NCBI GenBank assembly: GCA_002011125.2 | Contig: MTMF02000008.1 | Span: 62,001-126,000, forward strand | Length of the DNA stretch: 64,000 nt | Reading direction: 5' to 3' | From: Candidatus Hydrothermarchaeum profundi | GTDB taxonomy: Archaea; Hydrothermarchaeota; Hydrothermarchaeia; Hydrothermarchaeales; Hydrothermarchaeaceae | Notes under the pieces: model-generated | Told to the model about the DNA's origin: nothing | Seen by the model: the letters and a program-made list of their open reading frames with translations, nothing else | The model's database searches: none | In this document: positions 1 to 64,000 of the stretch, in pieces | How positions within the stretch are numbered: position 1 is the first letter of the stretch | Layout: each line of letters opens with the position of its first letter | Program-made: the position numbers and the translations under genes

Positions 1-224
1 ACGTAGATTTAGGATATGATATTGAAAAGGTAGCTTATTATACGATGGGGGCAGTAGCAAGTATTGCTCCTGAAACCCCTGAGATTATTGTACAGGTATT
101 TAATAATGGCACTTTAATTGCAGAGTTTGAAGTTCAAACACAAGCTGTTTTAGACTTAACCGAGGGACTAATCTCAGAGCAAGAGTTCATAGATAAAATT
201 GACAAAAAAGTACAACGGGAGTGA
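1..224 (+). CDS. C-terminal tail of an unidentified protein (partial)
   Basis: An open frame enters from the left edge and stops with TGA at 222-224, giving about 73 residues. The tail is acidic, with beta-strand-like stretches (EIIVQVFNNGTLIAEFEV) followed by a charged helical end (SEQEFIDKIDKKVQRE). No family is recognisable from this fragment. It lies 50 bases before mer on the same strand, so the two may be cotranscribed. The frame is clean over its whole length, which supports real coding. Confidence 0.6.
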   Translation, partial: VDLGYDIEKVAYYTMGAVASIAPETPEIIVQVFNNGTLIAEFEVQTQAVLDLTEGLISEQEFIDKIDKKVQRE

Positions 225-274
225 AAACATTTTGAATAAAATTTTATGTTGCTCTCTTTCAATATTACTTTCCT

Positions 275-1279
275 ATGAATAAATATGCCGATGGATTAAG
301 TTTTAGTATAGAGTTTATTCCAAGTGAAGACTATCTCAAGACGATATACCACGGTGTATTAGCAGAGAAATCAGGATTTGATTGCATCTGGGTTACCCAT
401 CACTTCAATAACTTGGATGTTTATATAGTTTTAACCACTATAGCTAACTACACTAACAGGATTCTACTCGGGCCGGGGGTCACAAATCCCTATCTCTATC
501 ATCCAGTATTAAATGCTTCCACCGTCTTATCTTTGGATAAAATATCGGGCGGCAGAGCGGTTTTTGGAATTGGAGCTGGCGATAAAACTACTTTAGATTC
601 TGCAGGCATTGAGAGGAAGAATCCTGTGGAAACTATTGAAGAGAGCATAGAAATAATTAGAGGGTTATTGAGAGGAGAAAGAGTAAATTACAATGGTAGA
701 ATATATAAAATACCTGGTGTTGCTCTAAACATTAAGGCTGATAGGGAGATCCCTGTATACGTTGGTGCTCAAGGTCCTAGGATGCTTGAGATGGCTGGTA
801 GGGTATCTGACGGAGTTTTAGTGAATGCGTCTCATGAAAAGGACTTAGAATTTGCAATAAGGCAGATAAATAAAGGAAAGGGAGAAAGGCGCCGTAAGAT
901 AGATGTATCTGCTTTTACTTGTTTCTCGGTGGACTCGGATCCAAAAAAGGCGAAAAAAGCAGCGCGGCCTATGGTGGCATTCATCGTTGCAGGATCTCAT
1001 CGTTCAATATTAGAGAGACATAATATCCCCAGGGAGGAGATAGATACTATAAAAGGATTCCTAACTGAAGGAAAATATAAAAAGGCCTTTGAATCAGTAA
1101 CCGATCACATGATGGATTCTTTTTGTATTTATGGCACTCCTAAAGAATGTCTTCAAAAGATAGAAGAACTTGAAAAGCTTGGCGTTTCTCAAATTGTGAT
1201 AGGCTCACCAATAGGGCCCGATAAAGAAAAGTCAATTAAATTGATTAGAGATAAAATCATGCCTGCGGTGAGGATTTAA
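275..1279 (+). CDS. mer: 5,10-methylenetetrahydromethanopterin reductase (Mer)
   Basis: F420-dependent flavin-free TIM-barrel reductase of the bacterial-luciferase-like family. It interconverts methylene- and methyl-tetrahydromethanopterin in the cytoplasm. The 334 residues show the Mer hallmarks: GFDCIWVTHHFNN near 35-47, LGPGVTNPY near 66-74, SGGRAVFGIGAGDKTTLD near 90-107, GAQGPRMLEMAGRVSDGVL near 165-183 and GSPIGPDKEKS near the C-terminus. Length is normal for Mer. The ATG at 275 gives the expected N-terminus, but no good ribosome binding site is visible. Its presence implies H4MPT-linked C1 metabolism; it is not by itself evidence for methanogenesis. Confidence 0.92.
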   Translation: MNKYADGLSFSIEFIPSEDYLKTIYHGVLAEKSGFDCIWVTHHFNNLDVYIVLTTIANYTNRILLGPGVTNPYLYHPVLNASTVLSLDKISGGRAVFGIGAGDKTTLDSAGIERKNPVETIEESIEIIRGLLRGERVNYNGRIYKIPGVALNIKADREIPVYVGAQGPRMLEMAGRVSDGVLVNASHEKDLEFAIRQINKGKGERRRKIDVSAFTCFSVDSDPKKAKKAARPMVAFIVAGSHRSILERHNIPREEIDTIKGFLTEGKYKKAFESVTDHMMDSFCIYGTPKECLQKIEELEKLGVSQIVIGSPIGPDKEKSIKLIRDKIMPAVRI

Positions 1280-1691
1280 TTGTATCTGTTATATTTTCTT
1301 CGAAAAGTATACTCTCAAACCCAGAAGCCCCTCCGCCTCTTTTCTTTTTATAATAACCTATTAATGCGCCTATTACCGTAGTAATACCTAGAAGTGGAGG
1401 GCTAGAAACCAAGACTCCTATTAGCAGAGCACCTGCTAGATCTCCATTAAAGATTCTCAAAATCATTATTGATTGGGCAATAACCAACATAATTCCAAAA
1501 CCTAAGCCTAATAGTGAATTAACTATGTATGTTCGGTCAAATAAATCTGGACAAGTAATGCTTAATGGAGCGAGTGCTATTAGAATAAATACAAAGAAAC
1601 TGCTCGCAGTGGTTAAAGCGATAGTCATTAAAGCCGTGTAGAATAACAAAATTCTCCCAATGAGATGTATATCACCTGAGGGATAATCCAA
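1257..1691 (-). CDS. Four-helix membrane protein, last gene of the cytochrome operon
   Basis: 144 residues with about four hydrophobic segments (near 10-45, 55-75, 80-115) and a charged C-terminal tail rich in K and E. No family is recognised. The start overlaps the end of the B12/radical SAM gene by 20 bases, so it is very probably translated in the same operon. Its 3' end runs 23 bases into the convergent mer gene. A membrane partner for the upstream cytochrome or radical SAM product is a guess from position only. Confidence 0.7.
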   Translation of the reverse strand: MDYPSGDIHLIGRILLFYTALMTIALTTASSFFVFILIALAPLSITCPDLFDRTYIVNSLLGLGFGIMLVIAQSIMILRIFNGDLAGALLIGVLVSSPPLLGITTVIGALIGYYKKKRGGGASGFESILFEENITDTIKSSPQA

Positions 1692-3357
1692 AATTTTTTA
1701 GAACCTCCTTTATGCCTATTTTGGACCAGTTCAACTCGCTACTCCCACAAAATATCCTATTATTCAAATATTCGAGGTCTTCCCTTATCATTTGTGAGGA
1801 CAGACCTTTAGCTCTAAGTTCATCAACTGTCTTTATGATCTTTCTAGAGGCATTTATCTGATAGAGAATCTTCTCTTTTTCATCTTGGGTTAGTATCCCG
1901 TAGTTTTCTTTTATACTTGCTAATTTCATAGCAGATCTATACGTCAACTCAACTATCTCGCTCCGTTTGAGGTATTGGGTTTCATAGCTTAGAAGGTCTC
2001 TCCATGTGATAGCAGTTTCTAGAAGATCGAAATGGTCTTTGAGGGTTTTGCAATGTTTAATAAAGCCATATTTATTGGGGTGCTCGAAAGCCAATGAACC
2101 CGGGTCTAAAAATGGCGCATATGGAGATAAGAAGGGCTGTATTCTACCGTCGTTAGAAAATTTTTCTAAAAGATGTTCGCAGTATCTTACAGTTTCCATT
2201 ACGCTATTCCATGTTTGATGGCCGAGTCCAATAATAAAGTATATGTCAAACCTATTACAACCTTTTTCAAGCGCAGTGTCTATCATTTTAGTCAGTTCGT
2301 TATTAGTATAACATCTTCCTTGAAGACGTCGTATTTCTTCATCGTGGGATTCTGGCGAGATCTCAATAGAGAAATCTGGAATAGATTTAGATAATTTATC
2401 TAGAAAAAGTCTAGTTGGGGGTGAAAAAAACTCGAATATAACTGGGATATCAATATCTTCTTTTTTTAAGAGTTCTAGTATCCTTTCTCCATAATCTCTA
2501 CTTATTTGGAGTAAGTCCCCTATTATAAAACAAGGACTTTTAAATGAGGAAATAGCAAGTATATCCTCAACTATCTTTTCTGGTTCCTTAAATGCGATAT
2601 TTCTCCTTCTACATATATTCCTGTAAGCAAATCTGGAACCGCCACATGTCGGGCAGTTATTTTTACATCCTTTACAGCTCAATACAGCCATAATAGGCTT
2701 ATCTAGGAAATTCATATATGGTATAAAATCCATTAGACTCCGCATGCTTTTCAAGCCTTTGAGGAAAAAAGAATAATTTATCGAAAAGTCATCTAGATTT
2801 CTTGGTACATAGGATAATGGATTTACTACTATTTTGTCGCTTTTTTTATATACTAGGTTAGGGACTTTCCCATAGTCTTTTCCATTTTCAAGAATGTTAA
2901 GTAGCTTTAGGAGGGGCAGCTCGCATGAGTCTCCTCTTATAACGAAATCAATATAATCAAATTTCATCAGTTCATGGTAATAATATGAGGAAGAGAGGCC
3001 CCCAAAAATAATAGGAATTTCCGGATGCCACTTTTTGAAGATCTTTGCTAGATTTATTGCTCCATGTACATGAGGAAGCCAGTGAAGGTCAATTCCTACT
3101 GCCTTAGTTTTAATCTTTCGAAGGTGTTCTTCAACGTCAAAGTTTTTCTTACAAAGCATTTTGAGAGCTATATTATCAATTTTTACATAGAATCCCTGTC
3201 TCTCCAGATATGAGGCTATTGAAGCAAATCCCAGAGGGTACATCTCAAATATTGGGGTAGAGGGTACCAAATCGTTTATGGGGCTCCATATGCCTAGGCG
3301 TTCCCTAAAATCATATATTGTAGGCGGATGTATCAGGGTTAGATCAGCTTCTTTCAT
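1672..3357 (-). CDS. B12-binding / radical SAM protein
   Basis: 561 residues. An N-terminal Rossmann-like cobalamin-binding domain (about 1-170, with PLGFASIASYLERQGF and IIFGGLSSSYY) is followed by a radical SAM domain whose cluster motif lies in CKGCKNNCPTCGGS (near 230-243), then a helical C-terminal region. The architecture is that of the large B12-dependent radical SAM class, which does methyl transfers, ring rearrangements or C-C bond formation. The substrate cannot be read from sequence. It overlaps the genes on both sides (4 and 20 bases) in an operon with a membrane-bound multihaem cytochrome, an unusual partner for this class. Confidence 0.85.
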   Translation of the reverse strand: MKEADLTLIHPPTIYDFRERLGIWSPINDLVPSTPIFEMYPLGFASIASYLERQGFYVKIDNIALKMLCKKNFDVEEHLRKIKTKAVGIDLHWLPHVHGAINLAKIFKKWHPEIPIIFGGLSSSYYYHELMKFDYIDFVIRGDSCELPLLKLLNILENGKDYGKVPNLVYKKSDKIVVNPLSYVPRNLDDFSINYSFFLKGLKSMRSLMDFIPYMNFLDKPIMAVLSCKGCKNNCPTCGGSRFAYRNICRRRNIAFKEPEKIVEDILAISSFKSPCFIIGDLLQISRDYGERILELLKKEDIDIPVIFEFFSPPTRLFLDKLSKSIPDFSIEISPESHDEEIRRLQGRCYTNNELTKMIDTALEKGCNRFDIYFIIGLGHQTWNSVMETVRYCEHLLEKFSNDGRIQPFLSPYAPFLDPGSLAFEHPNKYGFIKHCKTLKDHFDLLETAITWRDLLSYETQYLKRSEIVELTYRSAMKLASIKENYGILTQDEKEKILYQINASRKIIKTVDELRAKGLSSQMIREDLEYLNNRIFCGSSELNWSKIGIKEVLKNFGLSLR

Positions 3358-4133
3358 TTTTCTTCCCTAAGCCCCCTCATCTTCAGTTTAGAAAGAATGA
3401 TCATCATTACTTTGTGTTTCAAAAAAAGAATTACAACAGGGAGGGCTATAAAGCTACTTAGCACTACCGTAATTAATATTATAACTGATGGTTTAGGAAT
3501 ATAGAGATTAAAAGCAACTATTCGTAACCCCTGGCTATCGGCTTCTAGGTAAGGATAGAATTGATAATTTCCGATCCTTATTGGACCTAGGATAAAATCT
3601 TCTCTCTCAGGTTCCACTAGTGATTGAAGGTTAAACATCATCCACCGGGCCATCATTTTAATCTCATACGCACTTGCTAACTCTACTCGCTCGACATGTA
3701 CAACAAATCTTCCTAATCTAAAAACATTCCTATAAGGGCGGTTACGAGACTTCTCAGAAGTAACAAAACCTTCGTCTCCAAATTCTCTAGAAGGTACATC
3801 TCCAGATGAAATAGCTTTTTCTCTTAAATCCTCAAAAAAAGTAATTGCTGAGAACTCATTTGGGAATTCTAATACTTTAACTCTTATTATTTTAGAACCC
3901 TTTACATATTCACATTCCTCGCTATAAACCCCTTCCTTTTCTCTATAAATAAATGATGACAGTTGCCAACCAAGCAAGGCATGGTGAGTTATTTCTTTAA
4001 AATCTAGGGACTCTTCGCTTAAATCCTGATCTGTCGGTGAATATTTAGGAGCTAAGTTTTCGATTTCACTTGCATAAGTAGGTAACGATATTAGTATACT
4101 AATCATAACGAAAAGTTGTAGCATCTTTTCCAA
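3354..4133 (-). CDS. Secreted, membrane-anchored protein of unknown function
   Basis: 259 residues with an N-terminal signal sequence (hydrophobic core LQLFVMISILISL, likely cut after TYAS), an exposed alpha/beta domain of about 180 residues, one C-terminal transmembrane helix (near 220-245) and a short basic cytoplasmic tail ending RGLREEK. No haem motif or conserved Cys pair is present. The exposed domain (FEDLREKAISSGDVPSREFG) recalls small proteins that sit with secreted redox enzymes, but I do not recognise a family. It lies 3 bases after the gene at 4137-4577 and overlaps the radical SAM gene by 4 bases. Confidence 0.75.
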   Translation of the reverse strand: MEKMLQLFVMISILISLPTYASEIENLAPKYSPTDQDLSEESLDFKEITHHALLGWQLSSFIYREKEGVYSEECEYVKGSKIIRVKVLEFPNEFSAITFFEDLREKAISSGDVPSREFGDEGFVTSEKSRNRPYRNVFRLGRFVVHVERVELASAYEIKMMARWMMFNLQSLVEPEREDFILGPIRIGNYQFYPYLEADSQGLRIVAFNLYIPKPSVIILITVVLSSFIALPVVILFLKHKVMMIILSKLKMRGLREEK

Positions 4134-4136
4134 GAG

Positions 4137-4577
4137 TTATTCCTCCGGTATAACTTCCTTAGTGTGGAAAGCATTTATTATCCTCCTAATTGCTGTTGGT
4201 CCAATACTCCCTATGATGACCATCATCGTGAAGTAGAAAGTAAGGACAAAAACAAACTTTGGACCTTTAATGTAAAACGTGCCAAATGGAGTAGCGAGTG
4301 CAAAAAGAACCCCCATAAGATGAAGGCCTATGACAGACCCGATTACCCCATACGGAAGGAATCCTCTAATCCCAGTTTTTTCAAATAAAAATCGTCCAGT
4401 TAGTCCTATTATAAATCCCTTTACTATAGCCTCGGAGAGGATGTTAATTTTCGGCCACCAGTCCATAGGGATATACGCTAACATATTCCCTACTATCAAA
4501 TAATAAAAGCCATTAAAGAAAAACATCGTATATAAGGCAGATAGAACGGTTGTGTAGAACTTACTAATCTTCTTCAT
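4137..4577 (-). CDS. Integral membrane protein next to the multihaem cytochrome
   Basis: 146 residues with four hydrophobic segments (about 10-30, 45-62, 72-95 and 108-130) and short charged loops. No haem-ligating pattern is obvious beyond a single membrane His. Its start overlaps the end of the cytochrome fusion gene by 14 bases, so the two are translationally coupled. Position suggests a membrane subunit for the cytochrome, for example quinone-side electron entry, but the sequence itself does not show this. Confidence 0.7.
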   Translation of the reverse strand: MKKISKFYTTVLSALYTMFFFNGFYYLIVGNMLAYIPMDWWPKINILSEAIVKGFIIGLTGRFLFEKTGIRGFLPYGVIGSVIGLHLMGVLFALATPFGTFYIKGPKFVFVLTFYFTMMVIIGSIGPTAIRRIINAFHTKEVIPEE

Positions 4578-6651
4578 GTGTCACCTCTGCTCTTATATTG
4601 CGTTTTAGAGTTGGGTCATAGTGGCATTCTTCGCAAATCGTGGGTGGCGGAAGGAATCTGTGTACATCTGGCGCATGACACTCTGTGCATGAGATCCCTT
4701 CTCTACCGACATGTACGTCATGACCTATTAAACTTGGATTGCTCCTCTGAGGCAGAATACTGCTATTTAATTTTATGTAACTTGGGGATACTATAGGATT
4801 AAAAATCGGAGTTACAAAGTCTTCACGTAGATGGCAGTTAGTGCATACCTTATCGGGTACGTGAGCATGTCCTTCTATCTCGGTTACCCTTTCAACAAAC
4901 GCCATAACTAGTTCTAGTGGGACCTGATGCGGATACGCATGGTGGCAGTCGTGGCAGTTTGTAACCTTTCCATGTACGCTTTCTTCCCACAAGTAATAAG
5001 GTTCCTCCATAAGCTTTGCTCCGGCATGGCAAAAAACTAGACACATTCGAGAATCGAAATACATAAAATAATAAAACTTGAAACTCAGTACCATAAAGAC
5101 TAACATGAAAATAGATAGAGTAGCTAGAAGTAAAATTTTGAATTTATTTGGAAGGCGAGATATAAATTTTACAATATCATATATCTTATTTTTCTGATAA
5201 TAAATCCCATAAAGTAGGGATCTGAGTCTACCCTTAATATTGAACTTAATTATCAAAATCAGAGTTAAAAAGACTAGAGATGACAATAAAAGTAAAAAAA
5301 AGGAGAGTGATTTTTCTTTGAAGGAATTCAAAATTCTTCTATCGGGGTTAAGTGGATTTTCATCTCTAGAATCTATAATCCCATCTTTATCGGTGTCTCT
5401 ATCAAAAAAATTAGTACCTAAGAAATACTCGTCAGCATCGTTAATTCCGTCTTTATCAGAGTCCTCTCCAACCATTATAATTTTAACGCTATTTCCATCA
5501 TTTCCTATCAAAATTTCAGGCAGGCCATCCCCAGTAATGTCCCCAAGCGTTATAGAAGCTCTAACAGGATTCTCAACGTTATAGCTCCACTTTCTAATTC
5601 CATCGTGAGAGAGACAGTTTATTTTGCCGTTCTGATTACCTATTAACACCTCGTAAATGCCATCACCATCTATGTCCCCAGCTGTTGGAGAACTAAAAAT
5701 TGCTCCACCAGTATTAAAAGTCCATTTTTTTGAGTTATAAGAACTAAGGCAGTACACCTTTCCTTCGAGAGTACCTATTAAAATCTCATAGTTGCCATCT
5801 AAATCCAAGTCATAAATGGAGGGAGGAGAATATATTGATCCATCTATCTTGTAATATCCTTGGATTTCTGTATTACGGATCCAATAAATATGCCCGTCTA
5901 AGGTTCCGACGATGATAACTGAATTTGGTAACCCTACTACTGATTTGACAGGACTTGAAAAATTAAGAATCCTTATAATCTCGCCAGTAGAGTTAAGTAT
6001 GTAGATTTTTCCATCATTACTTCCCAGAAGTATTTCAAGAGTTCCATCTCCGCCTATATCTGCAACTTCTACCGGAGAAGAAGGTCTACTCGCATTAAAA
6101 ATCCACTTTTCGTTCCCTTCATGGTCTAGGCAATATACGCCTCCTCCCTGGATTCCAACGAGTATCTCAAAATAACCATCTTTCTCCAAATCTACGATCG
6201 TAGGAGTGTCAGTAATCTGACCACCTATATTATGACTCCATTTTAATTCTCCATCAGGAGAAATAACATAAATTATACCATCATGATTTCCGAAGATAAT
6301 CTCTTTAGAATTATCTCTATCTAGGTCAGCAACAGAGGGAGTAGCTGATATCCAGTTTCCGGTTTGAAATTTCCATCTTAGGTTTAGGCCATCTTGGTAT
6401 GCTAAGTTGTATATATAATTATCATACGAGGTAATCAATATCTCATTTTTACCATCCAAATCTATGTCAACAATTAAAGGTGCAGCTCTTATAACTCCCT
6501 TTGTATTAAAATTCCATATTACGGCGTTACCCCATGAGCTTAGGTATTCCACTTGAAACTCATAAGGAGAATTAGAAATCGCAACAGCGTAGACCGCCGG
6601 GAAAGAAAGCAAAAATATTAATAAGATTCTTTCCCTGGTTCCTATATTCAT
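4564..6651 (-). CDS. Secreted beta-propeller fused to a membrane multihaem cytochrome c
   Basis: 695 residues. A signal sequence (1-22) leads into about 380 residues of FG-GAP/PQQ-like blades, each with D-x-D-x-D-G-x-x-E-I-L calcium loops (DIDLDGKNEIL, DLDLDGNYEIL, DIDGDGIYEVL). A thrombospondin-type-3-like segment follows (DSDKDGINDADEY, DTDKDGIIDSRDENP), then two transmembrane helices and an exposed C-terminus with haem motifs CLVFCH, CHDCH, CTNCH, CTECH and CEECH. The order of the first two motifs plus M and SVH spacing resembles the NapC/NrfH quinol-oxidising cytochromes. First gene of a five-gene operon. The first motif is CX3CH, not CX2CH. Function inferred: electron transfer from the membrane to an extracellular partner or surface. 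Confidence 0.85.
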   Translation of the reverse strand: MNIGTRERILLIFLLSFPAVYAVAISNSPYEFQVEYLSSWGNAVIWNFNTKGVIRAAPLIVDIDLDGKNEILITSYDNYIYNLAYQDGLNLRWKFQTGNWISATPSVADLDRDNSKEIIFGNHDGIIYVISPDGELKWSHNIGGQITDTPTIVDLEKDGYFEILVGIQGGGVYCLDHEGNEKWIFNASRPSSPVEVADIGGDGTLEILLGSNDGKIYILNSTGEIIRILNFSSPVKSVVGLPNSVIIVGTLDGHIYWIRNTEIQGYYKIDGSIYSPPSIYDLDLDGNYEILIGTLEGKVYCLSSYNSKKWTFNTGGAIFSSPTAGDIDGDGIYEVLIGNQNGKINCLSHDGIRKWSYNVENPVRASITLGDITGDGLPEILIGNDGNSVKIIMVGEDSDKDGINDADEYFLGTNFFDRDTDKDGIIDSRDENPLNPDRRILNSFKEKSLSFFLLLLSSLVFLTLILIIKFNIKGRLRSLLYGIYYQKNKIYDIVKFISRLPNKFKILLLATLSIFMLVFMVLSFKFYYFMYFDSRMCLVFCHAGAKLMEEPYYLWEESVHGKVTNCHDCHHAYPHQVPLELVMAFVERVTEIEGHAHVPDKVCTNCHLREDFVTPIFNPIVSPSYIKLNSSILPQRSNPSLIGHDVHVGREGISCTECHAPDVHRFLPPPTICEECHYDPTLKRNIRAEVTHEED

Positions 6652-6749
6652 TAAAAAATATTTGCTGAAAACTTTAATAAATAGTTTATTTGAATAAATT
6701 TACTAATTTTTTGAATAAAGTTTATATGCCTCCTAAAAATTTATGAAAA

Positions 6750-7793
6750 TTATTTAAAGAGAATCTCCTCTACGGCTTTAATCTTATCTATACCTTTGAC
6801 TTCTACAGGAAAATGAGGCAGTATTACAATTTTTATTTTTTCGCCATACTTTCTTTCCAAGTCCTGTATATAATGCTGTTGCATAGTGTAACGTTGTCTA
6901 TGAAATGGGCACTCGGGATATTCAACAACAAAATTTATTATTAAATGACCAATTCGCAGTCCATATTTCTCAAATTCAGTGATGAGTCTTTCCGTCTGGT
7001 TTACTCCAAGACCTTCAGGAATGGTCACTGCTATAAATTCTGTAGTGTCTGGATCTCTAATTAGGTTTAGTATTTCATGAGAGAGATCTCTCCACCCACT
7101 TATAATCTCAACCATGCTCCTTTTCTTTTTTTTAACCCCAAGGTTCTGTCTTATCTTATCTATATAACTCTGCAGAGAAGCATAAACATGCGTAGCTGCG
7201 CTTAAGTGATCTAAGAACTTGAGAGGCATATTAAGAAGATGAAGTGTTGTAGCTGTTGGTGCGGTATCCCAAATTATCCTATCATACTTTTTATTTCTCA
7301 CTAGATTTAGAATGTAATCTAACATAAATTCCTCTTCTATACCTGGAGATGAGCCTATATAATCCACTATTTCATATTTTACTGGAGCGATTGAGGAAAT
7401 AGCTTCAAAAATTTCTGGCCCAAATTTTTCTCTCCATCTACGTAATATTTCCTCGGTAGTTAATTCTAAGGCACACAAATTTTTAACTCTCTTTATCTCC
7501 GTTTCTTGCGAGCCTATCAAAGTTTCAAATATATCGCTGAGAGACTGGGTAGGATCACTTGAGATTAGCAGAGTTTTTTCTCCCTCTAAAGCAAAATGTA
7601 AGGCAGTAGCGGAGGACGTCGTTGTCTTTCCTACTCCTCCTTTTCCTCCAAACATTAATATCTTTTTATTGCTTTTATCTAAATCAGAAAGGGATGAATA
7701 AGCCACTCTCCTTCCTCGTACATACTGTGTTGTCAGGTTATATATAACTTGGGTAGGAGTATCTTTACTCGTGTATTTTATCAATAAGCTCAA
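6750..7793 (-). CDS. ArsA/Get3-type ATPase
   Basis: 347 residues. Deviant Walker A motif GGKGGVGKTT near 50-59, switch I SSDPTQSLSD, switch II IIWDTAPTATTLHLL and a C-terminal NFVVEYPECPFHRQRY segment typical of the anion-pump/tail-anchored-protein ATPase family. Such ATPases work as dimers that shuttle hydrophobic tail-anchored proteins or drive arsenite efflux. No arsenic genes are nearby, so a Get3-like role is more likely. About 46 residues precede the P-loop, more than usual, and the start overlaps the upstream gene by 29 bases, so translation may begin at an internal codon. Confidence 0.85.
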   Translation of the reverse strand: MSLLIKYTSKDTPTQVIYNLTTQYVRGRRVAYSSLSDLDKSNKKILMFGGKGGVGKTTTSSATALHFALEGEKTLLISSDPTQSLSDIFETLIGSQETEIKRVKNLCALELTTEEILRRWREKFGPEIFEAISSIAPVKYEIVDYIGSSPGIEEEFMLDYILNLVRNKKYDRIIWDTAPTATTLHLLNMPLKFLDHLSAATHVYASLQSYIDKIRQNLGVKKKKRSMVEIISGWRDLSHEILNLIRDPDTTEFIAVTIPEGLGVNQTERLITEFEKYGLRIGHLIINFVVEYPECPFHRQRYTMQQHYIQDLERKYGEKIKIVILPHFPVEVKGIDKIKAVEEILFK

Positions 7794-8067
7794 TTACTTT
7801 TTCTGGGGGAGTTAATGGAATTATATCGAATTTCATGAATTTATACATAGGGTCCTCATGTAGTAGTTTATGAAGTTCAATATGGTCTTTTACATTATAT
7901 ATTGCACAGCCGCCTCTTTTTCCTGTAAAATTACCAAAATATAGTATCTTCCTACTCTTTTTTAAACTATTCCTATACTCTAATCCAGACTTAGCAATTT
8001 CCATTATTTTTTCAGTTTCAACACATTCTAGTTGCTCCCCTATAACTAAATATTCCATTTTTATCAA
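7765..8067 (-). CDS. Small dimeric alpha-beta-barrel-like protein paired with the ArsA-type ATPase
   Basis: 100 residues. The pattern (short strand MEYLVIGEQ, a helix rich in K and E, strand KILYFGNFTGKRGGCAIYNV, a helix, strand KFDIIPLTP, a C-terminal helix) fits the ferredoxin-like fold of muconolactone-isomerase/YCII-type proteins. No catalytic set can be pinned down. It overlaps the ATPase start by 29 bases and has its own ribosome binding site (GGAGGTTGATAAAAATG in sense orientation), so it heads a two-gene operon. A role as partner or regulator of the ATPase is inferred only from coupling. Confidence 0.7.
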   Translation of the reverse strand: MIKMEYLVIGEQLECVETEKIMEIAKSGLEYRNSLKKSRKILYFGNFTGKRGGCAIYNVKDHIELHKLLHEDPMYKFMKFDIIPLTPPEKVIELIDKIHE

Positions 8068-8207
8068 CCTCCGTTACTCTATTAAATTAAATCGGAAGTA
8101 AATTTTTTGGTAATAAAGATTTGATCAAGTATGTTAAAAATAGATTAATGGGGTTAATATATATGTAAAGAGTAATGTTTAGTAAACCTCAGGATATTTG
8201 GGAGGAA

Positions 8208-8215
8208 TTTAAATA
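8208..8215 (+). promoter_or_regulatory. TATA box for the CBS-domain gene
   Basis: TTTAAATA preceded by the purine-rich GGGAGGAA, a plausible BRE, lies 19-26 bases before the ATG at 8234. That spacing puts the start of transcription at or next to the start codon, so the mRNA is probably leaderless. No ribosome binding site is present, which agrees. Confidence 0.55.
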
Positions 8216-8233
8216 TTAAAAGTCAAGGATATC

Positions 8234-8641
8234 ATGTCTAAAAATGTAGTTTCAGTTGATAAGAGTTCTTCAGTATTAGAGGCCGCTAAGTTGATGGATA
8301 AACATAATATAAGTAGCTTGTTAGTTGTTGAGAATAAGAAACCTGTAGGGATAATTACTGAGAGGGATATGGTCAGGAAGGTAATCCTAAATAATCTAGA
8401 TTTAAACTCAAGGGTAGAGAAAGTTATGACTTCTCCCGTGATCTCAATAGAAGCTGATGAGGATATAACTAAGGCGGCGGAGATTTTAATCAACAAGAAG
8501 ATTAGAAGATTGCCTGTTGTGAAAGATAAAAAGCTTGTGGGCATTATTACAGAAACCGATATTTCTAGAAGCTCCCCAAAGGCGTTAGAAGAATTTTCTT
8601 CGTCTATTGAAAAAATAGAAAGATTTTTAAAAGATCTTTAA
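8234..8641 (+). CDS. CBS-domain pair protein
   Basis: 135 residues made almost entirely of two CBS motifs: first about 1-55 (SVLEAAKLMDKHNISSLLV, then VGIITERDMVRKV) and second about 62-118 (DEDITKAAEILINKKIRRLP, then LVGIITETDISR). Stand-alone CBS pairs bind adenine nucleotides or S-adenosyl ligands and act as cytoplasmic sensors. A short helical tail follows. It stands alone between divergent and convergent neighbours. A second, unlinked CBS gene lies at 38237-38650. Confidence 0.88.
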   Translation: MSKNVVSVDKSSSVLEAAKLMDKHNISSLLVVENKKPVGIITERDMVRKVILNNLDLNSRVEKVMTSPVISIEADEDITKAAEILINKKIRRLPVVKDKKLVGIITETDISRSSPKALEEFSSSIEKIERFLKDL

Positions 8642-8642
8642 A

Positions 8643-9710
8643 TCATTGTCCACAACTCTCAAAGGTTTTAGTCTGTGCTGACCCCTTTCCAGCTGTTTCG
8701 CTCTTTATTAGTTGCTCAATAACTTCAAATGACACTGCCCCTCTAACAGGAATTCCATTAACAAAAAACGTTGGAGTACCCGATACACCTGCTTTTAATC
8801 CATCTTGATAGTCCTTCATAACTTCGGATTCGTATTTCCCAGAATCTAGACATTCATTGAATTGTACCATATTAAGGGCCAATTCTGATGCATATCTTTT
8901 GAAAATAGAAACCGCATCTTCATTTCCACTCCATTCTTGCTGGCCTTGGAATAACTTATCGTGCATTTCCCAGAATTTGCCTTGGTCATAAGCACACTGT
9001 GCAGCTTCTGCAGCTTTTTGTGCCTGGGCATGTATGCTACTTAGCGGAAAGTCCCTGTATACAAATCTTATTTTTCCCTCTTTTGCTAATTCCTTTAGCT
9101 TAGGTACTGGAGGTTCCCAATTTGGGTCTCTTGACTTCATTCTGGAAGTAATTCCTTCATTATATCCGGCTACTCCACTACAGAATGGGCACTGGAAATC
9201 CGAAAATTCAATAACAACTACAGGAGCGTTATCTGGACCGATACATGGATCATCATCTGCGCTTAGAGTAACTCTCTCATATGTTCTATTACTTTCCTCC
9301 GTAGGTTGTTGCAGTTCAGATTTGAGATCTATGACTACTATTCCATCTTGGTTTGGTAGAATAACTCTTCCATCTCTAGTAGCATATACGGAGAAAAACT
9401 GAGCTTGCTGTCCAGATTGAACTTTGAGTACAATGACATAAAGGTTTTCTCCGAGTTCTTCAACTTTCTCAAGAGTGCCTGTTACGCCTTGGGGATTAAG
9501 AATACGGCTATTAATAAACTCCATTGTCATATTTGCTACTTCCTCTTTAGAAAGCTCAGAGTTTTCTTCATTGACTACATTTTGGTTATCTACTTCTTGA
9601 GTTGTTTCTTTAGGCTTTCCACCTATCTGGTTGCTCTGTGATATAATGCCCCCGAAAAAAAGAATAGCTACACCAATAGCAATTAATATATATACTTGTT
9701 TCTGCTTCAT
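8643..9710 (-). CDS. Membrane-anchored DsbA-like thiol:disulfide oxidoreductase
   Basis: 355 residues. One N-terminal transmembrane anchor (6-24), a low-complexity polar linker (25-55), a small alpha/beta domain (about 55-135) and a C-terminal DsbA-fold domain with active site FSDFQCPFCSG (Cys174, Cys177) and the cis-proline loop GVSGTPTFFVNG. The helical insertion typical of the DSBA/FrnE group is present. It should act outside the cell on disulfides, possibly serving secreted Cys-containing proteins such as the cytochrome encoded 2 kb away. The stop is one base from the end of the convergent CBS gene. Confidence 0.88.
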   Translation of the reverse strand: MKQKQVYILIAIGVAILFFGGIISQSNQIGGKPKETTQEVDNQNVVNEENSELSKEEVANMTMEFINSRILNPQGVTGTLEKVEELGENLYVIVLKVQSGQQAQFFSVYATRDGRVILPNQDGIVVIDLKSELQQPTEESNRTYERVTLSADDDPCIGPDNAPVVVIEFSDFQCPFCSGVAGYNEGITSRMKSRDPNWEPPVPKLKELAKEGKIRFVYRDFPLSSIHAQAQKAAEAAQCAYDQGKFWEMHDKLFQGQQEWSGNEDAVSIFKRYASELALNMVQFNECLDSGKYESEVMKDYQDGLKAGVSGTPTFFVNGIPVRGAVSFEVIEQLIKSETAGKGSAQTKTFESCGQ

Positions 9711-9848
9711 TTAGCCTCCATCTTAAACTTCACAATATAAAAGAATTCTGATTTAAAGTAGATTTTATTTAACATATTTTGAAATTTTCTTAAGAAATAA
9801 AACGTTAAAAGTAAATTTACATGTTAATTACATGTAAAACACCGAAAA

Positions 9849-9859
9849 ATTTTTATAAT
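9849..9859 (+). promoter_or_regulatory. TATA box before the 29-residue membrane miniprotein
   Basis: TTTTTATAATG follows the A-rich stretch ACCGAAAAA. About 30 bases downstream begins the leader containing a near-ideal ribosome binding site, GAAGGAGGTG (9888-9897). Strong TATA, short leader and strong ribosome binding site suggest high expression. Confidence 0.55.
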
Positions 9860-9904
9860 GGGCCGGGAGATTTTATCATACTTAGTCGAAGGAGGTGTAT
9901 CCTA

Positions 9905-9994
9905 ATGCTCGGCGACATTGTAGGAGCAATTGGTGCGGCCTGTATAGCTATATTTCTAGTTATAATGGTCGCTGGGATGGCAGGAGTTATCTAA
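9905..9994 (+). CDS. 29-residue membrane miniprotein
   Basis: A short frame MLGDIVGAIG... ending MAGVI. It has one acidic residue (Asp4), one Cys and otherwise Gly, Ala, Ile, Val and Met, so it is essentially a single transmembrane helix. GGAGGTG sits 8 bases before the ATG, a TATA box lies upstream, and a hairpin terminator follows, so it looks like an independent, well-expressed transcription unit. I recognise no family. A subunit of a membrane complex is plausible. Confidence 0.65.
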   Translation: MLGDIVGAIGAACIAIFLVIMVAGMAGVI

Positions 9995-10027
9995 AAAGCA
10001 ACTCTCTCTAATCGGATAGAATATTTT

Positions 10028-10053
10028 AGGAAAGGGGTTTTTGACCCCTTCCT
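10028..10053. terminator. Hairpin between convergent genes
   Basis: Inverted repeat AGGAAAGGGGT / ACCCCTTCCT with a single bulged A and a TTTTG loop. It lies between the miniprotein (+) and the convergent nuclease-like gene (-), so it can serve both directions. Confidence 0.55.
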
Positions 10054-10070
10054 ATTATAAAATAGAATAG

Positions 10071-10544
10071 TTAAAATTTAGTTACTCCATCTGGGACTCG
10101 ATATAATTTGAATTTAACTTTGTTATTTTCTATAGCTTCTTTAACCATTCTCTGGGGTTTATCTAGCCCTTTTTTACCTGTTTTAATTTCTAAGAAAACT
10201 ATCTCCTCTATTTTGTTATGACTTCTACCCTTAAAGACGACCATATCGATAGGGTCTCCTAGAAATTTGACGTCTGTTGGATCATAGTTAAAACCAGGTA
10301 GAAAGGGAGCAAGCTGTTCGCTAAACTTTCCTCCTAGAGTTACTCTGCTTCTCCTCTTTGCGTCCTCTCTTATTTCGCTCTCCTTTTCCTTAATCCATTC
10401 CTCAAATTTTAGATCATATTCTTTTTTCGTTATTTTCCTCGCTACTATAAAGCCGACTAGAAGTGAGATAAAAATTATTAAGGCTAAAGTAATTGTTTCG
10501 TCAATCATATATCCACCTCTTTTAATCTCAAGTTCGTAATCCAT
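10071..10544 (-). CDS. Membrane-anchored Holliday-junction-resolvase-like nuclease
   Basis: 157 residues. An N-terminal hydrophobic helix (about 16-36) and a charged coiled coil (about 40-70) are followed by a small nuclease-like domain with the PD-(D/E)xK pattern GDPIDMVVFKG ... IVFLEIKTGK (Asp, Glu-x-Lys). It matches the archaeal predicted endonucleases described as distantly related to Holliday junction resolvase. The start at 10544 gives eleven residues before the more usual MIDETI; the ATG at 10508, preceded by AGGTGG, is the more likely start. Confidence 0.75.
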   Translation of the reverse strand: MDYELEIKRGGYMIDETITLALIIFISLLVGFIVARKITKKEYDLKFEEWIKEKESEIREDAKRRSRVTLGGKFSEQLAPFLPGFNYDPTDVKFLGDPIDMVVFKGRSHNKIEEIVFLEIKTGKKGLDKPQRMVKEAIENNKVKFKLYRVPDGVTKF

Positions 10545-10593
10545 ATTCTATTTCCGATACAATTTTAAAATAGATTTTTTAATTAATTAAGAT

Positions 10594-11334
10594 ATGACCA
10601 ATGATATCTTTTCTAAACGACCGGCTATTTGTGCTTCGATAATTGCAAACACTGTTGAAGAATATCTGGAAGATGTTAGGGGGGTTGATGGTGCGGATAT
10701 AATAGAGATAAGAGCTGATGGATTGAATGTAAGGTCTCATGATATCCAAAGAGCTTATAAATCTGAAATAAAAAGGTTGCTAAGGAATGTGAGGATTCAA
10801 ACGGATTTACCAGTAATACTTACTTTGAGAGGGGAAAAAGAGGGAGGAGCATTCGCGGGTACAGAAGCGGATAGAATCGAGTGCATAAGGGACTCTCTTA
10901 AATTAGCTGACATAGTAGATATAGAGTTAGCTATGGAAGGCGAACAAAGAGACGAACTGATAAAGGAAGCAAGGCAGATGAATAAAAAGGTTATAGTATC
11001 GTATCATGATCTAAGTTCTACCCCTGCGGAAGATGCCATGATGAGTATCCTTGAAGAAGAAGTCGAGATTGGGGCAAATGTTGCGAAACTTGCGGTGACT
11101 GCTAACTCAAAAAAAGATGTAATTAAACTTTTAAATGTAACTCGAGAGATGGCAGAAGGAATGGAAGTACCCATCTGTACAATTGCTATGGGTGACTACG
11201 GCAGGATCTCTAGAATAGTAGCTCCCTTTTTTGGTTCTGTTATGACTTACGGGTATGTCTCAAATGAAACCGCACCAGGCCAGTTAAGTATATTAGAACT
11301 TAGAAGAGCATTAGAAATTTTGGGATTGAAATGA
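10594..11334 (+). CDS. aroD: Type I 3-dehydroquinate dehydratase
   Basis: 246 residues, normal for the class I Schiff-base aldolase-fold enzyme that dehydrates 3-dehydroquinate in the shikimate pathway. Visible motifs are ADIIEIRADGL (substrate strand), VILTLRGEKEGG, VIVSYHDL with the catalytic His, and AKLAVTA with the Schiff-base Lys. It overlaps aroE by 4 bases (ATGA) and heads a four-gene operon with aroE, a TPR-like protein and an aKMT-like methyltransferase. Confidence 0.93.
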   Translation: MTNDIFSKRPAICASIIANTVEEYLEDVRGVDGADIIEIRADGLNVRSHDIQRAYKSEIKRLLRNVRIQTDLPVILTLRGEKEGGAFAGTEADRIECIRDSLKLADIVDIELAMEGEQRDELIKEARQMNKKVIVSYHDLSSTPAEDAMMSILEEEVEIGANVAKLAVTANSKKDVIKLLNVTREMAEGMEVPICTIAMGDYGRISRIVAPFFGSVMTYGYVSNETAPGQLSILELRRALEILGLK

Positions 11335-12188
11335 GGATTGATGCAAAGACCAAGGTTTTCTGTGTAATTGGAGACCCGATAGAGCATTCCTTATCTCCGC
11401 CTATGCATAACGCAGTATTTGAAAAACTAAATTTAGGTTGTGTGTATGTAGCGTTCATGGTTAAACAGGCGGATCTAAAAGACGCGTTAAAAGGATTTAA
11501 AGCATTGGGTATTAGAGGTATTAATGTAACTATACCTCACAAAGTGGCAGTTATAAAGTACTTGGATAGGCTGTCTGAGGAAGCACGTATAATCGGAGCT
11601 GTTAATACAATAAAAATTGGGGAAGAGGTAGTAGGTTATAATACCGATGGGATAGGTGCTCTTAGAGCGTTGAGGGAAGGGGGAGCTGACCCAGAGGATA
11701 AAAATGTTTTAATTTTAGGATCTGGCGGTGCTGCAAGAGCGATTTCTGTTACTCTTGCATTACAAGGGAATGTTAATTCTATCATGATTTTAGGCATTGA
11801 TAAGGACGAGCTACTCCGATTAATAGCTGATATTACAAAAAAAACAGGGATAAATGCTAGCGGGAAGATTATGACAGAAGATACTAAGAAAGAAGAAATT
11901 ATGAAAGCAGATATATTGATCCATTGTACTCCTGTTGGCATGTATCCCCGAATTGATGAGTCCTTAGTGACGGCAGAGATGTTAAAAGAGGACCTGCATG
12001 TTATGGATATAGTGTATACTCCTAGGGAAACCAAGTTGTTAAAAGAAGCTAAGAAAGCGGGATGCAATACCATCGAGGGGCTCTGGATGTTTATCTATCA
12101 AGCAGCTGAATCTGAAAAAATATGGCTGGGTGTCGATGCTCCTGTGGACTTGATGAAGGAGGTCGTGGTAAAGGAGCTGGAAAGATGA
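11331..12188 (+). CDS. aroE: Shikimate dehydrogenase
   Basis: 285 residues; NADP-dependent reduction of 3-dehydroshikimate. Substrate site IGDPIEHSLSPPMHN and NVTIPHKVAV with the catalytic Lys, NAVNTI-type strand AVNTIKIG, Rossmann motif LILGSGGAARAI, and GLWMFIYQA near the C-terminus. It follows aroD with a stop/start overlap and overlaps the next gene by 4 bases, so the set is translationally coupled. Confidence 0.94.
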   Translation: MRIDAKTKVFCVIGDPIEHSLSPPMHNAVFEKLNLGCVYVAFMVKQADLKDALKGFKALGIRGINVTIPHKVAVIKYLDRLSEEARIIGAVNTIKIGEEVVGYNTDGIGALRALREGGADPEDKNVLILGSGGAARAISVTLALQGNVNSIMILGIDKDELLRLIADITKKTGINASGKIMTEDTKKEEIMKADILIHCTPVGMYPRIDESLVTAEMLKEDLHVMDIVYTPRETKLLKEAKKAGCNTIEGLWMFIYQAAESEKIWLGVDAPVDLMKEVVVKELER

Positions 12189-12544
12189 ATGAAGATGAGA
12201 TTCTTAGGAGACTTGAGCCTAACTACGAGGATTTAACCGCTAATGAGATCACTGATCTTATAAAAAAGAAAGCAACATCTGAGGAAAGGGCGTTTTTAGA
12301 AAGAAAAAAAGAAGAAAAAATGCGCCTTGCTATTCAGGCGGAAGAGCTTATAAAACAGGGCAGATTGAATAGAGCCTTAGAAATGCTAAACTTCGCACTC
12401 TCTTTGGGTACATATGGAAATGAGTATCCGTTAGGCCTATTAGGGGACCTGTATTTGAAGAGGGGGGATAAGAAAAAAGCTTTGGAGATGTATAAAAAAT
12501 CTGGAACGATTGATTCTCTTAAAAAAGCTAGAAAGCTGGAGTAA
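12185..12544 (+). CDS. Small helical TPR-like protein in the aro operon
   Basis: 119 residues from the ATG at 12185, which overlaps the aroE stop (ATGA). Mostly helical and highly charged: an N-terminal segment with EEKMRLAIQAEELIKQG, then two TPR-like helices pairs (LNRALEMLNFALSLG and LGLLGDLYLKRGDKKKALEMYKKSG). TPRs mediate protein-protein contacts. It abuts the methyltransferase gene start, so it may be that enzyme's partner; that is inference from position. Confidence 0.7.
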   Translation: MNEDEILRRLEPNYEDLTANEITDLIKKKATSEERAFLERKKEEKMRLAIQAEELIKQGRLNRALEMLNFALSLGTYGNEYPLGLLGDLYLKRGDKKKALEMYKKSGTIDSLKKARKLE

Positions 12545-13038
12545 TGAGCACCTGTGAATATGTTCCTATACCCGATGAAGCTGCTAGGGAAATGCTTAAG
12601 GCCTTAGAAGTAAAGAAGGGGGAGCTGCTATATGACCTCGGAAGCGGTACGGCTAATATTTTGATAATTGCTGCTGAGGAATTTGGAGCAAAATGTATTG
12701 GAATCGAGGTGCGGCAGAGACTTGTAGAATGGTCGCTGGAGGATATAAAGAATTTAGGATTGCATGATAGGATTACTGTTATCAAGGATAACTTTTTTTC
12801 TCAGAGATTCTGGTATCATTTAGGAGGAAGAGAGCTCACTATAAGGGACGCAGATGTTGTAACTATGTATTTAACATTGCAGGTGCAAGAGGCATTGAGG
12901 GATAGGATTGAGAAGGAGCTAAAGCCGGGTACTAGAGTTGGTTCATACGCCTTTAAGCTTAGAGGATGGGAACCCGTGAAAGTAGTTAATTCTAAGGAAG
13001 CTCCAATTTATATTTTTGAGAAAGGAAAAAGCTTCTAG
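12544..13038 (+). CDS. aKMT-like protein lysine methyltransferase, copy 1
   Basis: 164 residues. Layout matches the small archaeal lysine methyltransferase aKMT (FAM173-related): N-terminal YVPIPDEAAREML, SAM-binding YDLGSGTANI (30-39), CIGIEV, VIKDNFF, DVVTMYLTLQVQE and the terminal RVGSYAFKLRGWEPVKVV strand. Substrates of aKMT are many chromosomal and metabolic proteins. It is the last gene of the aro operon, and its stop overlaps the convergent aroK stop by 4 bases. The last 30 bases are identical to those of copy 2 (13590-14093). Confidence 0.82.
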   Translation: MSTCEYVPIPDEAAREMLKALEVKKGELLYDLGSGTANILIIAAEEFGAKCIGIEVRQRLVEWSLEDIKNLGLHDRITVIKDNFFSQRFWYHLGGRELTIRDADVVTMYLTLQVQEALRDRIEKELKPGTRVGSYAFKLRGWEPVKVVNSKEAPIYIFEKGKSF

Positions 13039-13544
13039 AGTTTATCTTTTAAAGCTTTTAAAATTTCATCAACTACTTCGTCTACAGTTAGATTTGAAGT
13101 GTCTATTTTAATGTCGTGGTTTGCGTAGAATGGGGCTCGGTACTCCATTAATTCTTTGATCTTTTTTTTAGGATCTTTAACACGTAAAAGCGGTCTATGG
13201 GTTTCGTTCTTTATCCTTTCATAAATAACCGCTGGATCGGCATAGAGATACACTATTGTTCCATTTTTTTTTAAATTATCCATATTTTCTTTATTTAAAA
13301 CCACGCCTCCGCCTGTAATTATAATATGGTTACTTAACTTAGATACTTCTTCGACAGCTTTTTTTTCCAGCTCTCTGAATTTAATTTCTCCCATTTTTTC
13401 AAAAATATCTGGGATACTCATCCCTGTATCCTCTTCGATTTTATCATCGGTATCAATGACTTTCATTCCAGTCTTTTCAGAGAGTTTTTTTCCTACAGAG
13501 GTCTTTCCAGCACCCATAAATCCTGTAAGCACTATATTTTTCAT
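13035..13544 (-). CDS. aroK: Shikimate kinase, bacterial-type (AroK/AroL family)
   Basis: 169 residues with P-loop GFMGAGKT (8-15), substrate-binding DTDDKIEEDTGMSI, GGGVV (near 78-82) and the lid region ETHRPLLR. This is the NMP-kinase-like fold used by bacteria and plants. Most archaea use an unrelated GHMP-family shikimate kinase, so this gene looks acquired from bacteria. It sits between the two aKMT-like genes on the opposite strand. Confidence 0.92.
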   Translation of the reverse strand: MKNIVLTGFMGAGKTSVGKKLSEKTGMKVIDTDDKIEEDTGMSIPDIFEKMGEIKFRELEKKAVEEVSKLSNHIIITGGGVVLNKENMDNLKKNGTIVYLYADPAVIYERIKNETHRPLLRVKDPKKKIKELMEYRAPFYANHDIKIDTSNLTVDEVVDEILKALKDKL

Positions 13545-13589
13545 TACAGCAAAATTTTTAAAATCTCATATTAATACATTTTTACCTTA

Positions 13590-14093
13590 ATGTTCGTTGG
13601 TGAGTATACTCCTATACCGCGAGCAGCCGCAATTGAGATGTTAAAGGAATCAGGGATCAAGGAGGGGGATACACTCTATATGCTGAGCTGTGGAGATGGG
13701 GATCTGCTAATAATGGCGGCAAGAAGATTTGGAGTAAGATGTGTTGGTATTGAACGTAAAAAGGTCTTAACTGACGATGCATTTGAGAAGGTGAAAAAGA
13801 GCGGGTTGGAGGATAGAATCACAATACTCAACGATAACTTTCATTTTCCGAGGTTCTGGTCCCATATTGACGATAGAGAAGAAAAACCTTATGCCTTAAG
13901 GAATGCTGATGTTGTAATCTATTACCTAACCCTTCAAGTCCAGGAATTGCTTAGAGATAAATTGGTAAAAGAACTTAGGAAAGGTGCTAGAGTGGCATCC
14001 TATGCATTTAAACTTATGGGATGGGAACCGGTTAAGACAAAAGTTGTGGAAGGCGTTCCATTCTATATTTTTGAGAAAGGAAAAAGCTTCTAG
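13590..14093 (+). CDS. aKMT-like protein lysine methyltransferase, copy 2
   Basis: 167 residues, clearly paralogous to the product of 12544-13038 along its whole length (YTPIPRAAAIEML, VIYYLTLQVQE, RVASYAFKLMGWEPVK). The SAM loop differs: YMLSCGDGD in place of YDLGSGTAN, with the first acidic residue of motif I lost, so cofactor binding or specificity may have shifted. The two genes share a 30-base identical 3' end, suggesting duplication with recent conversion. The stop overlaps the convergent hemG stop by 4 bases. Confidence 0.8.
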   Translation: MFVGEYTPIPRAAAIEMLKESGIKEGDTLYMLSCGDGDLLIMAARRFGVRCVGIERKKVLTDDAFEKVKKSGLEDRITILNDNFHFPRFWSHIDDREEKPYALRNADVVIYYLTLQVQELLRDKLVKELRKGARVASYAFKLMGWEPVKTKVVEGVPFYIFEKGKSF

Positions 14094-15493
14094 CTCAGGT
14101 AACCTACTACTTTCTGTGAGGTTAGGTACGCATCTGCAGTACAATAATTTATACCGACCCCTCTAAATGCATTACCGGTCATAAATAATCCTGGATGTTT
14201 ATTGAGTCGTTTTTCTATTATTTCAAGACGTTTTTTATGTCCTAAGGTGTATTGAGGTATCCCCTTTTCATGTCTAAAAACTTTCGCAAATATAGGCTCC
14301 GCATCTATCCCCATTATTTCCATAAGCTCTCCCTTAGCGATGTTAATCAGCTGGTCCTTAGAGAGAAGTGCTAACTCAGGCTGCATTGCTCCCCCGATCA
14401 TAATCCTAAATAAATATTTACCCTCTGGCGCTCTGCCTGGAAATATACTACTGGTCCATAGACATCCTATTATTTTTCGTTTCTCGTTTCTTGCTACCAA
14501 AAATCCAAAACCATCTAGAGGGTGATTAAGCTCTTTACGGTTATATCCAAGGGCAACTACTGATATAGGCACATAGGGTATCTCTAGCAGCTTCTGGGAT
14601 ATCTCTGGGTCTAATTCTTTTATCATTTTGCTTGTTGTGTAAGCGGGTGTTGCTGTTATGATTATATCTGCCTCCAAGGCATCATTTCCCTCTAGCTCGG
14701 CGATATATTTGGGTTTTTTATCATCTATTCTACTGATCTTTTCAACCCTTTTGCCTTTGATTATATCTCCCTCAATTTTCTCTGCAAGAGTATCTATAAG
14801 GGTCTGTATTCCACCTTTGAAGGAAGTTAGTCTGCCCCCTGGACCAGCGGTAGCTTTCATTTTTATTCCCGTTTTCTTTGCCTGTTTCATACGCTTTATC
14901 ATCCCTCTTATAAGGCTGCCATTTCCCTCCTTTTCCACTTCTAGAAGGAGAGGGAAACAGCTTTCCATACTTAACTTTTCTGCGTCACCTCCGAAGACAC
15001 CGCTAACCATTGGAGCTATTAGTTTGTTAACAGCTTCTTGTCCCATATGCCTTCTTGCAAACTCCGCTATAGTTTCCTCTTCTCCCTCGGGTTTAGGTTT
15101 GGTGAATATCTCCATCGCAACCCTCATTTTACCTTTCAGCGAGAGGAGGTCAGATTTCAAAAAAGCTATTGGTGACTCTGGGAGTTGTTTTAATTTTCCA
15201 TCAGAGTAGATGAACCTTTTTCTCGCAACATCGTTACTAGGTTGTAGCAGGTCGTTTATTCCTAAGGCATCTACTAGTTTTAGTGTGCTGGGCTTATTAT
15301 CAAGAAATCCGTTGGCTCCTACCTCAATGGTATACCCCTTTTCCCGCATCGTTTGAACTTTACCTCCTAATTTTTCAGATGCTTCTATTAGGGTTATGTC
15401 TACGTCGATACCTTTGTCTCTGGCTTTTTCTTGTATATTGAAGGCGGTCGATAATCCAGAGATTCCCCCGCCAACTACAACTACTCTGTTCAT
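14090..15493 (-). CDS. hemG: Protoporphyrinogen/coproporphyrinogen oxidase (HemG/HemY family)
   Basis: 467 residues of the FAD-dependent HemY/CgoX family. FAD-binding VVVGGGISGLSTAF (4-17), IEASEKLGGKVQT, central GGIQTLIDTLAEKI, and terminal GNAFRGVGINYCTADA. The family oxidises protoporphyrinogen IX or, in the coproporphyrin pathway, coproporphyrinogen III; sequence inspection cannot separate these. Last gene of the minus-strand operon ahbD-like / hemE / hemH / hemG, 38 bases after hemH. Confidence 0.88.
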   Translation of the reverse strand: MNRVVVVGGGISGLSTAFNIQEKARDKGIDVDITLIEASEKLGGKVQTMREKGYTIEVGANGFLDNKPSTLKLVDALGINDLLQPSNDVARKRFIYSDGKLKQLPESPIAFLKSDLLSLKGKMRVAMEIFTKPKPEGEEETIAEFARRHMGQEAVNKLIAPMVSGVFGGDAEKLSMESCFPLLLEVEKEGNGSLIRGMIKRMKQAKKTGIKMKATAGPGGRLTSFKGGIQTLIDTLAEKIEGDIIKGKRVEKISRIDDKKPKYIAELEGNDALEADIIITATPAYTTSKMIKELDPEISQKLLEIPYVPISVVALGYNRKELNHPLDGFGFLVARNEKRKIIGCLWTSSIFPGRAPEGKYLFRIMIGGAMQPELALLSKDQLINIAKGELMEIMGIDAEPIFAKVFRHEKGIPQYTLGHKKRLEIIEKRLNKHPGLFMTGNAFRGVGINYCTADAYLTSQKVVGYLS

Positions 15494-15531
15494 AAAAATC
15501 CATTAGAATTTAAATGAGAGCAAATATAAAA

Positions 15532-16485
15532 TCATTGTGTATTTGCCTTTACAATTTCTGTTAGTGCAAGAACGAATTCAGGATTATCGTTAAGTGACTG
15601 TGTTCTCCTGAGAGTCACTCCTAACTTCTGTGCATACTTTTTAAGCTTGATATCTATATCATAGAGGGTTTCCAAATGGTCGGAAACAAAACTGATAGGC
15701 ACTACTAAAATATTTTTAATATCCTTCTCGCTTAATGTTTTAATAACGTCCTCTGTTTTAGGTCCTAGCCATTTAATTGGTCCAGATTGACTTTGGAATC
15801 CAAGACTCCATTTAATACCGTCTAGTTGTCTTTCTACTCCTTTTATCGTAGCCATTATCTCTGATAAGTAAGGATCTCCTTCTTCTATTACTTTCTGAGG
15901 TAGGGAATGAGCGCTAAATAAAACATGAACTTCTTTTTCTTCAAATTCTGAGAGTCCTCTTCTAATACTGTTTGCCAAGGCGGTTAGATAACCCGGATGA
16001 TCATACCACCTGTCTATAACTTTTACGCTAATTTTTGGATTTATTTTCTCAATTGCAATATTCAGTTTTTTAACGCATGTGCCAGTTGTAGTTCTAGAAT
16101 ACTGTGGGAAAAGAGGTAAAGCCAGAATATCTTTTATTCCTGTTTTAACTACGCTTTCAACGGCTTCTTCTATAGTAGGATGCCAATAGCGCATTCCAAC
16201 AAATACTTCAAAATCTCTCCCAAGCTCATTTTTAAGAGCCGCAGCTTGCCTCAAGGTTATATCTACAATCGGGCTTTTACCGCCTATTTTCTCGTACCTT
16301 TCCCTAACCTTTCTCGCCCGAAACTTAGATATGAGCTTCGCTGTAGGTTTCTGGAAAGGAAGTCTTATGATATCCCTGTCCGAGAAAAGATTATAAAGGA
16401 AAGGTTCAATGGAGGATATCGAGTCGGGACCTCCTAAATTCATCATGATTATTGCTTTTTTCTCGGTAGTCATCGTATGCTCCAC
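15532..16485 (-). CDS. hemH: Ferrochelatase
   Basis: 317 residues. Begins with MMNLGGPDS after a short lead-in, then LYNLFSDRDIIRLP, GGKSPI, a VGMRYWHPTIEEA strand, SAHSLPQKVIEEGDPY with the catalytic His, and SFVSDHLETLYDID with the second conserved His and Glu. Inserts Fe(II) into proto- or coproporphyrin. No Cys cluster ligands are visible at the C-terminus. The start overlaps hemE by 16 bases. A start at the next ATG would lose only three residues. Confidence 0.9.
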   Translation of the reverse strand: MEHTMTTEKKAIIMMNLGGPDSISSIEPFLYNLFSDRDIIRLPFQKPTAKLISKFRARKVRERYEKIGGKSPIVDITLRQAAALKNELGRDFEVFVGMRYWHPTIEEAVESVVKTGIKDILALPLFPQYSRTTTGTCVKKLNIAIEKINPKISVKVIDRWYDHPGYLTALANSIRRGLSEFEEKEVHVLFSAHSLPQKVIEEGDPYLSEIMATIKGVERQLDGIKWSLGFQSQSGPIKWLGPKTEDVIKTLSEKDIKNILVVPISFVSDHLETLYDIDIKLKKYAQKLGVTLRRTQSLNDNPEFVLALTEIVKANTQ

Positions 16486-17498
16486 TTTTTTACGAATTTC
16501 ACCATGGAAATTACATTTTCTACAGGTGTTTGTGGTAAGATACCATGCCCTAAGTTAAATATGTGTCCAGGCCTATTTTCAGCTCTATACAAGATATCCC
16601 TAACTCTCTCCTTTATCAAAGGTTTAGTGGTTAATAATATCGCTGGATCAAGATTTCCTTGTATTCCCACATTATATCCTATTCTTTTCCAAGCCTCGTC
16701 TAGGTTAATCCTCCAGTCAATACCTATGACATCTCCCCCAGATTCTCTCATAAGCTCTAAGAGGGTTGAAGCTCCTGTAGCAAAATATATTATAGGGACC
16801 TTGTTTTTAAGAGACTTTATTACCTTCTTCGTAAATGGCAGTACATATCGCTCATAATCTGTAGGGGAGAGGCATCCTACCCATGAATCGAATAGTTGCA
16901 AGGCATGTACTCCAGAGTCGATCTGATAATTCAAATATTTAACAATAGTATCTGATAGTTTATTCATTAATTTATTGTAGGTGTTTGTGTCTTTCCACAT
17001 CATAACTTTCAGATTTTCATAGTTTCTGCTTCCTTCACCTTCAACCATATAACTCGCTAACGTGAAAGGAGCTCCAGAAAACCCTATTAGTGGAACTCTT
17101 TCTTCTAAATGCTTCAAAGCGAGTTTTATGCTCTCCTCTACGAATGGGATATCTTCTTCTGGTTCTGGAATCTTCAATGATTCTACCTCCCTAGAGTTCC
17201 TTACAGGGTTCAGGATGACAGGGCCAATTGTTTCTTGGAACTCTATTTTAATTCCCATAGCTTCGATAGGGATTAGTATATCTGAAAACAAAATTGCAGC
17301 ATCTACTTGCAGCTTATCAACCGGCTGGATAGTTATCTTTGCGGCAACCTTAGGATTTTTACACATTTCGAGAAAAGAATATTTTTCTCTTATCTCTTGA
17401 TACTCTTCCATATATCTGCCCGCTTGACGCATAAGCCAAACAGGGGTTCTTGGGGTTTTCTCAAGGTTACATGCTTTTAGAAAAAGGTCATTTTCCAA
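16470..17498 (-). CDS. hemE: Uroporphyrinogen decarboxylase
   Basis: 342 residues, normal for UroD. Signature TPVWLMRQAGRYMEEY near 18-33, substrate-binding AILFSDILIPIEAMG, GFSGAPFTLASYMVEG, LFDSWVGCLSP and NLGHGILPQTP at the C-terminal end, including the conserved His and Arg. Converts uroporphyrinogen III to coproporphyrinogen III. It lies 74 bases after the radical SAM gene and overlaps hemH. Confidence 0.94.
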   Translation of the reverse strand: MENDLFLKACNLEKTPRTPVWLMRQAGRYMEEYQEIREKYSFLEMCKNPKVAAKITIQPVDKLQVDAAILFSDILIPIEAMGIKIEFQETIGPVILNPVRNSREVESLKIPEPEEDIPFVEESIKLALKHLEERVPLIGFSGAPFTLASYMVEGEGSRNYENLKVMMWKDTNTYNKLMNKLSDTIVKYLNYQIDSGVHALQLFDSWVGCLSPTDYERYVLPFTKKVIKSLKNKVPIIYFATGASTLLELMRESGGDVIGIDWRINLDEAWKRIGYNVGIQGNLDPAILLTTKPLIKERVRDILYRAENRPGHIFNLGHGILPQTPVENVISMVKFVKKWSIR

Positions 17499-17572
17499 AG
17501 TTTTCTCTCCTTTTATTTCAATATGACTCTAAATTCTTTGATATACCTGAGAGATATTTTCTATTTAAGTTT

Positions 17573-18640
17573 CTACAAGTTTTTTTCTTTTACTATCCTA
17601 ATAGGGTTATATGTGCAATACGGCTCTTCTGCGAGATAATCTCCATGAACAGCATAGGCTCTTGCTCGGCAACCCCCACAGACCATTAAATATTCGCACT
17701 CCCCGCATTTTCCTTTATATATTTTAAAATTTCTAAGGTTTCTAAGTAATTGAGAATTCTCCCATATCTCTTTAAAAGATTGTTCTTTTATGTTTCCTGC
17801 ATTTTCCGGGAAGTAAGAGCAAGGGTGAACATTACCTTTGTGATCAATGAAGGCTATTAATTGTCCTGCAACACAACCTTTATTGCCTCCCGTAGAGAAG
17901 CTTAGATTCCTACGTTTAAACTCTCTGCCCTCTTTTTTTGCTAGTTGCCTAAAGACCCTATAGTACTGTGGAGCACAAGTTGGCCTGACTAATATTTCAT
18001 CCTCCTCTTTTTCCATAGTATAGTGCCACTTCAAAATTTCTTCATAATCTTCTCTGGAAATTAGTTCCTCCATAATCTCTTTTCCTCTGCCAGTGGGAAC
18101 TATCATAAACATGTACCAAGCGGTTGCGCCAAGTTTCTTTGCAAGCTTATAAACATTGGGTATATCTGCTTGGTTTCTCTTAGTAAATGAGGAATTTATT
18201 ATAAAGGGTATACTATGTTTCTTGAGTAATCTTGCAGCATTGATCGTACCTTTGAATGCTCCTTTTTGCCTCCTAAAATTATCATGAATTTCTTCCTTAG
18301 AACCGTCGAGGCTGAGTGCAACGATTTTAATACCTGAGGCCTTCATTTTTTCGCATATTTCATCGGTCACTAAGGTGCCATTAGTTGCAAGGCACATCCT
18401 TAGACCTTTACTCGTACCATAGCTAGCTATGTCGAATACATCTTCCCTTAAAAGAGGCTCACCGCCTGATAGCACTATGACCGGGTCATAGTATTTAGAG
18501 ATATCATCGAGAAGTCTTTTTGCTTCTGTGGTAGAAGGTCCATTTTCTTCGCTCAAACTAGCTGATGCTCTACAATGAATGCAATTAAGATTACATCGGC
18601 CAGTTAGCTCCCACGCTATCCATTTGGGTTCAAAATCCAT
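17573..18640 (-). CDS. ahbD: AhbD-like radical SAM/SPASM haem synthase
   Basis: 355 residues. Radical SAM motif CNLNCIHC (17-24), GGEP (near 60), [19 protein letters not shown], the RPTCAPQ motif seen in AhbC/AhbD/NirJ proteins, and a C-terminal SPASM-like set [18 protein letters not shown] followed by [10 protein letters not shown]. AhbD oxidatively decarboxylates Fe-coproporphyrin III to haem b. With hemE, hemH and hemG directly downstream, that reaction would complete a pathway. Alternatives are AhbC/NirJ or an anaerobic coproporphyrinogen oxidase role. The family is sure, the exact reaction less so. Confidence 0.8.
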
Positions 18641-18716
18641 TAAAATTACCTTTCCTTAGAGTAAGGAAATTAACATTACAAAAATGTTTATATTATGCAA
18701 TAAATAAGACTCCAGC

Positions 18717-20024
18717 ATGAAAATTTCTATAATTGGAGGATCGGGGGATTTTGGAAGAATCTTTGCCAAGATTTTCAGAGAAGAAGGATATGAAGTAATT
18801 ATTACTGGGAGAAATGTGGAAAAAGGAGCAAAAGTCGCCAGAGAGATAGGCGTGAAATTTACAAATAATAATAAAAAAGCAGCTGAAGCAGCTGATATCG
18901 TTATCGTATCAGTTTATATAGATAATACAGTTGAAGTTATAAAAGAAGTTGCTCCCTATGTAAGACCTGGTTGTCTTTTAATGGACTTTACCTCAGTAAA
19001 GGAAGAACCCTGTAGTGCAATGGTTAAGTTTGCGGGTGAAGATGTTGAGATTATTGGCGTTCACCCAATGTTTGGGCCTAGAATAACCTCTTTGGAGGGT
19101 CAAACTTTTATTTTAACTCCGATTAGAAGCGAAAGATGGTTGCCCTTTCTCCAAGAGTTCTTAAAAAAGCATAAGGCTAAATTTTACGTTACTACTCCTG
19201 AGGAACATGATCGCATAATGAGTGTTGTACAGGGCTTGACTCATTTTGCATATATATCTGTTGCATCTACACTAAAAGAGCTTGACATAGATGTGAAGTA
19301 TACTAAAAAGTTTGCATCGCCAATCTACGGTTTAATGTTGGATCTGATTGCTAGAATCGTAGGGCAGAGTCCCCAGCTATATGCGGCAATACAGATTCAT
19401 AATCCTAGAGTGATAGAGGTTCATGAGAAATTCATAGAAGAAGCCAAAAAACTGAAGGATATAGTTGCAAGGAAAGATAAAGAATCATTTATTAAAGTGA
19501 TGGTTGAGAGTTCAAAACATCTGGGGGACATAGATTCCGCTATGGGAAGAAGTGATAAAGCGATTCTTGCTTTGACTGGAGAGCTGAAAAAACTGAGTAG
19601 AGCGGTTGGCGAAGAAGTTGCATTAAAACACATATATTCAGGTGTAGTTCACGTTGGAAAAGTAAAACAGGTAGACCCAGATAGAGTTACTCTTATTACA
19701 TTTTCTGGAAAGGAAGTTAACTTGAAGTTATCCAATGTCGAACTTTTAAGCAGGGAAGAGTTGGAGAAATGGAAGCTAGAAAACCTACCTAGGGTTATCA
19801 GAGATTTCTCAATAATGTTTGACGAAAAAGTAAATGAGGAAATTATACTGAAGGTTGTAAAGTCTTTTGATAAAAGGATAGTGGATTGTTCATTGCTGGA
19901 TATCTATAGAGGAAAACAGATTCCGAAGGGAAAAAAAAGTATTACTATAAGAGTAGAAGGATATGAGCTAGATTTCAAAAAAATAGAAGAGTTGTTTAGA
20001 GGAATTGGAGGAATATTAAGATAG
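18717..20024 (+). CDS. tyrA: Prephenate dehydrogenase with C-terminal regulatory domain
   Basis: 435 residues. N-terminal Rossmann motif IIGGSGDFGRIFAKIF, MDFTSVKEEPC, GVHPMFGPRI with the catalytic His, and the helical TyrA dimerisation domain with VVQGLTHFAYIS. About 150 further residues (IYSGVVHVGKVKQVDPDRV onward) form an extra domain typical of archaeal TyrA proteins and probably regulatory. It oxidatively decarboxylates prephenate toward tyrosine. Monocistronic; a TATA-like TTTATATTATG lies about 30 bases upstream of the start. Confidence 0.88.
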   Translation: MKISIIGGSGDFGRIFAKIFREEGYEVIITGRNVEKGAKVAREIGVKFTNNNKKAAEAADIVIVSVYIDNTVEVIKEVAPYVRPGCLLMDFTSVKEEPCSAMVKFAGEDVEIIGVHPMFGPRITSLEGQTFILTPIRSERWLPFLQEFLKKHKAKFYVTTPEEHDRIMSVVQGLTHFAYISVASTLKELDIDVKYTKKFASPIYGLMLDLIARIVGQSPQLYAAIQIHNPRVIEVHEKFIEEAKKLKDIVARKDKESFIKVMVESSKHLGDIDSAMGRSDKAILALTGELKKLSRAVGEEVALKHIYSGVVHVGKVKQVDPDRVTLITFSGKEVNLKLSNVELLSREELEKWKLENLPRVIRDFSIMFDEKVNEEIILKVVKSFDKRIVDCSLLDIYRGKQIPKGKKSITIRVEGYELDFKKIEELFRGIGGILR

Positions 20025-20025
20025 T

Positions 20026-20160
20026 TCATCTAAAAAATAAGTATATAAGGCCTAACCAGCTGAGAATAAATACAATACTCCAAAGTTGCAGTAGTAGTAT
20101 TTCGTATTTGGACTTTAAAGTCAGTCTCTCTTTAACTCTCATTCTACGTTTTTCATACAT
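20026..20160 (-). CDS. 44-residue single-helix membrane miniprotein (candidate)
   Basis: Starts MYEKRRMRVKERL, a strongly basic head, then one hydrophobic helix (ILLLQLWSIVFILSWLGLIY) and ends FFR. Positive-inside charge distribution fits an N-in single-pass protein. Its stop lies 2 bases from the tyrA stop on the other strand. The ribosome binding site is weak (AGGGT). Hydrophobic-helix organisation is the main evidence. No family recognised. The 140 bases further to 20303 are AT-rich and hold no other gene that I can see. Confidence 0.42.
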   Translation of the reverse strand: MYEKRRMRVKERLTLKSKYEILLLQLWSIVFILSWLGLIYLFFR

Positions 20161-20303
20161 ACCCTAATATATGGTAAAAGAAATATTTAAGCTTTATTTT
20201 GAAAAAAAAATTCCAAAAAATCATATATTTAAAAATTTATTTAAAATAAGGCTTTTAATTGTTTAAAAAAGTAAACAAAATCACAGAATGTGTAAAGAAT
20301 ATT

Positions 20304-20759
20304 TCACAATAATTCGGTTAATAGAACTTTGAACCATCCGAGCTTAGGTACTACGAGGACTACTCTCCCTTTTATGAGGTCTTCGCTTATTGGAGGGGCT
20401 ATTCCTGACTGCTGATCTGAAAATCGATTAGTTATCCTATTGTCCCCTTTTGTTATAAAGTAGCGTCTACCGTCTACTTCTTCTATACCTATAACTCTAT
20501 GTACTACGGGGATACCTCTCCACGGGTTTTCAAAAACTATAATGTCCCCAACTTTTATTTCATCTGGATCTACTCCTTTAACTATTACTAAATCACCTTT
20601 ATGAAAAGTGGGCTCCATACTGTTGGATACAACCGCCATAATAGGTTTCTCAGTACCGAGCGCATGACCTAAACCAATATTAATAATGTTAGCGAGAATC
20701 AAGCCCAGCACTACATAAATTACGGTTTCCTTTATTTCTTTCTTCAAGTCCATATTCAA
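20304..20759 (-). CDS. Archaeal signal peptidase I (S26B)
   Basis: 151 residues. One N-terminal transmembrane helix (about 12-30), catalytic Ser in VVSNSMEPT (Ser47), VHRV with His87 replacing the bacterial general-base Lys, and KGDNR with Asp106 near the third active-site position. This Ser-His-Asp arrangement marks the ER/archaeal type. It removes signal peptides from secreted proteins at the outer face of the membrane. Monocistronic. Confidence 0.92.
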   Translation of the reverse strand: MNMDLKKEIKETVIYVVLGLILANIINIGLGHALGTEKPIMAVVSNSMEPTFHKGDLVIVKGVDPDEIKVGDIIVFENPWRGIPVVHRVIGIEEVDGRRYFITKGDNRITNRFSDQQSGIAPPISEDLIKGRVVLVVPKLGWFKVLLTELL

Positions 20760-20906
20760 AAAGTTCAGGGGTATCCACTAAAAATATATGTGAAACATCT
20801 ATTAAGATACCCAAGAAGAATTTGATTTTATTTAATGAATTTCTTAAAGGGTTAAATTCTCATCAACGTTAAGTTCAATTTAAATAACAAAAATCTAGGC
20901 GGTAGA

Positions 20907-21503
20907 ATGGAAGAAATTGAAAAAGAGTGGGACAGGATATATAGGCTTTACTCGCCCTCTCAGCTTCCTTGGGAAACAGGCACTCCCTCTGAGGACCTAG
21001 TAGAACTAATTGACAAAGGCGAGATCGAAAAGGGCAATATTTTAGATATTTGTTCTGGCCTTGGTACACACTTGCGTTACTTAGCAAGAAAAGGCTTTGA
21101 AGTATATGGGATTGATATATCACCCACAGCTGTAGAGTATGCTATGAAGAGATGTAAAGAGGAAGGCTTAACTTGTCATATAACCTCTGGAAATGCAGCT
21201 GACCTCAAATATCCTGAAAAATTTTTCACTTTTGTATTTGATAGAGGATGTTTTCATCACATGCAGATTCAGGATAGGGAGAATTATATTAAGGGGATCT
21301 ATAGGGTTTTAAGGGATAACGGTAAATATTACATGGCGTGTTTTAGTGATAGAAATGGGAGAGGATGGAATCATTTTACTGAAGAGCAGATAAGGAGGTA
21401 TTTTGAACCTTACTTTAAAATTAAAAGCATTAGGGAAATAGTCCACAGGGAGCCAAATAGCGCAAAAGTCTACCTTTTTGCGGTATTTATGGAGAAGCGA
21501 TGA
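20907..21503 (+). CDS. Class I SAM-dependent methyltransferase
   Basis: 198 residues. Motif I ILDICSGLGTHLRYLA (near 45-60), motif II EVYGIDISPTAVEYA, FVFDRGCFHHM as the post-II region, and YKGIYRVLRDNGKYYMACF as motif III. The N-terminal EEIEKEWDRIYRLYSPSQLPWETG resembles the TPMT/TehB-type group of small-molecule methyltransferases. Substrate unknown. Monocistronic, with weak translation signals. Confidence 0.82.
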   Translation: MEEIEKEWDRIYRLYSPSQLPWETGTPSEDLVELIDKGEIEKGNILDICSGLGTHLRYLARKGFEVYGIDISPTAVEYAMKRCKEEGLTCHITSGNAADLKYPEKFFTFVFDRGCFHHMQIQDRENYIKGIYRVLRDNGKYYMACFSDRNGRGWNHFTEEQIRRYFEPYFKIKSIREIVHREPNSAKVYLFAVFMEKR

Positions 21504-21606
21504 TTGTAAAAAGAGATTTGTAAGAATTTATAACTATTGTAAAAGTTTTAAAATTTGATATGGAAAACTAGTAGTATAAAAATAATTGATGTTGATTTAA
21601 GATTTT

Positions 21607-21867
21607 TCAAGGGTGGAGGGGCTTTTCAAGCTGTTGTCCTAAGTCACAGCTGTCGCATTCTTCAAGGTAAGGTCCACCTGCTGCGAAGCAACAGTCTATA
21701 CATATATTAAACCCCATTACAGAACAGTTTGCAACGCTTTTAATAACAACTCCTAGCGCCTCTAACTGCTCTGCGGATACCCCGCAGATCTCGCAGTATT
21801 CATCGGACTCCATATCACTCAACAATTTGATTAACGTCTTAAATAAATCAAGTGAATTTGTATTCAA
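21607..21867 (-). CDS. Cys-rich small protein
   Basis: 86 residues. After an N-terminal helix, it has the pairs CEIC, a single C in SVANCSVMG, CIDCC and CDSC, eight Cys in all, and an acidic composition. This could hold zinc or an iron-sulfur cluster. No family is recognised. Monocistronic between a methyltransferase gene and the mqnC end. Confidence 0.65.
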   Translation of the reverse strand: MNTNSLDLFKTLIKLLSDMESDEYCEICGVSAEQLEALGVVIKSVANCSVMGFNICIDCCFAAGGPYLEECDSCDLGQQLEKPLHP

Positions 21868-21972
21868 AAATGTTCATTAATTTTGAAGAAACAATCATTT
21901 ACGGATAACTTTTATTCATATTTTCTTGATCGTGAGTGAGATTTTTAAAAAGGGTTAGGATATAATAATCAG

Positions 21973-23061
21973 CTAATATTCTTTAATAATCTTGTAGAGA
22001 GTCGTTCTTTGAGCGGCAGGCCTGCCTATATCTTTAATCAATCGGACTATTTTTTCTGGTGGTAAATAGTTACTTTTAACGCCTGCAGCTCTTACCACGT
22101 TTTCCTCTATCATTGTCCCTCCAAAGTCGTTCGCACCATAAAACAAAGCTATCTGTGCTACTTTTGTACCTTGAGTAACCCAGGATGCCTGTATATTTCT
22201 AATATTATTAAGAATTAATCTAGATATAGCCACAATTTTCAAATAGTCTACTCCGGTAGAACTCATGTAGGTCTCTCTTGCTAGCTTTGTATTTTGAGGT
22301 TGGAAACTCCAGGGTATAAACGCAGTAAATCCTCCTGTTTTGTCCTGGATTTCTCTAATTCTAATAAGATGTTTTATCCTACTTTTATAAGATTCACCAA
22401 GACCGTACACCATAGTAGCGGTCGTAGGCAAACCTAACGAATGAGCGGTAACCATCACTTTTTTCCACTCTTCCCAGCTAATCTTGTTAGGGCTTACCTT
22501 CTTCCTAATTTCATCATCAAGTATCTCTGCTCCCCCGCCAGGTAAACTCTGTAAGCCTGCCTCTATAAGCCTCTCCAAGGTTTCTCTAAGACTGATACCA
22601 GAAGTTTTGGATATAAAGTGTATCTCGCTGGGCGAGAAAAAGTGTCTTTGCACGTGGGGAAATCTCTCTTGAGTTGCCTTCAGAATATCTTCGTAATATT
22701 CTATCGGCAGATCAGGGTTTAATCCTCCCTGTAATAATATTTGAGTAGCACCTAAGTCGACAGCTTTTTTTATTTTTTCCATGATCTCTTCGAGAGTTAG
22801 AGTATATGCTTCTCTTGATTTTTTAGATCTGTAAAAAGCGCAGAACTTACATCCGCTTACACATACATTAGTATAATTTATGTTGCTGTCTATAACAAAG
22901 GTAACGAGGTCTCCGCAAACCATTTTCCTCAAGGTATCAGCGACGGTACCTAAACTTACTAGATCATTATTTTTGAATAAAGCTAAACCCTCTTCTATGT
23001 CTAGGGGTTCTCTTGCCAATGCTTTTTCATATATCGCCGTTAGCTCAGTTTCAATTAGCAT
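21973..23061 (-). CDS. mqnC: Cyclic dehypoxanthinylfutalosine synthase
   Basis: 362 residues. Radical SAM motif CVSGCKFCAFYR (near 67-78), LLQGGLNPDLPIEYYED, LPGGGAEILDDEIR, TATMVYGLGES and GGFTAFIPWSFQP, all typical of MqnC. It cyclises dehypoxanthinylfutalosine in the futalosine route to menaquinone. The downstream gene of the mqnE-mqnA-mqnC operon; its start overlaps mqnA by 7 bases. The conserved QGG and PWSFQP motifs distinguish it from MqnE. Confidence 0.9.
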   Translation of the reverse strand: MLIETELTAIYEKALAREPLDIEEGLALFKNNDLVSLGTVADTLRKMVCGDLVTFVIDSNINYTNVCVSGCKFCAFYRSKKSREAYTLTLEEIMEKIKKAVDLGATQILLQGGLNPDLPIEYYEDILKATQERFPHVQRHFFSPSEIHFISKTSGISLRETLERLIEAGLQSLPGGGAEILDDEIRKKVSPNKISWEEWKKVMVTAHSLGLPTTATMVYGLGESYKSRIKHLIRIREIQDKTGGFTAFIPWSFQPQNTKLARETYMSSTGVDYLKIVAISRLILNNIRNIQASWVTQGTKVAQIALFYGANDFGGTMIEENVVRAAGVKSNYLPPEKIVRLIKDIGRPAAQRTTLYKIIKEY

Positions 23062-23888
23062 TTCGCAACACCGAAAAAATCTAGCTCCGGTTTTTCAGTC
23101 AATATACCGTATTTAAAAGCTTTTTCAAAATAGACTTCAAGTCCCCTGATACTGCGTGCATCCAGATCGTAATCTATTAGTTCAAGATGTTTTTTCATAA
23201 AACTCTGACTTACTCCAAGCTCCTCTGCCAGCCGTGCTGATATGTAGTCCATCTCTTTAAAAGCTTTATCTCTAGATTTCACAAGATAATTATAGAATCT
23301 CTCTATCTCATGAGGCTTCTGGATAGCGGATTGTTTATTTATTACCCACAGAGCATACACCATCTTCTCTCCAGTTAGTTTCATCCATTCTTCCCCTAAA
23401 TCACAGATATACCTTCTGCCAGCGTAGTTGGCTTTAAGAGCATGGTCTCCAATGAGGAGAGCAGCATCAGCTTTTTGAAGCATTGAGTCAAGATCTGGTT
23501 CCGGGTGATTAAAAAACTCCACATTTATATCATGTAATTGTAATATGATCCTCAGTAGTGCAGCAGAAGTAGCTGTTGTACCAGGTATAGCTATTGTTTT
23601 GCTCTCTATTTCTGAAAGTTCATCAAAATCATCTGAAAATAATATAATGCTCATGGTTTTACCTAACGCGCTTATGCTGAAATCTGGTAGAAGACAGAAT
23701 TCTCTGAAATATTGCCCGTAGATTATTGAAGAGACAGGAGCAATATCTATGCTCCCCTCTCGAAGCATTACCCCTAGTTCCGGAGGGTGCCCCCTAACAT
23801 AACTCAGATCATCTGCTGTGATCATCCCGTTGGTAAGTGGATAGTAGACGAAATCTGTGTTTTTGAAATAAGTTTGACCTATTATCAT
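23055..23888 (-). CDS. mqnA: Chorismate dehydratase
   Basis: 277 residues of the periplasmic-binding-protein-like MqnA fold. Visible features are REGSIDIAPVSSIIYG, IAIPGTTATSAALLRIIL (the phosphate/carboxylate-binding turn), ADAALLIGDHAL and YALWVINKQ. It makes 3-[(1-carboxyvinyl)oxy]benzoate from chorismate, the first step of the futalosine pathway. It lies between mqnE and mqnC with 4-base spacing on one side and overlap on the other. Confidence 0.9.
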   Translation of the reverse strand: MIIGQTYFKNTDFVYYPLTNGMITADDLSYVRGHPPELGVMLREGSIDIAPVSSIIYGQYFREFCLLPDFSISALGKTMSIILFSDDFDELSEIESKTIAIPGTTATSAALLRIILQLHDINVEFFNHPEPDLDSMLQKADAALLIGDHALKANYAGRRYICDLGEEWMKLTGEKMVYALWVINKQSAIQKPHEIERFYNYLVKSRDKAFKEMDYISARLAEELGVSQSFMKKHLELIDYDLDARSIRGLEVYFEKAFKYGILTEKPELDFFGVAKC

Positions 23889-23892
23889 CTAT

Positions 23893-25038
23893 TTACTCCC
23901 TATATACTCTCAAAATCTCATGGACCGAGGTGCGTAAGGCGGGGATTCTGCCAGCATTCCTTATAAGGGCAAGCAATTTTTTTTCTGTCATCATTCCTCC
24001 AGCAATACCTCCAGCAGCTTTAGTTATACGTTCCTCTACAACAGTTCCTTCGAGGTCATTTGCTCCATAATGAAGGGATATCTGAGCTAGTTTCTCTCCA
24101 AGCATAACCCAATACGCTTTGATATTAGTTATGTAGTCATTAAGCATTATTCTTGAAATAGCGATAGTTCTAAGGATATCAAAACCGCTTGGACCCTCCT
24201 CTGATACAAGTCCATCCTTTAATAGTGGGGTATTCTTTGGGTGAAACGGAAGAGGAATGAAAGCTTGAAATCCATTGGTTTCTTTCTGGGCTTTTCTCAG
24301 CCACAGTAAATGGTCCACACGATCCTCTTTGGACTCTAAATGTCCAAATAACATTGTGGCGTTACTTTTTATTCCAAGTAAATGGGCTTCTTTCATTATT
24401 TTTATCCAACCCTCAGCAGAAACTTTGTTTGGGCATATCTTCTTGCGCAATTCCTCATTTAGTATCTCGGCGCCTCCTCCAGGCATACTCCCCAGGCCTG
24501 CATCTTTAAGCCGTTGCAGAACCTCCTTTGTGCTTAACCCCGAGATTTCTGAAAAATAGTTGATCTCCGCCGCTGTAAAAGCCTGTATATGAACTTCAGG
24601 AAACTTCTTTTTTATCATTTTAACCATTTCCTCGTAGAATTCAAATGGCAAATCTGGGTGGTGACTCCCAACTATATGGAAGTCCTTTATACCTTTCTTC
24701 ACAGAGCCTTCAACTTTCTTTAGGATCTCATCTATAGACATAGTATATGATCCAGCTTGGCCTTTTTCTCTGTAGTAGGCACAAAAAGAGCACTTAGAAA
24801 TACAGACATTAGTATAGTTTATATGCCGATTCAAAGCGAAAGTTACAATATCCCCTACAGTTCTTTTGCGTAGTTCATCTGCTAGTGCTCCCAAAGCGAG
24901 TAAATTATTAGTGTTAAAAAGTGTAATACCATCGCTTCTATCAAGCTCCTCTCCTGCTAAGGATTTGTCAATAACATCCTTTAAATCGCTGTCATTAATA
25001 TATTTGTATAATAACAATTCAGTACCCCTTCTTACCAC
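23893..25038 (-). CDS. mqnE: Aminofutalosine synthase
   Basis: 381 residues. Radical SAM motif CISKCSFCAYYR (near 75-86), HIVGSHHPDLPFEFY, FTAAEINYF, MPGGGAEILNEELR, ATMLFGHLESKEDRV and FIPLPFHPKNT; the GH and PLPFHP signatures separate it from MqnC. It joins the MqnA product to S-adenosylmethionine's adenosyl part to give aminofutalosine. First gene of the mqnEAC operon. Confidence 0.9.
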   Translation of the reverse strand: MVRRGTELLLYKYINDSDLKDVIDKSLAGEELDRSDGITLFNTNNLLALGALADELRKRTVGDIVTFALNRHINYTNVCISKCSFCAYYREKGQAGSYTMSIDEILKKVEGSVKKGIKDFHIVGSHHPDLPFEFYEEMVKMIKKKFPEVHIQAFTAAEINYFSEISGLSTKEVLQRLKDAGLGSMPGGGAEILNEELRKKICPNKVSAEGWIKIMKEAHLLGIKSNATMLFGHLESKEDRVDHLLWLRKAQKETNGFQAFIPLPFHPKNTPLLKDGLVSEEGPSGFDILRTIAISRIMLNDYITNIKAYWVMLGEKLAQISLHYGANDLEGTVVEERITKAAGGIAGGMMTEKKLLALIRNAGRIPALRTSVHEILRVYRE

Positions 25039-25506
25039 TTCGCAGTAGTGGTATTTATTATTTATGGAGCCGGAACAGTTGTAAAATTATAGATATTTAT
25101 CTTCTATATCACGGTCTTCGATTCTTTTTTCCAAAGTTGAAGCCTAAAAAGGTTTTATATTTTCTAAAAGAAACTAAATTCTTGGCAAAACAGTTATATT
25201 ACTTTAGGAGGTAATCATCTAGGTTTGTATAGTGCAGTATCGATCACAAAGTGATTCTCTTTTCTGCATTTCCTTTAGAGTCTCTCGGAATCATTCCGAG
25301 TCGTAGTTCTTTCATCAGATTATCCCAGCGTCTTTTAATTTCAGATTCCGCATAAGTTGGTGTAGGGATATTTTTTGCTGTCATAAAACCCTATTTCTAA
25401 AGGATAAGTGCAAGTATTTTTGGTTTACATAAATGGTTGAAAAGGTATACGCTTATGTCTTAAGATTTAGAAAGCTTTTTTATTTCTAGCCTTGTAATCG
25501 AGAAAG
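25039..25506. other. 468-base interval between mqnE and a membrane-protein gene
   Basis: Holds one candidate small gene (25244-25384, minus strand), a 17-base palindrome CTCGGAATCATTCCGAG (25284-25300) inside it, and a short inverted repeat ATCACAAAGTGAT at its 3' end. A TAGGAGGTAATC stretch at 25204-25215 resembles a + strand ribosome binding site but is followed by no frame of note. The remainder is AT-rich and appears empty. Confidence 0.5.
25244..25384 (-). CDS. 46-residue basic small protein (candidate)
   Basis: The frame begins MTAKNIPTPTYAESEIKRRW and continues with DNLMKELRLGMIPRD and a basic tail. It is compact, charged and probably helical in the middle. The coding sequence contains a perfect 8-base inverted repeat with a one-base centre. 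No clear ribosome binding site is visible and no family is recognised. Composition looks protein-like, but the call rests on frame and amino-acid pattern only. Confidence 0.45.
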   Translation of the reverse strand: MTAKNIPTPTYAESEIKRRWDNLMKELRLGMIPRDSKGNAEKRITL

Positions 25507-25866
25507 ATGGAGGATAATTGTGAAAGATTTAAGCTAATATTTTTAGGTAACATTTTGCTATTTGGACTAGTACTTTTCAATGAAATTAGTATAATCACCG
25601 GGAAAATAGAGTTAATGCGCTTTTTTATGGTGCTGGTAGTTCTCTTATTAGCCTTTAAAAATAGAAGCTACAGGCTCATTAATTCTAAAATAAAATGTTC
25701 GCGTTCGTTTTTTGAAATTTCTTTTAAAATCGCTATAGTGCTTTTAGGGGTAAGTCTGCTCATAGAGCCTTTTGGTTTTCCTGTTGTTAGCAAGTACTCT
25801 CTTTTTATCCTAGCAATTATAGGAGCACAGTCTTACCTTATGGCAAAAAAGCTGGATAAGCATTGA
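25507..25866 (+). CDS. Four-helix membrane protein of unknown function
   Basis: 119 residues with about four hydrophobic segments (10-30, 38-54, 72-90, 96-112) separated by short basic loops (KNRSYRLINSKIKCSR). No signature residues. It stands 54 bases before mqnD on the same strand, so cotranscription with menaquinone synthesis is possible, but a TATA-like stretch before mqnD also allows a separate promoter. Confidence 0.62.
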   Translation: MEDNCERFKLIFLGNILLFGLVLFNEISIITGKIELMRFFMVLVVLLLAFKNRSYRLINSKIKCSRSFFEISFKIAIVLLGVSLLIEPFGFPVVSKYSLFILAIIGAQSYLMAKKLDKH

Positions 25867-25919
25867 TTTCTAAAACTATCCCAAAGAATTATAATTAAGA
25901 ATCGATATTCATCAAAAAT

Positions 25920-26744
25920 ATGTCTAGGATACTAATAGCTCACAGTCCAGATTCAGACGATGCATTCATGTTTTATGCGCTGATAACAGGTAAAGTCGGA
26001 TGCGAACAGCTGGAATTCGAGCAGATACTCGCGGATATTGAAACACTAAATCAAAAAGCATTAAAAGGCGAATATGAGGTAAGCGCAGTATCGATACATG
26101 CGTATCCTTACATAGCAGATAAATATGTACTCATGAATAGTGGAGCAAGTATGGGGTATAACTACGGGCCAATTGTTGTCTCAAAAGAGCCTATGGAAAG
26201 TTTAAAAGGTAAAAAAGTAGCAGTTCCAGGAAAATTAACTTCCGCGTTTCTAGAATTAAAGCTATATGAAGAAGAATTTACTCCGATCTTTATAAACTTT
26301 GATAGGATTATAGACGCTGTGGATAATGAAAAGGTAGATGCGGGGCTCATAATTCATGAAGGTCAGTTAACGTATAGGAGTAAAAAACTCTACAAGGTTG
26401 TAGATCTAGGTGAGTGGTGGTACGAGGAAACTGGTTTACCTCTGCCTTTAGGGGGAAATGTAATCCGAAAGGATATAGGAAAAGAACTAATGGAGAAGAT
26501 TGCCTTATGTGTAAAGAAAAGCATTTTGTATGCACAGTCTCATGAAGATGAGGCTTTAGAATATGCGATGAAATTCGGGAGAGGTCTCCGTAATCAAGAA
26601 GCAAAGAAGTTTGTAAGAATGTATGTTAATGAGTTTACGGTTGATTACGGTGAGAAGGGCAGAGAGGCAGTGAGGCTTCTGTTGGAGAGGGGGTATGAAA
26701 GAGGTCTTATTCCTGTAAAAGTGGAACCGGAGTTTATTGGATAG
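25920..26744 (+). CDS. mqnD: 1,4-dihydroxy-6-naphthoate synthase
   Basis: 274 residues. Starts with ILIAHSPDSDDAFMFYAL, the MqnD signature, then VSAVSIHAYPYIADKYVLM, GYNYGPIVVSKEP, KVAVPGKLTSAFLEL and DAGLIIHEGQLTY with the catalytic His, and LGEWWYEETGLPLPLGGNV. It converts the cyclic futalosine product to 1,4-dihydroxy-6-naphthoate. Convergent with the prenyltransferase gene, 9 bases apart. Confidence 0.93.
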   Translation: MSRILIAHSPDSDDAFMFYALITGKVGCEQLEFEQILADIETLNQKALKGEYEVSAVSIHAYPYIADKYVLMNSGASMGYNYGPIVVSKEPMESLKGKKVAVPGKLTSAFLELKLYEEEFTPIFINFDRIIDAVDNEKVDAGLIIHEGQLTYRSKKLYKVVDLGEWWYEETGLPLPLGGNVIRKDIGKELMEKIALCVKKSILYAQSHEDEALEYAMKFGRGLRNQEAKKFVRMYVNEFTVDYGEKGREAVRLLLERGYERGLIPVKVEPEFIG

Positions 26745-26753
26745 TTTTCTGTT

Positions 26754-27644
26754 TTAAAGTAGAATATCCGCTCCTATGAATATCAAGAAACAGATTCCTA
26801 CGACTGCATTAACATTGAAAAAAGCGATAGGGACTTTTTGCAGGTTAGTAGGGCTGATTATTAAATGTTCATAAACGAGGAGAATAGAAATAACTCCAAT
26901 TCCTATCAGGAATATCGTTTGGAGATCTACAAAAAATCTCAATGAAATAAGGAAAAAAACGGTTAAGGCATGAAAAAGGGCGGATATTTTTAGTCCCTCT
27001 TTTATGCCAAACACCTTAGGTATCGATTTAAGTCCATATTGTTTATCGAACTCTAAGTCTTGGTAAGAGTAGATAACATCGAAGCCAGCCACCCAGAATG
27101 TAACAGCAAGACCTAATAATATAGGGGCGAGGTCAAGTGAGGCCGTTACAGCTACCCAAGCGCCGACAGGCGCTATCCCAAGGGTCATGCCAAGCACTAT
27201 ATGTGAGAGGCATGTGTATCTCTTGAGGTAAGGGTAAATCACGAAGAGGGCGACTGCGAAAGGATATAGTACAACACAGAGCCAATTGAGCATCAGAGCA
27301 GATATGAATAGCATAGTCAATGAGAATGCAATGTACATCTTAATTTCTTTCTCGCTGATTAATCCGGAAGGAAGTGCTCTGTTACGTGTCCTAGGGTTTT
27401 TTGCGTCAATTTCTCTATCTATAAGTCTGTTTAACGACATAGCAGCGGTTCTTGCGCTTATCAAACCAATAGTTATCCAAAAAAGAACCCATACAGAGGG
27501 GATTCCTTTCGCTGCGAGTATCGCTCCAGAATATAGAAAAGGCATGCTGAAAACCGTATGCTCTATTTTTATATCCTTAAAAAATATTTCTAGCTTGCTG
27601 GGCATCCTACCACCAAATAGGATTAGATCCCATAGTCTTTCCAC
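26754..27644 (-). CDS. mqnP: UbiA-family prenyltransferase, probably for menaquinone
   Basis: 296 residues with eight or nine transmembrane helices. The two Asp-rich prenyl-diphosphate/Mg motifs are present: NRLIDREIDAKNPRTRNR (near 73-90) and YSYQDLEFDKQYG (near 191-203). The family attaches a polyprenyl chain to aromatic acids. Next to mqnD and a UbiD-like decarboxylase, the substrate is most likely 1,4-dihydroxy-6-naphthoate. The start overlaps the decarboxylase gene by 22 bases; two nearby ATGs are possible, the one at 27605 (MPSKLEIFFKDIKIEHTVF) being typical of family N-termini. Confidence 0.87.
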   Translation of the reverse strand: MERLWDLILFGGRMPSKLEIFFKDIKIEHTVFSMPFLYSGAILAAKGIPSVWVLFWITIGLISARTAAMSLNRLIDREIDAKNPRTRNRALPSGLISEKEIKMYIAFSLTMLFISALMLNWLCVVLYPFAVALFVIYPYLKRYTCLSHIVLGMTLGIAPVGAWVAVTASLDLAPILLGLAVTFWVAGFDVIYSYQDLEFDKQYGLKSIPKVFGIKEGLKISALFHALTVFFLISLRFFVDLQTIFLIGIGVISILLVYEHLIISPTNLQKVPIAFFNVNAVVGICFLIFIGADILL

Positions 27645-29071
27645 TTCTTATCTACTAGTTCCTTAATCTCGCTGGTCATCGTGATTACCTCTGGCCATTC
27701 TCTCTCAAATCCCTCTTCTTTCAGTTTTCTTGTTGCATCAATACCTATTTTAGAACCTAGGTTTGACAATGGAGTAGCATGGTCAAGACTGTCCATAGGA
27801 GTTCTCTCTATGATAGTAATGTCTCTTGCTGGATCAATCCTTGTCGAAACTGCCCACAGGACTTCTGATAGGTTATGTATGTCAACATCGTGATCGACCA
27901 CGACTATTACTTTCGTGAACATCATCTGTCCCAATCCCCATAAAGCTAGCATCACTTTCTTGGCATGCCCCGGGTATCTTTTCTTTATAGATACTATGGC
28001 AAGATTATGAAACACACTCTCGATAGGGAGATTTATGTCAACGATTTCTGGGAACTGTGCTCGTAGGAGTGGCAGAAATATTCTTTCTACAGCCTTACCT
28101 AGGTAAGCATCTTCCATAGGGGGAACCCCTACAATCGTAGTTGGATAAACAGGATTTTCTTTATGGGTTATGCAGGTTATATGAAAAACCGGATAAAGAT
28201 CTGCCAGAGAATAGTAGCCTGTATGGTCACCGAAAGGGCCTTCAGTTCTCCTTTCTTCAGGATCCACATACCCCTCAAGCACTATCTCCGCATTTGCTGG
28301 CACTTCAAGACCTATTGTTTTGCATTTAACTAGCTCAACGGGTTTCTTTCGTATGAAACCTGCGAAGACTAGTTCGTCAAAACCTTCAGGTAGAGGTGCA
28401 ACTGCTGAGAATATAGTAGCAGGGTCCCCTCCTAACGCTACGGCTACCTCAAGTCGCTCATTGCTTTTTTCGGCAGTATTAAAATGTTTAGCTCCGTGTT
28501 TGTGTATCTGCCAATGCATGCCTGTTGTTCTACTATCATAGACTTGCATTCGGTACATACCTACATTTCTTTCTCCTGTATCAGGGTCTTTAGTGAAAAC
28601 TAAGGGAAGGGTGATATACCTGCCCCCATCTTTTGGCCAGCATTTTATAATCGGAAACTCGTTGAGATCAGCTTCTTCTCCTATTTTCACGACTTGTTGG
28701 CATGGGGCTTTTTTAACTATTTTTGGAGGATAAGAGAGTAATTCCTTCACTTTCGATATCCCTTTCATCTTTTCTATAAGTCCTGAGGGGACCTTTGGTC
28801 TCAGTAACTCAGACATTCTTATTCCAATTCCTTCAAGGTTATCTGTCTCTAAAGCTAACTTCATCCTTTCCATGGTACCAAAGAGATTGCCTACTACAGG
28901 TATATCACAGTCTTTGACGTTCTCAAATAGAATGGCAGGTCCCTTTTGTTTCACAGTTCTGTCAAGTATCTCGGTTATTTCTAGGTCTCTGTCAACTTCA
29001 GTGTGAACTCTCTTAAGTTCTCCCTTCTCCTCAAGTACTTCAATAAAATTCTGAAGGTCCAAGTAAACCAT
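27623..29071 (-). CDS. mqnL: UbiD-family decarboxylase, probably MqnL
   Basis: 482 residues. Prenylated-FMN decarboxylase signatures: GNLFGTMERM, PIIKCWPKDGGRYITLP, NVGMYRMQVYDSRTTGMHWQIHKHGAKH, GGDPATIFSA, EGPFGDHTGYYS and VVDHDVDIHNLSEVLWAV. It would remove the carboxyl group of the prenylated 6-naphthoate. Overlap with the UbiA-type gene and position between mqnD and menG support menaquinone synthesis over ubiquinone-type roles. No ubiX-like gene is in this window. Confidence 0.88.
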   Translation of the reverse strand: MVYLDLQNFIEVLEEKGELKRVHTEVDRDLEITEILDRTVKQKGPAILFENVKDCDIPVVGNLFGTMERMKLALETDNLEGIGIRMSELLRPKVPSGLIEKMKGISKVKELLSYPPKIVKKAPCQQVVKIGEEADLNEFPIIKCWPKDGGRYITLPLVFTKDPDTGERNVGMYRMQVYDSRTTGMHWQIHKHGAKHFNTAEKSNERLEVAVALGGDPATIFSAVAPLPEGFDELVFAGFIRKKPVELVKCKTIGLEVPANAEIVLEGYVDPEERRTEGPFGDHTGYYSLADLYPVFHITCITHKENPVYPTTIVGVPPMEDAYLGKAVERIFLPLLRAQFPEIVDINLPIESVFHNLAIVSIKKRYPGHAKKVMLALWGLGQMMFTKVIVVVDHDVDIHNLSEVLWAVSTRIDPARDITIIERTPMDSLDHATPLSNLGSKIGIDATRKLKEEGFEREWPEVITMTSEIKELVDKKWKDYGI

Positions 29072-29165
29072 TAGAACTCCATTTTATAATAGGGTATTAT
29101 TAAAATTTCCCAATCACTAATCGATTTAATACAATACTTATCTATGAAAATTTTAAATATAGCTC

Positions 29166-29588
29166 ATGAAAGGGATTCAAATTGCGGCTAAAGTAACTGC
29201 TGGAATAAGTGCATTACTTGCAGTGACTATGACTTTGTATGTGGTATTGACGCCTGATTTTTATGTAACATACTCCGAAATAGTTGTAGAAACCTTGAAT
29301 GGAGATTTAGATCGGGTTAGTAAAATTGGTACTTCTTCCTATCTTCAGGTAAATGGCTTATATGGGCTTATACCCCTTGCTATACCCATTATGCTTTCAC
29401 TCTTTGGTTATTGGACGTTATTCTGGGTAACTAAATCCAGGTTGATTATAATCTGGACGATCGCGATTCTGCTACTTCTTTTTTCATTTTTGTTTATATT
29501 TTCGATAGGACTAGGCTATGTTCCATCAGGTATTGCTATGATATTAGCAGCGATTTTTGAAACTTTTCATTTTTGTAAAGCAAGATAA
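29166..29588 (+). CDS. Four-helix membrane protein
   Basis: 140 residues with four hydrophobic segments (about 5-27, 58-82, 90-112, 117-133) and a single exposed loop between helices 1 and 2 (about 28-57) with polar residues such as TPDFYVTYSEIVVE. No family recognised. It stands between the ubiD-like gene and menG; a TATA-like AAATTTTAAATATAG precedes the start, giving a short leader. Confidence 0.62.
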   Translation: MKGIQIAAKVTAGISALLAVTMTLYVVLTPDFYVTYSEIVVETLNGDLDRVSKIGTSSYLQVNGLYGLIPLAIPIMLSLFGYWTLFWVTKSRLIIIWTIAILLLLFSFLFIFSIGLGYVPSGIAMILAAIFETFHFCKAR

Positions 29589-29623
29589 AATGCTGTTTCT
29601 TTTTATAAAATAGATAACACTAC

Positions 29624-29734
29624 CTACTCTTTTTTCTTGTCTTCTTTATGGTGATATTTTAAAAAGTCTTGTAGTGAACAGAGGAGTCCGCATTTATCTG
29701 GATTTTTATCGTAATAGGGTTTTGCTTGCATCAT
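29624..29734 (-). CDS. 36-residue Cys-containing peptide (candidate)
   Basis: Frame MMQAKPYYDKNPDKCGLLC... with a charged tail ending HHKEDKKKE. The CGLLC motif could bind metal or form a disulfide. No good ribosome binding site is evident, and the reading frame is short, so this is tentative. The rest of the 218-base gap is AT-rich and appears empty. Confidence 0.3.
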   Translation of the reverse strand: MMQAKPYYDKNPDKCGLLCSLQDFLKYHHKEDKKKE

Positions 29735-29806
29735 ATTACTAATTTAGAAAATTCACTATTAAAGGGATAACGGTAAAGTTATAAGTTATCTCTTCAATTT
29801 ATTGGC

Positions 29807-30511
29807 ATGGAAGATAAAGCCGAATCCATCAGAAATATGTTCTCTTCTATTGCTCATCGTTATGACCTCCTGAATACTCTACTAAGCCTAAACCGAGATA
29901 AGTATTGGAGAAAATTTACAGCTTCAAAAGCAGGTTTGAAGAAAGGAGGTTCTGCTATAGATTTTGCCACAGGAACAGGGGAGCTGGCAATTGAGCTTGC
30001 TAAGATAGTGGGAGAGGAAGGCAGAGTTGTTGGAGTGGATTTTAGCCAAAAGATGTTAGATATAGCAAAAATAAAGGTTGAGAAATCTGGATTAGAGAGA
30101 ATTATAGAATTTTCTCATCAAAGAGCTGAAAGTGTGCCATTCCCTGAGAATACCTTTGATTGTGCAACGATAGGATTTGCCTTGAGAAATGTAACTGATA
30201 TCCCTACGGTATTAAAGGAAATGACCCGCGTGGTAAAAGTTGGAGGACGTGTTGTATTATTAGAATTCACGCAGCCTAGGAACCCTGTTGTGAGAAGGCT
30301 CTATTTTTTTTACTCCTTTAACATACTGCCTATGATTGGGGGCATAATTTCCGGCAGAAAAGACGCATATGAATACTTGCCTGAATCAATTCTAAAATTT
30401 CCTTCACCTGAAAAGCTTAGAGATATAATGATAGACGTAGGATTAAAAAATATCAAAATTTACATTCTTACGGGGGGTATAGTGGCAGTTCATGTGGGTG
30501 TTAAAGCTTAG
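29807..30511 (+). CDS. menG: Demethylmenaquinone methyltransferase (MenG/UbiE)
   Basis: 234 residues. N-terminal MFSSIAHRYDLLNTLLSLNRDKYWR, motif I AIDFATGTGELAIELA, VVGVDFSQKMLDIA, FPENTFDCATIGFALRNVTD and VGGRVVLLEFTQP followed by IPxxG-like IGGIISG and YEYLPESI, all typical UbiE/MenG features. It performs the last step of menaquinone synthesis. Monocistronic. Confidence 0.92.
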   Translation: MEDKAESIRNMFSSIAHRYDLLNTLLSLNRDKYWRKFTASKAGLKKGGSAIDFATGTGELAIELAKIVGEEGRVVGVDFSQKMLDIAKIKVEKSGLERIIEFSHQRAESVPFPENTFDCATIGFALRNVTDIPTVLKEMTRVVKVGGRVVLLEFTQPRNPVVRRLYFFYSFNILPMIGGIISGRKDAYEYLPESILKFPSPEKLRDIMIDVGLKNIKIYILTGGIVAVHVGVKA

Positions 30512-30568
30512 ACTCGACTAAAAACGTCATATAGAAACGCTTATTTAAGCGAGCTTCAATATAATCTC

Positions 30569-30772
30569 TTGGATAAAATTGATAAAAAAGTGGAGGTTGG
30601 ACTTATTAAACCAATAGAACTAATTCTGCATGTTTTAGCTGGATTGGCTATTCTTGGAGGGATATTCCGCGCTACTACCACTACAGACCCGCAACTGAGT
30701 TCTCTCTTGATGAGCCAGTATTTGCTTTGGGCTATCTTATTTGAGATAATAGCATTTAACACGAAAGAATAA
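30569..30772 (+). CDS. Two-helix membrane small protein
   Basis: 67 residues from a TTG at 30569. Two hydrophobic segments (about 16-33 and 46-62) flank a polar loop ATTTTDPQLSSLLMS; the head is charged (DKIDKKVEVG). Start choice is uncertain, a GTG eight codons in is an alternative. It directly precedes the M24 peptidase gene (20 bases) on the same strand. No family recognised. Confidence 0.55.
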   Translation: MDKIDKKVEVGLIKPIELILHVLAGLAILGGIFRATTTTDPQLSSLLMSQYLLWAILFEIIAFNTKE

Positions 30773-30792
30773 AAAAATAAAGCAGGTATATC

Positions 30793-31776
30793 ATGCGGTT
30801 GCAAAGAGCCCTAAAAATCTTGGAAGAGAAGGAACTCCAATGCGGAATAGTACTTAAGCCTGAAAACATCTATTATCTAACAGGTTTTTTCCCCTCTTCA
30901 CGAGCTGTGCTTATTTTAAAATCAGATCCTGTGCTTCTAATTTCGAAGATGGATTCAACAAGGGCCGAAGAGATAAATATTGAATATCATATCGTTGAAA
31001 AATTTGAGAAAGAATTAAAGGAGCTTCGGTGTGAGGAAATTGCTGTGGAAAAAAACTACATAACCCTTAGCTTCTTTGAAAAATATCTTAATAATAAAAT
31101 TGTAGAGAACTTGGAGTTAGAGGAAATGCGATCTATTAAGGATAAAGCAGAGATAAGAGAAATAATGAAAGCGATAAAGATAGCCGAGAAGGCATTAGAG
31201 GGATTAAGTTTAGAAGGCAGGACAGAAAGGGAGGTTTCAGCAGTTTTAGGGCAGCGCATAAATCTTAAAGCAGATTTGGCGTTCAAGCCTATCGTCGCAA
31301 GCGGCAGAAATTCTTCTAGACCTCATCATAACTCATCAGATAAAAAGATTAGGAGAGGGGAAACGGTAATCGTAGACCTCGGAGCGCGTGTTAACTACTA
31401 TAACTGTGACTTAACACGAACTTATCTTACTGGCGAGAAAAAAGAATACCTAGACGTATACGAAGCGGTTCTTGAAGCTCAAAAGGCTGCTATCGCAGAG
31501 TGCTATTCTGGAAATGAAATTAGGAGGCCTGATGAAGTAGCGAGGTCGGTCTTACGAGAATATGATTTGGCAGAATCTTTTCTCCATTCTACCGGTCATG
31601 GAGTCGGTCTAGAGGTCCATGAAATGCCTGTGGTAAATGGCGAGTCTAAAGGAGCATTTAAGAGTGGGATGGTGGTTACCATTGAGCCGGGGGTTTATAA
31701 AGAGTTTGGAGTTAGAATTGAAGATATGGTTTTAATTGGTGAAAAACCAAAACTTTTGACAACTATAAAAAAATAA
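30793..31776 (+). CDS. M24 family metallopeptidase (Xaa-Pro dipeptidase-like)
   Basis: 327 residues. N-terminal creatinase-like domain (about 1-110) then the pita-bread domain. Metal ligands are visible in VIVDLGARVNYYNCDLTRTY (two Asp), HSTGHGVGLEVHE (His), TIEPGVY (Glu) and GVRIEDMVLIG (Glu). This is the Xaa-Pro aminopeptidase/prolidase type. It ends four bases before the larC start, so the pair may be cotranscribed. Confidence 0.9.
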   Translation: MRLQRALKILEEKELQCGIVLKPENIYYLTGFFPSSRAVLILKSDPVLLISKMDSTRAEEINIEYHIVEKFEKELKELRCEEIAVEKNYITLSFFEKYLNNKIVENLELEEMRSIKDKAEIREIMKAIKIAEKALEGLSLEGRTEREVSAVLGQRINLKADLAFKPIVASGRNSSRPHHNSSDKKIRRGETVIVDLGARVNYYNCDLTRTYLTGEKKEYLDVYEAVLEAQKAAIAECYSGNEIRRPDEVARSVLREYDLAESFLHSTGHGVGLEVHEMPVVNGESKGAFKSGMVVTIEPGVYKEFGVRIEDMVLIGEKPKLLTTIKK

Positions 31777-31780
31777 GTGG

Positions 31781-32980
31781 ATGAACATGTGTATATTTTT
31801 TATAGACCCTTCATTTTCTGGTATTAGTGGAGATATGCTCCTTGGTGCTCTAATCGATTTAGGGGGAGATCTTAAAAAATTCCAAGCGATTATAGAAGCG
31901 GTAAAAAAGGAGGAAGGAGCGAAGTTTTCTGTAAAAGTGAACAAAGTTAGAAAGAAGGGAATAACCGCTACCGATGTAAGCGTGGAATCTAGGGCGAGGT
32001 GTGATGATCTAGTTAGCGCAATAAAGGCTCTTCCGCTAGTAGAAGCTGAAAAGAATTTTAGTCTACAAGTCGCTAAGACTCTCATAGACGCCGAATCTAA
32101 GGTCCATGGAGTCTCTGGTAGGGAAATTCGCCTACATGAACTCGGTAGCATTGATACACTGGTCGATATTGTGGGTACATCGGTACTGGCAAACAGCGTG
32201 GGGATGTTATCCTCTGATGTAGAGGTATACTCCTCGCATGTTCTTGTCGGCAAAGGTAAAGTTGTTACTGAGGAAGGATTAATGCCGGTTCCGCCTCCTG
32301 CAGTACTTGAGATTCTTAGAGAATATTCTATACCCTTCCGTCTTTCTACTACCGAGGGAGAACTAGCTACCCCTACAGGTGTTTCACTATTATCTCACCT
32401 AGCTACAAGCTTTGAAAATATTCCAATTATTAGACCGGAAGTAATAGGAATTGGTGCTGGAAAAGCTAATTTGGATTTCCCGAATATTCTTAGGATAGTT
32501 AAAGGTTCAAAATTCGAAAAACTTCGAAAAGAGGAGATAAGGGTTCTAGAAACAAGTTTAGATGATGTTACGGGTGAAGTACTAGGCTATACTATCGGAA
32601 AACTCTATGACTCCGGGGCATTGGATGTTCAAGCCATACCTACTGTTACAAAGAAGAACAGACCCGGGTACATATTGAAGGTAATTTGCAAACCTGAAAA
32701 TGAAGTTAATCTAGCTGAGCTGGTGATGAAGGAAACTGGTAGTTTAGGGGTAAGAACCGGCTGCGCTCAAATGAGGTTCATTTTAGATAGAGAAATAAAA
32801 ACGGTTAAGGTTAAAATCTCAAACGATGTGGGTGAGGCGAGGGTGAAGATCTCTCGAAACCGTTATGGCGAAGTTGTGAACATCAAGCCAGAATATGAGG
32901 ATGTAAGGAAAATAGCAGAGAAAACAAAGATGCCTTTAAAAGACATCATAAAAGCTATTGAAAGAGAAGTTAATCTCTGA
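31781..32980 (+). CDS. larC: LarC, nickel-pincer cofactor nickel insertase
   Basis: 399 residues. N-terminal FIDPSFSGISGDMLLGALIDLGG, RLHELGSIDTLVDIVG, the strand VGKGKVVTEEGLMPVPPPAV, then GELATPTG and the C-terminal metal-binding portion ETSLDDVTGEVLGY ... KKNRPGYILKVIC. LarC inserts Ni into the pyridinium bis-thiocarboxylate cofactor of lactate-racemase-type enzymes, consuming CTP. LarC1 and LarC2 are one uninterrupted frame here, without the programmed frameshift known from Lactobacillus. Convergent with larB, with 11 bases of overlap. Confidence 0.88.
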   Translation: MNMCIFFIDPSFSGISGDMLLGALIDLGGDLKKFQAIIEAVKKEEGAKFSVKVNKVRKKGITATDVSVESRARCDDLVSAIKALPLVEAEKNFSLQVAKTLIDAESKVHGVSGREIRLHELGSIDTLVDIVGTSVLANSVGMLSSDVEVYSSHVLVGKGKVVTEEGLMPVPPPAVLEILREYSIPFRLSTTEGELATPTGVSLLSHLATSFENIPIIRPEVIGIGAGKANLDFPNILRIVKGSKFEKLRKEEIRVLETSLDDVTGEVLGYTIGKLYDSGALDVQAIPTVTKKNRPGYILKVICKPENEVNLAELVMKETGSLGVRTGCAQMRFILDREIKTVKVKISNDVGEARVKISRNRYGEVVNIKPEYEDVRKIAEKTKMPLKDIIKAIEREVNL

Positions 32981-33749
32981 ATTTTGCAGCCCTATTAGCT
33001 ATTAGCGAGGCCGCAATACCTGCTCCAAACCCATTATCTATGTTTACGGCAACTAATCCTGGAGAGCAACTTTGAAGTATAGAAAAGAGGGCAGATTTGC
33101 CTTTTCCGCCGATACCATACCCTGTAGAAGTAGGCAGACCGATAACTGGAATATCCACGAGGCCAGCGACAACTGAGGGTAGCGCTCCTTCCATGCCCGC
33201 GGCTACTATTACTACGTCTACGTCGTTTTTTATGATATCTTCAATAGCAGGTATAAGCCTATGAAGACCCGCTACCCCCACATCATAGTGCACATACACC
33301 TCACATCCCATTTCTTGAGAAATAACCCGTGCTTCTTCGGCTCTTTTAATATCGCTAGTACCTGCGCACAATATAGCGACTTTTCCTCCAGTTTTAGTGA
33401 CTTGGAATTCTTTCTTTTTTATTATGAGTATTCCGGCTTTATCAAAAGATTCGACATGCAATCCTTTTATGTTCCTTTTTAATGATTTAGCTCTTTCAGA
33501 GTTTAGTCTAGTTACAATACATCTACCTTTCTCATTAACCAGCTCTCTTACTATCTCCAATATCTCGTCATCAGATTTTCCCTCGCCGAATACCACTTCT
33601 GGAGCGCCGGTTCTATAATCTCTATGGACATCTATTATCCCTATACTGCCAATTGTTTTCATGCTAAAAAGCTTTATTTCTTTCTCTGCTTCATCTACGG
33701 ATAACTTCCCATTCTTGAAATCTTCTAGGACCTTTTTTAGAGTTCCCAT
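32970..33749 (-). CDS. larB: LarB, pyridinium-3,5-biscarboxylic acid mononucleotide synthase
   Basis: 259 residues. N-terminal helical region (about 1-70), then an AIR-carboxylase-like (PurE) domain: KVAILCAGTSDIKRAEEA, EVYVHYDVGVAGLHRLI, VVIVAAGMEGALPSVVAGLV, PVIGLPTSTGYG and NIDNGFGAG. It carboxylates nicotinate adenine dinucleotide in Ni-pincer synthesis. Convergent with larC. The sulfur-transferring larE and the racemase larA are not in the window. Confidence 0.9.
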   Translation of the reverse strand: MGTLKKVLEDFKNGKLSVDEAEKEIKLFSMKTIGSIGIIDVHRDYRTGAPEVVFGEGKSDDEILEIVRELVNEKGRCIVTRLNSERAKSLKRNIKGLHVESFDKAGILIIKKKEFQVTKTGGKVAILCAGTSDIKRAEEARVISQEMGCEVYVHYDVGVAGLHRLIPAIEDIIKNDVDVVIVAAGMEGALPSVVAGLVDIPVIGLPTSTGYGIGGKGKSALFSILQSCSPGLVAVNIDNGFGAGIAASLIANRAAKFRD

Positions 33750-33789
33750 ATTGATACAATACCCCTATTTGTATTTAAATCTTAAAAAA

Positions 33790-33872
33790 GGTGGGAAGGA
33801 AAGTAAAATCAGCGATCCCCCTTTGAAGGTATGAGGAAGGAGAGGAGTTAAAGCCAATTTTCCCTTCCCACA
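33790..33872 (+). ncRNA. Structured small RNA candidate between larB and a ferritin gene
   Basis: A self-complementary unit of about 83 bases. The ends pair as GGTGGGAAGG (33790-33799) with CCCTTCCCAC (33862-33871); AAAAT (33805-33809) pairs with ATTTT (33857-33861); an inner CCTT/AAGG part caps it. An ACA directly abuts the inner stem (33870-33872) as in H/ACA guides, but the pocket geometry does not fit well. A TATA-like TATTTAAAT lies about 15-20 bases upstream and a T6 run follows, so the + orientation looks like a transcription unit. A minus-strand leader of larB is the alternative. Confidence 0.38.
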
Positions 33873-33916
33873 GTTATGTTTTTTAATGCAAACCCATATA
33901 AAAAACTTTGTTTAAA

Positions 33917-34342
33917 CTATCTACCTAGGGCTGTCTTGAGATCCATGGCGTGCTCCTGTTCCATGGCTAGTATTTCTCTCAGTTTTTGGGCTAAAGCCAA
34001 TTCTTTCAACTCTTCTGCTTGCCCGATTCTTTCTTTGTATCGCCTAATCGCGTCTTCTTCTCCTTCAAGGTCTTGCTCTAGCATTTCTACATTGTCTTTA
34101 GAACTCTTGGCTGGATACACTTCAGTTGCTGGAAAGCCTCCTAGGTAGTCTATCTGCTCCGCTAATATTAAGGCGTGTTGGAGTTCTTCTTGAGCATGAA
34201 TTTTTATTTCCTTTATAATATCTCCATACTGGGCACCTGTAAGAACCCCGCTATGCTGTATATATTGTACCATTGCTGTATATTCCCAGGATAGGTCCTT
34301 ATTTAACAAATCTATTAGTTCTTCTTTCGTTATGGTCATCAT
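33917..34342 (-). CDS. Bacterioferritin/ferritin-like di-iron protein
   Basis: 141 residues forming a four-helix ferritin-like fold. Di-iron ligands are recognisable in LLNKDLSWEYTAMVQYIQH (Glu), EEIKIHAQEELQHALILAEQ (Glu, Glu-x-x-His), LEQDLEGEEDAIRRYK (Glu) and REILAMEQEHAMDLK (Glu-x-x-His). It stores or detoxifies iron or protects against peroxide. Strong ribosome binding site GGAGGT. Divergent from the peptide/maturase cluster at 34423, sharing an intergenic region of 80 bases. Confidence 0.85.
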   Translation of the reverse strand: MMTITKEELIDLLNKDLSWEYTAMVQYIQHSGVLTGAQYGDIIKEIKIHAQEELQHALILAEQIDYLGGFPATEVYPAKSSKDNVEMLEQDLEGEEDAIRRYKERIGQAEELKELALAQKLREILAMEQEHAMDLKTALGR

Positions 34343-34375
34343 TCTACCTCCTAAATAATTTAATGATGGGAATAA

Positions 34376-34383
34376 TTTAAATA
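34376..34383 (+). promoter_or_regulatory. TATA box for the peptide / radical SAM cluster
   Basis: TTTAAATA preceded by GGGAATAA. Transcription should start about 34404-34408, immediately before the ribosome binding site GGGGAGGTG (34406-34414), giving a very short leader before the 22-codon gene. The same 80-base interval also serves the divergent ferritin-like gene. Confidence 0.5.
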
Positions 34384-34422
34384 CGTTTATGCATGCTATT
34401 AAAATGGGGAGGTGAAAACAGG

Positions 34423-34491
34423 ATGGAAATCAAAAAAATCGAAAAAGAGAACAGATATTCAACTTGTAAATGTCATAAGAGTTGTATGTAA
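34423..34491 (+). CDS. 22-residue Cys-rich peptide, candidate modified-peptide (RiPP) precursor
   Basis: A 23-codon frame with a near-perfect ribosome binding site (GGGGAGGTG, 8 bases before the ATG) and a TATA box. The peptide has a charged N-terminal half (residues 1-12, EIKKIEKENRY) and a C-terminal STCKCHKSCM with Cys15, Cys17, His18 and Cys21. This is the leader-plus-core arrangement of small peptides processed by radical SAM/SPASM enzymes. Its stop is directly followed by the ATG of the next gene, then the SPASM gene. Thioether formation is a natural guess, metal binding by CxCHxxC another. I know of no described family with this sequence. Confidence 0.68.
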   Translation: MEIKKIEKENRYSTCKCHKSCM

Positions 34492-34632
34492 ATGAATATA
34501 GATGAAGAGCTTAGAAAACGTATATGCAAAAAATGCGATTTCTATAAAGAGGGTGAGCGGTTAGAGTGTGGTGCATACAAAATAAGTAAGAAGCTTGTTG
34601 AAAATGGTAAAATTTCGTTGGAAGATCTTTAA
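34492..34632 (+). CDS. 46-residue four-Cys protein of the peptide cluster
   Basis: Frame directly abutting the 22-codon gene (TAA then ATG) and overlapping the radical SAM start by one base (TAATG). The protein reads MNIDEELRKRICKKCDFYK ... RLECGAYKISKKL ... KISLEDL. Cys pattern is CxxC plus a single C (Cys12, Cys15, Cys26). I count three Cys in the translated frame, so it could hold a zinc or iron-sulfur site with an external ligand. A role as a recognition or electron-donor protein for the maturase is inferred. Confidence 0.65.
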   Translation: MNIDEELRKRICKKCDFYKEGERLECGAYKISKKLVENGKISLEDL

Positions 34633-35795
34633 TGTTTCCTAAATTAAAAGGATGCGCTCTTAAGAAGGCTGAAGGACTCTTCATATATGACTTTATTCGT
34701 GATGAACTGTATGAGGTAGATGAGGAAGCTTTTGATTTTTTGAAGTATTGTACAGGGAAAAACAAGCTTGAAGAAATCCCAAACTCTGATGAAGGAAAAG
34801 AAGTTTTGAAGTTTGCTTTAAGTGAAGGTCTTGTTGAAGATGATTTTGACGCAAATGCTCCAGAGCAGTACTCGGTCAAAAATAATCCTGCTCCTTCTTT
34901 AAGGTATCTACAGCTTCATATAACTGAAAGGTGCAATCTAAACTGCAAGCATTGTTACCTTGGATCAAAAGGAATGCGGAGTTTAAATTTTGAAACAGCT
35001 ACTAAAGCTATAAGAGAGTTTGGAGAAATCGGATGGAAACTATTGGTTACAGGAGGAGAACCTCTACTGTATGAGAGATTTTGGGATATCCTTTCCTATG
35101 CTAGCAAATTTCCGATTAGGGTTGAGGTCCTCAGCAACGGGACTCTTATCACAGATGAGATCGCTGAGAGAATGTCCAAGCATGTCCACTCTATACAGAT
35201 TAGCTTGGATGGAATGAAAGAAGGGCATGAAGCCTTACGGGGTTTGGGCTCTTTTGAAAAGACTATTAGCGGTATAAAAGCTGCTAAAAAATATATTTCT
35301 GTATCAATAGCCACGATGATACATGCAAAGAATATTAATGAATTTGATGACCTCAAGGAGTTGGTAGAGGACCTAGAAGCTGCTGAGTGGATGCTTGATG
35401 TACCCTCGCTAAAGGGGAATTTATTGGAGAATAGAGGTTTGATACCTAAGAAATCTGACGCTGTAAGAATCTATAAAAATTATGGATATGGAGGGGGAAG
35501 TCATTCTGGAGATGAAGATTTTTCATGTGGCTCACATTTGTGTTCGATAGATGTAGATGGAAATGTTACGAAATGTGGTTTTTTCTCAAGTAGCGTTGGA
35601 AAAATAGGAACTAAGCCTTTGCTAAAATGCTGGCATGAAATTGTTGAAAAGTACCTTCCAAAGCTAAACTCGTTGGAGTGCAAGAATTGCGAATACCTAT
35701 ATGAGTGTAGAGGGGGGTGCAGGTATAGAGCGGCTTTAGATAAAAATTTCACTGCGAAGGATCTCTTCATGTGCGATATTTATCTTAATAAATAA
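34632..35795 (+). CDS. Radical SAM/SPASM peptide maturase with PqqD-like N-terminus
   Basis: 387 residues. The first 80 residues (FPKLKGCALKKAEGLFIYD, then DEEAFDFLKYCTG and VLKFALSEGLVEDD) look like a PqqD-type peptide-recognition element. The radical SAM core follows: ITERCNLNCKHCYLGSKG (near 98-115), LLVTGGEPLLY, SNGTLI, QISLDGMKEGHEALRG. The C-terminal SPASM domain has CSIDVDGNVTKCGFF and CKNCEYLYECRGGCRYRA and a final Cys in FMCDIY, enough for auxiliary clusters. Enzymes with this layout install thioether or C-C links in ribosomal peptides. The upstream Cys-rich peptide is its obvious candidate substrate. Confidence 0.82.
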   Translation: MFPKLKGCALKKAEGLFIYDFIRDELYEVDEEAFDFLKYCTGKNKLEEIPNSDEGKEVLKFALSEGLVEDDFDANAPEQYSVKNNPAPSLRYLQLHITERCNLNCKHCYLGSKGMRSLNFETATKAIREFGEIGWKLLVTGGEPLLYERFWDILSYASKFPIRVEVLSNGTLITDEIAERMSKHVHSIQISLDGMKEGHEALRGLGSFEKTISGIKAAKKYISVSIATMIHAKNINEFDDLKELVEDLEAAEWMLDVPSLKGNLLENRGLIPKKSDAVRIYKNYGYGGGSHSGDEDFSCGSHLCSIDVDGNVTKCGFFSSSVGKIGTKPLLKCWHEIVEKYLPKLNSLECKNCEYLYECRGGCRYRAALDKNFTAKDLFMCDIYLNK

Positions 35796-35849
35796 TTGTT
35801 GCTTTAAGTCCCCGTAAGAATAATAAATCATTTAAGCCAAATTTCAAAT

Positions 35850-36803
35850 ATGCTGAAAGAAATTTATGATATAGCAATAATTGGAAGCGGCCCAGTTGGA
35901 CTAGCCTCTGCCATGTATGCAGGAAGACTGGACATGAAAACTGTGGTCTTTGGGGACCTTTTAGGGGGTGCAATCACTTTAACGGATATTGTGGAAAATT
36001 ATCCAGGATTTAAAAGTATATCAGGCTCTGAATTGGCAGATAGGTTAATAGAGCATGCCAAGGAGTACAACGCCGAGTTTATAGAGGGAATGGTTGAAAG
36101 AGTTGAGCCATATGAAGATGTTTATCGCCTTATCTCTAGAGGAGATAAATATTTCTCTAAAACGGTTCTTTTTGCGACAGGTACAAAACATAGGAAGCTT
36201 GAAGTCCCTGGTTCTGAAAAATTTGAAAGAAGAGGGGTGCATTATTGCGCCTTATGCGATGGTCCACTCTATAAGGACAAAAAAGTTGGCGTGGTTGGAG
36301 GTAGTGATTCAGCCGCTAAGGAAGCGTTACTTTTAGAAAAATATGCTAACGAGGTCTATATAATCTACCGGGGAGAAAAGATACATCCAGAGCCAGTAAA
36401 TGCTAAAAGGATTGAAAAAAGTTCAAAGATCAAGATAATAACAAAGACAAACATCATAGGACTGGAGGGAGGAGATACTCTGAGCAGAATATTGCTCGAT
36501 AGGGAATATAATGGGCAAAAGGAACTTGAGCTAGACGGTCTTTTCGTAGCTATCGGTGGGATACCACGCTCAGAGCTTGCTATACCATTAGGCGTGGCAG
36601 TTAATAAGAAAGGCGAAATAAAAATAGATAGAGCTGGAAGAACCAATATCGAAGGAATATTCGCAGCCGGTGATGTTGTAGATTCAGAATTTAAGCAAGC
36701 CATCACAGGTATAGGTGAAGGGGTTGCGGCAGTATATCAGGCTTACCGGTATATTAACGAGAAGGAGTTTGTCTGTACATGCTTGGATGAAGAATACCTC
36801 TAA
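35850..36803 (+). CDS. trxB: Thioredoxin reductase
   Basis: 317 residues. FAD-binding IAIIGSGPVGLASAMYAGRL (near 8-27), VENYPGF, ATGTKHRKLEVPG, redox-active site HYCALCDGPLY (CALC rather than the usual CATC), second dinucleotide motif VGVVGGSDSAAKEALLL and IEGIFAAGDVVD. It reduces thioredoxin-like proteins. It lies 54 bases after the radical SAM gene on the same strand and may supply reducing power or manage thiols for that system; that is inference. Confidence 0.9.
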   Translation: MLKEIYDIAIIGSGPVGLASAMYAGRLDMKTVVFGDLLGGAITLTDIVENYPGFKSISGSELADRLIEHAKEYNAEFIEGMVERVEPYEDVYRLISRGDKYFSKTVLFATGTKHRKLEVPGSEKFERRGVHYCALCDGPLYKDKKVGVVGGSDSAAKEALLLEKYANEVYIIYRGEKIHPEPVNAKRIEKSSKIKIITKTNIIGLEGGDTLSRILLDREYNGQKELELDGLFVAIGGIPRSELAIPLGVAVNKKGEIKIDRAGRTNIEGIFAAGDVVDSEFKQAITGIGEGVAAVYQAYRYINEKEFVCTCLDEEYL

Positions 36804-36808
36804 ATTTT

Positions 36809-38191
36809 TTATTTTAGTGGTCCTCTAAGTTTTTCTTCAAAAATTTTCAGAACCTCATCTCTTTTCATCAAGCCTTTCTCTACAACTACCTCTATAACAG
36901 ATTTTCCCTCTCTAAGGGCTTCCTTTGCAACCTCTGCTGCTTTCATGTACCCTATATAAGGTGTTAATGCAGTTGCAAGAGAGGGATTTTTCTCAAGGTA
37001 TAAGCTACATTTTTCAACATTAGCTGTTATGCCTCTAACGCACTTCTTCTCAAATACTGGCAGGTAATTTACAAGTAAATCAATTGAAAAATGAAGATTG
37101 TGATTTATTACTGGAGCAAATACATTTAGATCTATCTGGCCAGCCTGCTCTGCTAGAGATACAGTAAGATCGTTGCCTATTATCTGGAAAGCCACCATGT
37201 TCAAGCATTCAGCCATAACCGGGTTAACTTTTCCAGGCATAATCGAAGACCCTGGCTGGACTGGAGGTAAAGTAATTTCAGCTAGCCCAGTAACAGGTCC
37301 TGAACTCAGCAGTCTAAGGTCATTTGCTATTCTAGTAAGCTCTATCGCGAGATCCCTTAGTGATCCAGAAAAGGCTACAGCAGAAGAGAAACTCTGGAGT
37401 CCTTCTCTCGGATCTCTTGCTGGTCTTAAATCAAGGGCCGTCATTTCTCTAAGTTTTTCGATCACTAAAGTTCGATATTTAGGGTGACTGTTTAGGCCTG
37501 TTCCAACAGCAGTTCCACCTAAAGCTATTTCTTCTAGATCCTTACTCTTTTCTTTAATTCGGTCTGTACATCTTCTTATGGCAGAAGCATAGGCATAGAA
37601 TTCTTGGCCCAGCGTTATGGGAACAGCGTCCTGTAAGTGCGTTCTTCCTGATTTAACTATGTCTCGAAATTCTTTTCCTTTTTTCTCAAATGCATCAGCT
37701 AAGCTTTCTAAGGTTTCGAGCAGTTTGGGTATTCTAAATAGGATTGAAAGGCACATGGCACTTGGAAATGTATCATTACTGGACTGGGCCATATTCACAT
37801 GGTCATTAGGACCGATTATCTCATACTTACCTTTTTTTTCTCCAAGTATCTCCAATGCCCTATTTGCAATGACCTCGTTGACGTTCATATTAAATGAGGT
37901 TCCAGCTCCCGCCTGATATACATCGACTACAAATTGGTCTTGGAATTTTCCATCTAAAATTTCGTTACATGCATTTACGATGGCGTCTCCTTTCTTTTTA
38001 TCTAGCTGCCCTAACTCCATATTAGTAAGACATGCTGCCTTTTTTATCATTACATAAGCTCTTATCATCGCAGGATGCACTTTTAACCCGCTCACAGGGA
38101 AATTCTCTAATGCACGTTGAGTTTGTATCCCATAATAAGCGTCTTCAGGGATCTCTTTTTTTCCAAGAGGATCTTCTTCAATCCTTACCAT
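36809..38191 (-). CDS. aspA: Aspartate ammonia-lyase (fumarase/aspartase superfamily)
   Basis: 460 residues. Superfamily signature GSSIMPGKVNPVMAE, plus NVNEVIANRALE, MAQSSNDTFPSAM, GGTAVGTGLN and GRTHLQDAVPITLGQE. The YYGIQTQRALENF start, AEQAGQIDLNVFAPVI and the general length favour aspartase over class II fumarase. It would produce fumarate and ammonia reversibly from aspartate, possibly feeding fumarate respiration. Convergent with trxB. Confidence 0.8.
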   Translation of the reverse strand: MVRIEEDPLGKKEIPEDAYYGIQTQRALENFPVSGLKVHPAMIRAYVMIKKAACLTNMELGQLDKKKGDAIVNACNEILDGKFQDQFVVDVYQAGAGTSFNMNVNEVIANRALEILGEKKGKYEIIGPNDHVNMAQSSNDTFPSAMCLSILFRIPKLLETLESLADAFEKKGKEFRDIVKSGRTHLQDAVPITLGQEFYAYASAIRRCTDRIKEKSKDLEEIALGGTAVGTGLNSHPKYRTLVIEKLREMTALDLRPARDPREGLQSFSSAVAFSGSLRDLAIELTRIANDLRLLSSGPVTGLAEITLPPVQPGSSIMPGKVNPVMAECLNMVAFQIIGNDLTVSLAEQAGQIDLNVFAPVINHNLHFSIDLLVNYLPVFEKKCVRGITANVEKCSLYLEKNPSLATALTPYIGYMKAAEVAKEALREGKSVIEVVVEKGLMKRDEVLKIFEEKLRGPLK

Positions 38192-38236
38192 ACCATTCGT
38201 TTTATTAAAAGAGGTTTTATATTTTTTGATGCGGTA

Positions 38237-38650
38237 TTACATAAGTAGCATTGCAGCGATGCCTCTAATAACATCCTTCTGTGAGATTATCCCGACAATT
38301 TTATCGTTTTCTTTAACAAGGAGATGTCTAACATTTTTTTTCTTCATAAGTTTAAAAGCATCAAATAGGTCTGAAGACGGGGGTATTGTTATCAGGTTGG
38401 TCGACATTAATCCTGCGACCCCCTTGGGATTCCCTCCATGATACGCCAATCTCACAAAATCCTTATCAGTGACTATCCCTATTATTTTGTCATCTTTTTT
38501 TACCACTACGCTGCTAATGCTATTCTTTAACATAGCCTCAGCGGCATCACTAACAAGTACGTTTGGCGGTACTGAGATGATATTCTCGACCATAACATCC
38601 GAGACCTTTATTATCCCCCCGTTCAACAATTTTTTCTCCATGACATTCAT
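38237..38650 (-). CDS. CBS-domain pair protein
   Basis: 137 residues. Two CBS motifs: about 15-70 (VSDVMVENIISVPPNVLVSDAAEAMLK, then IIGIVTDKDFVR) and about 80-137 (LMSTNLITIPPSSDLFDAFKLMKKKNVRHLLV, then IVGIISQKDVIRGI). It is a probable nucleotide sensor. It lies just after the DNA ligase gene (22 bases) on the same strand and upstream of aspA, with no sure partner. Ribosome binding site GGAGGA present. Confidence 0.88.
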   Translation of the reverse strand: MNVMEKKLLNGGIIKVSDVMVENIISVPPNVLVSDAAEAMLKNSISSVVVKKDDKIIGIVTDKDFVRLAYHGGNPKGVAGLMSTNLITIPPSSDLFDAFKLMKKKNVRHLLVKENDKIVGIISQKDVIRGIAAMLLM

Positions 38651-38672
38651 ATTTCTCCTCCTATTAATATAT

Positions 38673-40427
38673 TTACTCTTCTATCCTTTTAAGCTGCGCT
38701 TTATACATTTCCACAATTTCTTCGACAGTAGTACAATCTTCTGGGCTTTTATCTTGACGCCATCTTCCTGTGAATCTTGGAAATCTAATGGCTATTCCAA
38801 ATCCTTCTTTTACTTCACCGTAGGCAGATGTATGAGTAGGGCTTAAAGTAAGCTCGTCTCCTATAATTTCTATGACTAAGGCGGGAGTGAACCATATGTC
38901 AGCTTCCATTTGGCTATCTACTCGCGGATGGACATGCTCTATCTTGTAGGGAGAAAGCATTTCAGGTAACTTTTCAAGATCTTCGTCGGTAAAGCCGGAT
39001 CCAACTTTGCAGATCGTTGTGAAAACGTCTCTTTTTCTATTGTAAACAGCTGCAAGAAGGGCTCCGTATACACCTGACCTTCTCCCTCTTCCTGTGAAGG
39101 CTCCTACAATAACTGCGTCTATAGGCTCAATCATCTTAGATTGATATGAGCGCTTTAGTTTTATCCAGAGCCATCCTCTAGCCCCCGCCTGGTAAACTCC
39201 TTTTTCAGATTTTAGTATTAATCCTTCGCAGCCTGCAGCTATAGCTTTTTCAAAGAATTCTTCTACTTCTTTAGGGTCATCTGTTATTAATGCCTCTGCC
39301 AGTCTAAATTCATCTGATTCTTTGACAGATTTCTTAAGAGCCTCCCTACGCTCGATGTAGGGCGCTTGAGTTAAGTCTCTCCCATCAATATATAGGGCAT
39401 CAAACAAGAATAAGTTTACAGGGAACTTTTCTGCAGCCTCCTCTATGCCATATTTCCGCCTCCTATGCATTAGTAGCTGGAAGGGGAGGAGTTCCCCGGT
39501 TTCGGGGTTAACTGCCACAGCTTCGCCTTCAATTATGGCTTCTTTGGCTTTAATATTTTTTTTCGATAATTCAAGTAGGTCAGGGTACTGGGATGTTATA
39601 TTTTCAAGGCGCCTAGTGAATAGCGTTACTTCATCGTTATATTTATGGATCTGCACTCTTTCTCCGTCATATTTCCACTCGCATGCAGCTCGTCCACCAA
39701 GCTTCTCTAGTATTTCTTCAGCTGTTGAAAGCCTCTGAGCCAGCATCATTCTTATCGGTCTGCCTACTTTTACATGATATTTCTCAATAGCATCAATGCC
39801 GTAGTTTGCGAGGGTCTTGGCTACATCACCTAAATCAGATGTAAGGTTATATGCCCTCTCTACGGCTTCCCTTTTACCTTTATCTCCTGCAAAGCTGATT
39901 GTTAGAGCATCTAGGATAGTCATATCTGCGATGCCTAGTCTCAACTTACCAGTTACCATTCGGAGAAGATATTTTGCTTCTTTTGGACTAGCATCGCTAA
40001 GTAGGCCTGAGAGTAGCTTCATCTTTAAGTCTTGGCTGCCAGGGCCGGTTGATCTTGCAATCTTGTCCAGCTTATCATATACCTCAGCTATATCTAGTGG
40101 CTTAGCGAATAGGGACGCTTGGGTCTTTCTCTTAGCGAGTTCTTCTGCGGTTAGCCCTAAGTCTCCTTTTTCTCTTAGCACTTTCATTACTTCATCTTGA
40201 GATATGCCGTAAGCCTTAGAAATGGCTTTTACTGCTAGCTTCTCAGCTATTCCAAGATTTACATCTACGAAATCTGGGTAAAGTTTTCCTTGAGTCATAT
40301 ATACAACCTTGTCCAGCAGTTCAACAGGGGTCCGCCTGAAAAATTCAACTAGGTAGTCAGTCATCTCTAGACGCTTAGTTGTTCCTTCTATTTTCTCATA
40401 AACTTCAACTAGTTCTGCAAATCTCAA
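38673..40427 (-). CDS. lig: ATP-dependent DNA ligase
   Basis: 584 residues, the normal archaeal length. N-terminal helical DNA-binding domain (about 1-220), adenylation motif I CEWKYDGERVQIHKY with the nucleotide-bound Lys near 253, RRLENIT, EGEAVAVNP, LFDALYIDG, EGLILKSEKGVY, then WLWIKLKRSY and the OB domain with GKGRRSG-like GRGRRSGVYGALL. It seals nicks in DNA replication and repair. Its start overlaps the upstream 5-formyl-THF cyclo-ligase-like gene by 4 bases. Confidence 0.95.
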   Translation of the reverse strand: MRFAELVEVYEKIEGTTKRLEMTDYLVEFFRRTPVELLDKVVYMTQGKLYPDFVDVNLGIAEKLAVKAISKAYGISQDEVMKVLREKGDLGLTAEELAKRKTQASLFAKPLDIAEVYDKLDKIARSTGPGSQDLKMKLLSGLLSDASPKEAKYLLRMVTGKLRLGIADMTILDALTISFAGDKGKREAVERAYNLTSDLGDVAKTLANYGIDAIEKYHVKVGRPIRMMLAQRLSTAEEILEKLGGRAACEWKYDGERVQIHKYNDEVTLFTRRLENITSQYPDLLELSKKNIKAKEAIIEGEAVAVNPETGELLPFQLLMHRRRKYGIEEAAEKFPVNLFLFDALYIDGRDLTQAPYIERREALKKSVKESDEFRLAEALITDDPKEVEEFFEKAIAAGCEGLILKSEKGVYQAGARGWLWIKLKRSYQSKMIEPIDAVIVGAFTGRGRRSGVYGALLAAVYNRKRDVFTTICKVGSGFTDEDLEKLPEMLSPYKIEHVHPRVDSQMEADIWFTPALVIEIIGDELTLSPTHTSAYGEVKEGFGIAIRFPRFTGRWRQDKSPEDCTTVEEIVEMYKAQLKRIEE

Positions 40428-41098
40428 TTTTTCACCCTAATTACTCTTTTTGGAGTTGTAATTATATCAACTTCTTGGTCGTGCGGTTCCCATGGAATCT
40501 TCTTCACTATTTGAAGCTCATGAACTGTAGTAGCTACTGGTATATTGCCGTACTTCTCTTTTATCATAGCGATTTCTCTATCACCATATCCTCCTCCTTT
40601 TCCAAGCCTCCTACCTTTAAGGTCTACTGCTACACATCCTGTGACTATCAAATCTACCGGTGGAAGCTCTTTTATTTTTTCTCCAAGCTTAAATGCGCCC
40701 CTTATGGTTGATGCAAACTCTTCTTTTCCTCCGACCCTCTCAGGCTCTATTTTTAAATAGCCCTCCTTCAATTTAGGCGTTGCCATAAGCAATGTCTTTT
40801 TATCTTTTAATGCCAATTCTCTGACTTTCTTCTGGGCGTAGTCAGGGTTAGCAACAATAACCTCGGATTCCTCCCATTCCCCAATTGATGCTAGCATTTT
40901 CGCAGCTTTACCGCTACCTTCAAAGTTAGGTATTCTTCCTCTGACCGGCAGAGGGAACCTTGCAACTCCTTTCTTTTCAAGGGTTTCCCAGATTTTTTCT
41001 CTGAGTTTTTGTTTTTCTTCCAACTTTCTTTTTCCTTTTGCCTGTAGTCTCTTAAAAAATCTATTAGCATCACTTAAAAACATTATGGAGTTTTTCAA
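40424..41098 (-). CDS. 5-formyltetrahydrofolate cyclo-ligase family protein
   Basis: 224 residues. REKIWETLEKKGVARFPLPVRGRIPNFEGSGKAAKML at the N-terminus, and the C-terminal signature DLIVTGCVAVDLKGRRLGKGGGYGDRE with the Gly-rich nucleotide loop. The family makes methenyl-tetrahydrofolate from 5-formyl-THF using ATP. An organism using H4MPT may use it for another folate-like substrate. It starts the small operon with DNA ligase. Confidence 0.85.
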   Translation of the reverse strand: MKNSIMFLSDANRFFKRLQAKGKRKLEEKQKLREKIWETLEKKGVARFPLPVRGRIPNFEGSGKAAKMLASIGEWEESEVIVANPDYAQKKVRELALKDKKTLLMATPKLKEGYLKIEPERVGGKEEFASTIRGAFKLGEKIKELPPVDLIVTGCVAVDLKGRRLGKGGGYGDREIAMIKEKYGNIPVATTVHELQIVKKIPWEPHDQEVDIITTPKRVIRVKN

Positions 41099-41166
41099 AT
41101 ATTAGAAAAGCAGTCACTAACCATTATCCAAAATATTATATCTAATGGCATAAGAACCATTACACT

Positions 41167-42363
41167 ATGGTGAGATATCCAGATCGTAGAGGAAGATTCG
41201 GGCCTTATGGTGGGCGGTATATACCTGAAGTACTAATGCCCGCTGTGGTTGAATTAGCAAGGGAATATGCAGAGGCAAAAAAGGATAAAAAATTTCAGGA
41301 TAAGCTCAAATATTACTTAAAGGAATACGCGGGTAGACCGACACCTCTAACATACTGTGAAAATCTCAGTAGAGAGGTAGGAGTTAAAATCTATTTAAAA
41401 AGAGAAGATTTAGCGCATACAGGGGCTCATAAAATAAATAATACCCTTGGACAAGCTCTACTAGCTAAGCGTATGGGGAAGAAAAGAATAATAGCGGAAA
41501 CAGGTGCAGGGCAGCATGGTGTAGCTACAGCTACAGCAGCTGCAGCAGTAGGTCTAGAGTGTGAAATATATATGGGCACCGAGGATATGGAAAGGCAAAA
41601 AATGAATGTTTTTAGAATGCGGCTTTTAGGTGCTGAAGTTACGCCTGTTAAATCTGGTTCAAGGACGTTAAAGGATGCTATAAACGAGGCCCTTCGAGAC
41701 TGGCTTACAAATGTAGAGACTACCCATTATTTGTTAGGGTCCGTGCTGGGTCCTCACCCCTACCCCATGATGATTAGAGATTTTCAAAGGGTAATAGGGA
41801 AGGAGGCGAAGAAACAAATCTTAAAGAAAGAAGGACGTTTGCCGAATTTCATAGTCGCTTGTGTTGGTGGAGGAAGCAATGCTATTGGGATATTTTATGA
41901 TTTCTTAAAGTATAAAGAAGTTAAATTAGTTGGAGTTGAGGCTGGAGGGGAAGGAATTACAACTGGAAAGCATGCGGCGAGATTTGCATCCAATAAAAAT
42001 GGTAGGAAGGGTGTTTTACATGGAACTTTAACTTATGTATTACAGGATAAATATGGCCAAATTTTACCTACGCACAGTGTTTCTGCAGGACTAGACTATC
42101 CGGCAGTAGGCCCTGAGCATTCTTGGTTAAGAGAGATAGGGAGAACAGAGTATCACTACGCTACCGATGCTGAGGCATTAGGGGCATTCCATATTCTCTC
42201 AGAAAAAGAAGGCATAATTCCGGCGCTTGAGTCTGCGCATGCTGTTGCATGGGTTTTAAAAAACAAAAATAAATTTAACAAGGAGGATATCATACTCATC
42301 AATCTATCGGGAAGAGGCGACAAGGACGTTGAGGCAGTAGCTAAGCGAGAAGGAGTACTTTAA
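41167..42363 (+). CDS. trpB: Tryptophan synthase beta chain
   Basis: 398 residues of the TrpB1 type. [18 protein letters not shown] at the start, PLP Lys in [49 protein letters not shown] (phosphate loop), [26 protein letters not shown] and a final [10 protein letters not shown]. It joins indole and serine. trpA and other trp genes are not in the window, so it is separated from the usual operon. It lies 31 bases upstream of nucS on the same strand. Confidence 0.95.
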
Positions 42364-42394
42364 TCATATGATTGTTTAGTATTTTAAGAAAGAG

Positions 42395-43141
42395 ATGTAT
42401 TTTGAAGTTGCTCCAACAGCGGAATCTGCTAAAAAATTTTTAGAAGAGCAGAGCCCAAAGTCGATGATCCTTATAATCGGAGATTGTAGAGTAAAGTACC
42501 GGGGGAGGGCAAAGTCGTTTCTAGATTTTGGAGAAAGACTCGTAGTAATTAAAAGAGATAAATCGATTATGGTTCAGCGAGATACAAAGTGTGAGCCAGT
42601 TAACTGGCAGCCTCCTGGAAGTGTGATTGAATACGGCTGTAATGATGAATTTCTAGTGATCTACGCATTCAGAAATAACCCTCCTGAAAAAATGAGGATT
42701 GAGTTTAGAAAGATAAAAATGGTTTTATCTACCGTGCTACAGGATTATGCTCCCCTAAATGTTGTAGGTATGGAAACGTCATATGTAGGGAAGATAATGG
42801 AAGACCCAGCGATAATAGAGGAGGGATTCCACATTTATAAAAAGGAAAAAAGAACAGCGTCAGGTTCTATTGACATCTACGGTGTTGATAGCAAGGGAGT
42901 CCCTGTTATTGTTGAAGTAAAACGCAGTCAAGTCACTCCCTTGGCGGTCACCCAGCTAGAAGCGTACGTACTTGACCTAAAAAGAAAAAACCCTGAAGTT
43001 GAAGTGAGAGGTATACTGGTTGCTCCGCGCATTCCAAAGATGGTCAAGAACTTGCTAAGAGAGAAAGGACTTGAGTTTAAGGAAGTCGGATGGGAGTTTG
43101 AACTGCCGGATGAGAAGCAAAAAAGTTTATTAGAGTTTTAG
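42395..43141 (+). CDS. nucS: Endonuclease NucS
   Basis: 248 residues. N-terminal DNA-binding half with IIGDCRVKYRGRAKSFLDFGERLVVIK, then the RecB-like nuclease domain with GSIDIYGVDSKGVPVIVEVKRSQV (catalytic Asp and Glu-x-Lys) and TQLEAYVLDLKRKNP. NucS/EndoMS cleaves mismatched or branched DNA and interacts with PCNA in archaea. The terminal KQKSLLEF is a plausible PCNA-interaction tail (QxxLxxF). Confidence 0.93.
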   Translation: MYFEVAPTAESAKKFLEEQSPKSMILIIGDCRVKYRGRAKSFLDFGERLVVIKRDKSIMVQRDTKCEPVNWQPPGSVIEYGCNDEFLVIYAFRNNPPEKMRIEFRKIKMVLSTVLQDYAPLNVVGMETSYVGKIMEDPAIIEEGFHIYKKEKRTASGSIDIYGVDSKGVPVIVEVKRSQVTPLAVTQLEAYVLDLKRKNPEVEVRGILVAPRIPKMVKNLLREKGLEFKEVGWEFELPDEKQKSLLEF

Positions 43142-43183
43142 ATTATTCTATATAGGAGTATCTGAAGTATTGGAGGTATAGAG

Positions 43184-43480
43184 GTGAAGCCTAAGAAGAA
43201 AATATTTGACCTTTTTAAAATATTGCCAGAGAGGTCGGATGAGCCTGAGGTGCCTCTGGAGACTCGGAGATTATTAATAGATATGGCAAGAGAAGGCAAG
43301 CTCTCTCAGGATGAGATGGAGTATCTCAAGAAAAGAGGCATCATAGAGGATTTCCCTAAACCAGAATATACAGAGACAAGAGAGAAAAAAAACCTTACCT
43401 CTGAGGAGATAGAGGATATAAAAAAGAGACTGGACTTTTTGGAGTCAGAGATCCGCAGGATAAGAAGACTTCTCGGGTAA
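43184..43480 (+). CDS. Small SHOCT-like charged protein
   Basis: 98 residues from a GTG with a GGAGG-like site upstream. Central LLIDMAREGKLSQDEMEYLKKRGII is like the short SHOCT/oligomerisation helix pairs, and the C-terminus (KNLTSEEIEDIKKRLDFLESEIRRIRRLLG) is a coiled coil. No enzymatic signature. 42 bases after nucS on the same strand; they may be cotranscribed, but any functional link is unknown. Confidence 0.6.
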   Translation: MKPKKKIFDLFKILPERSDEPEVPLETRRLLIDMAREGKLSQDEMEYLKKRGIIEDFPKPEYTETREKKNLTSEEIEDIKKRLDFLESEIRRIRRLLG

Positions 43481-43663
43481 ATAGAAATTAATAGCAAAGG
43501 CAGGTTTTTTTGGATGAGGCGACATGCAAGTTATGTTCTTCTGCAGATAGCCGTCCCACCTTTGCCGGTTTATTATAGATGATTTTCTAATATAAATAGT
43601 TTTGTATTTTAATGCACAACTTGCTAACTATTGGGGGGACTATTTTGTAGGCGTTACAGTTAA

Positions 43664-44635
43664 ATGGAGGAAAGCTTAAACAACCATTTGATGGCAGAGG
43701 ACTATGATCTAATAGTAGTTGGTTCTGGTCCAGCAGGTTTAAGCGGAGCTATATTTGCGGCTCAGCGAGGACTGAAAGTATTAATATTTGAAAGTGGAAG
43801 CGTTGGTGGAGCGATGTCGAGTATTTATCCTAATAAAATAATCCCAAATTACCCTGGGTATTCTAATAAGATAACTGGGAGAGAATTAGCGAATTTGTTT
43901 GTTGAGGAGGCAAAGGGACTTGGAGTTGAGATTAGGAATGAACGGGTATTAGAGATCTCTGTAAATAAAATAGTTAAAACCGGGGATGGAGAATATGAGG
44001 CTAAAGCTGTATTAATTGCTACCGGTTCTCGGCCAAGGGAGCTTGGTATACCTGGTGAAGCCGATTATAATTACGCGGATAGAGGAGTATATTATTTCTC
44101 TAAGGAACTAGAGAAATTTAGGGATAAAAGAGTCCTAATAGTAGGAGGGGGGGATAGTGCTGTAGATGCAGCCCTTGAATTAGTAGAGGTTGCGGCTAAA
44201 GTTGTCCTTATACACCGCAGAGGTAATTTCAGGGCAGTTGATAAGAATGTCCAGAAATTGAAAAAGACTGATGTGGAGATAAGGATGAACACTGAGCTTA
44301 GGGAAATAAAAGGCGATGATGAAAGGGTAAGGAAAGTTGTAATTTTTAATAATAGCTCTAATGATCGATGGGAATTAGAGATCGATTCGGTCATTCTCGC
44401 CGTAGGGATGACGCCAAACACTGAGATATTCCAGAAACTTGGTTTAGATTTAGACAGCGAAGGCAGGATAGTTGTGGATTCTGGGCAGCGTACAAATATA
44501 GAAGGGATATATGCGGCAGGTGATATTGTTTCAGGGACAGGTAAATTAGAATTGATAGTTGTCGCTGTAGCGCAGGGGGCTATCGCAGCGCATAATATTT
44601 ACATGGATATTTACCAGCCATATTGGATGGAGTGA
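43664..44635 (+). CDS. Thioredoxin-reductase-like flavoprotein lacking the CxxC
   Basis: 323 residues with the fold of TrxB: LIVVGSGPAGLSGAIFAAQRG (FAD), IPNYPGY, ATGSRPRELGIPGEAD, VLIVGGGDSAVDAALELVE, and IEGIYAAGDIVSG. At the position of the redox CxxC the sequence reads RGVYYFSKELEK, with no Cys. Such proteins include ferredoxin-NADP(+) reductases and uncharacterised flavin oxidoreductases, so thioredoxin reduction is unlikely. It overlaps the region just before a CoA-binding-domain gene. Confidence 0.85.
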   Translation: MEESLNNHLMAEDYDLIVVGSGPAGLSGAIFAAQRGLKVLIFESGSVGGAMSSIYPNKIIPNYPGYSNKITGRELANLFVEEAKGLGVEIRNERVLEISVNKIVKTGDGEYEAKAVLIATGSRPRELGIPGEADYNYADRGVYYFSKELEKFRDKRVLIVGGGDSAVDAALELVEVAAKVVLIHRRGNFRAVDKNVQKLKKTDVEIRMNTELREIKGDDERVRKVVIFNNSSNDRWELEIDSVILAVGMTPNTEIFQKLGLDLDSEGRIVVDSGQRTNIEGIYAAGDIVSGTGKLELIVVAVAQGAIAAHNIYMDIYQPYWME

Positions 44636-44661
44636 ACTTATCTAAGCGAGCGGGAATTATC

Positions 44662-45054
44662 ATGATAGAGAAAGAAATCCTTGAGAAATATAGAACGATT
44701 GCAGTTGTGGGATGTTCTAGAGATCCTAATAAACCAGCGCATTATGTTCCAAGATATCTCAAAGAGCATGGGTATAGGATAATTCCAATAAATCCCTTCG
44801 CTGAAGAAGTTTTAGGTGAAAAAGCGTACCCCTCGCTTTTGGATGTCCCAGGGGATATAGAGGTCGTAGAAGTTTTCAGGCCAAATAAAGAGGCACAAGA
44901 GATTGTAAAGATGGCAGTGGAAAAAGGAGCAAAAGCTGTATGGCTTCAAGAGGGCATTGTTAGCCTGGAGGCATCTCGGATGGCAAGAGAGGCAGGAATA
45001 AAGTTTGTTATGGATAAGTGCATGATGAAAGAGCATATGAGGTATTTCAAATAG
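44662..45054 (+). CDS. CoA-binding domain protein
   Basis: 130 residues from ATG 44662. A single Rossmann-like CoA-binding domain: IAVVGCSRDPNKPAHYVPRYLKEHGY, IIPINPFAEEVLGEKAYPSLLDVP, VVEVFRPNKEA, AVWLQEGIVSLEASRMA, and terminal FVMDKCMMKEH. Stand-alone domains of this kind (YccU-like) bind CoA; the function is unclear. The in-frame TTG-like earlier start (44623) overlaps the previous gene by 13 bases, so the ATG is preferred. Confidence 0.86.
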   Translation: MIEKEILEKYRTIAVVGCSRDPNKPAHYVPRYLKEHGYRIIPINPFAEEVLGEKAYPSLLDVPGDIEVVEVFRPNKEAQEIVKMAVEKGAKAVWLQEGIVSLEASRMAREAGIKFVMDKCMMKEHMRYFK

Positions 45055-45093
45055 CTTATGTTTAGGTTGTAAGAGCTATCAGGAGGTTTTAAC

Positions 45094-46284
45094 TTGGAAT
45101 TAACAAACAGCGGGGTAAATGTTAGAGGCTTCAGCTGTGCGGGTTGGAGGAAAGGTAAATACGGAGTAGCTATGGTATTAAGCGATGTTGAAGTGAACTG
45201 TGCGATATCTGTTACATCTAATAGAGTGAAGGCTGCTCCTTTACTCGTATCTCTTGATCATGTAAAAATGGGAAAGATTAGAGGAGTAGTTGCGAACTCG
45301 GGAAATGCCAACGCATATACTGGTGTAGGAGGCGTTCAGGATGCTAAGGAAATGTGCGCCTTTGCTGCAGGAAAGCTTAGACTAGCGGCCGAGAATTTTC
45401 TTGTGGCCTCTACAGGCATTATTGGCCGTAGACTTGATATGGACATAGTAAAGGAAGGAATTAATTTTGTTTCTGAAAATCTCAGCTCATCTTCCAAGGC
45501 ATCCCTCGAAGCGGCGAAGGCTATAATGACGACAGATACGACTCCTAAAATGATTTCTGTAAAAACTTCCCTCAAAGATGGTACGACTGTGGAGATCGGA
45601 GCTATAGCTAAGGGCTCAGGTATGATCGCTCCGAAACTGCATGCTACGATGCTATGCTTTATTACCACAGATGCATACGTACCCAAGGATAAAATAAAAA
45701 AGATCCTTGCAAATTCTATCGACCAAAGCTTTAACATGACAGTTGTCGATGGGGATACCAGCACCAATGATTTCGTTGCTCTATTAGCAAATGGCATGGC
45801 TGGAAATAAAGATGTAGACGATAATTTTGTAGAAGCATTGAACTTTGTAACAAGAGAGATCGCTAAAAAAATCGCTAGAGATGGCGAGGGAGCCACTAAG
45901 ACAATCAAAGTCAAAATATTGAAAGCGGCAAATTTGGAAGATGCTAGAAAGGCCGCTAGAACAGTAGTAGGATCAAATCTTGTTAAGGCATCCATATATG
46001 GTGAGGACTTGAATTGGGGGAGGATAATAGCTGCCCTTGGATACTGTGGAGCGGAGTTTGAACCTGAAAAACTTAGTATCAGTATAAACGGCTTTCGGTT
46101 AGTAGATAAAGGGAGAGTATTGGCAATACCGGGTACACAAGAATTTGATAAAGCTAAAAAATCTCTTAAAAAATCAGAAGTTGAGATATCAGTTGAATTA
46201 AACTCAGGAAATGCAAGTGCAACAGCTTATGGATGTGATTTAACCCCAGAATATGTAAAAATAAATTCAGGATACACTACTTAA
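45094..46284 (+). CDS. argJ: Ornithine acetyltransferase (glutamate N-acetyltransferase)
   Basis: 396 residues from a TTG with AGGAGGTTTT upstream. GVNVRGFSCAGWRKGKYGVAMVLSDVE, VVANSGNANAYTG, VASTGIIGRRLDMD, the self-cleavage site ...HATMLCFITTDA with the nucleophilic Thr in KLHATML, and VVDGDTSTND. ArgJ recycles the acetyl group in arginine synthesis, and is autoprocessed to alpha and beta chains. It is followed by argB after about 94 bases. Confidence 0.93.
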   Translation: MELTNSGVNVRGFSCAGWRKGKYGVAMVLSDVEVNCAISVTSNRVKAAPLLVSLDHVKMGKIRGVVANSGNANAYTGVGGVQDAKEMCAFAAGKLRLAAENFLVASTGIIGRRLDMDIVKEGINFVSENLSSSSKASLEAAKAIMTTDTTPKMISVKTSLKDGTTVEIGAIAKGSGMIAPKLHATMLCFITTDAYVPKDKIKKILANSIDQSFNMTVVDGDTSTNDFVALLANGMAGNKDVDDNFVEALNFVTREIAKKIARDGEGATKTIKVKILKAANLEDARKAARTVVGSNLVKASIYGEDLNWGRIIAALGYCGAEFEPEKLSISINGFRLVDKGRVLAIPGTQEFDKAKKSLKKSEVEISVELNSGNASATAYGCDLTPEYVKINSGYTT

Positions 46285-46378
46285 GGGGAGATTGACATAT
46301 CCAATTCATCTTTAGCCTATGTACAGTAGCTGATGAATAAAAAGCTATATATCTCTCGGGAATTCTAAGTGTAGGTTC

Positions 46379-47257
46379 ATGAATCGTGCAGAGGTTTTAG
46401 CGGAGGCTCTCCCTTATATAGAGAAGTTCAGAGGATCTTATATTGTTATCAAGTATGGCGGGCATGCCATGTTAGATGAGAGGGCCAAGGACTGGACCAT
46501 AAAAGACACTATTCTTCTAAAATACGTTGGCATGAAGCCTGTAATCGTCCATGGTGGTGGTCCGGAGATATCAGTTGCTATGGAGAAAATGGGCAAAAAA
46601 CCCAAGTTTATTGAGGGACTGAGAGTAACCGATGAAGAGACATTGGACATCGCTAAAATGGTGCTGGTAGGTAAGATTAACACCGATATTGTTTCTCGAA
46701 TAAATAGTATGGGCTGTAAAGCAATTGGTTTATCAGGTAAAGACGGAGGCCTGATTATAGCGAAAAAACGTCCTCCTCAGAAGATAGTTAGTGAAGGGGT
46801 GGAAAAGGAAGTAGATCTAGGACTAGTAGGCGAGACTGAGGAAATAAATCCTGAGATAATACGCATTCTTACAGATAGTGATTATATCCCTGTTATCTCG
46901 CCTATAGGTTTATCCCGGGAAGGTGCCAGCCTTAATTTAAATGCAGATACAGTTGCAGGTGACATAGCAAGCGCTATTGGAGCAAAAAAATTGGTCATTC
47001 TCACAGATGTCCCCGGAGTTATGATGGATGTTAATGATAGAGGTACTCTTATAAAAGTGCTTAAGACTTCTCGGATACCTGTTTTGATTAAAAGAGGAGT
47101 GATTAAAGGCTCAATGGTGCCAAAAGTAGAGGCATGCAAAAAATCTGTTTGGGCGGGAGTAGATAAAGCCCATATAATAGATGGTAGGGTAGAGCATGCT
47201 ATTCTCCTTGAGCTTTTCACCGAGGAAGGGATGGGCACGATGGTAGAGAGAGGATAG
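46379..47257 (+). CDS. argB: N-acetylglutamate kinase
   Basis: 292 residues of the amino-acid-kinase family. YIVIKYGGHAM (phosphate-binding Lys), PVIVHGGGPEISVAMEKMG, FIEGLRVTDEETLDIAKMVLVGKIN, GLSGKDGG, SPIGLSREG, LNLNADTVAGDIASAIGAKKLVILTDVPG, IKRGVIKGSMVPKVEACKKSV. It phosphorylates N-acetylglutamate in arginine synthesis and pairs with argJ. A TATA-like TATATATC lies about 30 bases upstream, so it may also have its own promoter. Confidence 0.94.
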   Translation: MNRAEVLAEALPYIEKFRGSYIVIKYGGHAMLDERAKDWTIKDTILLKYVGMKPVIVHGGGPEISVAMEKMGKKPKFIEGLRVTDEETLDIAKMVLVGKINTDIVSRINSMGCKAIGLSGKDGGLIIAKKRPPQKIVSEGVEKEVDLGLVGETEEINPEIIRILTDSDYIPVISPIGLSREGASLNLNADTVAGDIASAIGAKKLVILTDVPGVMMDVNDRGTLIKVLKTSRIPVLIKRGVIKGSMVPKVEACKKSVWAGVDKAHIIDGRVEHAILLELFTEEGMGTMVERG

Positions 47258-47334
47258 TGTGATAGAAGCCCTTAGAAAAAGAATTATAAAATGCAATTTT
47301 AAATGGGGAGTGCTTACGATAGCCTATCAAATAT

Positions 47335-47847
47335 CTAAAACTCTTCATAGTGTACTTTTTCTTTACTAAACTCTTCCTTAGAATGGGCTGCTTTTTTCTC
47401 AGCCGGTCTGCCTATTGAGAGAAGGCAGAGAACTCTATAATTCTCAGGTATTTTGAGAATTTCTTTTACATATTCTTCAGCATCTCGTCCCTCTAGCTCG
47501 CTCTCATAAATTTGAATCCAGCAACCACCTAATCCCAGGTCGACTGCTTGTAATAGTATATGCTCTGCGGCAATACTGCAGTCTTCAACCCATCTTTTAG
47601 CTAGCTTCATGTCAGCGCAGACAGCTATAACAAGCGGAGCCTTAGCTGCAGGGCCAGAGTAAGGCGTGGCCTTTGATAGTTTTTCTTTTTTATCCGGATC
47701 TCTAACGACTATAAAATGCCATGGTCTCGAATTAAAGGAAGAGGGGGAATACATGGCCGCCTCTAACAGAGCATTTACTTCTTCTTCAGTGACTTCATCG
47801 GGGCTATACTTCCGAATAGACCTCCTCTCAATTATGGATTTAATCAT
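47335..47847 (-). CDS. Nitroreductase family flavoprotein
   Basis: 170 residues. FMN-binding pattern ERRSIRKYSPDEVTEEEVNALLEAAMYSPSSFNSRPWHFIVVRD at the N-terminus (Arg-Arg-Ser-Ile-Arg), AAKAPLVIAVCAD, AAEHILLQAVDLGLGGCWIQIY and SIGRPAE at the end. Small NAD(P)H-dependent flavin reductases of this class act on quinones, nitro compounds or other acceptors. Substrate unknown. Monocistronic. Confidence 0.88.
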   Translation of the reverse strand: MIKSIIERRSIRKYSPDEVTEEEVNALLEAAMYSPSSFNSRPWHFIVVRDPDKKEKLSKATPYSGPAAKAPLVIAVCADMKLAKRWVEDCSIAAEHILLQAVDLGLGGCWIQIYESELEGRDAEEYVKEILKIPENYRVLCLLSIGRPAEKKAAHSKEEFSKEKVHYEEF

Positions 47848-47882
47848 AAATCCACATTCTATCTAAAAGGTATTAAATTTTA

Positions 47883-48002
47883 TTATGAAAGGAGATACAA
47901 TACCGCCACTATTGAAATGCCCATAAACAATAGTGACATCACTATTAGGCCCACAGCGGCTCCCATAAACCACTTGAAATCGCCTTTAGTTTCATAACGC
48001 AT
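47883..48002 (-). CDS. 39-residue membrane miniprotein
   Basis: Begins MRYETKGDFKWFMGAAVGL and ends VAVLYLLS, a polar head followed by a long hydrophobic helix (about 11-37). A strong ribosome binding site GTGGAGGTTTG lies 6-8 bases before the ATG in sense orientation. It occupies the 327-base gap between a nitroreductase gene and tRNA-Gly. The remaining AT-rich bases (48003-48174) hold nothing else I can see. No family recognised; a subunit of a membrane complex is possible. Confidence 0.6.
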   Translation of the reverse strand: MRYETKGDFKWFMGAAVGLIVMSLLFMGISIVAVLYLLS

Positions 48003-48174
48003 TTATCAAACCTCCACTTTCTTTGTGTTCTATAAGTTATACATTTTTCCAACAATATAAAAATTTTTTGGATAAAATTCTCAAAAACAATAAAAATATT
48101 AAATTTCAATTCAATAAAATTTTATAAAAATAGAATTAAAACTCAATCGATATACTTCAAGAAATGGTGATAAA

Positions 48175-48249
48175 TGCAGCCTGGGGGATTCGAACCCCCG
48201 TCAGTGGCTTGGAAGGCCACGGTCCTAGGCCAGACTAGACTAAGGCTGC
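48175..48249 (-). tRNA. tRNA-Gly (UCC)
   Basis: A complete cloverleaf on the minus strand: acceptor GCAGCCT / AGGCTGC with discriminator A, anticodon arm GTGGC-CTTCCAA-GCCAC (anticodon UCC), T arm GGGGG-TTCGAAT-CCCCC. No CCA is encoded. Its 5' end overlaps the last ten bases of the upstream ornithine cyclodeaminase gene on the same strand. Confidence 0.96.
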
Positions 48250-49469
48250 ATTTTCCTTTTTTTAAGTTCTTCTGCTAATCTCGGTAGAAATATCCCCACG
48301 TCTGTAACAATTCCTAAAGCTTGCGCAGTTCCTCTATCTGTGAGCTTAGTTACCGTAGCGGGGTTTATATCAACACAGATGGTTTTAACGTAAGAGGGCA
48401 AAAGATTGCCCACCGCTATAGAGTGAAGCATAGTGGAAAGCATTAGTACGATACCCACACCTCTAAGATTCTCAAGCATAGCTTTTTGAGCTTCTACAGC
48501 ATCAGTAATCACTTCAGGCAATGGACCGTCGTCTCTAATAGAACCTGCGAGTATAAATGGGACATTGTTTTTTATACATTCATACATTACTCCCCCTCTC
48601 AATTTCTTCATTTTAACCAAGTTTTTAATTGATCCAGCACGGAGTACTTCGTTGATAGCGTAGAGGTGGTTTCTATGCCCTCCTTCCGTAGGTCTGCCTG
48701 TTTTAATATCCACTCCCAAAGATGAGCCATAAAGCTGATTTTCTATATCGTGTACTGGGAGAGCGTTTCCGGCAAAAAGTACATCTACGAATCCTTCTCT
48801 TATCATACTTGCTAAGGCATCACCAGCGCCTGTATGGATGACTGCGGGTCCAGCAACTACTAATACTTTTTTTCTCTGAGATTTTGTTGCAAGGATCTCA
48901 TCAGCTATCTTGGAAACTAATGATGGAGTAGGCTTTTCAGACGACACAGTACTCTTCATAAACTCGAATATCGTATATCCCCTCGGTCTTGCAGGTGGCT
49001 CAACTCGTATTCCTTTATTTCCTACAATGATTAAGTCTCCTTTTTTCACGGTATTTATTTTCCTACAATATGCCCTCTTATTCTCTAGGTCCACTACGAT
49101 TACCGAGTCCATCTTTATATCTTCTACCTCTATCCACTCTCCATCGATTCTTACATAGGTAGGGTGGTTAGTGGTCGAGTAGAAGTTTCTGGGAAGAGTC
49201 TTGTCCTTTGGGGCTTCTTGGAGTTCAGCTTCCTCGACCTCAGGGACCCTAGCTCCTATCTGATGAAGAGTACTTAAAATAACATCCAAGTGTTTTCTAT
49301 TCTTGCCTTTAACCAATATACGCGCATAGCTTGGATCAGTTTTATGCTTCCCTATCTCAAATTGCAATACGTCAAAGTCTCCCCCAAGGTCCATTATAGT
49401 GTCAAAAACCTTTGGCAATATGAAGGAGTCAATTATATGGCCCTTTAATTCTATTTCTCGGACATTCAT
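48240..49469 (-). CDS. Archaeal ornithine cyclodeaminase (LOR/SDH-like)
   Basis: 409 residues. N-terminal VREIELKGHIIDSFILPKVFD, then GGDFDVLQFEIGKHKTDPSYA, the FYSTTNHPTYVRIDGEWI strand, and the C-terminal catalytic part with VAGPAVIHTGAGDALASMIREG, LFAGNALPVHDIENQLYG and RPTEGGHRNHLYAINEV and FILAGSIRDDGPLPEVITD. This is the family of the Methanococcus MMP1218-type ornithine cyclodeaminase and the C-terminal part of AgrE/ArgZ. It deaminates ornithine to proline. The terminal ATG CAG CCT TAG lies inside the tRNA-Gly gene. Confidence 0.87.
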   Translation of the reverse strand: MNVREIELKGHIIDSFILPKVFDTIMDLGGDFDVLQFEIGKHKTDPSYARILVKGKNRKHLDVILSTLHQIGARVPEVEEAELQEAPKDKTLPRNFYSTTNHPTYVRIDGEWIEVEDIKMDSVIVVDLENKRAYCRKINTVKKGDLIIVGNKGIRVEPPARPRGYTIFEFMKSTVSSEKPTPSLVSKIADEILATKSQRKKVLVVAGPAVIHTGAGDALASMIREGFVDVLFAGNALPVHDIENQLYGSSLGVDIKTGRPTEGGHRNHLYAINEVLRAGSIKNLVKMKKLRGGVMYECIKNNVPFILAGSIRDDGPLPEVITDAVEAQKAMLENLRGVGIVLMLSTMLHSIAVGNLLPSYVKTICVDINPATVTKLTDRGTAQALGIVTDVGIFLPRLAEELKKRKMQP

Positions 49470-49596
49470 CGGATTAGAACTTATATTATCACTAATATAA
49501 CGCTTTTCATAGGTGAGCGAAGATAGAGGTAAAAATTGGTTCTAGGCCATATAAGAAAAAACTAAATAACCTGAAGATATCCGCCTATACCGTAAA

Positions 49597-49606
49597 ATTT
49601 TATAAG
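49597..49606 (+). promoter_or_regulatory. TATA box for tRNA-Glu
   Basis: AATTTTATAAG, preceded by CCGTAAA, lies about 25-34 bases before the tRNA-Glu 5' end, the usual archaeal distance. Confidence 0.55.
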
Positions 49607-49630
49607 ATGTTAAACAAACCAGAGAGCTAA

Positions 49631-49705
49631 GCCCCGGTAGTGTAGACCGGCCAATCATGCGGCCCTTTCGAGGCCGCGACTCGGGTTCAAATCCCGGCCG
49701 GGGCA
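49631..49705 (+). tRNA. tRNA-Glu (UUC)
   Basis: Acceptor GCCCCGG / CCGGGGC with discriminator A, anticodon arm GCGGC-CCTTTCGA-region with anticodon UUC, T arm GACTCGGGTTCAAATCCCGG (TTC loop). No encoded CCA. The gene is transcribed toward the DarTG pair and the mobile element, so its 3' half is a plausible integration target. I see no second copy of its 3' end within the window. Confidence 0.93.
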
Positions 49706-49860
49706 TATTTTTAACTATCGTAAAGCTTCGCCTTTAAGAGCTATGAAACAGGAAATTTTTTGGGTATGACTAGAAATATCTATAAAAGGCGGGGTTTTAA
49801 AAGGAGTGCTTAGGAGTTATATACCTGTCTTTATCCCAATGATAGGGAGGTACTTAAGAT

Positions 49861-50583
49861 TTAGAAATTGGGATAATGGTCACTTTTTCGTATCAACTTA
49901 GTTTGAACTGAGTCAAATTGATTTTTTTTGGATTTATCATAAAGAATTCGAAATAACCTCTCATATGTTTTTTTTCCAACGCCATCCACATTCATTAAGA
50001 ATCTAAATCTTCTAAAGGGTTGATTTTGCTTAATTTTGTATGCTATGTCCCGTCTAACCTTATACTTAGAAACTAATTCGTCAACTTCTAATAAATTCAA
50101 AGCTCTGACCATCTTTTTCTCGACTCCTCTTGGGAACTTTAGATCGTCTAAACATATGTAAACAGGGATATCAAATTTTGAGAGATATTTTTCCATGATT
50201 TCCTTCACATCATCCCACTTTAGTCCCCCATGAGTAATTCCAAGTGGAGGAAACGCAATTGATTTAATGCCTAATTCCGTGTAATTTTCTAATAAATATT
50301 TTAAACCGGATTCAATCCACTCAATCTTTGAAGGGTCTTTCCAATGAAACTTTGTTGGAAAATTTAAAATCCAAACATCAGGATATTTATATAGGAATGG
50401 TTTTCCCGTCTTTACTTTTTGCATTTTACATCGAGCCAAATAATCCTCAAACATTTCTGGATATCTCAACCGGTATTCAAGCGCTATACCAGCACCCATT
50501 ACTCCAACACAATTAACAGTATTCACGATTGTCTGAACTTTTAAATTAAATACTGTATTATCGGAATATTTCGGATATGTCAT
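49861..50583 (-). CDS. darG: DarG-like antitoxin (macrodomain)
   Basis: 240 residues. N-terminal macrodomain: VQTIVNTVNCVGVMGAGIALEYRLRYPEMF (11-46, with the ADP-ribose-binding GVMGAGIA), FLYKYPDVWILNFPTK, AFPPLGITHGGLKWDDV. After about residue 160 a C-terminal helical region contains MNVDGVGKKTYERLF, like a helix-hairpin-helix. DarG removes ADP-ribose placed on DNA by DarT and blocks the toxin. It overlaps the darT end by 4 bases and is downstream of it, the usual order. Confidence 0.88.
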   Translation of the reverse strand: MTYPKYSDNTVFNLKVQTIVNTVNCVGVMGAGIALEYRLRYPEMFEDYLARCKMQKVKTGKPFLYKYPDVWILNFPTKFHWKDPSKIEWIESGLKYLLENYTELGIKSIAFPPLGITHGGLKWDDVKEIMEKYLSKFDIPVYICLDDLKFPRGVEKKMVRALNLLEVDELVSKYKVRRDIAYKIKQNQPFRRFRFLMNVDGVGKKTYERLFRILYDKSKKNQFDSVQTKLIRKSDHYPNF

Positions 50584-51329
50584 TGTGTGTCCTCATAAAA
50601 ATAAAAGCTCTTGTCTATAACTATTGGAATTTCAAGCTCAATTTTTTGTTTTAAACTTACTTTCGCATTTTCATCATATAACACTATTTTCTGAATTCTA
50701 TCAGGAGGAACTTTACTTGGTACAAGAACTTCAGCCTGTTTTTTTCTTTTTGATTCTCCATCATAGCATCTTACCTCTGGGGGAAATAATTCCCAAGAAA
50801 TATCTTTTAATTTTCGAAGATCGCAAAAAAACCTCGTTTCCTTTGCTGCTGCATTACCATCAGAGATATAAACGCCGGGTAAAAGCAATATGGATCTATC
50901 TACACAGAGATAGCAGATATTTTTTTCAAATTCTTTTCTTTTATAGTGCATTGGAGTCTTTTTTGCGAAGTATAGACACACATAGTCATGTATAGGTCTC
51001 CCTCCAATATTTTTGTTCTCTCGGATATCTTGAACACTATCCTCTGCAATAGATTTATGAGGGATCCTATATGCTTCATTGTAACACAATATTCCTTTTT
51101 CTAAAATAGAGGGAACGTTTTCAATTGGGGTTAAGTAATATAATTCCAGTAAGAGATTTTTAAATTCTTCAGGAATATCATCATAATAGTAGTTGAAAAT
51201 TGAGTCCGGTATACCTTTGATATCACCATCCTCATATTCTATGATACCTTCATCAGCCATTTCTTCAATAGTAGGATAAACCCGAAAAGGGATCTCTCGA
51301 TATCGATATTTTAAGTACAATTTTTTCAA
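50580..51329 (-). CDS. darT: DarT-like DNA ADP-ribosyltransferase toxin
   Basis: 249 residues of the DarT (DUF4433) family. Motifs LTPIENVPSILEKGILCYNEA (66-86), VCLYFAKKTPMHYKR (117-131), DGNAAAKETRFFCD (158-171) and catalytic Glu200 in KRKKQAEVLV. The toxin ADP-ribosylates thymidine in single-stranded DNA. An N-terminal extension of about 60 residues precedes the usual domain. Coupled to the antitoxin gene. The 225 bases upstream, to 51554, are very AT-rich and probably hold the promoter. Confidence 0.88.
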   Translation of the reverse strand: MKKLYLKYRYREIPFRVYPTIEEMADEGIIEYEDGDIKGIPDSIFNYYYDDIPEEFKNLLLELYYLTPIENVPSILEKGILCYNEAYRIPHKSIAEDSVQDIRENKNIGGRPIHDYVCLYFAKKTPMHYKRKEFEKNICYLCVDRSILLLPGVYISDGNAAAKETRFFCDLRKLKDISWELFPPEVRCYDGESKRKKQAEVLVPSKVPPDRIQKIVLYDENAKVSLKQKIELEIPIVIDKSFYFYEDTQ

Positions 51330-51554
51330 AATCTGAGCCTTATTTACTCTACTACTAGGAAAAAATTCAAGATATGCAGATAAAATTTCTTTTTTTTCAT
51401 TTGGAATTTAAAAATCTCGCTATGTTTTTTGTTATTAAATTTGTCTTTTTCCAATATTTTTTTATTTTGTAGAAATATTTTTGAAAAAATTTTTTTCACG
51501 TTTTTTTAATAAGATTAACTTAATACACAGGATATTTCGATATATATTTTTACC

Positions 51555-51764
51555 ATGCTCTCTCTTGGATTAACCATATGCGCCTTGGCGCCGCAAAAAA
51601 ATGACATGGATAGGCTTTATAGGAAAACAGCTTCAAGGTGGTGCTTGGAAGATACTAATTTCTGGTGCGGCGAGGTTGGGGATAGTAGAAAGAGGAATTG
51701 CGATGAATGTATGAAACGCTTTACAGGACATCATTCACCTCTAGATAATATTCTCTTATGGTAG
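51555..51764 (+). CDS. Cys-rich small protein (candidate)
   Basis: Up to 69 residues from ATG 51555, or about 52 from the internal ATG at 51606. Contains CLEDTNFWCGEVG and NCDECMKRF and a final Cys-free tail. Cys spacing could bind zinc. Its last 44 bases overlap the convergent lipoprotein gene. No strong ribosome binding site. It sits exactly at the transition between the AT-rich toxin region and the element, and may be the residue of a larger gene. Confidence 0.35.
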   Translation: MLSLGLTICALAPQKNDMDRLYRKTASRWCLEDTNFWCGEVGDSRKRNCDECMKRFTGHHSPLDNILLW

Positions 51765-52254
51765 ATCCAGGCTTGCAACGGTATTCAATGTAGACTTCTT
51801 CATTAAAATGCATATTAACCAGCTTCGGAGGTTTAAGACATTCTTCTTTTAATATGAGCATCCCTGGCATGTAATCTCTCCAAGATTCCTCGTTACTATA
51901 CCCAAGTTGGCATTCGCATTTCTCATAGAAGTCCATCACGCCGATCATCGAATAAGTTTTCTCATAGTATAGTACCCTGTTCCCCATGTCCCATGTAGAA
52001 CCGACTAGATGCCCTGGAAGCTTTATCTCCAACCTATACCCCTTTGAATCCTCCAAGAATGCCTTGCCACCTAATGTTAATATGAGCTTTCCAGATACTG
52101 TGACCTCCTCTCCTAAAAACGTCTCCGGCTGTTTGACTATCTCCTCAATCGAGGTACCACCTAAGGATGCTTCAATACTTCCTTTATCTATGCATCCCCC
52201 AGACAGCATAAATGCAAGGAGACTAAGTAGAAAGAAGCATACCTTTAGACTCAT
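51721..52254 (-). CDS. Predicted lipoprotein with OB-fold-like domain
   Basis: 177 residues. Signal sequence with a lipobox MLSGGC (Cys near 21), then a polar region with VSGKLILTLGGKAFLEDSKGYRLEIKL, a beta pattern like small OB-fold (cytochrome-maturation-like) lipoproteins, and two Cys in CECQLGY plus one late Cys. It would be anchored outside the membrane. Third gene of a minus-strand trio with the genes at 52223 and 52506; its start overlaps the preceding gene by 32 bases. Confidence 0.68.
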   Translation of the reverse strand: MSLKVCFFLLSLLAFMLSGGCIDKGSIEASLGGTSIEEIVKQPETFLGEEVTVSGKLILTLGGKAFLEDSKGYRLEIKLPGHLVGSTWDMGNRVLYYEKTYSMIGVMDFYEKCECQLGYSNEESWRDYMPGMLILKEECLKPPKLVNMHFNEEVYIEYRCKPGSTIREYYLEVNDVL

Positions 52255-52516
52255 AGGCGCCTTGCAGCTTAATTTCTTCTATTATCTTCTCGGCAAGGTT
52301 TCCAAGTCCCTGTTCTGTAAGCATCTTCTTTATCTTCCATATGGGCAAGGGCAACATAGAGAAGATCTCAACCACCTTCATGCTAACAAATTCCCGTAGC
52401 TCCCAGGATCCAACTACCTCAATGTATGCATGGACCCCGTCTCCCTCCATATCATATATATCTACACTATATACTAGATCTGAATCGCAAACCGGGCAAC
52501 TTGCCTCAAGAAACAT
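52223..52516 (-). CDS. Small protein with an N-terminal zinc-type knuckle
   Basis: 97 residues. Begins FLEASCPVCDSDLVY (CxxC), with no second CxxC pair, so metal binding would need a partner or a dimer. The rest (EIFSMLPLPIWKIKKMLTEQGL) is helical and amphipathic. It overlaps the RHH gene by 11 bases and the lipoprotein gene by 32, so it is in one operon with them. Confidence 0.6.
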   Translation of the reverse strand: MFLEASCPVCDSDLVYSVDIYDMEGDGVHAYIEVVGSWELREFVSMKVVEIFSMLPLPIWKIKKMLTEQGLGNLAEKIIEEIKLQGAYESKGMLLST

Positions 52517-52775
52517 CCTTTCCTTCCTCCAAACCCTCTAACACCTTCTTCCTTAACTCTGGATCCTCCTTCAAGATTCTAATCAACCTATCCGCTCTTC
52601 GATCATGCTCGAAACGTTCTTTTTCCAATTGTTCTTTCAGTCTCCAAATCGCCATCCTCACTATATCACTTATATTTCCGTATTCCCCCTTTTCCTCAAG
52701 GTCTTTTAGCCATTTGTAAAAGAATGGTTGAACCCTTACATGAAGGGTGTATACTTTCTTTCTTTCGTCTACCAT
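52506..52775 (-). CDS. Ribbon-helix-helix-like regulator
   Basis: 89 residues. The first strand VYTLHVRVQPFFYKWLKDLEEKGEYGNISDIVRMAIWRL reads as an RHH domain (strand, helix, turn with N-x-S, helix), followed by a charged helical tail (LEKERFEHDRRADRLIRIL). RHH dimers bind operators. It is the first gene of the minus-strand trio and is divergent from a second RHH gene at 52894; the intergenic repeats are probable operators for one or both. Confidence 0.72.
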   Translation of the reverse strand: MVDERKKVYTLHVRVQPFFYKWLKDLEEKGEYGNISDIVRMAIWRLKEQLEKERFEHDRRADRLIRILKEDPELRKKVLEGLEEGKDVS

Positions 52776-52798
52776 ACAATCACCTATGTATTATTATA

Positions 52799-52848
52799 GC
52801 ATTACATATAAAAATATGCATTTAAATGGCATTTAAAAGGCGTTACAA
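52799..52848. promoter_or_regulatory. Operator-like repeat array between the two RHH genes
   Basis: Four related boxes: GCATTACAT (52799-52807), GCATTTAAA (52818-52826), GCATTTAAA (52829-52837) and GCGTTACAA (52840-52848). The last three are spaced by exactly 11 bases, close to one helical turn, so RHH dimers could line one face of the DNA. The array overlaps the likely TATA elements (CATTTAAA) of the divergent genes, which suggests repression by occlusion. GCATT also recurs near 52873. Confidence 0.55.
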
Positions 52849-52893
52849 AATTCTTTTATCATGTGATTATAATGCATTCTTATGGTGATACAA

Positions 52894-53055
52894 ATGGAAA
52901 ACAACAACGTTAGTATGACCATAAGGCTTCCTAAACTACTTAAAGAAAACATGGAAGCCCTCGTAAGGGAGGGGAAATATCAAAGCAAGGGCGACCTAAT
53001 ACGTACAGCTGTTCGAAAAATAATTGAGCAAGAAAAGGAGGGGGAGGTGGCTTAG
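52894..53055 (+). CDS. Ribbon-helix-helix regulator (53 residues)
   Basis: Starts ATG at 52894 and ends TAG at 53055. NVSMTIRLPKLLKENMEALV is the classic RHH strand followed by the first helix, then the turn YQSKGDLI and the second helix RTAVRKIIEQ. This is the CopG/ParD-like fold. It precedes and overlaps the integrase coding region, an arrangement that could link its operator binding to integrase expression. It is shorter than most gene callers accept. Confidence 0.78.
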   Translation: MENNNVSMTIRLPKLLKENMEALVREGKYQSKGDLIRTAVRKIIEQEKEGEVA

Positions 53056-53056
53056 G

Positions 53057-54337
53057 GTGGACCCACGAGAAGTAGGCAAGATAACAAGAGAAGAGGTAGA
53101 AGAATACCGGAAGCTCTGCGAGAAGGACCCGGTATGGAAACAATACCTCGAGTTCAAGCGGAGCAACCGAGTCCAGGACAGGCGTATACTCTCATTCCTA
53201 ATATTCCTGACCAAGGTCGAAGGCCGTGAAGCAAATCCCATAACACCAACGGAGCTTAGAGACAGACGCCTATCTGAGATCAAAAAAGGATCAGCGAAAA
53301 GCAAGGTCAAACACGACATACTAGCATTCCTAGACTACCTAAGACATACATGCAAGGACTGCGGATACTGGATAGAAGGAGACCCACTAGCCCCGGAAAA
53401 CATGCCGACCATGGCATGCCCAAGATGCGGGGGAACAAACCTATCGGCAAATACTAGGAACGCCATAGCCCAGGGGGTAAGAGGATTCTTCAGAGCAACA
53501 ATAGACATGGAAGGAGCCAGCCCATTCAGGAAAGGCGAAAACTTCCCAGAATACGGATGGAACAAGGAGAAGAAGATCGTGATAACGCAGGAGCTATACG
53601 GAGACATGCTAGCGGTTGCCAACGATATCCAGAGGGTGATCCTTGTCCTGCTAAGGCAGACCGGTATGAGCAGCGACATACTCTACATCAAGGTTACAAA
53701 CGAGCTAATGAACCAGCTTAACCAGGAGCCTCTCCCAGAGGTCGTTGTCTTCCCATGGAAAAGAACCAAGGTCATGGGGAAAGACTCACACCCAAGGTAT
53801 GCGGCTATCTGCGGTGACGGTGTAAGAATCATCAAGAGCTGGATAGAATACAAGAACTTGAAGCCTGGAGACTACCTTATCCCCGGGAGAAACGGGAAGC
53901 CCATGACCAAAGTGCAGCTGAGGGTAAACTTTAACGCCGTGGTCAAGAAAGCGGGGATCAAGACAAACGGTGAAAGACTCACGCCTCACGTGATGCGTGC
54001 AGCAGCCTTCACAGACCTTGTCTGGGCGAAGGATCATGACTTCGCCAAGTATGTTACCGGTAAGAACGTGGGAATCGAGATCATAACATACTACAATGGC
54101 CACCTAGACGACATCAAGGCCTTCTATCGTAAGGTCATCCCCCGGATGAATCCCCTGGAGCAGGTGCGCATAGAAAACAAGACTCTCAAAGACCGCCTGG
54201 ACAGCCTCGAGGCTGAGAACAAGGAGCTCAAGTCAACGCTTCAGGCAATCCTTCAATCCATGCATGAGCTAAGAACAGAGCTAGCAGCGATTAAGGGCAT
54301 GGACAAGGGCCAGCTTTTAAAGGAAGCAATACTATAG
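53057..54337 (+). CDS. Tyrosine recombinase (integrase) with zinc-ribbon insertion
   Basis: 426 residues from GTG 53057 (site GGAGG upstream, 8 bases away); an in-frame TTG at 53024 lies inside the RHH gene and is less likely. N-terminal core-binding helices end at a four-Cys knuckle (Cys99, Cys102, Cys121, Cys124 in CKDCGY ... ACPRCGG). The catalytic domain shows Arg200 (LLRQTGM), HVMRAAAF with His311 and Arg314, and a probable Tyr in IITYYNGH. A coiled coil of about 50 residues ends the protein. The gene is intact, not split as in SSV-type integration. Confidence 0.87.
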   Translation: MDPREVGKITREEVEEYRKLCEKDPVWKQYLEFKRSNRVQDRRILSFLIFLTKVEGREANPITPTELRDRRLSEIKKGSAKSKVKHDILAFLDYLRHTCKDCGYWIEGDPLAPENMPTMACPRCGGTNLSANTRNAIAQGVRGFFRATIDMEGASPFRKGENFPEYGWNKEKKIVITQELYGDMLAVANDIQRVILVLLRQTGMSSDILYIKVTNELMNQLNQEPLPEVVVFPWKRTKVMGKDSHPRYAAICGDGVRIIKSWIEYKNLKPGDYLIPGRNGKPMTKVQLRVNFNAVVKKAGIKTNGERLTPHVMRAAAFTDLVWAKDHDFAKYVTGKNVGIEIITYYNGHLDDIKAFYRKVIPRMNPLEQVRIENKTLKDRLDSLEAENKELKSTLQAILQSMHELRTELAAIKGMDKGQLLKEAIL

Positions 54338-54352
54338 AGGGGGTTCTAGGTC

Positions 54353-54535
54353 TTGGTAAAGGTTAGGATCTCCTATAGCGCCAGGCTAGAGGGGGAAGGG
54401 GAGGCGACTACCACAGTTGACCTATATGCTGACATGCCGGTGGAGGATTATGCGTTGCACAGGCTGCTTTGCAAGTATGCCCTTGGGCTGCTTGAGCAGC
54501 AAGTAAAGATCTACAAGGGGGGTGGCAAAAGTTGA
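54353..54535 (+). CDS. 60-residue small protein, unrecognised
   Basis: Starts at TTG 54353, 15 bases after the integrase stop. Reads VKVRISYSARLEGEGEATTTVDLYADM, a beta-like half, then a helical half ALHRLLCKYALGLLEQQVKIY. Gly-rich purine stretches GGGGGTGG at its 3' end form the ribosome binding site of the next gene. Its stop overlaps the next TTG start (TTGA). Confidence 0.6.
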   Translation: MVKVRISYSARLEGEGEATTTVDLYADMPVEDYALHRLLCKYALGLLEQQVKIYKGGGKS

Positions 54536-55008
54536 ATGGAACGTTTAAGCCAACCCTTGATCGTTCTAGCGTTGATCGGTTTATTGATAATATCAGAAAG
54601 ATCGGTGGAGATGATAAGAGCCTACAAAGGGCGCTAGAATGGTTTAACGATCACTTCGAAGAATTCAGGCTTGGAGAGGACCCGGAAAAGGAGGAGCTAA
54701 AGAAGAAAATAGAAAGGCTCGAAGCGGAGCTTGACAGGGAAAGAGAAAGGCTTGAAAGCCTTCGCAACGCCGACCCAAAGGTACTAGTTAAAGAGAAAGA
54801 ATGGGATGTTAAGAGAGACATAGAGAGAGACAAGATAGAGATAAAAAAACTAGAGCTAGAGCTGAAAAAAGAGCTTGCTAGTTCTAAGAATGCTGTTGAG
54901 ATCTTCAAGCTGCTTTTGAAGACCGGGAAGATCAACCCGGAGATAACAGACGCAATCAACCACAAGATCCGTAAAGAGTTGAAGCTCGACGCATTGGAGG
55001 AGGGATGA
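54532..55008 (+). CDS. Coiled-coil protein
   Basis: 158 residues from TTG, coupled to the previous stop. N-terminal FKPTLDRSSVDRFIDNIRK, then a long charged heptad-like stretch (about 60-125, EELKKKIERLEAELDRERERLESL) and a short helical C-terminus (FKLLLKTGKINPEITDAINHKIRKEL). Such proteins serve as scaffolds or DNA-binding accessory factors in mobile elements; nothing specific is recognisable. Confidence 0.68.
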   Translation: MNGTFKPTLDRSSVDRFIDNIRKIGGDDKSLQRALEWFNDHFEEFRLGEDPEKEELKKKIERLEAELDRERERLESLRNADPKVLVKEKEWDVKRDIERDKIEIKKLELELKKELASSKNAVEIFKLLLKTGKINPEITDAINHKIRKELKLDALEEG

Positions 55009-55011
55009 AGC

Positions 55012-55164
55012 ATTTGCTGTATTAGATGCAGGCAATTCGATGTATGCCCCTATAGGCCCTTCTGTTGTTCAATCTGTGGTGACTACTATCCATGCAGGCA
55101 TCACATGCAACGGCCAGCCTCGATAGAGCAGAAGATTATCCCAGAGTTCCTAGAGGAGGCGTGA
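55012..55164 (+). CDS. Cys-rich miniprotein with no canonical start codon (candidate)
   Basis: An open frame follows in phase behind the TGA (55006-55008) of the coiled-coil gene and runs to TGA at 55162-55164. It encodes about 51 residues, with eight Cys in ICCIRC, VCPYRPFCCSIC and PCRHHM. The Cys spacing and two His argue strongly for a metal-binding protein. The only available starts are ATT (55012) or a readthrough of the TGA; an ATG at 55005 is out of phase and stops after six codons. The ribosome site GGAGGAGGG precedes. Confidence 0.45.
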   Translation: MCCIRCRQFDVCPYRPFCCSICGDYYPCRHHMQRPASIEQKIIPEFLEEA

Positions 55165-55178
55165 GGTGGTGGAAAGCG

Positions 55179-55352
55179 ATGGTTCTTAGGCCACGAACCA
55201 TTCTGCTTATCGGGCTTTTCTACTACTTGCTAGGGATGGCGGGGCTTTACGTCTGGCCGCCCCTACTAGGCCTACATATTACTGTTATGGCTGCGGGCAT
55301 GGGCATGATGCTCCTCGCAGTAATAACCACGCTGAAGAAAAAAACGAGATAG
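55179..55352 (+). CDS. Two-helix membrane protein
   Basis: 57 residues from ATG 55179, preceded by GAGGTGG about 9 bases upstream; GTG 55161, overlapping the previous stop, is another possible start. Two transmembrane segments (about 8-25 and 33-52) separated by a short WPPLLGLH loop and ending in a basic KKKTR tail. No family recognised. Small two-helix proteins recur throughout this element. Confidence 0.6.
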   Translation: MVLRPRTILLIGLFYYLLGMAGLYVWPPLLGLHITVMAAGMGMMLLAVITTLKKKTR

Positions 55353-55367
55353 AGGGAGGAATCAAGA

Positions 55368-55484
55368 GTGACGGATGATGCCCAGGTCTGGATTGCGATG
55401 CTGGCCCTTTATTGGCTACTACTCATGCAAGAACTCGAAATAAGAAGACTCAAAAAGAGCATACAGGGAGGCGGAGAGGGATGA
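55368..55484 (+). CDS. 38-residue single-helix protein
   Basis: GTG start 8 bases after GGGAGGA. Sequence begins MTDDAQVWIAMLALYWLLLM, one membrane-like helix, followed by a charged tail RRLKKSIQGGGEG. The TGA overlaps the ATG of the next gene (ATGA at 55481-55484), showing translational coupling. Confidence 0.6.
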   Translation: MTDDAQVWIAMLALYWLLLMQELEIRRLKKSIQGGGEG

Positions 55485-55705
55485 GCTATTCCAATGGCAG
55501 TAAAGAGGCTAGAGAGTGGTGGACCCCAGAGAAGAAGGCCACAATTATAGTCCTAGCGGGGGCCCTACTTTCCAGCGCAGGAGTCATAATGGTTGACTCC
55601 AGCAACTTGGCTGTGCAGGTCTTAGGTGTCTTTGCCTTCGTAGCGGGGTTGAATCTTGTGATAGGACAAGTCTACCATGGATACGCCAGGGGGTGTAGGG
55701 GATGA
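55481..55705 (+). CDS. Two-helix membrane protein
   Basis: 74 residues from the ATG overlapping the previous stop. Polar head (SYSNGSKEAREWWTPEKK), two hydrophobic segments (about 20-38 and 42-62) and a Gly-Arg-rich tail ending CRG. No family recognised. The stop overlaps the start of the gene at 55702 by 4 bases. Confidence 0.62.
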   Translation: MSYSNGSKEAREWWTPEKKATIIVLAGALLSSAGVIMVDSSNLAVQVLGVFAFVAGLNLVIGQVYHGYARGCRG

Positions 55706-55914
55706 GGGACACAGCCATTCATTGCTTATTTATCGCTGCTTTCCTCCTGATAGCATTCCTAGGAGTAAGGGGCTTTAACCAAGAGCTCGGACGGAGCCCT
55801 GAGGAGGCCCTAGCCTACGGGCTACTCGCATTCGCAAGCATACTCGGAGTAGGCATCACTGTGACCTGCCTGGCCATCCAATACCTATACCGCGCCGAGG
55901 AAAAGGAGGGATAG
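55702..55914 (+). CDS. Two-helix membrane protein
   Basis: 70 residues. Two hydrophobic helices (about 6-22 and 40-62) with an acidic-polar loop QELGRSPEEALAYG between them and a charged tail RAEEKEG. Coupled to both neighbours. Function unknown; the topology resembles many archaeal-virus membrane proteins. Confidence 0.62.
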   Translation: MRDTAIHCLFIAAFLLIAFLGVRGFNQELGRSPEEALAYGLLAFASILGVGITVTCLAIQYLYRAEEKEG

Positions 55915-55918
55915 AGAG

Positions 55919-56059
55919 GTGAGCAGACGGCCACTGTGCGAGGGATGCCGGCGGGAGAAAAACCCCCGAGGAGACTTCTACTGCCCCCGGCTCAACAGCA
56001 TCATAGACCGCGGGCAATGCCTACGAGCCCGAAAACCAAGAAAGGAGGCAATGGGATGA
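55919..56059 (+). CDS. 46-residue Cys-rich protein
   Basis: GTG start at 55919 (GAGAGGTG context). Reads MSRRPLCEGCRREKNPRGDF, then YCPRLNSIIDRGQCL and a basic tail. The CxxC plus two further Cys are consistent with a zinc-binding knuckle. Stop overlaps the ATG of the next gene (ATGA at 56056-56059). Confidence 0.6.
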   Translation: MSRRPLCEGCRREKNPRGDFYCPRLNSIIDRGQCLRARKPRKEAMG

Positions 56060-56280
56060 AGCAGGTGATACGGAATAAGGCTTGTAGGTTTAGGTATGAG
56101 GAAAAGAGAACAAGGTATAACCGGTTTTTAGGAGACGATACGAGTCATGTTGTGCCTGAGAGGGGCTACCGTTGCAAACTAAGAGACAGGGTAAAACACG
56201 GGCTGAAATGCGACTACCCCACGCTAACGGATAAGGAATGCCCACGAGCCAACAAGGGTGGTGGAAGTGGGGTTCATTGA
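56056..56280 (+). CDS. Basic Cys-containing protein
   Basis: 74 residues from the ATG overlapping the previous stop. MKQVIRNKACRFRYEEKRTRYNRF at the start, CKLRDRVKHGLKCDYPTLTDKECPR in the middle, and a Gly-rich end. Four Cys and a high Arg/Lys content point to a small zinc or nucleic-acid-binding protein. Not recognised. Confidence 0.6.
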   Translation: MKQVIRNKACRFRYEEKRTRYNRFLGDDTSHVVPERGYRCKLRDRVKHGLKCDYPTLTDKECPRANKGGGSGVH

Positions 56281-56572
56281 AGATTTTCTCTACCTACGTG
56301 TAGAGCTTGTTAAGCTCCAGATATTAATGCTTACAGTATACTTCATTTTCACCGTCCTCATAGCATTTGTCATTAACTTCCTGAAGATCTCTGTCCCCTT
56401 CATCTTCTACAGGATAGACCCGGAGTTTCTAGAGAAGATATTCGTATTCGAGAAAAAGGACCTCAGAAAAGTCGAATGGATCTTCTATGCAATACTCATT
56501 ATCTCCGTCTCCATCCTCGGGATCCTACTCGGGGCTCTGATAAACCTCCATAAAATAATGGGGGGATCATAA
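56267..56572 (+). CDS. Two- to three-helix membrane protein
   Basis: 101 residues from the GTG after GGTGGTGG (an earlier in-frame GTG at 56258 is possible). Hydrophobic segments around 14-40 and 78-100, with a charged loop RIDPEFLEKIFVFEKKDLRKVEW. No family recognised. Overlaps the previous stop and lies two bases before the next gene. Confidence 0.62.
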   Translation: MGFIEDFLYLRVELVKLQILMLTVYFIFTVLIAFVINFLKISVPFIFYRIDPEFLEKIFVFEKKDLRKVEWIFYAILIISVSILGILLGALINLHKIMGGS

Positions 56573-56574
56573 GG

Positions 56575-56760
56575 ATGGAGGATTTCCATGTATACAAGGT
56601 CGAGAGGACATATAGGGCAAAGTGCCCTAAGTGCCTCTTCGAGAATACGAAGAAGTTCTATGAGACAGATCTTGGAGAAGAATTCCTGAGCATCTGCTTC
56701 GGCTGCGGGTCACTGCTCAAGTTCAAGAAGGTCTCAAGCGTGGTGGAATATCATGGCTAG
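56575..56760 (+). CDS. Zinc-ribbon miniprotein
   Basis: 61 residues. CPKC near 17-20 and CFGCG near 41-45 make a standard four-Cys zinc ribbon with a central acidic loop. It fits the many small zinc ribbons of archaeal mobile elements, usually thought to bind nucleic acids or proteins. Overlaps the next start by 8 bases. Confidence 0.68.
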   Translation: MEDFHVYKVERTYRAKCPKCLFENTKKFYETDLGEEFLSICFGCGSLLKFKKVSSVVEYHG

Positions 56761-56959
56761 GAAACCTAGGGAGAAAGCCTTCATTTTCCGCCGCTGGTTT
56801 CACCTCCTCCTAACCCTCTTTGTGAATAGGCTCCCTAGGCCTAAATGCCCTGATATTCTAAGAAAAGAAGTGAGCTATGAGTTCATGGAGAAGGTGGTGA
56901 TATCATGGAGCCTTCTAACCCTTCTCCTAGCCTTTATATTTGAATATATATGGGGGTGA
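56753..56959 (+). CDS. Basic membrane-associated small protein
   Basis: 68 residues. Basic head (ARKPREKAFIFRRW), a hydrophobic patch (HLLLTLFVNRL), a conserved-looking CPDIL segment, and a C-terminal helix (ISWSLLTLLLAFIFEYIW). The topology suggests one membrane helix. Not recognised. Confidence 0.58.
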   Translation: MARKPREKAFIFRRWFHLLLTLFVNRLPRPKCPDILRKEVSYEFMEKVVISWSLLTLLLAFIFEYIWG

Positions 56960-56965
56960 TATGTC

Positions 56966-57172
56966 TTGGCCTTGACTCTAAGGTTTTTCTGCAAAATAAA
57001 AGTCGTATATACAAGGGATGGGAGGCCCAGGCTACTCTGCAACCAGATGGGGGCCTGCCGTAAGACAAGCTCAAAGTACGTTCTAACGAAGAGCTGCTTC
57101 AACCAGGGGCCATACAGGGATGAAGAAGAGGCCCAGCGCCTAGTATTACCCGGGGTGGTGAATGGGAGTTGA
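56966..57172 (+). CDS. Cys-containing small protein
   Basis: 68 residues from TTG. ALTLRFFCKIKVVYTRDGRPRLLCNQMGACRKT and SCFNQGPY, five Cys in all, in a soluble basic protein. The GGGGGTGAT upstream can act as ribosome site. Its TGA overlaps the next gene's TTG (TTGA), the second of three such overlaps in the element. Confidence 0.58.
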   Translation: MALTLRFFCKIKVVYTRDGRPRLLCNQMGACRKTSSKYVLTKSCFNQGPYRDEEEAQRLVLPGVVNGS

Positions 57173-57840
57173 ATCGCACTAAGATCGAGTGGACAGACTA
57201 CACCTGGAATCCTGTCACAGGATGTCTTCATGGTTGCAACTACTGCTACGCAAGGAGGTTAGCGGAAGGAAGGCTAAAGCACCGGTACTCGGATGGATTC
57301 TTACCTACCCTCTGGTTGGAGCGTCTCAGAGATCCTTATCAGGTAAAGAAGCCTTCTAAGATCTTCGTATGCAGCATGGGCGACCTTTTCGGAAAATGGG
57401 TCCCCGGTATCTGGATACAAGCTATTCTACATGTAGCACATAAGAACCCGCAGCATACGTTCCAATTCCTCACTAAAAACCCGGAGCGATACAAGGAGTT
57501 CGAAAAAGACTTCAGCAGTAATTGCTGGCTGGGAACAACAATTGAAGGCGGGCAATGGACCCGCTGGGATGATCTTCTTTGCGTGGATGCAAGTGTCAGG
57601 TTTGTTAGCATGGAACCCCTGCTTAGCTTCGATTTCGATGATTTCCAGTACATATGTGAGACAGGGGTAGACTGGGTTATCGTGGGTGCACAGACCAACC
57701 CCTATAGACAGCCTAAGAAGGAGTGGATAAAGGACATCATCTACTTGGCCAAGATGTATGGGATCCCCTTGTTTCTGAAAAACAATCTAAACTACAAGCC
57801 CGGGATCCAGGAGTTTCCCCAGATGGGGGTAAAGCGATGA
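57169..57840 (+). CDS. DUF5131-like radical-SAM protein (phage Gp37/Gp68 type)
   Basis: 223 residues from TTG, coupled to the previous stop. The head TKIEWTDYTWNPVTGCLHGCNYCYARRLAEG holds a CxxxCxxC radical SAM motif; FVCSMGDLFGKWVPG, QFLTKNPERY, LGTTIEGGQWTRWDD and SMEPLLSFD are the typical later motifs of this phage-associated family. It is carried by many phages and prophages; its substrate is uncertain. It ends 3 bases into the MazG-like gene start. Confidence 0.85.
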   Translation: MNRTKIEWTDYTWNPVTGCLHGCNYCYARRLAEGRLKHRYSDGFLPTLWLERLRDPYQVKKPSKIFVCSMGDLFGKWVPGIWIQAILHVAHKNPQHTFQFLTKNPERYKEFEKDFSSNCWLGTTIEGGQWTRWDDLLCVDASVRFVSMEPLLSFDFDDFQYICETGVDWVIVGAQTNPYRQPKKEWIKDIIYLAKMYGIPLFLKNNLNYKPGIQEFPQMGVKR

Positions 57841-58109
57841 ATCGCCAAGATATCTATGAAGAGGCCCTCTTGAAATGGGGGGCGGAGTCACAGATATACA
57901 TGTTGATCGAGGAAATGGCGGAGCTCACGAAGGCGGTCTGTAAGTACTACCGTGGCAAGAGGACCCAGGATGACGTGCTTGAAGAGATGGTAGACGTGGA
58001 AATCATGATCGAGCAGATGAAGATAATCTTCGACTACAACGGAAGATTCAACGAGTTGAAGAAAAAGAAGCTCAAGAGGCTTCACAACATGCTGCTTGGG
58101 AGGGAATAG
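57837..58109 (+). CDS. MazG-like NTP pyrophosphohydrolase
   Basis: 90 residues from the ATG overlapping the previous stop. Helical, with the paired acidic motif LIEEMAELTKAVCKYYRG and DVLEEMVDVEIMIEQM (ExxE and ExxD metal ligands) of the all-alpha MazG/dUTPase-like family. Such enzymes cleanse the nucleotide pool or adjust nucleotide signals during virus growth. Adjacent to the DUF5131-like gene and coupled to the next. Confidence 0.78.
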   Translation: MNRQDIYEEALLKWGAESQIYMLIEEMAELTKAVCKYYRGKRTQDDVLEEMVDVEIMIEQMKIIFDYNGRFNELKKKKLKRLHNMLLGRE

Positions 58110-58370
58110 ATGATACGTAAGGTCGTTGGAGATCTTATTTTCGCCGTCGTCTGTGTGATGGTGCTTTATGGCTTCTTTTGGGTTTACTTCAAGATAGACG
58201 ACTATCTCTGCGGGGAATACTATACGAGCTGCACAATAGCTTATCCGGACACACTCCTATGTCCTTGGGCGCCGATAGCCATAATGATGCTGCTAAGCTT
58301 GCTCCTAGTTGTAGCCTTCATAAGAGTTGGAAGGAGGTTGGATAATGGAGATCTCCAAGGAAGTTGTTGA
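58110..58370 (+). CDS. Two-helix membrane protein
   Basis: 86 residues. Helices at about 5-27 and 55-72 flank an outer loop with Cys residues (LCGEYYTSCTIAYPDTLLC). The tail overlaps the start of the next gene by 26 bases. Three loop Cys could be disulfide-linked outside the cell. Not recognised. Confidence 0.6.
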   Translation: MIRKVVGDLIFAVVCVMVLYGFFWVYFKIDDYLCGEYYTSCTIAYPDTLLCPWAPIAIMMLLSLLLVVAFIRVGRRLDNGDLQGSC

Positions 58371-58557
58371 CACGATTGCTAACTCGATAGAAAGCCTGGA
58401 ATGCGAGAAATGCGCTCTCCGTAACTCTTGGATGGAGGCGCAGGCTGTCAAGGAGCTAAAGAAGGAGGTCACCAGGCTTAAGAAAGAGATAAAGAAGATG
58501 AAGCGCAGGAACAGGTATCTCATTAAAAAGCTCAATCAGATGGGGGTAGTGGATTGA
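58345..58557 (+). CDS. Coiled-coil small protein
   Basis: 70 residues from ATG 58345, with AAGGAGG seven bases upstream. Short head with CEKC, then a basic coiled coil (LKKEVTRLKKEIKKMKRRNRYLIKKLNQMG). DNA-binding or structural. Its stop overlaps the following TTG start (TTGA), the third such overlap. Confidence 0.65.
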   Translation: MEISKEVVDTIANSIESLECEKCALRNSWMEAQAVKELKKEVTRLKKEIKKMKRRNRYLIKKLNQMGVVD

Positions 58558-58730
58558 GGAAATCTTCAAGACGAAAAAAAGGAGGTAGAGCGCCGATTTC
58601 GGCTAAGAAGCTTATCGAGATAGTCAGATATTATCGTATGGGCTACGGCTTCCACTCGACCGCCCGTAAGGCGGGTGTCTCGCCAAGCACTGTTAAGCGC
58701 TACATCCGGGAGCTCAAAGACCTCCTCTAA
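58554..58730 (+). CDS. Small helix-turn-helix protein
   Basis: 58 residues from TTG. A basic head KSSRRKKGG, then KLIEIVRYYRMGYGFHSTARKAGVSPSTVKRYIREL, a good homeodomain-like HTH (transposase/resolvase-type). Likely a transcription regulator of the element. It ends four bases into the convergent gene at 58727. Confidence 0.72.
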   Translation: MRKSSRRKKGGRAPISAKKLIEIVRYYRMGYGFHSTARKAGVSPSTVKRYIRELKDLL

Positions 58731-59014
58731 TATGTCTTTAGCAGATAGCCAAGTATAACGCCAATAATAACCCCTATTACACCCAAGAGCCCTGATAAAA
58801 ACAAGTTTATCCTCTGTTCCCTCTTTCTATCCTTCTCTCTTTCCATTAATCCTAGATAAGGAGAATTATGATCCTCTTTAACATCGCTATAACCTTTGAA
58901 ATTAGGGCACCTTGGGGTGTCATCCCAGACCCTCATGTCATGCCTATAACACCAATAGTAGTCTGAAAAGGGAACAAAATATATGCAGTACTTACAATGA
59001 TCCTTTTTTCCCAT
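58727..59014 (-). CDS. Cys-rich protein with C-terminal membrane helix
   Basis: 95 residues from ATG 59014 (GGAGG about 13 bases upstream). Zinc-type motif CKYCIYF ... YYWCYRHDMRVWDDTPRCPNF, then a charged linker and a C-terminal transmembrane helix (LFLSGLLGVIGVIIGVILGYLL). Opposite orientation and more AT-rich than flanking genes, so it looks like cargo. Not recognised. Confidence 0.65.
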   Translation of the reverse strand: MGKKDHCKYCIYFVPFSDYYWCYRHDMRVWDDTPRCPNFKGYSDVKEDHNSPYLGLMEREKDRKREQRINLFLSGLLGVIGVIIGVILGYLLKTY

Positions 59015-59073
59015 TATCCAGGATGCCTCCACTACCAACCTACTTTATGGCAACAGTCCTATAAAAAATATCT

Positions 59074-59751
59074 CTAACAATCAACCTTTTCAACTAAAAA
59101 ATAAAAGGCGGCAAAGAATGCCGTACCGAACGGAAATATTCGGAAATCTCCTTGAAATAAGAGCCCCCATCCAATATTAATTGCTATAAACAAGAGAAGA
59201 AAATAATCACTTACCCTCATCTTTAAGAAAAAGTTCATAGGCCACTTAGTTACTTCTTTTATCCCACTCAAAAAGTCAGCCGTATCATACAACTCATATA
59301 ATACTATACCCGTATCTTCATCTTTAATCTCTTTTTTATCTTTCGCTTTCAAAGTCAACCTTTTATTGAAAATACCCAGCCTCTCCTCAAGCCAATACAT
59401 TCTACAACTCCTGATTTTATTGAAAGCTGTGAGTCTTTTATCTATAAGCAATGCAATCGACATTAATAAAAGAGAAAATATGTAAGGCCCTAATAATCCT
59501 TCTAAGCATATTTGTGTATCGCTACAGCATTTATAGTATTCTGCATATGTATTACTAATGATCACCAAGGAAGCTCCAAAAAAGACAGATATTATCACAT
59601 AATTCATGCGGGTGTTTCTTTTATTCTCCTCCCTGAGTTCTTGATATTCAAACTTTAAAAGAGATATTCTTTGTTCATTATTCAAATCTTCAATATTTAC
59701 ATCCAAATCGTCAATATTTACGTCTTTTGATGGTTTTTTGGATTTTTTCAT
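59074..59751 (-). CDS. Four-helix membrane protein, cargo-type
   Basis: 225 residues. Acidic repeat-like head (NIDDLDVNIEDL, a duplicated motif), a helical stretch, then helices about 47-66, 80-100, 173-190 and 195-215. A cytoplasmic loop with RMYWLEERLGIFNKRLTLK sits between helix pairs. I do not recognise a family with certainty; some prophage-borne four-helix membrane proteins look similar. AT-rich, unlike flanking genes. Confidence 0.6.
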   Translation of the reverse strand: MKKSKKPSKDVNIDDLDVNIEDLNNEQRISLLKFEYQELREENKRNTRMNYVIISVFFGASLVIISNTYAEYYKCCSDTQICLEGLLGPYIFSLLLMSIALLIDKRLTAFNKIRSCRMYWLEERLGIFNKRLTLKAKDKKEIKDEDTGIVLYELYDTADFLSGIKEVTKWPMNFFLKMRVSDYFLLLFIAINIGWGLLFQGDFRIFPFGTAFFAAFYFLVEKVDC

Positions 59752-59793
59752 TGGATTATTTTACTCATTTAAATATAAAAAAGATTTCCAAGG

Positions 59794-60132
59794 CTACTTT
59801 ACATTGAATATATTCTTCAGCGCAACGAACATTAAAAAAGAGAGGGCTGCTCCAACCAAGGTAAAGATTCCTATATATTCTAGTACTATTATGATAAGCG
59901 GGATGGAGAGAGATGGGGGTATATTTTCTTCCCCGATTAGATCTAGCAGCACGGTGACTCCAAACCCTATAATCGCTGCTGCGAATACGATAGAAATATT
60001 AGCCAAGATCGTCTTTCTATCCCGGCTATCAATGATCTTATCCCACTCTACTCTTTTGAAAACTAAAACTAATAGTATTAGAGGGATCGCTGATAATATG
60101 ACGGCCTTAATAAGCGCCATGACTTTTATCAC
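59794..60132 (-). CDS. Three-helix membrane protein
   Basis: 112 residues with hydrophobic segments near 5-25, 45-65 and 75-105, and a polar loop (KRVEWDKIIDSRDRKT) between the first two. AT-rich like the previous gene and likely part of the same minus-strand insert. Unrecognised. Confidence 0.58.
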   Translation of the reverse strand: MIKVMALIKAVILSAIPLILLVLVFKRVEWDKIIDSRDRKTILANISIVFAAAIIGFGVTVLLDLIGEENIPPSLSIPLIIIVLEYIGIFTLVGAALSFLMFVALKNIFNVK

Positions 60133-60292
60133 TATATCTGGAAGTGTAAAAAAAGATTTCTCCTAGCTTCCGAATGCTAAGTCGGATCGATGGAAGAAAG
60201 CATTATTGGTTTTTATATACTTGGTTGTCTTTTCTAACCCCTTCGTCCTAAGATTCTTATATGGTTTGATATTCTAACCATCTTGGAAAAAG

Positions 60293-60304
60293 AATTAAAT
60301 TTTT
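60293..60304 (+). promoter_or_regulatory. TATA box for the capsid-gene transcription unit
   Basis: AATTAAATTTTT, preceded by GGAAAAAG, lies about 25 bases before the ATG at 60324. The spacing would put the transcript start at or near that ATG, which is a leaderless arrangement for the basic mini-gene, followed by the ribosome site AGGTGGTGAT of the first capsid-like gene. Confidence 0.5.
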
Positions 60305-60323
60305 CAAACATCTAGTATTTTCC

Positions 60324-60368
60324 ATGCCCTGTAAGAGAAAGAGAAGGAAAAGAAGGAAGAAGAGGTAA
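60324..60368 (+). CDS. 14-residue extremely basic peptide (candidate)
   Basis: A 15-codon frame starting at the presumed transcription start and ending TAA at 60366-60368, just before the first capsid-like gene. After MPC, all eleven remaining residues are Lys or Arg. In spindle-shaped viruses a small basic protein (VP2) can bind the genome next to the capsid genes, so a protamine-like peptide would fit. The same purine-rich stretch may simply be a leader; the frame is too short for codon statistics to help. Confidence 0.3.
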   Translation: MPCKRKRRKRRKKR

Positions 60369-60383
60369 AGGTGGTGATAAGCC

Positions 60384-60644
60384 TTGGCGACCTCTGGAAC
60401 AGCCATAGGAGTTGTGATCCTACTTGCCACGCTCATGATAGGTGCGCTCATATTCACCCAGGTTGGCGAGCAAGTTGATCAACAGATCAATGAATCAGCG
60501 AACCCCGATGCACAGGCGGCCTTCGATAACATCGAGGACACGGGTTGGAATAGCCTGCAGATGCTTGCGATAAGCGCATTCGTTGCAGCAGCCGTGACGA
60601 TCCTAGCCATACTCATGGTGCTAGGAAGAGGAGGCTCGATCTAA
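60384..60644 (+). CDS. Two-helix capsid-like protein A
   Basis: 86 residues from TTG. Hydrophobic helix about 7-27 (TAIGVVILLATLMIGALIF), a polar loop about 28-55 (VDQQINESANPDAQAAFDN), then a second helix about 58-80 (MLAISAFVAAAVTILAILMV) and a GRGG tail. This two-helix hairpin with a short polar loop resembles major capsid proteins of archaeal spindle-shaped viruses (SSV-type VP1/VP3, PAV1-like). Strong ribosome site AAAGGTGGTGAT. A T8 run follows the stop. It shares two blocks of identical DNA with protein B. Confidence 0.68.
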   Translation: MATSGTAIGVVILLATLMIGALIFTQVGEQVDQQINESANPDAQAAFDNIEDTGWNSLQMLAISAFVAAAVTILAILMVLGRGGSI

Positions 60645-60672
60645 AATGGTCAAGCCCCCGCTCTCTCCTTTC

Positions 60673-60680
60673 TTTTTTTT
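60673..60680 (+). terminator. Oligo-T terminator after capsid-like gene A
   Basis: Eight T in TCTTTTTTTTA, in a pyrimidine-rich tract following a GC-rich stretch (AAGCCCCCGCTC). Archaeal RNA polymerase stops at such T runs without a hairpin. It separates gene A from its paralogue B, so A may be made largely as its own transcript. Confidence 0.45.
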
Positions 60681-60707
60681 ATTAAATGGTAAAGGTGGTG
60701 ATAAGCC

Positions 60708-61178
60708 TTGGCGACCTCTGGAACAGCCATAGGTGTTTTAATCCTGCTGACAACCCTGATGGTTGGAGCTCTCATCTTTTATAGCCTTGGATCTCAAACT
60801 CTTGAACAAGCCCTTGACGAGGTAGTTGGCGAAGTAGTTGGAACCGCTAACGGAACTGGGTACCTGTCGGCTTCGCTGGCGCATGGAAGCATTGATCCAG
60901 GGAGTGAGACGATCTACTGTAATGACACGCCTACTTCGAGCTACACTCTAACGTATAGTACTGGGGCGATAGTGGTTGATGGAAGCGATTGCGCTAACGA
61001 TGTCGTGGAAGCAGATTACAGCTATCAGGGTACCGCATACTCGAATATGGAGCAGATCGAGGACACGGGTTGGAATAGCCTGCAGATGCTTGCGATAAGC
61101 GCATTCGTTGCAGCAGCCGTGACGATCCTAGCCATACTCATGGTGCTAGGAAGAGGAGGAAGATCTGGGGGGCTCTAA
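60708..61178 (+). CDS. Two-helix capsid-like protein B with inserted exposed domain
   Basis: 156 residues from TTG. Helix 1 (7-27) and helix 2 (about 128-148) are as in protein A, but the loop is enlarged by about 70 residues (roughly 44-113): GTGYLSASLAHGSIDPGSETIYC, YTLTYSTGAIVVDGSDC, DYSYQGTAY, a beta-rich pattern like small Ig-like domains of structural proteins. Cys71 and Cys95 could form a disulfide. The first 46 bases from the ribosome site onward and a 104-base C-terminal block are identical to gene A, so the pair arose by duplication with later conversion, or the domain was inserted recently. Confidence 0.68.
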   Translation: MATSGTAIGVLILLTTLMVGALIFYSLGSQTLEQALDEVVGEVVGTANGTGYLSASLAHGSIDPGSETIYCNDTPTSSYTLTYSTGAIVVDGSDCANDVVEADYSYQGTAYSNMEQIEDTGWNSLQMLAISAFVAAAVTILAILMVLGRGGRSGGL

Positions 61179-61180
61179 AG

Positions 61181-61489
61181 TTGATCATCGAGCTCTACTA
61201 TCTCTTTTTTTTTATTTCAACGGTCCTCGGGGTAGTAGCAGTTGTTAGCCCGCTTGGAAGCAGCAGCCAAAAGATCAGCAGCCCCATAGCCTTCGTACTA
61301 TTCACAGCGCTAGGAATGCAGAGCTTCGACATAAAACGTGTCTACGTCCTAGAGGTCAACCAGACTCTGATGCAGCATATAACCACGATCAGCGATACCT
61401 CATTCGCCTACGTCTGCTATGGCCTGGCTGTTATCATGTTTGTGATCGCCTTCGTAAGCAACTTATTGGTCTTGAGGGAGGTTGAGTAG
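61181..61489 (+). CDS. Three-helix membrane protein
   Basis: 102 residues from TTG at 61181, three bases after gene B. Hydrophobic helices near 3-25, 33-50 and 72-93, with a polar loop around KRVYVLEVNQTLMQHITT. A T9 run (61205-61213) falls inside its 5' coding part and could reduce transcription beyond gene B. Not recognised. Part of the virion-type module. Confidence 0.62.
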   Translation: MIIELYYLFFFISTVLGVVAVVSPLGSSSQKISSPIAFVLFTALGMQSFDIKRVYVLEVNQTLMQHITTISDTSFAYVCYGLAVIMFVIAFVSNLLVLREVE

Positions 61490-61491
61490 AG

Positions 61492-61932
61492 TTGGATAAG
61501 GAGGATATAAAGAACATCGAGAAGATCCGGGAAGTTCAAAGAGAAAAGGCGCAGAGTGATCTACCTTTTAACTCGTATATCTACTCGGCTATACCGATTG
61601 GGGCCGACCCGCATGTGCAGAGGGAGTACTGGGCTTTCGTGAATAAGCAGCTTGCCCTTGCGAACCACACAGGCGATGACGTGGAAAGCATACTTAACCG
61701 GCTCAGGATCATAGATCTTGAGACTAAGTCAAAGCTTAGGCGATATGAGTTAAGGAGCTTTGAGAAGGTCAACCGGGGGAACTACTCGAATACCAGGGTT
61801 TTCGTTCAAAGCCTTGCCAGCCTTGGAAAGGATATGGCTTTGATCAAGGAGATGGGTAAGAGCCGTAAGGAGATAACGGTTGAGGATAAGCCGCCGGAGC
61901 CTAAGCTTAGGAAGATACGGATAGGGGGATGA
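61492..61932 (+). CDS. Soluble charged protein of the virion module
   Basis: 146 residues from TTG. Helical and charged (KNIEKIREVQREKAQ; RRYELRSFEKVNRGN; KEMGKSRKEITVEDKPPEPKLRK). No enzymatic motif, no transmembrane helix. It may be an internal or scaffold protein between the membrane proteins on either side. Stop overlaps the next start (ATGATG). Confidence 0.62.
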   Translation: MDKEDIKNIEKIREVQREKAQSDLPFNSYIYSAIPIGADPHVQREYWAFVNKQLALANHTGDDVESILNRLRIIDLETKSKLRRYELRSFEKVNRGNYSNTRVFVQSLASLGKDMALIKEMGKSRKEITVEDKPPEPKLRKIRIGG

Positions 61933-62711
61933 TGGCCTTGGCTAGCTGGATACTCGAGCATTATGCTGCTATACTTGCCGTCTCGATAGTCTTTCATGGC
62001 CTAGGTATAGCCTTCCTGGTAGTGCTCTGGAAGCTTCATCCCGGCTTTCTGAAGCATGTCATGGCGAAGCTCCGGGGGAAGGACTTCGTTTTTGTCATGA
62101 GAAGTGACCGTAAGATGGGTTTTCTCCCGGCGGAATACCGGGAGGGAGACCTGCATACGGCTATGGGAAGCTTTTCGGCTGAGCCTGACGACATGGGTGT
62201 ATATGAGGGGATCCCAACGGCGATAGCTTACGCCCCGTATGCCAGGTCATTGAACCCTAAGGCGCTGGTGGCCCTGCGGAAGATAAGGCGGCTGGGTATT
62301 GACAACTACCATGACCTAATCCGCATCCTATACATCGACTTGGAGAAGCTTAAGGAAAAAGGGGAGATCAAGGAGGAAGAGGCCCAGGAGATCCTGAAGC
62401 TTAGAAAAGAGCTCGGGGAGCTTGACGGGAAGATCCTGAACGACCTCGAGGTCATCAGGGTCAACGATGTGATCAACTTCCTTGAGGAGGACAACCCGAT
62501 CATCAAGGATGCAAAGATCGAGAGAGAGGTAACCGATGAACTGCGGAAGATAAGGAACCCGATAACCCGGCTTATGCCCTATGTCTTCATGTTCATGATG
62601 GTGATGATGGCTGCTGCGATAGCCTTCGCTATAATCCAGACAGTTGGAGGGGGGAAGGGAGAAGACCAGATTATTAAGGAATCTACAACGGCTGCTTTGA
62701 AGGTGGGATAA
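61929..62711 (+). CDS. Membrane protein with N- and C-terminal helices
   Basis: 260 residues. N-terminal helix (about 8-35), a cytoplasmic alpha/beta domain of about 180 residues (KDFVFVMRSDRKMGFLPAEYREGD, then long helices with ILYIDLEKLKEKGEIKEEEAQEILKLRKELG), and a C-terminal Met-rich helix (YVFMFMMVMMAAAIAFAIIQ). Charge-rich inner domain between two membrane anchors resembles assembly or penton-type proteins of membrane-containing archaeal viruses, but no family is identifiable. Confidence 0.66.
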   Translation: MMALASWILEHYAAILAVSIVFHGLGIAFLVVLWKLHPGFLKHVMAKLRGKDFVFVMRSDRKMGFLPAEYREGDLHTAMGSFSAEPDDMGVYEGIPTAIAYAPYARSLNPKALVALRKIRRLGIDNYHDLIRILYIDLEKLKEKGEIKEEEAQEILKLRKELGELDGKILNDLEVIRVNDVINFLEEDNPIIKDAKIEREVTDELRKIRNPITRLMPYVFMFMMVMMAAAIAFAIIQTVGGGKGEDQIIKESTTAALKVG

Positions 62712-62714
62712 GAA

Positions 62715-64000
62715 ATGGGTGAATGGGGAACTGAACTGGATGCTCCGGCATGGGTAAAGGCCTTCAAAGAAGATCCTACTGGAAGGCTGACCAGGATCAT
62801 AGTTCAATATCGTTATGGACGTGGACAGCATGGAACAGCGACACCACGGGAGTTAACCGTTGAAGAAGCCAAGGAGACCCCGGAGTATCGATCCAAGGAT
62901 GTTCCTAAGCTTAAGGTTGACCCGGTAACTGGGGAGGAAATGGTTTATGATCCTAAGACCGGGGTGACATATAGCCGGGAGGCCTGGGAAAACAAGCAGG
63001 TCCGGGACTTCGTCCAGGAGGTAAAAGAAAAGACTGGAACTGAGCCTACGCCGGAGGAGATAAAGGAGTTCAAGGAGAAAGGAGAGGTAACGATAAGACG
63101 CCAGAGGCTCTATTTAGCATCGCCTTTCCCACCAGCACCAGAGGAGGAAAAAAAGCTCATTATAAGGGGCGAGCAGGTTTTGAGGAAAAAGGGTGAAGAG
63201 ACTGAGACATTAATTCTTAAACCCGACATATCGGGTCCTTCTTGGTATGATAGGCCAGCCGGGGCCCAGCCGACCACGCCAACTTTTTCGCCGGAGTGGG
63301 AAAAATATTGGGACGAGAGGGCTGCTATAAGGAGAGAGCTTGAGAAGCAGACGCTTGAAGTAGCAGCCGAGGTTGCTGGAAGCATGGCGGTTGGAGCATT
63401 AGTGGGGCTTCCGATAGGAGTGGCTAGCAAGATCTCGGTTCCCTTTGCAAAAGGATTAGCTGTTGGCGCTACTGGAGCAGGTGCAGCGGTGCTTGGGAAA
63501 GAAGTTAAGAAGGACATAGAGGCTGGGAAGACGGAGAAAGCGGTTCAGGATGTCTTACTCTTTGGGATCGGAGGCTTAGGAGCAGTACCAGGCTACAGGG
63601 CTGGAGCTAAGATCGGGAGCATAATGAGAGGCGCTCCAACTATCAGGCTGGTTGAAGGTAAGCTCACTTATAAGGGCCAGCAGGTGACCTCGGAGTGGTT
63701 GAAGGCTCAAGTAGAGAGAAAGCCAGCAAGGGTCGAGTCTGTTGATATAGAGCCTACTGGGGAAGGATCCTTGAAGGGGATTGAGCTAGGATATGCAAAA
63801 ACCAGGACCCTAAAGGTTGATAGAGACATAATGGTCCAGGTGGAGGACCTGGTTCCTTCAAGGACTGTTGAAACAGGCTTCCCCATGGAGGCAACGCTTA
63901 GAGAAGTAAAGATTGGTGAACCAGAGTATAGGGAGGTTAAGGTAACAGGCCATAAGATCGTTACGGAGAAGGGAGAGCTAAGAAACCTGCTTGCTGAGAA
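62715..64000 (+). CDS. Large structural-type protein, incomplete at the window end
   Basis: Frame from ATG 62715 runs open to the end, at least 428 residues. N-terminal region is polar (VKAFKEDPTGRLTRIIVQYRYG, PEEIKEFKEKGEVTIRRQRLY), a central hydrophobic pair near 220-265 (AAEVAGSMAVGALVGLPIGVA, AVGATGAGAAVLGKEV) resembles a membrane-crossing hairpin, and the rest is beta-rich (IRLVEGKLTYKGQQVTSEWL, LKVDRDIMVQVEDLVPSRTVETG). Length and position suggest a tail-fibre-like or terminal spindle protein. No domain recognised. Confidence 0.66.
   Translation, partial: MGEWGTELDAPAWVKAFKEDPTGRLTRIIVQYRYGRGQHGTATPRELTVEEAKETPEYRSKDVPKLKVDPVTGEEMVYDPKTGVTYSREAWENKQVRDFVQEVKEKTGTEPTPEEIKEFKEKGEVTIRRQRLYLASPFPPAPEEEKKLIIRGEQVLRKKGEETETLILKPDISGPSWYDRPAGAQPTTPTFSPEWEKYWDERAAIRRELEKQTLEVAAEVAGSMAVGALVGLPIGVASKISVPFAKGLAVGATGAGAAVLGKEVKKDIEAGKTEKAVQDVLLFGIGGLGAVPGYRAGAKIGSIMRGAPTIRLVEGKLTYKGQQVTSEWLKAQVERKPARVESVDIEPTGEGSLKGIELGYAKTRTLKVDRDIMVQVEDLVPSRTVETGFPMEATLREVKIGEPEYREVKVTGHKIVTEKGELRNLLAE

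Follow-up and report, generated by a model that had tools for sequence, protein, structure and literature searches.

A Conserved Cysteine-Rich Micropeptide and Co-Occurring Radical SAM Enzyme in Archaea and Bacteria: A Probable Family of RiPP-Like Metal or Redox Peptides

Here, we characterized a three-gene cluster in a 64-kb stretch of DNA (the window), which is contained in an archaeal source assembly of 2.19 Mb. The cluster encodes a 22-residue Cys-rich peptide, a 46-residue Cys protein and a radical SAM/SPASM enzyme. We consider it reasonably likely that this trio is a maturation unit and that its peptides are RiPP-like metal/redox micropeptides matured in trans, forming a new family. An earlier note on this DNA had read the locus as a cluster of a Cys-rich micropeptide with a radical SAM enzyme, a reading that is strongly supported by conservation, co-occurrence and predicted fold.

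Results

Organization of the Locus

The three frames lie on the forward strand and were found as the earlier note had described them, abutment and overlap included. The micropeptide, MEIKKIEKENRYSTCKCHKSCM followed by a stop, occupies positions 34423–34491 (ATG at 34423, TAA at 34489–34491) and joins a leader of the form M-x-I-x-K-x-x-K to the core CKCHKSC. The ATG of the 46-residue protein (34492–34632), in which alignment of homologues delimits a C-x(2,3)-C-x-F-[YF]-...-C-x-[AGS]-[FY] module, contacts the TAA of the micropeptide without a gap, and its own stop overlaps the ATG of the 387-residue radical SAM/SPASM enzyme (34632–35795; Pfam Radical_SAM, 1.7e-23) in a TAATG at 34632. The TATA box and ribosome site said to precede the peptide were both located by sequence, the former as a putative TATA-box-like element, TTTAAATA (34376–34383, forward strand), ~40 nt 5′ of the ATG, and the latter as a strong ribosome-binding site, GGAGGTGA (34408–34415, forward strand). 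The flanking genes also bore out their first description: a ferritin-like gene is divergent from the cluster (33917–34342, reverse strand; Pfam Ferritin, 2.6e-22), and a gene for a TrxB-like (thioredoxin-reductase-like) flavoprotein lies 3′ of the enzyme (35850–36803, forward strand; TIGR01292, 303 bits). Both are given as context, and membership in the system is not implied.

Two other groups of genes in the window deserve mention in their own right. Homologues of LarC (31781–32980, forward strand) and LarB (32970–33749, reverse strand), which belong to nickel pincer cofactor synthesis, are encoded by convergent frames that overlap by a few bases ~0.7 kb from the peptide locus. Farther away, a heme cluster on the reverse strand (14090–18640) places archaeal-type heme genes beside bacterial-type ones; it includes protoporphyrinogen oxidase (TIGR00562, 388 bits), ferrochelatase (TIGR00109, 332 bits), a HemE-like gene recognized by eye, and a radical SAM protein near heme b synthase AhbD (442 bits, cut-off 500).

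Conservation of the Micropeptide

Only two of the ~7,500 stop-to-stop frames in the window end in CxCxxxC at most one residue from the stop, so the tail might by itself be due to chance. Conservation of the 22-codon frame, on which the earlier note had made its reading depend, was found at seven orthologous loci that were located via the enzyme alone and hold the frame upstream of it. Across these loci, codon positions 1 and 2 are far more conserved than position 3; I3, K5, K8, Y12, C17 and C21 are invariant in the enzyme-found archaeal set, while third codon positions vary. The peptides upstream of Hydrothermarchaeota enzyme orthologues comprise MHIEKIKKTTRYGACKCCKSCA, MKISKINKKVLYSCAQCHKGCM, MKIVKKEKKVAYATCKCHKSCM, MRIVKKEKKKGYATCKCHRSCM and LKIFKIKKVQGYGACKCHKSCL, together with near copies.

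A DNA pattern for the tail matched 21 copies in 12 of the 23 genomes of the window's class, and the same pattern reversed matched none in those 23 genomes; the window's own genome holds three copies of the peptide. The loci fetched from all groups contain 87 distinct DNA versions of the peptide, 80 of which stop directly after the last Cys, an outcome that was not selected for, as the stop codon is no part of the tail pattern. The remaining seven are Lokiarchaeal forms with repeated cores. An SD-like stretch lies upstream in 78 of the 87. Conservation and the reversed-pattern controls rule out that the peptide is a chance frame. Neither the peptide nor the 46-residue protein is matched by any Pfam or NCBIfam model. 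The peptide with its stop was not found in 2.9 million viral contigs, and we therefore see no sign of phage carriage.

Taxonomic Distribution

The same peptide (M-x-I-x-K-x-x-K ... CKCxxSC-stop) accompanies enzyme orthologues in Hydrothermarchaeota, Archaeoglobaceae, Asgard archaea, Nitrospirota, Desulfobacterota and Thermoleophilia. The archaeal scope first given to the system was thus too narrow, since bacteria carry it too. Orthologues of the enzyme occur at ~50–56% identity in 11 other genomes of the window's class, the closest named relative of the window's enzyme being that of a Hydrothermarchaeota MAG. They were also found in four Archaeoglobaceae-like genomes, one of which holds peptide, small Cys protein and enzyme together. 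In the capped genome samples of three further groups, true orthologues stand out by a clear score gap: the enzyme is present in 21 of 228 Asgard genomes, 79 of 246 from Nitrospirota and 34 of 345 from Desulfobacterota. Most genomes in the set are MAGs or incomplete assemblies. No enzyme was found on plasmids at 1e-30. A tree of 84 enzymes separates a single archaeal clade (support 0.96), within which each archaeal group stays together, from the bacterial members; judged from these sequences, the split between archaeal and bacterial enzymes looks old rather than the product of recent exchange.

The usual bacterial form of the peptide is MTIKKVxKKxxxTCKCKxSC. The Thermoleophilia peptide, MKIKKTGRRNSSTCKCHSSC, lies downstream of the enzyme and has a GTG start (rendered as M). 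Among Asgard archaea, one peptide reads MKITKVSKKETKAACKCSSDC and a Lokiarchaeota peptide, MKIVKKVKRTSAACKCGDSCISNGCKCGDSCISNTCKCGDSC, has a repeated core. At several Lokiarchaeal loci (L006, L008, L175, L176, L179, L181, L185) the core is present two or three times (CKCGGGC-ISNS-CKCGGGC...), which gives these forms a metallothionein-like look.

Co-occurrence of Peptide and Enzyme

The presence of the peptide follows that of the enzyme. The peptide was found in 57 of 79 Nitrospirota genomes with the enzyme vs. 2 of 167 without it (P = 6e-35), in 13 of 21 vs. 1 of 207 Asgard genomes (P = 5e-15; leaving out G107 and G182, which had chance pattern hits without an open frame) and in 10 of 12 vs. 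2 of 11 genomes of the window's class (P = 0.003). Since genomes within a phylum are related, fewer independent events lie behind these P values than the counts suggest. The reversed-pattern control gave no matches in the window's class or in Nitrospirota and one in Asgard archaea. The peptide pattern was set after family members had been seen, which fixes some positions but has no bearing on how enzyme-bearing genomes compare with the rest. The earlier note would have counted against itself any enzyme homologues lacking a CxCxxxC peptide altogether; most enzyme genomes have one, and in some it sits elsewhere rather than directly upstream. With the patterns used, some genomes have the enzyme and no peptide (e.g., G003, G018 and 22 Nitrospirota), while five, in a set of mostly incomplete assemblies, have a peptide and no enzyme found (G006, G017, G147, G742, G866). 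Several peptides per genome occur at scattered loci, often with one enzyme found. Where peptide and enzyme are adjacent (55 loci), the peptide is downstream in 27, upstream in 22 and divergent in six, a variability that fits a product acting in trans. That the 22-residue peptide is the enzyme's substrate is, in our view, highly probable.

Metallothioneins typically show CKC and CxC patterns, and the presence of such patterns here raises the alternative that the peptide works unmodified as a mini metallothionein or copper chaperone, its link to the enzyme being regulatory or coincidental. A 42-residue Lokiarchaeal form does match plant metallothionein models, if at insignificant levels only (E 0.08 and above). 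Coincidence would not produce so strong a co-occurrence with the enzyme, however; moreover, a conserved leader would be needless in an unmodified peptide, and the enzyme has, by its fold, a peptide-recognition domain. We therefore regard this alternative as very unlikely and favor a modified product.

The Enzyme

The CxxxCxxC cysteines of the radical SAM core (C101, C105, C108) and seven SPASM cysteines (C299, C315, C350, C353, C359, C363, C381) are conserved. An AlphaFold2 model built from 12 sequences (mean pLDDT 87.5) places an ~85-residue, PqqD-like strand-helix domain (about residues 1–85) before the radical SAM core, and the top solved structures retrieved with this model by Foldseek were SkfB, CteB and SuiB, aligned over the full length at 14–21% structural-alignment identity. 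All three are peptide-modifying enzymes, each with a PqqD-like recognition domain. The PqqD-like N-terminus proposed earlier is thus seen in the modeled fold and its structural matches; it is a fold-based assignment, and a Pfam scan of the enzyme gave no PqqD match.

No NCBIfam model reaches its cut-off for the window's enzyme or for its bacterial or Asgard relatives. The best-scoring SPASM families (AhbD, NirJ, ACGX, SynChlorMet, GeoRSP, WgkB) share the radical SAM core but score ~120 bits or less against cut-offs of 400–650, and the StsB, PapB, CcpM, SkfB and AlbA models, where listed, all fall far under theirs. Because no maturase model is reached, we do not class the system with the sactipeptides or ranthipeptides, and its chemistry is drawn from them by analogy only. 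We think it likely that the modification involves the cysteines; a thioether would be a plausible bond type by analogy with SkfB and CteB.

The 46-Residue Cys Protein

The small Cys protein is the commonest neighbor of the enzyme (32 loci). In an alignment of 11 homologues, C12, C15, F17 and C26 are invariant within the consensus C-x(2,3)-C-[DNEK]-F-[YF] ... C-x-[AGS]-[FY], and a profile search found exactly one copy, beside the enzyme, in eight of nine genomes. It was not found by this search in Magnetobacterium, and many Nitrospirota enzymes likewise have no copy beside them. Its gene is upstream of the enzyme in Hydrothermarchaeota, Archaeoglobaceae and bacteria and downstream in Asgard archaea. 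Modeled alone, the protein forms two helices around the Cys region at low confidence (pLDDT 75).

Such constancy, along with three invariant cysteines and a gene that overlaps or contacts that of the enzyme, could mean that the 46-residue protein is the true substrate and the 22-residue peptide an accessory. Yet in one Desulfobacterota locus (L223) the small protein is fused to the N-terminus of the enzyme, which points to a working partner rather than a precursor, and versions with two modules or a cupin-like domain (L227, L261) also suit an adaptor better. Furthermore, the protein is missing from Magnetobacterium and has no leader-plus-core layout; the peptide, by contrast, occurs in multiple copies whose core is invariant. 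We consider a substrate role for the 46-residue protein most improbable and retain the peptide in that role. One of the variants may be recorded separately: at L261:2670–3374, a two-module form runs into a weak cupin-like domain (Pfam Cupin_2, 2.5e-4, below cut-off).

Genomic Context

Nitrospirota copies of the CKCHxSC type that are unlinked to the enzyme sit in copper-export operons with a P-type ATPase (often with a YHS domain), a Met-rich small protein and a YHS-TrxB-like protein. The ATPase lies within 4 kb of 12 of the 14 such peptides, two of which share one operon, and the other two adjoin only the Met-rich protein. Over all loci, a P-type ATPase was found within 4 kb of 14 of 25 unlinked CKCH copies vs. 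3 of 82 of all others (P = 2e-8), a contrast that is slightly conservative because one of the 25 (L222) actually adjoins the enzyme. The three exceptions are CKCC or CKCY forms; no CKCK or CKCG copy among the loci counted is this close to a P-type ATPase, and it is with the enzyme that the CKCKxSC type is found. The TIGR01511 copper-ATPase cut-off is exceeded by four ATPases from Nitrospirota and one from archaea. Names of neighbors beyond the profile-scanned ones were assigned by eye from translations. At one Nitrospirota copper operon, CKCHSSC and CKCHQSC peptides occur together (L303:1914, 3641), in a genome (G866) with no enzyme above threshold.

The window's peptide is of the CKCHxSC type. 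Hydrothermarchaeota orphan copies lie beside CopA (G006, G008, G012), beside CcmF and thioredoxin-like genes (G000, G008), next to CcmE (G013) or near cytochrome c and CcdA-like genes (G010, G012). In the window's genome, two more CKCHKSC peptides, both on the reverse strand, flank an operon of CcmF and thioredoxin-like genes (L139:9083, 12519, equivalent to G000:C9:735080, 738516); neither these two nor the window's peptide adjoins a copper ATPase. Other orphans do not obviously fit a copper role: one in G021 is beside an ATPase gene resembling TIP49 by eye, and in G002 and G011 a CKCHKSC peptide lies immediately 5′ of a trpB-like gene, with a TrxB-like gene close by and no copper gene in view (L140:3901, L141:3914). 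Rubrerythrin-like genes neighbor the enzyme in eight Nitrospirota loci, which recalls the ferritin-like and TrxB-like genes found in the window. YHS-TrxB-like genes are also part of those Nitrospirota copper operons in which CKCHxSC peptides are encoded. A metal or redox role, hinted at earlier, is supported by the recurrent neighbors, namely copper-ATPase operons, genes for cytochrome c maturation and rubrerythrin-like genes. The abundance of c-type cytochromes in Geoglobus and Ferroglobus (PMC4600277) is suggestive only of a link to the peptide system. We give slightly less than an even chance to the proposal that copper, or some other thiophilic metal, is bound by the product.

These positions also bear on a reading of the peptide as a metal-sensing leader that acts in cis (uORF): copper or thiol chemistry on the nascent CKCHxSC would control downstream translation, and the enzyme would act on another target. 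The peptide often precedes the Met-rich protein and ATPase in copper operons (L293, L297, L300), the window's peptide precedes and contacts the 46-residue gene, and CutF and CruR are known Cys-containing, copper-sensing upstream proteins, likewise encoded by small frames in copper operons (PMC9973294). However, the targets of CutF and CruR are the genes that follow them in cis, and CutF is an exported protein, whereas the peptides described here track a radical SAM enzyme from variable positions, being downstream of or divergent from it in 33 of 55 loci rather than always upstream. Their leader motif is conserved as protein, Lokiarchaeal forms carry three core repeats, and one of the copies at L139 comes after CcmF with no same-strand gene beyond it. 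With a variable position and a copy at the end of the CcmF operon, a simple cis-acting leader is unlikely in our view; a product acting in trans remains our preferred reading.

The enzyme's relatives suggest another fate for such a product. PqqE and the mycofactocin maturase emerged as SPASM relatives in the family-model scan, and the invariant Tyr before the core of Hydrothermarchaeal peptides would suit a scaffold from which a small redox cofactor, like PQQ or mycofactocin, is excised after modification. Against this, no peptidase or partner dehydrogenase recurs beside the enzyme, the Tyr is not conserved outside Hydrothermarchaeota, and the system has multiple precursors per genome in metal operons as well as tandem core repeats. 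A cofactor scaffold is thus also an improbable explanation, and the retained, modified peptide is again preferred.

Discussion

Judged from sequence, the system is RiPP-like in layout and hence of a known kind, while no NCBIfam or Pfam family names its enzyme, 46-residue protein or peptide. An encoded precursor with leader and core is conserved across archaea and bacteria; a dedicated modifying enzyme is indicated by the adjacent SPASM enzyme and by co-occurrence at the genome level, and its PqqD-like recognition domain is apparent on fold only. The radical SAM triad and SPASM cysteines expected of a sactipeptide or ranthipeptide maturase are present, whereas a match above cut-off to a curated maturase family is not. 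No description of the system was found in the open-access literature; compared with that literature and with the family libraries, the family itself, its very short, dispersed precursors served by one enzyme, the 46-residue partner and the link to copper operons are apparently undescribed.

Among known systems, the maturases of sactipeptides and ranthipeptides (SkfB, CteB for SCIFF peptides, SuiB) share with this one a SPASM enzyme, an N-terminal recognition domain and a neighboring Cys peptide. Their peptides are usually 40–70 residues long, however, in contrast to ~20 here, and the present system differs further in having several unlinked precursors per genome, no exporter or protease, and a 46-residue Cys partner. 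Copper stress is the setting of bufferins and methanobactin-type RiPPs, which are short, modified Cys peptides made with MNIO (DUF692) enzymes (PMC12452194, PMC13097082). The peptides described here resemble them as short, presumably modified Cys peptides with a copper-operon context, but the enzyme is a radical SAM protein (Pfam Radical_SAM) rather than an MNIO, and the peptides have no signal sequence. No MNIO gene was recognized by eye among the recurring neighbors of the enzyme.

We propose that the basic leader (M-x-I-x-K-x-x-K) would dock onto the enzyme's PqqD-like N-terminal domain, and that the SPASM active site would use radical chemistry to modify the CKC..SC core on or beside its cysteines. 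The 46-residue Cys protein may act as a partner that is obligate or nearly so, probably a small adaptor that binds a metal or cluster, and one enzyme would mature several peptides encoded elsewhere in the genome. Because neither an exporter nor a peptidase recurs beside the system, the product is presumed not to be secreted and would stay inside the cell as a metal or redox ligand. In this scheme, the CKCHxSC form would serve copper handling and cytochrome assembly, and the CKCKxSC form might have a housekeeping metal or oxygen-stress role.

If the peptide is indeed a matured metal peptide, it adds a radical SAM route to metal-handling peptides, and the use of one enzyme for many dispersed precursors would be unusual for RiPPs. 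A ~20-residue product common to Asgard archaea, Archaeoglobales, Nitrospirota and Desulfobacterota is also one that routine annotation is likely to miss. More tentatively, it is quite possible, though somewhat less likely than not, that these peptides constitute a class of intracellular copper (or cytochrome-assembly) peptides unknown until now, in which one radical SAM maturase serves ~20-residue precursors in scattered, metal-regulated operons of archaea, Asgard archaea included, and bacteria, with CKCH, CKCK and repeated CKCG cores tuned to different metals or partners. Such a class would be a radical SAM counterpart of the methanobactins and bufferins.
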